The notes beneath the pieces were generated by a model. It was given only the letters and a program-made list of their open reading frames with translations. It had not been told where the DNA came from and made no database searches. A program made the translations under genes and the position numbers. From contig JAITNT010000240.1 of NCBI GenBank assembly GCA_031290295.1, forward strand, positions 1 through 10,820: a stretch of DNA of 10,820 nt, read 5' to 3'. Position 1 is the stretch's first letter. Each line of letters starts with the position of its first letter. Shown here in pieces: positions 1 through 10,820 of this stretch. The stretch comes from Clostridiales bacterium (GTDB lineage Bacteria; Bacillota; Clostridia; Christensenellales; DUVY01).

Positions 1-43
1 CGGTGGCGGGCCCGAGCGTGCAAACGATTTTAGTTTTACGCAT
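1..43 (-). CDS. pyk: Pyruvate kinase, N-terminal fragment (runs off left edge)
   Basis: Reading leftward from the ATG at 43-41 gives MRKTKIVCTLGPAT and then the window ends. This is the family's N-terminal signature: the first beta strand of the pyruvate kinase barrel, with the T-K-I-V-C-T-x-G-P-A pattern. The enzyme makes pyruvate and ATP from phosphoenolpyruvate and ADP in the last step of glycolysis. An AGGAGG ribosome site at 60-55 lies 11 bases upstream. A nearer ATG at 53-51 opens only a five-codon frame (MNKYA, then stop) and sits one base from the Shine-Dalgarno site, so 43 is the better start. The gene follows the 239-residue membrane protein on the same strand. Only 14 residues are visible, but the match is highly specific. 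Confidence 0.85.
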   Translation of the reverse strand, partial: MRKTKIVCTLGPAT

Positions 44-71
44 ATTTATTCATGCCTCCTGAATTATTAGG

Positions 72-98
72 CTTGTCGCCGACCTCATAGCCGACAAG
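72..98 (-). terminator. Stem-loop between membrane-protein gene and pyk
   Basis: CTTGTCG at 72-78 pairs with CGACAAG at 92-98 around a 13-base loop. It lies just after the stop of the 239-residue gene and before the pyk ribosome site. There is no clear U-run on the minus strand, so it may be a weak terminator or only a processing or attenuating hairpin. A second small palindrome, GTTAA-TCG-TTAAC (98-110), overlaps the stop codon. Confidence 0.3.
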
Positions 99-105
99 TT
101 AATCG

Positions 106-825
106 TTAACCCTTGGGCGACGACCTTTCAAAATACATTTGTCCGTCCGCGCCGCGCCGATAAACGTCGATGCGGTCGGAATATTCGGCTACAAAAAGGT
201 CGGGATCCTGCCGCGTGCGGTAAAGCCGGGGGCTTTCTTCATGTCCGAAGTCGGGCTCGGAATAAGCTTCCGGACGCCGCGGATTAGGAAAGTCCGTCTT
301 GCGCGGCGGCGCGGGGGTCGGCTCGTATTCCCGGTCTTGCTTATACGAACCCGGATATTTTGATTTAGGGTCGAACTCGGTTTCGGGTTCGTACTCATAG
401 CCCGTTCCCTGCCCGAAAGCGTCCTCCGCTTCCTCCGTGCGAATGGCAGGCTTGCGGTAGTCGTAAGGGTTAGCTTTGCGCGGCTCGGGCGCGTCGGCGG
501 ATTTCTCGCGCGGGGGACGACCGGAGACGCTCCGCTCGCGCTCGGAGAACGCGGACGGCGCGGTATACTGCTCCTTTGCGGAGCGGCGGTCGGTTACGCG
601 CTCGGGGCGTTTTTCTCTGAAAACATGTTTTTTGAGAACAAGTACGCCCGACAGCGCGACGCAGATAGCGATTCCGATCACGTAAAGTATAGAAAAATCG
701 CTTATTTTGTACCCGAAAAACAAGCCGCCTATTGCAAGCAGCAACGCGTAAAGAGCGGGTATAATCAGGTACAGCCTAAAAAGCAGAAACCCGAAAATAT
801 TAGCGACAGCCTTGAGAAGCTTCAT
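106..825 (-). CDS. Two-helix membrane protein with long charged, proline-rich tail (unrecognised)
   Basis: I do not recognise a family. The 239-residue product begins with two hydrophobic stretches, about residues 10-38 and 44-65, separated by a short hydrophilic turn (GYKISDF). A basic segment (KKHVFREKRPER) follows and suggests a cytoplasmic tail by the positive-inside rule. Residues 70 to about 200 are low-complexity and rich in Arg, Glu, Pro, Tyr and Asp, and are probably disordered. The last 35 residues (from about LYRTRQDPDLFVAEYSDR onward) look more ordered and may be the functional end, perhaps a binding motif. The ribosome site is poor (AAGG about 12 bases upstream). The gene lies between serS and pyk on the same strand, 79 bases after serS, so co-transcription is likely. 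Confidence 0.7.
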   Translation of the reverse strand: MKLLKAVANIFGFLLFRLYLIIPALYALLLAIGGLFFGYKISDFSILYVIGIAICVALSGVLVLKKHVFREKRPERVTDRRSAKEQYTAPSAFSERERSVSGRPPREKSADAPEPRKANPYDYRKPAIRTEEAEDAFGQGTGYEYEPETEFDPKSKYPGSYKQDREYEPTPAPPRKTDFPNPRRPEAYSEPDFGHEESPRLYRTRQDPDLFVAEYSDRIDVYRRGADGQMYFERSSPKG

Positions 826-903
826 TTGTATACCGAACCTTAGTTAAATTATCGTGAACGGTCTGTCGGCGTCTTGGAAACGCCTGCGGACTTAATCGGC
901 GTT

Positions 904-2169
904 TTATCCTATGACGGCGGCGCCCGTGTACCTCCGCAGCGGAGGCGGGATAGTTACGGTGCCGTCCGCATTTTGATAGTTCTCTAAAATTGCGGCGACG
1001 GTGCGCCCTACGGCAAGCCCGCTGCCGTTAAGCGTGTGCGCGAACCTCGGCTTGTCCGTCAGGGGGTCGCGGAACTTAATGTTGGCGCGGCGCGCCTGAT
1101 AGTCCTCGAAGTTCGAGCATGAGGAAATCTCAACGTAACGGTTATAGCTCGGCATCCAAACCTCGATATCGTAGGTTTTTGCGGACGAGAAGCCGAGGTC
1201 GCCGGTGCTCAGGACAACTACGCGGTAGGGAAGCTTGAGAAGCTTGAGAATTTTTTCCGCTTCCTTAGTGAGTATTTCTAATTCCTTGTAGCTCTCGTCG
1301 GGGTGAGCAAACTTGACAAGCTCGACCTTATTGAACTGATGCTGACGGATAAGCCCGCGCGTATCGCGCCCCGCGCTGCCCGCCTCGGCGCGGAAGCAAG
1401 CGGTATAGGCGACGTAATTAATAGGCAAATCGCCCGCCGAAAGTATGTCGTTGCGGTGCAGATTGGTCACGGGAACCTCCGCGGTAGGAACGAGAAAGTA
1501 GTTGGTGTTTTTGACCGCGAAAGCGTCCTCCTCGAATTTCGGCAGCTGTCCTGTGCCGGTCATGCTCTCGCGGTTGACCATGTACGGCGGAAAAATTTCC
1601 GTATAGCCCGCCTTGATGTGCGTGTCGAGCATGAAGTTATAGACCGCGCGTTCTAGGGTCGCGCCTAAGCCGCGGTAGACGGTAAAGCGCGCGCCCGTGA
1701 TTTTGGCGGCGGCGGGCCAGTCGAGAATCTTCAGCGACTCGCCGAGATCCCAGTGCGCTTTCGGCGCGAAGTCAAAGGTTCTCGGCGTCGAAAACTTACG
1801 GATTTCCTTGTTGGCGGTATCGTCCGCGCCTACGGGCACGCTTTTGTGCGGCAGGTTGGGAATAGACAGCAGCAGGTCCCTTAACTCCTCGTCGGCGGCG
1901 ATAAGCTCGGCGTCAAGCGCCTTGATTTCCTCGCCCTGCGCTTTCATGCGGTTAATCAGCCCGTCGGCGTTTTGGTTGCCGCGCTTCAGGGCGGCGATTT
2001 GCTCGCTTGCGCGGTTGCGCTCCGCCTTCATGTCCTCGACGCGCGCAATTATCGCCTTGCGCTTGGCGTCAAGCTCGGCGGCGCGTCCGACGTCGTAGCT
2101 TCCGTTGCGCGTAGACAGTCTTTTTTTGACCGTCTTGAGGTTCTCTGAAATGTACTTTACATCAAGCAT
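904..2169 (-). CDS. serS: Seryl-tRNA synthetase
   Basis: This cytoplasmic class II aminoacyl-tRNA synthetase activates serine with ATP and charges tRNA-Ser; the family also charges tRNA-Sec where that exists. The 421-residue length is normal. Residues 1-110 form the N-terminal antiparallel coiled-coil arm (heptad-like 30-100) that grips the long variable arm of tRNA-Ser. Residue 159 onward is the catalytic core with motif 1. The serine-binding TAEVP loop is at 229-233, motif 2 ([14 protein letters not shown]) at about 259-272, and motif 3 ([18 protein letters not shown]) at 382-399 carries the ATP-binding arginine. An AAGGAG site lies 10 bases before the ATG. No T-box consensus (AGGGTGG) is visible in the 109-base gap upstream, so tRNA-sensing control is not evident. 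Confidence 0.97.
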
Positions 2170-2278
2170 GGTTTTTTATCTCCTTGGCTGTATTTACGTT
2201 AATATTTTTTTGCGGACGGCTTTGCGGCGCGCTTGCAAGGGGTTGCAGGGAGGAACACACCGAAGGGCGTGATACCCT

Positions 2279-2905
2279 TTATTTCAGGTCCTTGAAAATT
2301 TGTATTCCGCAGTCCTCCATGTTTTTGAAAGCGAAGATATTGCTTAGCCCGGCGTCATGCCCCGACCCGTCGTAGGTGTCGGTATAGTCGGTGAACACGA
2401 GCACGTTAGGCGAACGGTTGCGCTCGTTGAAGTACGCCCTGAGCGACAGCGCGAATTGCAGCACGCACAAATCGGAGCACACGCCCATTATCAAGAAGCT
2501 GTCGAAGCCGTTTATGTCCGCGTCCGTAGCAAAGGCAAAAATCCCGTTGGTGCTGTTCTTGCAGACGGTACGGTCGACGTAAGGCGCGAGCGGGCGGACG
2601 ACGGCGCATTCGGCTTTGGTGTGGCAGTGCGGCGGAAAGAACTTAAATTCCGCGGCGTCGGCGGGGTGACGGTCGTTGAGAAAAACCTTGAGCGCGTCCG
2701 GCAAAAAATCCAGGGTGGACGCGATTCTGTCCGCAAGCGCGGGGAAGCGCGGCGAGAACAACGCGCCACGTCCGCAAAAGCCCTCGACCATGTCGATAAC
2801 GACAACGCAGGCGCGCTTGTTATTATAACCGCGCAGAAGCAGAGAGGGCTTATTCTCATAAGCGATCTTCATGCACTGAAGCGCCGTCAATTGATTGTCC
2901 GTCAT
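2279..2905 (-). CDS. Isochorismatase/nicotinamidase-family cysteine hydrolase
   Basis: The 208-residue protein has the cysteine hydrolase fold of isochorismatases and nicotinamidases. The presumed catalytic triad is Asp38 (VVVIDMVEGF), Lys116 (VCKNSTNGIF) and Cys147 (GVCSDLCV, after the usual cis-peptide region). The metal-site pattern of PncA-type nicotinamidases is partly kept: Asp78 and His80 in NDRHPAD and His93 in FFPPHC. The middle histidine of the usual D-x-H-x5-H spacing is replaced (Ala85/Glu86). Nicotinamide to nicotinate in NAD salvage is the most likely reaction, but the altered metal site leaves room for another amide or isochorismate-like substrate, so I give no symbol. It has its own promoter (2957-2985). 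It lies 109 bases upstream of serS on the same strand. The start at 2905 has only a weak GGCGGTG ribosome site. Confidence 0.85.
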   Translation of the reverse strand: MTDNQLTALQCMKIAYENKPSLLLRGYNNKRACVVVIDMVEGFCGRGALFSPRFPALADRIASTLDFLPDALKVFLNDRHPADAAEFKFFPPHCHTKAECAVVRPLAPYVDRTVCKNSTNGIFAFATDADINGFDSFLIMGVCSDLCVLQFALSLRAYFNERNRSPNVLVFTDYTDTYDGSGHDAGLSNIFAFKNMEDCGIQIFKDLK

Positions 2906-2920
2906 GTTTCACCGCCGCGT

Positions 2921-2939
2921 GGAGTTTTGCGACAACTCC
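2921..2939 (-). promoter_or_regulatory. Hairpin in leader of the hydrolase gene
   Basis: GGAGTT (2921-2926) pairs with AACTCC (2934-2939) around a 7-base loop. It lies between the expected transcription start (about 2950) and the ATG at 2905. It could stabilise the leader or bind a protein. No known riboswitch class is recognisable. Confidence 0.35.
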
Positions 2940-2956
2940 GTTAATTGATTACAGAA

Positions 2957-2985
2957 AGTATACCACACCGCGCTTTGATTGTAAA
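2957..2985 (-). promoter_or_regulatory. Sigma-A promoter of the hydrolase gene
   Basis: Read on the minus strand, TTTACA (2985-2980), 17 bases, then TATACT (2962-2957). Both hexamers match the vegetative consensus at 5 of 6 positions with ideal spacing. Transcription would start near 2950 and could continue through serS, because no strong terminator separates the two genes. Confidence 0.7.
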
Positions 2986-3075
2986 GTGCTGAGACCGCAA
3001 ATGCCAACGAGGGCGAGGAGGAGAATAGGCGAGGGGGGCGGGGGATACAATAGGGCTAAGAGAATGATTGGTAGG

Positions 3076-3110
3076 CGGCGAAGAGATGTTTCGACTGCGC
3101 TCAACATGAC
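3076..3110. repeat. REP-like repeat, type 2 (ATGTT...AACAT palindrome)
   Basis: A CGGCGAAGAG lead-in (3076-3085) is followed by GATGTT, a 12-base middle and AACATGAC, so ATGTT (3086-3090) pairs with AACAT (3103-3107). Elements of this form recur between genes in many gut Firmicutes and produce spurious HVERSRNIS-like translations. It precedes a type 1 element in the same cluster. A truncated copy lies at 3387-3406. Confidence 0.65.
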
Positions 3111-3130
3111 AGAGAGGGTTGGTTAGAACT

Positions 3131-3167
3131 GGATTGCCACGTCGCTGGCGCTCCTCGCAATGACGGA
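3131..3167. repeat. REP-like repeat, type 1, copy A
   Basis: This 37-base element starts GGATTGCCACGTCGC and ends GCTCCTCGCAATGACGGA, an imperfect palindrome with ATTGC and GCAAT ends. It differs at one base (GGC for GAC in the middle) from the copies at 7108-7144 and 7193-7229. It lies in a non-coding stretch; apparent ORFs across it, such as HCEERQRRGNPV, are translations of the repeat. Confidence 0.8.
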
Positions 3168-3306
3168 TAGGGTTTTGATTGTATAGTGTACGGAAGAACA
3201 AGGGGAATCCGTACCGCAGCGAGCGCCCTGCGAAGCGCGCGAGCGGAATGACCACGCGCAGTAATGAATACGCTGTACACACCCGGATAGACTAAACCTC
3301 TTTAAG

Positions 3307-3382
3307 TCCGACTGAATCGGATTAAGCAAGACAGCCGCCCGTAAAGGCGGCTTGTCGCAGCGCCGATTCACGTTTGGTCGGA
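3307..3382. other. Three-tier nested stem structure (possible structured RNA or DNA cruciform)
   Basis: Three concentric complementary pairs are visible. The outer pair is TCCGAC (3307-3312) with GTCGGA (3377-3382). The middle pair is GAATCGG (3314-3320) with CCGATTC (3363-3369). The inner pair is GACAGCCGCC (3330-3339) with GGCGGCT-T-GTC (3346-3356), with one bulged T and a CGTAAA loop. The arms sum to 23 base pairs over 76 bases. It sits about 70 bases upstream of the LexA-box promoter, outside any credible gene. It could be a small structured RNA, the end of a mobile element, or a larger REP. No known RNA family is recognised. Confidence 0.5.
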
Positions 3383-3386
3383 TTAG

Positions 3387-3406
3387 CGGCGAAGAGATGT
3401 TTCGAC
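3387..3406. repeat. Truncated REP-like type 2 repeat
   Basis: CGGCGAAGAGATGTTTCGAC repeats the first 20 bases of the element that begins at 3076. The match then breaks off at GCACC, so the second arm is missing. It directly follows the nested stem and may mark a breakpoint where accessory DNA entered. Confidence 0.6.
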
Positions 3407-3453
3407 GCACCACTATGTTTGTTAAAATATTTTTCAATTTCTGTCAAAAACCC

Positions 3454-3483
3454 TTGACAAACAAATGTTCTATATGGTAGACT
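3454..3483 (+). promoter_or_regulatory. Sigma-A promoter overlapped by LexA-like boxes
   Basis: TTGACA (3454-3459), 18 bases, then TAGACT (3478-3483). The -35 is perfect and the -10 is moderate. A near-LexA box lies between the hexamers and a perfect one lies just downstream, so occupancy should block initiation. It points toward the holin-like gene at 3804, about 310 bases away. Confidence 0.65.
3459..3470. promoter_or_regulatory. LexA-like (SOS) box, one mismatch
   Basis: AAAC-AAAT-GTTC matches the Gram-positive LexA core GAAC-N4-GTTC at 7 of 8 fixed bases. It lies between the -35 and -10 elements of the promoter at 3454-3483. Confidence 0.5.
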
Positions 3484-3487
3484 GTGT

Positions 3488-3628
3488 ATGAACATAAGTT
3501 CAGGCAGTCGCGGCGGGTTGATTTGCAGAGGCGGGAATATCCGGATAGTTCCCGTTAGCAAGCCGACGGCGGCGGTAAGCGGTCACGGAGAGATTCCCGA
3601 GTCGAAACGGAGGCGGGACTTTTTTTGA
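3488..3628 (+). CDS. Possible 46-residue ORF overlapping the SOS operator (doubtful)
   Basis: An ATG at 3488 opens 46 codons ending in TGA at 3626-3628. The product starts MNISSGSRGGLICRGG and ends in a basic stretch, PESKRRRDFF. There is no Shine-Dalgarno site and the ATG coincides with the predicted transcription start, so translation would have to be leaderless. The perfect LexA-like box is inside its first codons, and the terminator-like hairpin (3595-3624) is inside its last ones. It may be only open sequence within a leader RNA. I see no recognisable domain. Confidence 0.2.
   Translation: MNISSGSRGGLICRGGNIRIVPVSKPTAAVSGHGEIPESKRRRDFF
3490..3501. promoter_or_regulatory. LexA-like (SOS) box, perfect core
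   Basis: GAAC-ATAA-GTTC is a perfect match to the Gram-positive LexA/DinR core. The palindrome extends one base each side (T...A). It begins 7 bases after the -10 hexamer, covering the transcription start, the usual position for a repressor operator. Confidence 0.65.
3595..3626 (+). terminator. Terminator-like hairpin with U-run after the SOS promoter
   Basis: TCCCG (3595-3599) pairs with CGGGA (3614-3618) around a 14-base loop, followed by a C and seven T's (3620-3626). The stem is short, so efficiency would be modest. If real, the SOS promoter makes a short RNA of about 130 bases, with some read-through to the holin-like gene. Confidence 0.35.
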
Positions 3629-3638
3629 CACGTTGTCT

Positions 3639-3650
3639 GAACATATGTGC
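3639..3650. promoter_or_regulatory. Third LexA-like box, one mismatch
   Basis: GAAC-ATAT-GTGC differs from GAAC-N4-GTTC at one fixed base. A TTGACA (3625-3630) precedes it, but no good -10 follows at 16-18 bases. It may be a secondary operator or a relic of a second promoter. Confidence 0.35.
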
Positions 3651-3803
3651 GCTTTTTTGACCTCGGCGGCGGGCGCTCGCCGTCGAAGGAAAAAGAGGTT
3701 TTGCGGGTTTAACGGCCGCCTGCAAAATTATCGGGCTTGCTGCAAAGCTAGACGCGGGGGAGCTTCGCGGCAAGTCAATTTACGCCGTAAAAAAGGAGGA
3801 CAC

Positions 3804-4124
3804 ATGGAAAACATCGAAACAATTTTATCATTGGCGGGGACGGCGATCGGCTTGACGGTTACGGCGGTAACCTTTATCGCTAAATTTCTGAAAGCCGCAA
3901 ATGCAAAGAAAACGGCGGACGGCCTGATAGCGATCGGAAACGCGATAATCCCTTACATAGAGCAAGCCGAAAAATTCGCCGGTTATACGGGCGCGGAGAA
4001 AAAGCTGTACGTACTGACCAAGCTGCGGGAATTTGCCGGGCAAAAAGGAATAGCCTTCGACGAGCCGCAGATAAGTCAAAGGCTCGAGGAGCTTATCGGG
4101 CTGACTAAGGAGGTCAACGCGTGA
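3804..4124 (+). CDS. LL-H-holin-like small membrane protein
   Basis: The 106-residue product starts with one hydrophobic helix (about residues 6-28, LAGTAIGLTVTAVTFIAKFL). A soluble helical part follows, with AEKFAGYTGAEKKLYVLTKL, then FAGQKGIAFDEPQISQRLEE and an end in TKEVNA. This layout (helix, GxEKKxxVL, Gx-F-D-E-x-x-I, LEExI) resembles phage holins of the LL-H type, which permit release of lysins across the membrane. That assignment is by pattern memory only. The start at 3804 is fixed by AAAAGGAGG 4 bases upstream; longer in-frame starts from 3633 encode an unlikely Arg-rich leader with no ribosome site. It lies downstream of the LexA-box promoter and upstream of the recombinase, as expected for a prophage remnant. 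A membrane toxin or a non-lytic membrane protein is possible. Confidence 0.6.
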   Translation: MENIETILSLAGTAIGLTVTAVTFIAKFLKAANAKKTADGLIAIGNAIIPYIEQAEKFAGYTGAEKKLYVLTKLREFAGQKGIAFDEPQISQRLEELIGLTKEVNA

Positions 4125-4131
4125 GGGGAGG

Positions 4132-4194
4132 ATGCGCGGATATTATACGGCGGGATATATCGGAACGGGCGACGGCCGGGATTATAAAGCCTGA
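4132..4194 (+). CDS. 20-residue ORF coupled to the holin-like gene
   Basis: An ATG 7 bases after the holin-like stop opens MRGYYTAGYIGTGDGRDYKA and then TGA. A GAGGGGAGG run abuts the ATG, so translational coupling is plausible, although the spacing is tight. The GYYTxxGYxG flavour recalls short Gly/Tyr-rich phage-module proteins; I infer it may be a shortened version of one. It could also be chance. Confidence 0.3.
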   Translation: MRGYYTAGYIGTGDGRDYKA

Positions 4195-4211
4195 GCCGCT
4201 TGTAGTTTTTT
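4187..4211 (+). terminator. Weak terminator-like stem after the holin-like gene
   Basis: AAGC (4187-4190) pairs with GCTT (4198-4201), followed by GTAG and six T's. The stem is only 4 bp, so this is a tentative call. The rest of the gap up to the recombinase start (4212-4342) is AT-rich, with a TTGACG at 4277-4282 and TACAGT/TAAAAT near 4298-4308 at poor spacing, so no firm promoter can be named. Confidence 0.25.
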
Positions 4212-4342
4212 CTGTTTCTTAGGCGGTTTTGAGAGAATTACATTTCCTCCGTTATTTCGCCGGATTCTTCCTCCGATTGACGATATTGTGTGTCCGATAC
4301 AGTAAAATTGCTTACGGCAGATATTGCCGAAAGGAGATTTAT

Positions 4343-5308
4343 ATGAACGGACAAACAACGGTGAGGGAGCTTCTCGAATACTGGCTGGAGATAGTCATGA
4401 GGGACGAATTGCGCAAGACCTCGTATGCGGCTTATCGCGGGTATGTGCGCAATCACATAGTGCCTGATGTCGGAGAATATCGGCTCACGGAGATCATGCC
4501 GGAGACGGTGCAGACGCTAACAAAAACACTCAAAGCCAAGAGCCTTGCAAGCAAGACGGTGCGCTCAATTATGGTGGTGTTGCGCAGCGCACTCGACGTT
4601 GCGGCGGACTACGGATATATCCAAAGCAACCCTTGCCGCAAGGTTAAGCTGCCGAAGATAGTGGGCGTGGAAGTCAAAACCTTTGGACTAGACGAGCAAC
4701 GGCGTATCGAACGGGTTGCTTTGGAGAGTGACGATAACCGCTGCATAGGCGTGCTGATAGGGTTTTATGCGGGTCTGCGGATAGGCGAAATCTGCGCCTT
4801 GCGGTTCTCGGATATAGATTTTGAAAACAGCAGGTTGACGGTCGGTAAATCCATGAAACGGGTTCTCAATTACGCAGACGGAGAGATGAAAACCTCCGTT
4901 GTGGAGGAAGAGCCTAAAACGGCAAAATCAAAGCGGACGATACCTATACCGAAACGGCTGTGCGCCTTAATACAAAAACGCCTCGCCGAAAGCAACGGCG
5001 AGTACGTCATATCGATGCGGAGCGGAAAGCGCGTTGAACCGCGAACCTTTCAATTCGTCTACGAAAGATTACTGAAAGCGGCAAGCGTCCCGTACTGCAA
5101 GTTTCACACCTGCCGGCATCAATTCGTGAGCAACGCAATCGCCCTCGGCGGCGACATAAAGTCTATTTCGGAGATGTGCGGTCACAGCGGGATAGGCATA
5201 ACCCTTTCGGTCTATGCGCACTCGATGCCGGGGCAGAAAGAGAAGCTGATGGAAAAAATGAACGAGATGTTTTTAGAAACCGCCGCAAGCGCGACTGTCT
5301 TTTCTTAA
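4343..5308 (+). CDS. Tyrosine recombinase (integrase/invertase family)
   Basis: The 321-residue protein has the full catalytic set of tyrosine site-specific recombinases: Arg146 (GLRIGE), Lys192 in the beta-hairpin (PKTAKSKRT), His255 and Arg258 (FHTCRHQF), His281 (CGHSGI) and the nucleophile Tyr291 (SVYAH). Residues 5-105 are a SAM-like core-binding domain. No separate N-terminal arm-binding domain precedes it, which fits an enzyme working on short simple sites. The start at 4343 has AAGGAG 7 bases upstream; the longer frame back to 4229 has no ribosome site. The stop is 7 bases before one of two inverted loxP-like sites (5315-5565), so I infer that its natural substrate is that segment and that it acts as an inverting switch. 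It could equally be the integrase of a decayed prophage. Confidence 0.93.
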   Translation: MNGQTTVRELLEYWLEIVMRDELRKTSYAAYRGYVRNHIVPDVGEYRLTEIMPETVQTLTKTLKAKSLASKTVRSIMVVLRSALDVAADYGYIQSNPCRKVKLPKIVGVEVKTFGLDEQRRIERVALESDDNRCIGVLIGFYAGLRIGEICALRFSDIDFENSRLTVGKSMKRVLNYADGEMKTSVVEEEPKTAKSKRTIPIPKRLCALIQKRLAESNGEYVISMRSGKRVEPRTFQFVYERLLKAASVPYCKFHTCRHQFVSNAIALGGDIKSISEMCGHSGIGITLSVYAHSMPGQKEKLMEKMNEMFLETAASATVFS

Positions 5309-5314
5309 GGCAGG

Positions 5315-5335
5315 TTTTTCATAGAGCATACTGCT
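5315..5335. repeat. Left inverted repeat / recombination site L
   Basis: These 21 bases are the exact reverse complement of 5545-5565. Within a longer quasi-palindrome (5316-5344), the arms TTTTCATAGAGCA and the complement of TGCTCCACGAAAA agree at 11 of 13 positions around an asymmetric TAC centre (5329-5331). The two-arm layout with a polar centre is that of a tyrosine-recombinase core site. Confidence 0.8.
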
Positions 5336-5353
5336 CCACGAAAATTACTTATT

Positions 5354-5381
5354 ATTATACTCCAAACAAATGACTTTGCAA
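5354..5381 (-). promoter_or_regulatory. Promoter inside the invertible segment, currently pointing left
   Basis: Read on the minus strand, TTGCAA (5381-5376), 16 bases, then a perfect TATAAT (5359-5354). An inverted repeat, TTGCA...TGCAA (5376-5392), overlaps the -35, and GCCAT-AAA-ATGGC (5393-5405) lies just upstream. Both could be regulator sites. Transcription would begin near 5347 and cross site L into the 3' end of the recombinase gene in antisense. Confidence 0.6.
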
Positions 5382-5544
5382 ACAAAATGCAAGCCATAAA
5401 ATGGCAAAACTCGACATGCTGCCTGAAAAATCTACAGAGTTTTTTGTCGCAAAGCAATTTCAGCCCCCTTTGCCGGTCTAAATCGCCCGTCGGATTGCGG
5501 AAAGACCCGCCATATATCACATTTTAGCGGTCTGTTTTTCATAT

Positions 5545-5565
5545 AGCAGTATGCTCTATGAAAAA
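5545..5565. repeat. Right inverted repeat / recombination site R
   Basis: This is the exact reverse complement of 5315-5335. The extended site (5535-5565) is a near-perfect palindrome: 14-base arms agree at 13 positions around a GTA centre (5549-5551). That centre is the reverse complement of the TAC in site L, so the two sites have opposite polarity and predict inversion, not deletion. Confidence 0.8.
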
Positions 5566-5701
5566 AAGGGGGCATATATATGAACACGAAAGGTTCGATT
5601 TTGAAGAAGCCAGCATTCTGTTGCTCGTCCTAGCGGAAGCGTGGCGGCGTACAAGGCGGCAAGCGGTTGGAGCAGCTATGCAAGCCGTATATACGCAATA
5701 G
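5558..5701 (+). CDS. Possible 47-residue ORF starting inside recombination site R (doubtful)
   Basis: An ATG within the right repeat opens MKKRGHIYEHERFDFEEASI, continues through LLLVLAEAWRRTRRQ and stops with TAG at 5699-5701. It has no ribosome site. A second short frame begins at 5580 with an AGGGGG site 7 bases upstream and gives a 17-residue Cys-ending peptide (MNTKGSILKKPAFCCSS). Both would be read only if a transcript crosses site R, which the inverted promoter would provide. Either may be a leader peptide, or this may be the decayed start of an older gene. No family is recognised. Confidence 0.25.
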   Translation: MKKRGHIYEHERFDFEEASILLLVLAEAWRRTRRQAVGAAMQAVYTQ

Positions 5702-5721
5702 TGTAAAGGCAAAAGCAAAGT

Positions 5722-5751
5722 CCCGCAAGCGGAAAATGCTCCGCTTGAGGG
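5722..5751 (+). promoter_or_regulatory. Leader hairpin between the switch and the membrane-protein gene
   Basis: CAAGCGGA (5726-5733) pairs perfectly with TCCGCTTG (5740-5747) over a 6-base loop. CCC (5722-5724) can pair with GGG (5749-5751) across one mismatch, giving an 11-bp stem. Only a weak T-run (GCAATTTATT) follows. It could be a leaky terminator or an RNA-stabilising stem in the leader of the gene at 5780. Confidence 0.4.
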
Positions 5752-5779
5752 GCAATTTATTACAAAGGACAATAAACAA

Positions 5780-6412
5780 ATGAAAGAAATTATAGAATTA
5801 GCGGTCGGGTCTGCGTTTGTAACGGTTGCCTCCAAGGTTTTGGATACTGTGGTGTCCCTTGTCGGTGTAATTATTGCCGCCTTAACCTTCTTCATGGCCT
5901 TGTTCGCGCTCATAATTGCAAGAAAACAGTTGCGCGGTATGCACGACACTATGCGCGATTCCGCAACGCAGAACATAAAAGCTAACGCTTTTGACAGAGC
6001 CGGCGTCTTTATACAATTAGAAACTACAATGCGAACAAACGATAGAATTTTTGCGGCGTTGCGTTTAATAGAAGATGAAAATAGGCCCGATATAGCAGCG
6101 CACCCATGGTATGACCCCGGTAGAGAAATAGCAGACGGAAGGTTTCTGCCGCCCAATGCGCGGCAAAATGAAGAGAACATTGACGCATTATTTGGTTGTA
6201 TGTCTTGCGTGTGTTATTTGTCCGAGAACGGATTGGTAGAAGAATCGGAGCTTGGCATGTTAAAATATCGGTTAAAAAAGATAATTGCTTCAAATTGTTC
6301 AAAACAATATCTTGAACACAACAAATTCCACGCGGCGCAAAGAAGTGAAACATTCTCGTTCGAATCATTGCTCAAAGCGGTCAATAACGGACGGTTTATT
6401 ATTAACCGTTAG
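5780..6412 (+). CDS. Single-helix membrane protein with cytosolic helical domain (unrecognised)
   Basis: I do not recognise the family with certainty. The 210-residue protein has a short amphipathic start and one transmembrane helix at about residues 24-47 (SLVGVIIAALTFFMALFALI). ARKQLRGMHDTMRD follows, which should lie on the cytosolic side and may be coiled. The rest (70-185) is alpha-helical in character, with a conserved-looking region, ALFGCMSCVCYLSENGLVEE, followed by YRLKKIIASNCSKQYL. That layout resembles small membrane-anchored DUF4760-type proteins, by impression only. AAAGGA lies about 10 bases before the ATG. The gene is visibly AT-rich (19 G/C in 6241-6300 against 34 in 8761-8820 of tex), which suggests transfer. 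It is the first good gene after the invertible segment, so it is the likely target of the switch. Confidence 0.75.
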   Translation: MKEIIELAVGSAFVTVASKVLDTVVSLVGVIIAALTFFMALFALIIARKQLRGMHDTMRDSATQNIKANAFDRAGVFIQLETTMRTNDRIFAALRLIEDENRPDIAAHPWYDPGREIADGRFLPPNARQNEENIDALFGCMSCVCYLSENGLVEESELGMLKYRLKKIIASNCSKQYLEHNKFHAAQRSETFSFESLLKAVNNGRFIINR

Positions 6413-6445
6413 GTAATTTTCTCAAACGCATTATTTTTTGAACGG

Positions 6446-6473
6446 CGAGGGCGCGGCGTAAGTCGCGCCCTCG
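6446..6473 (+). terminator. Strong GC hairpin after the membrane-protein gene
   Basis: CGAGGGCGCG (6446-6455) pairs perfectly with CGCGCCCTCG (6464-6473) around an 8-base GCGTAAGT loop. The stem is strong enough for termination, but GTCTAT follows instead of a U-run, so it may mainly protect the upstream mRNA from 3' decay or weaken expression of the next gene. Confidence 0.45.
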
Positions 6474-6523
6474 GTCTATACGCCTTGCCGTATGAACGCC
6501 CGAAATCTGACGATAATTCTTTC

Positions 6524-7054
6524 ATGAAAAAGCTTTTAGTTTTTACGGCAATCTTTATGATTTTTTTGGCGCAGGGGCTTCGCGGCGGCGATATTTATAG
6601 CGACATGCGTTTGGAATCCGGGCACGGCGTATGGTATACTGTACAGGGCGATAGGGTTTGCGATAAAGAACGGTTTTCTGCAGAATTGGAAGACAACTTT
6701 GCCGATATACCGGATATTTATATTGATAATATCGGGACAGGGGCGACATTTAGAGGGATAGGAGAGGCGTTACGCGAGAGGTTTTCTGCTATCGAGTGCG
6801 GCGCGATTGACGGACTGCTTACTTCGTACAGTAATTTTTGGCATGGGTTTAACTATACCCGCATAACAATTGCACCGACGGAGGATGACGCCGCAAGACA
6901 AGCGCTTTATGAATTTAGACATGCCGTAAGAGAAACATTGCTTAGAATTGTCGGCGAGGGGCGTTTTGAAAAGAGCGCGGAAAACATTGTCCGAACGTGC
7001 AGATATTTGCAGAACAATCCCGGAAGGACAGTGTTCACCACAATGGGGGATTAA
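6524..7054 (+). CDS. Secreted or membrane-anchored protein of unknown function
   Basis: From the ATG at 6524 the product is 176 residues and begins MKKLLVFTAIFMIFLAQG, a typical signal peptide or N-terminal anchor. There is no lipobox cysteine, and cleavage might fall after AQG. The mature part contains Cys46, Cys92 and Cys159, an acidic stretch (ELEDNFADIPDIYIDNIG) and a helical C-terminus ending TVFTTMGD. I recognise no domain. A TTG at 6485 would add 13 residues ahead of the hydrophobic segment, which is less likely for an exported protein. No clear ribosome site precedes either start, so translation may be weak. It follows the membrane-protein gene by 111 bases on the same strand, across a strong hairpin, and shares its lower G+C. 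The two may form one cargo unit. Confidence 0.65.
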   Translation: MKKLLVFTAIFMIFLAQGLRGGDIYSDMRLESGHGVWYTVQGDRVCDKERFSAELEDNFADIPDIYIDNIGTGATFRGIGEALRERFSAIECGAIDGLLTSYSNFWHGFNYTRITIAPTEDDAARQALYEFRHAVRETLLRIVGEGRFEKSAENIVRTCRYLQNNPGRTVFTTMGD

Positions 7055-7107
7055 GCGAGCGTGAAATATTTGAGCGGCGAAGAGGGGAAAACGGACAAGT
7101 TAAAACT

Positions 7108-7144
7108 GGATTGCCACGTCGCTGACGCTCCTCGCAATGACGGA
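7108..7144. repeat. REP-like repeat, type 1, copy B
   Basis: This is identical over 37 bases to copy C (7193-7229) and has one mismatch to copy A (3131-3167). It is preceded by CGGCGAAGAG at 7075-7084 and followed by the linker GGATTAGTTTTATTGTAT, which resembles the linker after copy A. Confidence 0.8.
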
Positions 7145-7192
7145 TAGGATTAGTTTTATTGTATTGGGCGGTGGAAGCGGCGAAGAGGGTCC

Positions 7193-7229
7193 GGATTGCC
7201 ACGTCGCTGACGCTCCTCGCAATGACGGA
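7193..7229. repeat. REP-like repeat, type 1, copy C
   Basis: This is the second of two tandem copies about 48 bases apart. CGGCGAAGAG precedes it at 7178-7187. Its downstream linker, GAGGGTTGGTT, matches the one after the type 2 element at 3111-3123, so the two hairpin types share flanks. The rest of the gap to the tex promoter (7230-7330) has no gene. Confidence 0.8.
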
Positions 7230-7334
7230 GAGGGTTGGTTTTAATTGCAGCGGGGGACGGAAGAACGGGCATGGATAGAGCGGAGTGCGAGGGGCGGAGC
7301 TATAGGCGTCCGGGCGGCTTAGCGTTGCAGACGG

Positions 7335-7372
7335 TGGACTTTTTGGGCGCGGTAGTGTAAAATACTCTTACA
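7335..7372 (+). promoter_or_regulatory. Promoter of tex with overlapping inverted repeat
   Basis: TGGACT (7335-7340), 17 bases, then TAAAAT (7358-7363). The -35 is weak and the -10 good. TGTAA (7356-7360) and TTACA (7368-7372) form an inverted repeat across the -10 and start region, a possible operator. Transcription would begin near 7370, leaving a leader of about 24 bases. Confidence 0.5.
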
Positions 7373-7393
7373 TTAACTTTTTAGGAGATATTG

Positions 7394-9745
7394 ATGGATT
7401 ACAGTTCTAAGCTTAGCAAGGAGTTTAAGCTCCGGCAGGAGGATGCGCGTAATATTATTAACCTTATCGACGAAGGAAATACCATTCCTTTTATCGCGCG
7501 GTACCGCAAGGAGCTTACGGGTTCTTGCGACGACCAGGTTTTGAGAGAGTTTGCGGACAGATTGGAATACATTAAGAAATTAGACGAGCGCAAGGAGGCG
7601 GTTATCGCTTCTATTACCGAGCAAGGCGTGATGACCGACGCGCTGGCCGTTTCGATAGCCTGCGCGGAAACGCTCACCGAGGCCGAGGATATTTACCGCC
7701 CTTATAAGCCTAAGCGCAAGACGCGCGCTACCGTCGCCGTCGCAAAGGGACTGGAGCCGCTTGCCGAGCTTATACTTGCCCAGCGCGAGGATACGAAGGA
7801 TATTATCGGAATCGCCGCCGAGTATGTAAGCGAGGAAAAGGGCGTGGCGACGCCCGAGGAAGCGATTGCCGGCGCGCAGGACATTATCGCCGAGCGGATT
7901 TCGGACGACGCAGGTATAAGAAAGCGTTTGAGAGAGCAGCTTTATGAGGAAGCGCAGGTCGTCACCGAGCTTGCTAAGGCTACCGACAAGAACAGGGATA
8001 AGCTCGCGACCTTCGATATGTATAAGGAATTTACCGAGCCGGTAAGAAAAATTGCGCCGCACCGCGTGCTTGCCGTCAACCGCGGCGAAAAGGAGGACTG
8101 TCTGAAGGTCGAGCTAGAAATAGACAGGGAGCTTCCTCTGGCGGTTATTTCGGGCGCGTACGTAAAGAACGCGCCCACGAGTCCTCTCGTTCTCGCCGCC
8201 GGAGAGGACGCCTACAAGCGGCTCATAAAGCCGTCGGTGGAAAGCGAGGTGCGCGGCGAGCTGTTTGAAAAAGCGAGCGAGCAGGCCATTAAGATGTTCG
8301 AGGTTAACCTAAGACCGTTGCTTCTGCAGCCGCCGATCAAAAATAAGGTGACGTTAGGGCTTGACCCCGCCTACCGTACGGGCTGTAAAATCGCCGTAGT
8401 CGACGGCACGGGTAATTGCCTTGACCGTACCGTAGTCCATTTCACGCCGCCGCAAAACAAGGTTGAGGAAAGCAAGCTCGTTTTGAAAGGGCTTATCAAA
8501 AAGCACGGCGTAGAGATTATTTCTATCGGGAACGGCACCGCCTCCAAGGAATCGGAAATCTTCGTCGCCGAGCTTTTGAAGGAAATAGGCGACCCTAAGC
8601 TTGCCTACATGGTAGTTAACGAAGCGGGGGCTTCCGTGTATTCCGCTTCTAAGCTTGCCGCGGAGGAGTTCCCGGATTACGACGTGGCGCACCGCAGCGC
8701 GATCAGTATCGCGCGGCGCTTGCAGGATCCGCTCGCCGAGCTTATAAAGATAGACCCTAAGTCGATAGGCGTAGGTCAATATCAGCACGACATGCCGCAA
8801 AACCGCCTGAGCACCGTGCTTAACGGCGTAGTGGAGGACTGCGTTAACAGCGTGGGCGTCGACCTCAACAGCGCAAGCTACAGCCTGCTCGCCTACGTTG
8901 CGGGGCTTAATCTCGCTATCGCCAAAAACATCGTCAGGTTCCGCGCCGAGAACGGCGGCTTCCGCACCCGGGAACAGCTGTTGAAGGTAGCAAAGCTGGG
9001 TCCCAAAGCGTATGAGCAATGCGCGGGATTCCTGCGTATTGCGGGCAGTGAAAACATACTCGACAACACCGCCGTGCACCCCGAATCATACGCCGCCGCG
9101 ACTAAATTGTTGCAGCTGTTTAAGCTTGGTTACGACTCCGTTCGGGAAGGCAAGCTGTCCGATATCGAGGGGCTTATCCGCGCTTACGGCGAGGAAAAAG
9201 CCGCCGCCGAATGCGGCGTAGGGCTTCCTACGCTCAAGGATATAGCGGGCGAGCTGAAGAAGCCCGGGCGCGATATCCGCGACGCGCTCCCGCTGCCGAT
9301 GCTGCGCTGCGACATTATGGACATGGGCGACCTCAAGGAGGGCATGGAGCTTACGGGCACGGTGAGAAACGTAATCGATTTCGGCGTGTTCGTGGATATA
9401 GGCGTACATCAGGACGGGCTTGTCCACATCAGCCAGATAGCGGATGCGTACATTAAGCATCCGTCCGACGTGCTCTCCGTAGGCGATATCGTCAAGGTGA
9501 GGGTGCTCGGCGTGGAAAAATCTAAGAACCGTATCAGCCTCACTATGAAGGGCTTCGATTCCTCCGCCTCCGCCCGCGCCAGGGAGTTGAACGCGCAAAA
9601 CCGTACGGCGCGTCCCGCTCCGTCAAATAACCGCGCCGCGTCCGACGGCAGAGCCGCGCCGCGACCGCAACAGAAAGAGACGGGCGAGCTGTCCCTGGAG
9701 GACGCGCTTAAAGCGTTGACGAACAAATTCAACCGGAACAGATAA
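7394..9745 (+). CDS. tex: Tex family transcription accessory protein
   Basis: The 783-residue protein is full length for Tex (the Spt6-related RNA-binding factor of bacteria, linked to transcription and stress tolerance). In order: an N-terminal helical Tex-N region (about 1-200, with FIARYRKELTGSCDDQVLREF and DIYRPYKPKRKTRA); a YqgF/RNase H-like domain from about 320 (LGLDPAYRTGCKIAVVDGTG); helix-hairpin-helix units around 490-560 (NIVRFRAENGGFRTREQLL); and an S1 RNA-binding domain at about 650-718 (GTVRNVIDFGVFVDIGVHQD). A basic, Ala/Arg/Pro-rich tail of about 65 residues follows. The start at 7394 has AGGAG six bases upstream; a TTG immediately before it is less likely. The next gene follows after 20 bases, so the two probably share a transcript. 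Confidence 0.97.
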   Translation: MDYSSKLSKEFKLRQEDARNIINLIDEGNTIPFIARYRKELTGSCDDQVLREFADRLEYIKKLDERKEAVIASITEQGVMTDALAVSIACAETLTEAEDIYRPYKPKRKTRATVAVAKGLEPLAELILAQREDTKDIIGIAAEYVSEEKGVATPEEAIAGAQDIIAERISDDAGIRKRLREQLYEEAQVVTELAKATDKNRDKLATFDMYKEFTEPVRKIAPHRVLAVNRGEKEDCLKVELEIDRELPLAVISGAYVKNAPTSPLVLAAGEDAYKRLIKPSVESEVRGELFEKASEQAIKMFEVNLRPLLLQPPIKNKVTLGLDPAYRTGCKIAVVDGTGNCLDRTVVHFTPPQNKVEESKLVLKGLIKKHGVEIISIGNGTASKESEIFVAELLKEIGDPKLAYMVVNEAGASVYSASKLAAEEFPDYDVAHRSAISIARRLQDPLAELIKIDPKSIGVGQYQHDMPQNRLSTVLNGVVEDCVNSVGVDLNSASYSLLAYVAGLNLAIAKNIVRFRAENGGFRTREQLLKVAKLGPKAYEQCAGFLRIAGSENILDNTAVHPESYAAATKLLQLFKLGYDSVREGKLSDIEGLIRAYGEEKAAAECGVGLPTLKDIAGELKKPGRDIRDALPLPMLRCDIMDMGDLKEGMELTGTVRNVIDFGVFVDIGVHQDGLVHISQIADAYIKHPSDVLSVGDIVKVRVLGVEKSKNRISLTMKGFDSSASARARELNAQNRTARPAPSNNRAASDGRAAPRPQQKETGELSLEDALKALTNKFNRNR

Positions 9746-9765
9746 TCAAAAAAAGAGGATAAAGC

Positions 9766-10407
9766 ATGAGATACAGGGGTATAATTTTTGACCTTGACGG
9801 CGTAATCGTTCATACCGACCGATACCACTATAAGGCGTGGAAGGCGCTTGCAGACCGTTTGGGGATATACTTCGACGAGGAAATCAACAACCGTTTGCGC
9901 GGGGTCAGCCGTATGGAAAGCCTGGATATAATTCTTGAACGCGCGGAAACGGTATATTCGGACGCGGAAAAGGTCGGGCTTGCCGCGGAAAAAAACGCCG
10001 AGTACCAAAAGCTGCTCGAGCAAATGTCTCCCGCGGACATAAGCCCCGAGGTGCTCGGCACCCTCGGCGCGCTCAAGGCGCGGGGCATAAGGCTCGCAAT
10101 AGGCTCGTCGAGTAAAAACGCGGGGCTGATTCTCGCGCGGACAGGCATACGCGGCTTGTTTGACGCGGTTTCGGACGGCAACAATATTACGCGCTCCAAG
10201 CCCGACCCCGAGGTGTTCGCTTTGGGCGCGGAATACATTCGCCTGTCCCCCGAGGACTGTCTTGTGGTAGAGGATGCGATTGCAGGAATAGACGCCGCAG
10301 TCGCGGGCGGGTTCGATTCGGCCGCCTTGGGCGAAGCGGCGGGGTACGCAAAGGCGACCTATACGCTTGCGCGCTTCGGCGACCTTTTGGAGCTTTGTCC
10401 GGGTTAA
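9766..10407 (+). CDS. pgmB: Beta-phosphoglucomutase-like HAD enzyme
   Basis: This 213-residue haloacid-dehalogenase-superfamily protein is of the beta-phosphoglucomutase type, which interconverts beta-glucose 1-phosphate and glucose 6-phosphate in the cytosol. Asp9 is the nucleophile and Asp11 the acid/base in DLDGVIVHTD. The cap-domain motif RLRGVSRMESL (Arg49) is that of phosphoglucomutases. Ser114-Lys117 (GSSSKN) is the phosphate-binding loop, Lys145 is in SKPDP, and Glu169-Asp170 (VVEDA) bind magnesium. These positions agree closely with the well-studied Lactococcus enzyme. AGAGG lies about 7 bases before the ATG. It follows tex by 20 bases. No maltose or trehalose phosphorylase gene, the common partner, is within view, so the physiological substrate is inferred. 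A related sugar-phosphate phosphatase is the alternative. Confidence 0.88.
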   Translation: MRYRGIIFDLDGVIVHTDRYHYKAWKALADRLGIYFDEEINNRLRGVSRMESLDIILERAETVYSDAEKVGLAAEKNAEYQKLLEQMSPADISPEVLGTLGALKARGIRLAIGSSSKNAGLILARTGIRGLFDAVSDGNNITRSKPDPEVFALGAEYIRLSPEDCLVVEDAIAGIDAAVAGGFDSAALGEAAGYAKATYTLARFGDLLELCPG

Positions 10408-10473
10408 GGGCAAGGAAGGCGGGGGAAGCGCCGTAAAGGTTGGGGGAAGAGGGCTTGTTTGTTTATTGGCAGG

Positions 10474-10483
10474 CGGCGAAGAG
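10474..10483. repeat. CGGCGAAGAG intergenic motif
   Basis: This is the fifth copy of the ten-base lead-in also found at 3076, 3387, 7075 and 7178, where it precedes REP-like hairpins. Here it is followed by GGGTTCTGATTCCTACGGCG, a decayed version of the type 1 element. The gap between pgmB and the next gene holds nothing else I can name. Confidence 0.5.
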
Positions 10484-10505
10484 GGTTCTGATTCCTACGG
10501 CGCGC

Positions 10506-10820
10506 CTAGTCCGCCGAGGTGAAGTTTTCAATTTTGCCGTCCTTAAATTCTATTTTGAAAAGCTCGGCGTTATGGAATCGGTCTATCAGTACGACGCTGT
10601 CGGGGGTGTCGGGATAATACAGATTATCGGCTATTTCGGTGTAGTCCGCAAAAAACTCCCCGAGCCTTTCCGGCGGCAGAACCGCGTTCAGACCCGGCGA
10701 AAGATAGTAGGCGGCTTCCGCGTAGTCGCGGCACTTGACGGCTTCAAACATAGCGACGGGGACAAGCCGCGGGTCGGCGGTGCGGAGCGGAGCTTTGTTG
10801 AGATAGATATAATACCTTTC
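10506..10820 (-). CDS. Unrecognised protein, C-terminal part (open to right edge)
   Basis: The frame ending in TAG at 10508-10506 stays open to the last base of the window, giving at least 104 residues. An internal ATG at 10751 exists, but the 23 codons before it (starting ERYYIYLNKAPLRTADPR) have no stop and look like coding sequence, so the true start is probably beyond the edge. The visible part is acidic and aromatic, with FEAVKCRDYAEAAYYLSPGL, EFFADYTEIADNLYYP and a C-terminal beta-like pattern, AELFKIEFKDGKIENFTSAD. There is no membrane segment in view and I recognise no family. It converges with pgmB; the 98-base gap contains a decayed repeat and no strong terminator. Confidence 0.65.
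   Translation of the reverse strand, partial: ERYYIYLNKAPLRTADPRLVPVAMFEAVKCRDYAEAAYYLSPGLNAVLPPERLGEFFADYTEIADNLYYPDTPDSVVLIDRFHNAELFKIEFKDGKIENFTSAD

Follow-up and report, generated by a model that had tools for sequence, protein, structure and literature searches.

The window analysed here, a stretch of 10,820 nucleotides, is contig C141 of MAG G000, which is 62% complete and comprises 1.77 Mb on 306 contigs. The locus under study lies between housekeeping genes, with serS and an isochorismatase gene on one side and tex and a HAD gene on the other. Between these lie, in order, a holin-like gene, a tyrosine recombinase gene, a pair of inverted repeats and two open reading frames (5780–6412 and 6524–7054). 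The small holin-like protein (3804–4124, plus strand; PF09682 above the cut-off) is encoded upstream of the recombinase. Because only one weak match to it was found among the fetched loci (L096, E = 0.003), whose upstream DNA varies in length, it is probably not a part of the switch described below. A dispersed repeat with the core GGATTGCCACGTCGC..CTCCTCGCAATGAC occurs on both sides of the locus (3122–3174, 7099–7151 and 7184–7236). These direct repeats had suggested a mobile element, an idea that was rejected since the core is present in 53 copies in the MAG. In addition, an exact 21-bp direct repeat, GCGGCGAAGAGATGTTTCGAC, is found in intergenic DNA before the holin-like gene (3075–3095 and 3386–3406).

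The recombinase (4343–5308, plus strand), a protein of 321 aa and the presumed invertase, contains PF00589 (E = 1.9e-22) and PF14659 (E = 1.3e-10) domains. Six residues, R146, K192, H255, R258, H281 and Y291, are invariant in recombinase alignments of 15 and 17 rows. We take these to be the expected catalytic residues, in agreement with the initial annotation, which had called the enzyme catalytically complete. Scores fell far below the cut-offs of the NCBIfam models for tyrosine-type DNA invertases of the FimB/FimE type (26.2 and 20.5 bits, against 221 and 222) and for XerC/XerD (63.3 and 52 bits, against 335.15 and 329.6). The best match among solved structures was the XerC-like 4a8e (E = 3.1e-12), and 6emy, listed as 'Int protein' and presumably Tn1549 Int, also matched (E = 1.7e-8); both belong to the same superfamily as the window recombinase, with weak and partial similarity (72–166 and 136–301). 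The best PHROG was the integrase family phrog_1. Single-protein scans of genome and viral contigs with the recombinase returned no relatives, but an alignment query did find them.

Six bases separate the recombinase stop codon (5306–5308), at which a terminator-like hairpin is found on the plus strand only (5295–5313), from an exact inverted repeat. The 21-bp arms (5315–5335 and 5545–5565, 21/21) enclose 209 bp, just as first reported. The longest exact inverted repeat in 60 simulated Markov-1 windows of the same composition (loop ≤500 bp) measured 10–14 bp, which bears out the earlier judgement that chance is a very unlikely source of a 21-bp repeat. The full arms (5315–5344 and 5536–5565) are complementary at 27 of 30 positions and also match each other as direct repeats (81%). 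Each arm is itself an imperfect dyad, composed of inverted half-sites with a short centre between them, which the initial annotation had overlooked. The left site consists of an outer half-site (5315–5326), the 7-bp centre CATACTG (5327–5333) and an inner half-site (5334–5344), and the right site of an inner half-site (5536–5546), a centre (5547–5553) and an outer half-site (5554–5565); 5345–5535 forms the interior of the proposed invertible segment. Outer half-sites and centres are identical between the two arms, and the 11-nt inner half-sites have three mismatches. Inverted half-sites flanking a short centre are the layout of a tyrosine-recombinase core site. In their dyads, identical centres and exact 21-bp match the repeats resemble recombination sites, and each arm is a complete core site of this type, not a plain repeat.

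The TATAAT promoter noted earlier inside the repeats, for which no direction had been given, is present on the minus strand. The promoter-like sequence TTTGCA-17-TATAAT (5354–5382; TATAAT at 5354–5359, TTTGCA at 5377–5382; 10/12 matches) sits 18 bp from the left 21-bp arm and is directed toward the recombinase. The other end of the segment has no match of such strength, and the internal promoter leaves through one end only. Because this strong promoter points back at the recombinase, the assembled orientation is predicted to be OFF for the downstream genes. After inversion (x to 5880 − x, by arithmetic) the promoter would lie at 5498–5526 on the plus strand. A weaker rightward promoter-like match (9/12, 5375–5402) is found in the assembled segment, and the OFF state may therefore be leaky.

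The relatives recovered by the alignment-based search of genome and viral contigs (best 80 loci of each) were examined for similar repeats. The 98 fetched cellular loci and the window included 89 with at least 250 bp of downstream DNA, which made them testable, and a repeat was called at a score of at least 15 with a loop of 80–500 bp. Downstream inverted repeats were detected in 36 of the 89 testable cellular loci or, among the matches listed, in 34 of 86 distinct loci once the duplicates L053, L054 (= L038) and L124 were dropped. The controls gave 3/93 for upstream DNA, 1/445 for Markov sequences and 1/48 for viral integrases. The remaining 52 of the 86 distinct loci show no repeat at this threshold and the label is scattered in the wider family, which confines the link to a repeat to some of its branches. 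Testable loci at least 40% identical to the window, the window included, carry the repeat in 11 of 12 cases; the exception, L055, retains a right site and, by eye, a decayed left one. L036 is truncated by its own contig end. Arm sequences differ between loci while their placement is conserved. In a quick tree of 126 rows, which omits proteins of fewer than 230 residues and viral loci after L165, the window clade has an SH-aLRT of 100 and contains 11 rows, namely ten with repeats and L055. The initial annotation had named repeats not conserved next to the recombinase, together with a lack of inverted junctions and of opposite orientations, as what would refute a switch; the repeats are conserved in part of the 86 loci and in 11 of the 12 closest testable ones. 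The result is a well-supported clade of recombinases with a switch that is recognisable in an assembly without further data.

In the repeat, terminator and promoter tallies, the near relatives L099, L100, L102 and L106 are counted separately. A promoter with at least 10/12 matches, no more than 40 bp from one end and pointing outward, was found in 23 of the 34 segments (control 1.65% per end). It is directed toward the recombinase in 21 of these and toward the cargo in two, with none at both ends; the other 11 segments fall below the threshold. A looser promoter score labels some loci ON (e.g. L057) that the stricter score leaves open. One outward promoter per segment is a requirement of an on/off switch, and the OFF bias in assemblies may reflect a majority of cells in the OFF state. 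Terminator-like hairpins are found in the gap that separates the recombinase from the left arm, on the minus strand in 16 of 34 loci (control 3.1%) and on the plus strand in 3 of 34 (control 2.2%). Inside the segments such hairpins are present in 8 of 34 loci on the plus strand and 5 of 34 on the minus strand (controls 2.6% and 1.9%). Minus-strand terminators in this position would halt OFF-state transcripts before antisense entry into the recombinase gene. The window is among the loci without the minus-strand hairpin and has a plus-strand one only.

Among 43 segments, eight homologous pairs were identified, none of which includes the window. Two pairs are in opposite orientations and six in matching ones; the near relatives L099, L100, L102 and L106 account for four of the six. 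The first opposite pair is found in G002, a genome of the same family with two paralogous loci, C10 and C77. The recombinases of these loci align +/+ at 81% and the segments align +/− at 91% (189 bp) and 88% (72 bp), or 94% and 86% when trimmed; the alignment ends at one arm and about eight bases past the other. The second pair, on contigs C238 and C300, belongs to the window's own MAG. There, the right arm and 36 bp of flank align +/+ (89% over 66 bp) and the segments align +/− (88% over 142 bp and 91% over 127 bp), with ends no more than three bases from the arms. The initial annotation had proposed to look for both orientations in related genomes; opposite orientations of related segments are seen in two pairs of eight, each within one genome. 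The C300 segment is interrupted by a transposase-like gene with an HTH_38 domain (7017–8285, minus strand), presumably of IS30 type. This gene enlarges the invertible segment (L223, 6645–8553) to about 1.9 kb; the segment is in the ON orientation before InlB/LRR lipoprotein genes.

The repeats of the clade, the single outward promoter per segment and the two opposite pairs strongly support the earlier claim of an invertible promoter beside a tyrosine recombinase, the inversion of this particular segment remaining a prediction. We hold with considerable confidence that 5315–5565 is an inverton that would be driven by the adjacent recombinase and would control the cargo. The recombinase would bind the dyad sites at both ends, each composed of half-sites of the TTTTCATAGAG type and a 7-bp centre, and strand exchange between the identical centres would invert the segment. 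In the assembled orientation the strong promoter would drive transcription leftward, in the direction of the recombinase gene's 3' end, leaving the cargo OFF. In the inverted state, transcription from it would instead run rightward through the right site and reach 5580, 5780 and 6524.

The half-site is shared by other loci in the MAG. The pattern TCATAGAG-N7-CTCTATGA, with up to two mismatches, matches eight sites in G000, which form four inverted pairs (C3, C141, C238 and C300), and a control pattern has no match. A looser pattern adds two single two-mismatch matches, on C28 and C252, against three for the control. One pair of this site pattern was found in G004, and eight other genomes have single two-mismatch or unpaired sites, as common as control matches. 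The centres are CATACTG in the window, TAGGTTA on C3, TAATGTA on C238 and TAGTGTA on C300, each the same in both arms of its pair. Despite about 90% identity between the segments of C238 and C300, their centres differ, and do so alike in both arms. Similarly, the G002 pairs have the centres TTAGTAT and TTACTAT, each the same in its own two arms. A centre change matched in both arms is expected if the arms recombine. The centre is identical within the pair in 33 of 34 segments (L040 differs at one base), a figure to which the selection of pairs on arm identity itself contributes. The C177 recombinase of the same MAG has a fifth, unrelated pair (30/30). Half-sites shared between pairs whose centres differ, together with terminators that would shield many recombinases, were the less expected features.

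These sites bear on which enzyme acts at the window. A recombinase adjoins the C3 and C141 pairs, and none was found on contigs C238 (4.0 kb upstream and 1.2 kb downstream) and C300 (6.6 and 2.5 kb). The two further pairs of the same half-site without a recombinase on their contigs suggest that the word 'self-contained', used in the initial annotation, may be too strong. Because half-sites are shared, the segment might flip mainly through another recombinase acting in trans, for example the C3 paralogue, which is 49% identical to the window recombinase and has the same half-site. This possibility, which is compatible with the inverton reading, is the less probable one, given that 11 of the 12 close testable loci have the repeat immediately after the recombinase gene, as they would with a dedicated enzyme. 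A broader and equally tentative proposal is an addressing system, in which the half-site TTTTCATAGAG would serve at least four switches and the 7-bp centre would act as the private address of each, restricting recombination to the two arms of one pair. One enzyme could then flip several surface-lipoprotein promoters independently, two of them without a recombinase of their own. In loci that lack the terminator, the window among them, flipping in the OFF state could be damped by antisense RNA.

Switches of this kind are known from other bacteria. The fim switch (FimB/FimE) combines an invertible promoter with an adjacent tyrosine recombinase, as is proposed for the window, although the window recombinase scores far below the NCBIfam invertase cut-offs. 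The Mpi/Tsr systems of Bacteroides comprise invertible promoters, with several invertons of one site type per genome as in the window's MAG; unlike the window recombinase, the Mpi enzyme belongs to the serine recombinases. Among published invertons, group 139 has 33 members, 32 of them from Clostridia and nearly all near a gene of tyrosine-type recombinase group 35 (PMC11892184). Shifts of orientation in reads were described for this group, one example being Clostridium sp. D5, where 26-bp arms enclose 205 bp, and several invertons of one group with related repeats can share one genome (PMC11892184). The window resembles group 139, as described, in having a tyrosine recombinase near a short candidate inverton, and in the part of that account consulted the half-site is not separated from the centre as it is here (PMC11892184). 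In Clostridioides difficile, the tyrosine recombinase RecV inverts short segments beside surface and signalling genes and is required at several sites (PMC5903667). Cdi2 and Cdi5 have repeats in common, and Cdi7 is RecV-independent and, like the window, has an adjacent recombinase but, unlike the window, spans a small ORF (PMC5903667). With recombinase-linked clostridial invertons already in print (PMC11892184; PMC5903667), this kind of switch is known, and the suggestion in the initial annotation that the system as a whole may be undescribed now holds for its cargo, which has no relative found. This member, its orphan cargo and the half-site and centre pattern were not encountered in the portions of the literature searched. 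Judged from its sequence and from related loci, the locus is very probably a working invertible-promoter switch of the described kind.

Immediately beyond the right site, a 17-codon ORF (5580–5633, plus strand), identified by eye with low confidence, is preceded by a GGGGG motif. A frame that overlaps it looks, again by eye, like a broken lipoprotein signal peptide, and the region is possibly the remnant of an earlier cargo gene. The first predicted cargo gene (5780–6412, plus strand) encodes 210 aa with one long, well-predicted N-terminal helix and no confident structure in the remainder, and the second (6524–7054, plus strand) encodes 176 aa from its ATG with, by eye, a hydrophobic N-terminus. 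A search of 5.8 billion sequences, which needs common short exact words and a length of 0.55–1.75 times the query, returned only self matches for both proteins, and family scans gave only sub-threshold matches, which were rejected. The earlier statement that they belong to no known family has therefore held up. Their predicted folds are poor (mean pLDDT 54.2 for 5780 and 38.6 for 6524). Cargo GC is 43–46%, against 56–58% in serS and tex, and this AT-richness suggests that the genes were probably acquired late. Genes under such switches often act at the surface or in defence, which marks these two orphans for a test of function.

The same features could belong to a once-active switch that is now locked, its original lipoprotein cargo decayed and AT-rich orphan genes inserted behind it. 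The broken signal-peptide-like frame, the low GC of the cargo and the three mismatches between inner half-sites fit such a history, but the recombinase ORF, the outer half-sites and the 7-bp centres are all intact, half-sites and centres being identical between the arms, and a good promoter has been kept. Moreover, changed cargo does not stop flipping, and we consider a locked switch improbable. A phage-type integrase, with the dyads as att sites bearing arm-binding repeats for integration and excision, is far less probable still. It would agree with the match to phrog_1 and the holin-like gene upstream, but the sites are in inverted orientation with 209 bp between them, both lie on a single side, and the far end of the locus has no direct copy. 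Direct att repeats flanking phage or transfer genes were not found; the site type in G000 forms four inverted pairs, and the longest direct repeats around the locus contain the 53-copy dispersed repeat. The outer neighbours are housekeeping genes, and related viral integrases have such a repeat in only 1 of 48 cases. A chance or plain hairpin pair can be practically dismissed, for although the dyads fold as hairpins, the 21-bp exact match exceeds anything in the 60 simulations and the placement is conserved while the sequence changes.

The cargo of the related loci is diverse. First ORFs of at least 80 codons and no more than 700 bp from the right arm were scanned in 30 of the 32 loci having one (L099 and L102 were omitted). 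At L034, L039, L045, L071, L126 and L128 the match above the cut-off was to a surface or secreted protein, with repeats of the InlB, Glug, BspA-LRR or SLH type. Other assignments above the cut-off were a prepilin-like protein (L107), a TIR protein (L047), a dynamin-like GTPase (L066), a LytTR protein (L072), DNA methylases (L043, L051 and L103), a restriction-type helicase (L121), NusG-like proteins (L041 and L052) and an rRNA adenine dimethylase (L057); a methyltransferase was at the cut-off (L056), and the other first ORFs scanned were weak or without a family. Phase-variable methylation or defence is probable at L043, L051, L103 and L121. The NusG-like first genes recall, we assume, Bacteroides capsule loci. 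From surface proteins, DNA methylases and a restriction-type helicase to TIR, NusG-like and rRNA methylase genes, the 34 loci offer material for asking what kinds of function are placed under random control in bacteria. Lipoprotein-like genes follow all three further switches that have this half-site in the window's MAG, with InlB/Glug on C3, the thiol-activated-cytolysin family on C238 and InlB and LRR on C300. The C238 gene (L222, 4301–5503; PF01289, E = 1.1e-26) encodes a lipoprotein of this cytolysin family, is cut by the contig end and lies behind a recombinase-less inverton in the OFF orientation. At L057, on plasmid contig p191B of Paenalcaligenes suwonensis (377–2241), the gene of the rRNA adenine dimethylase family follows a recombinase whose DNA matches that of G004 (L040) at 80% identity across 569 bp and whose half-site is the same, which points to either a cross-phylum transfer or a contaminant contig.
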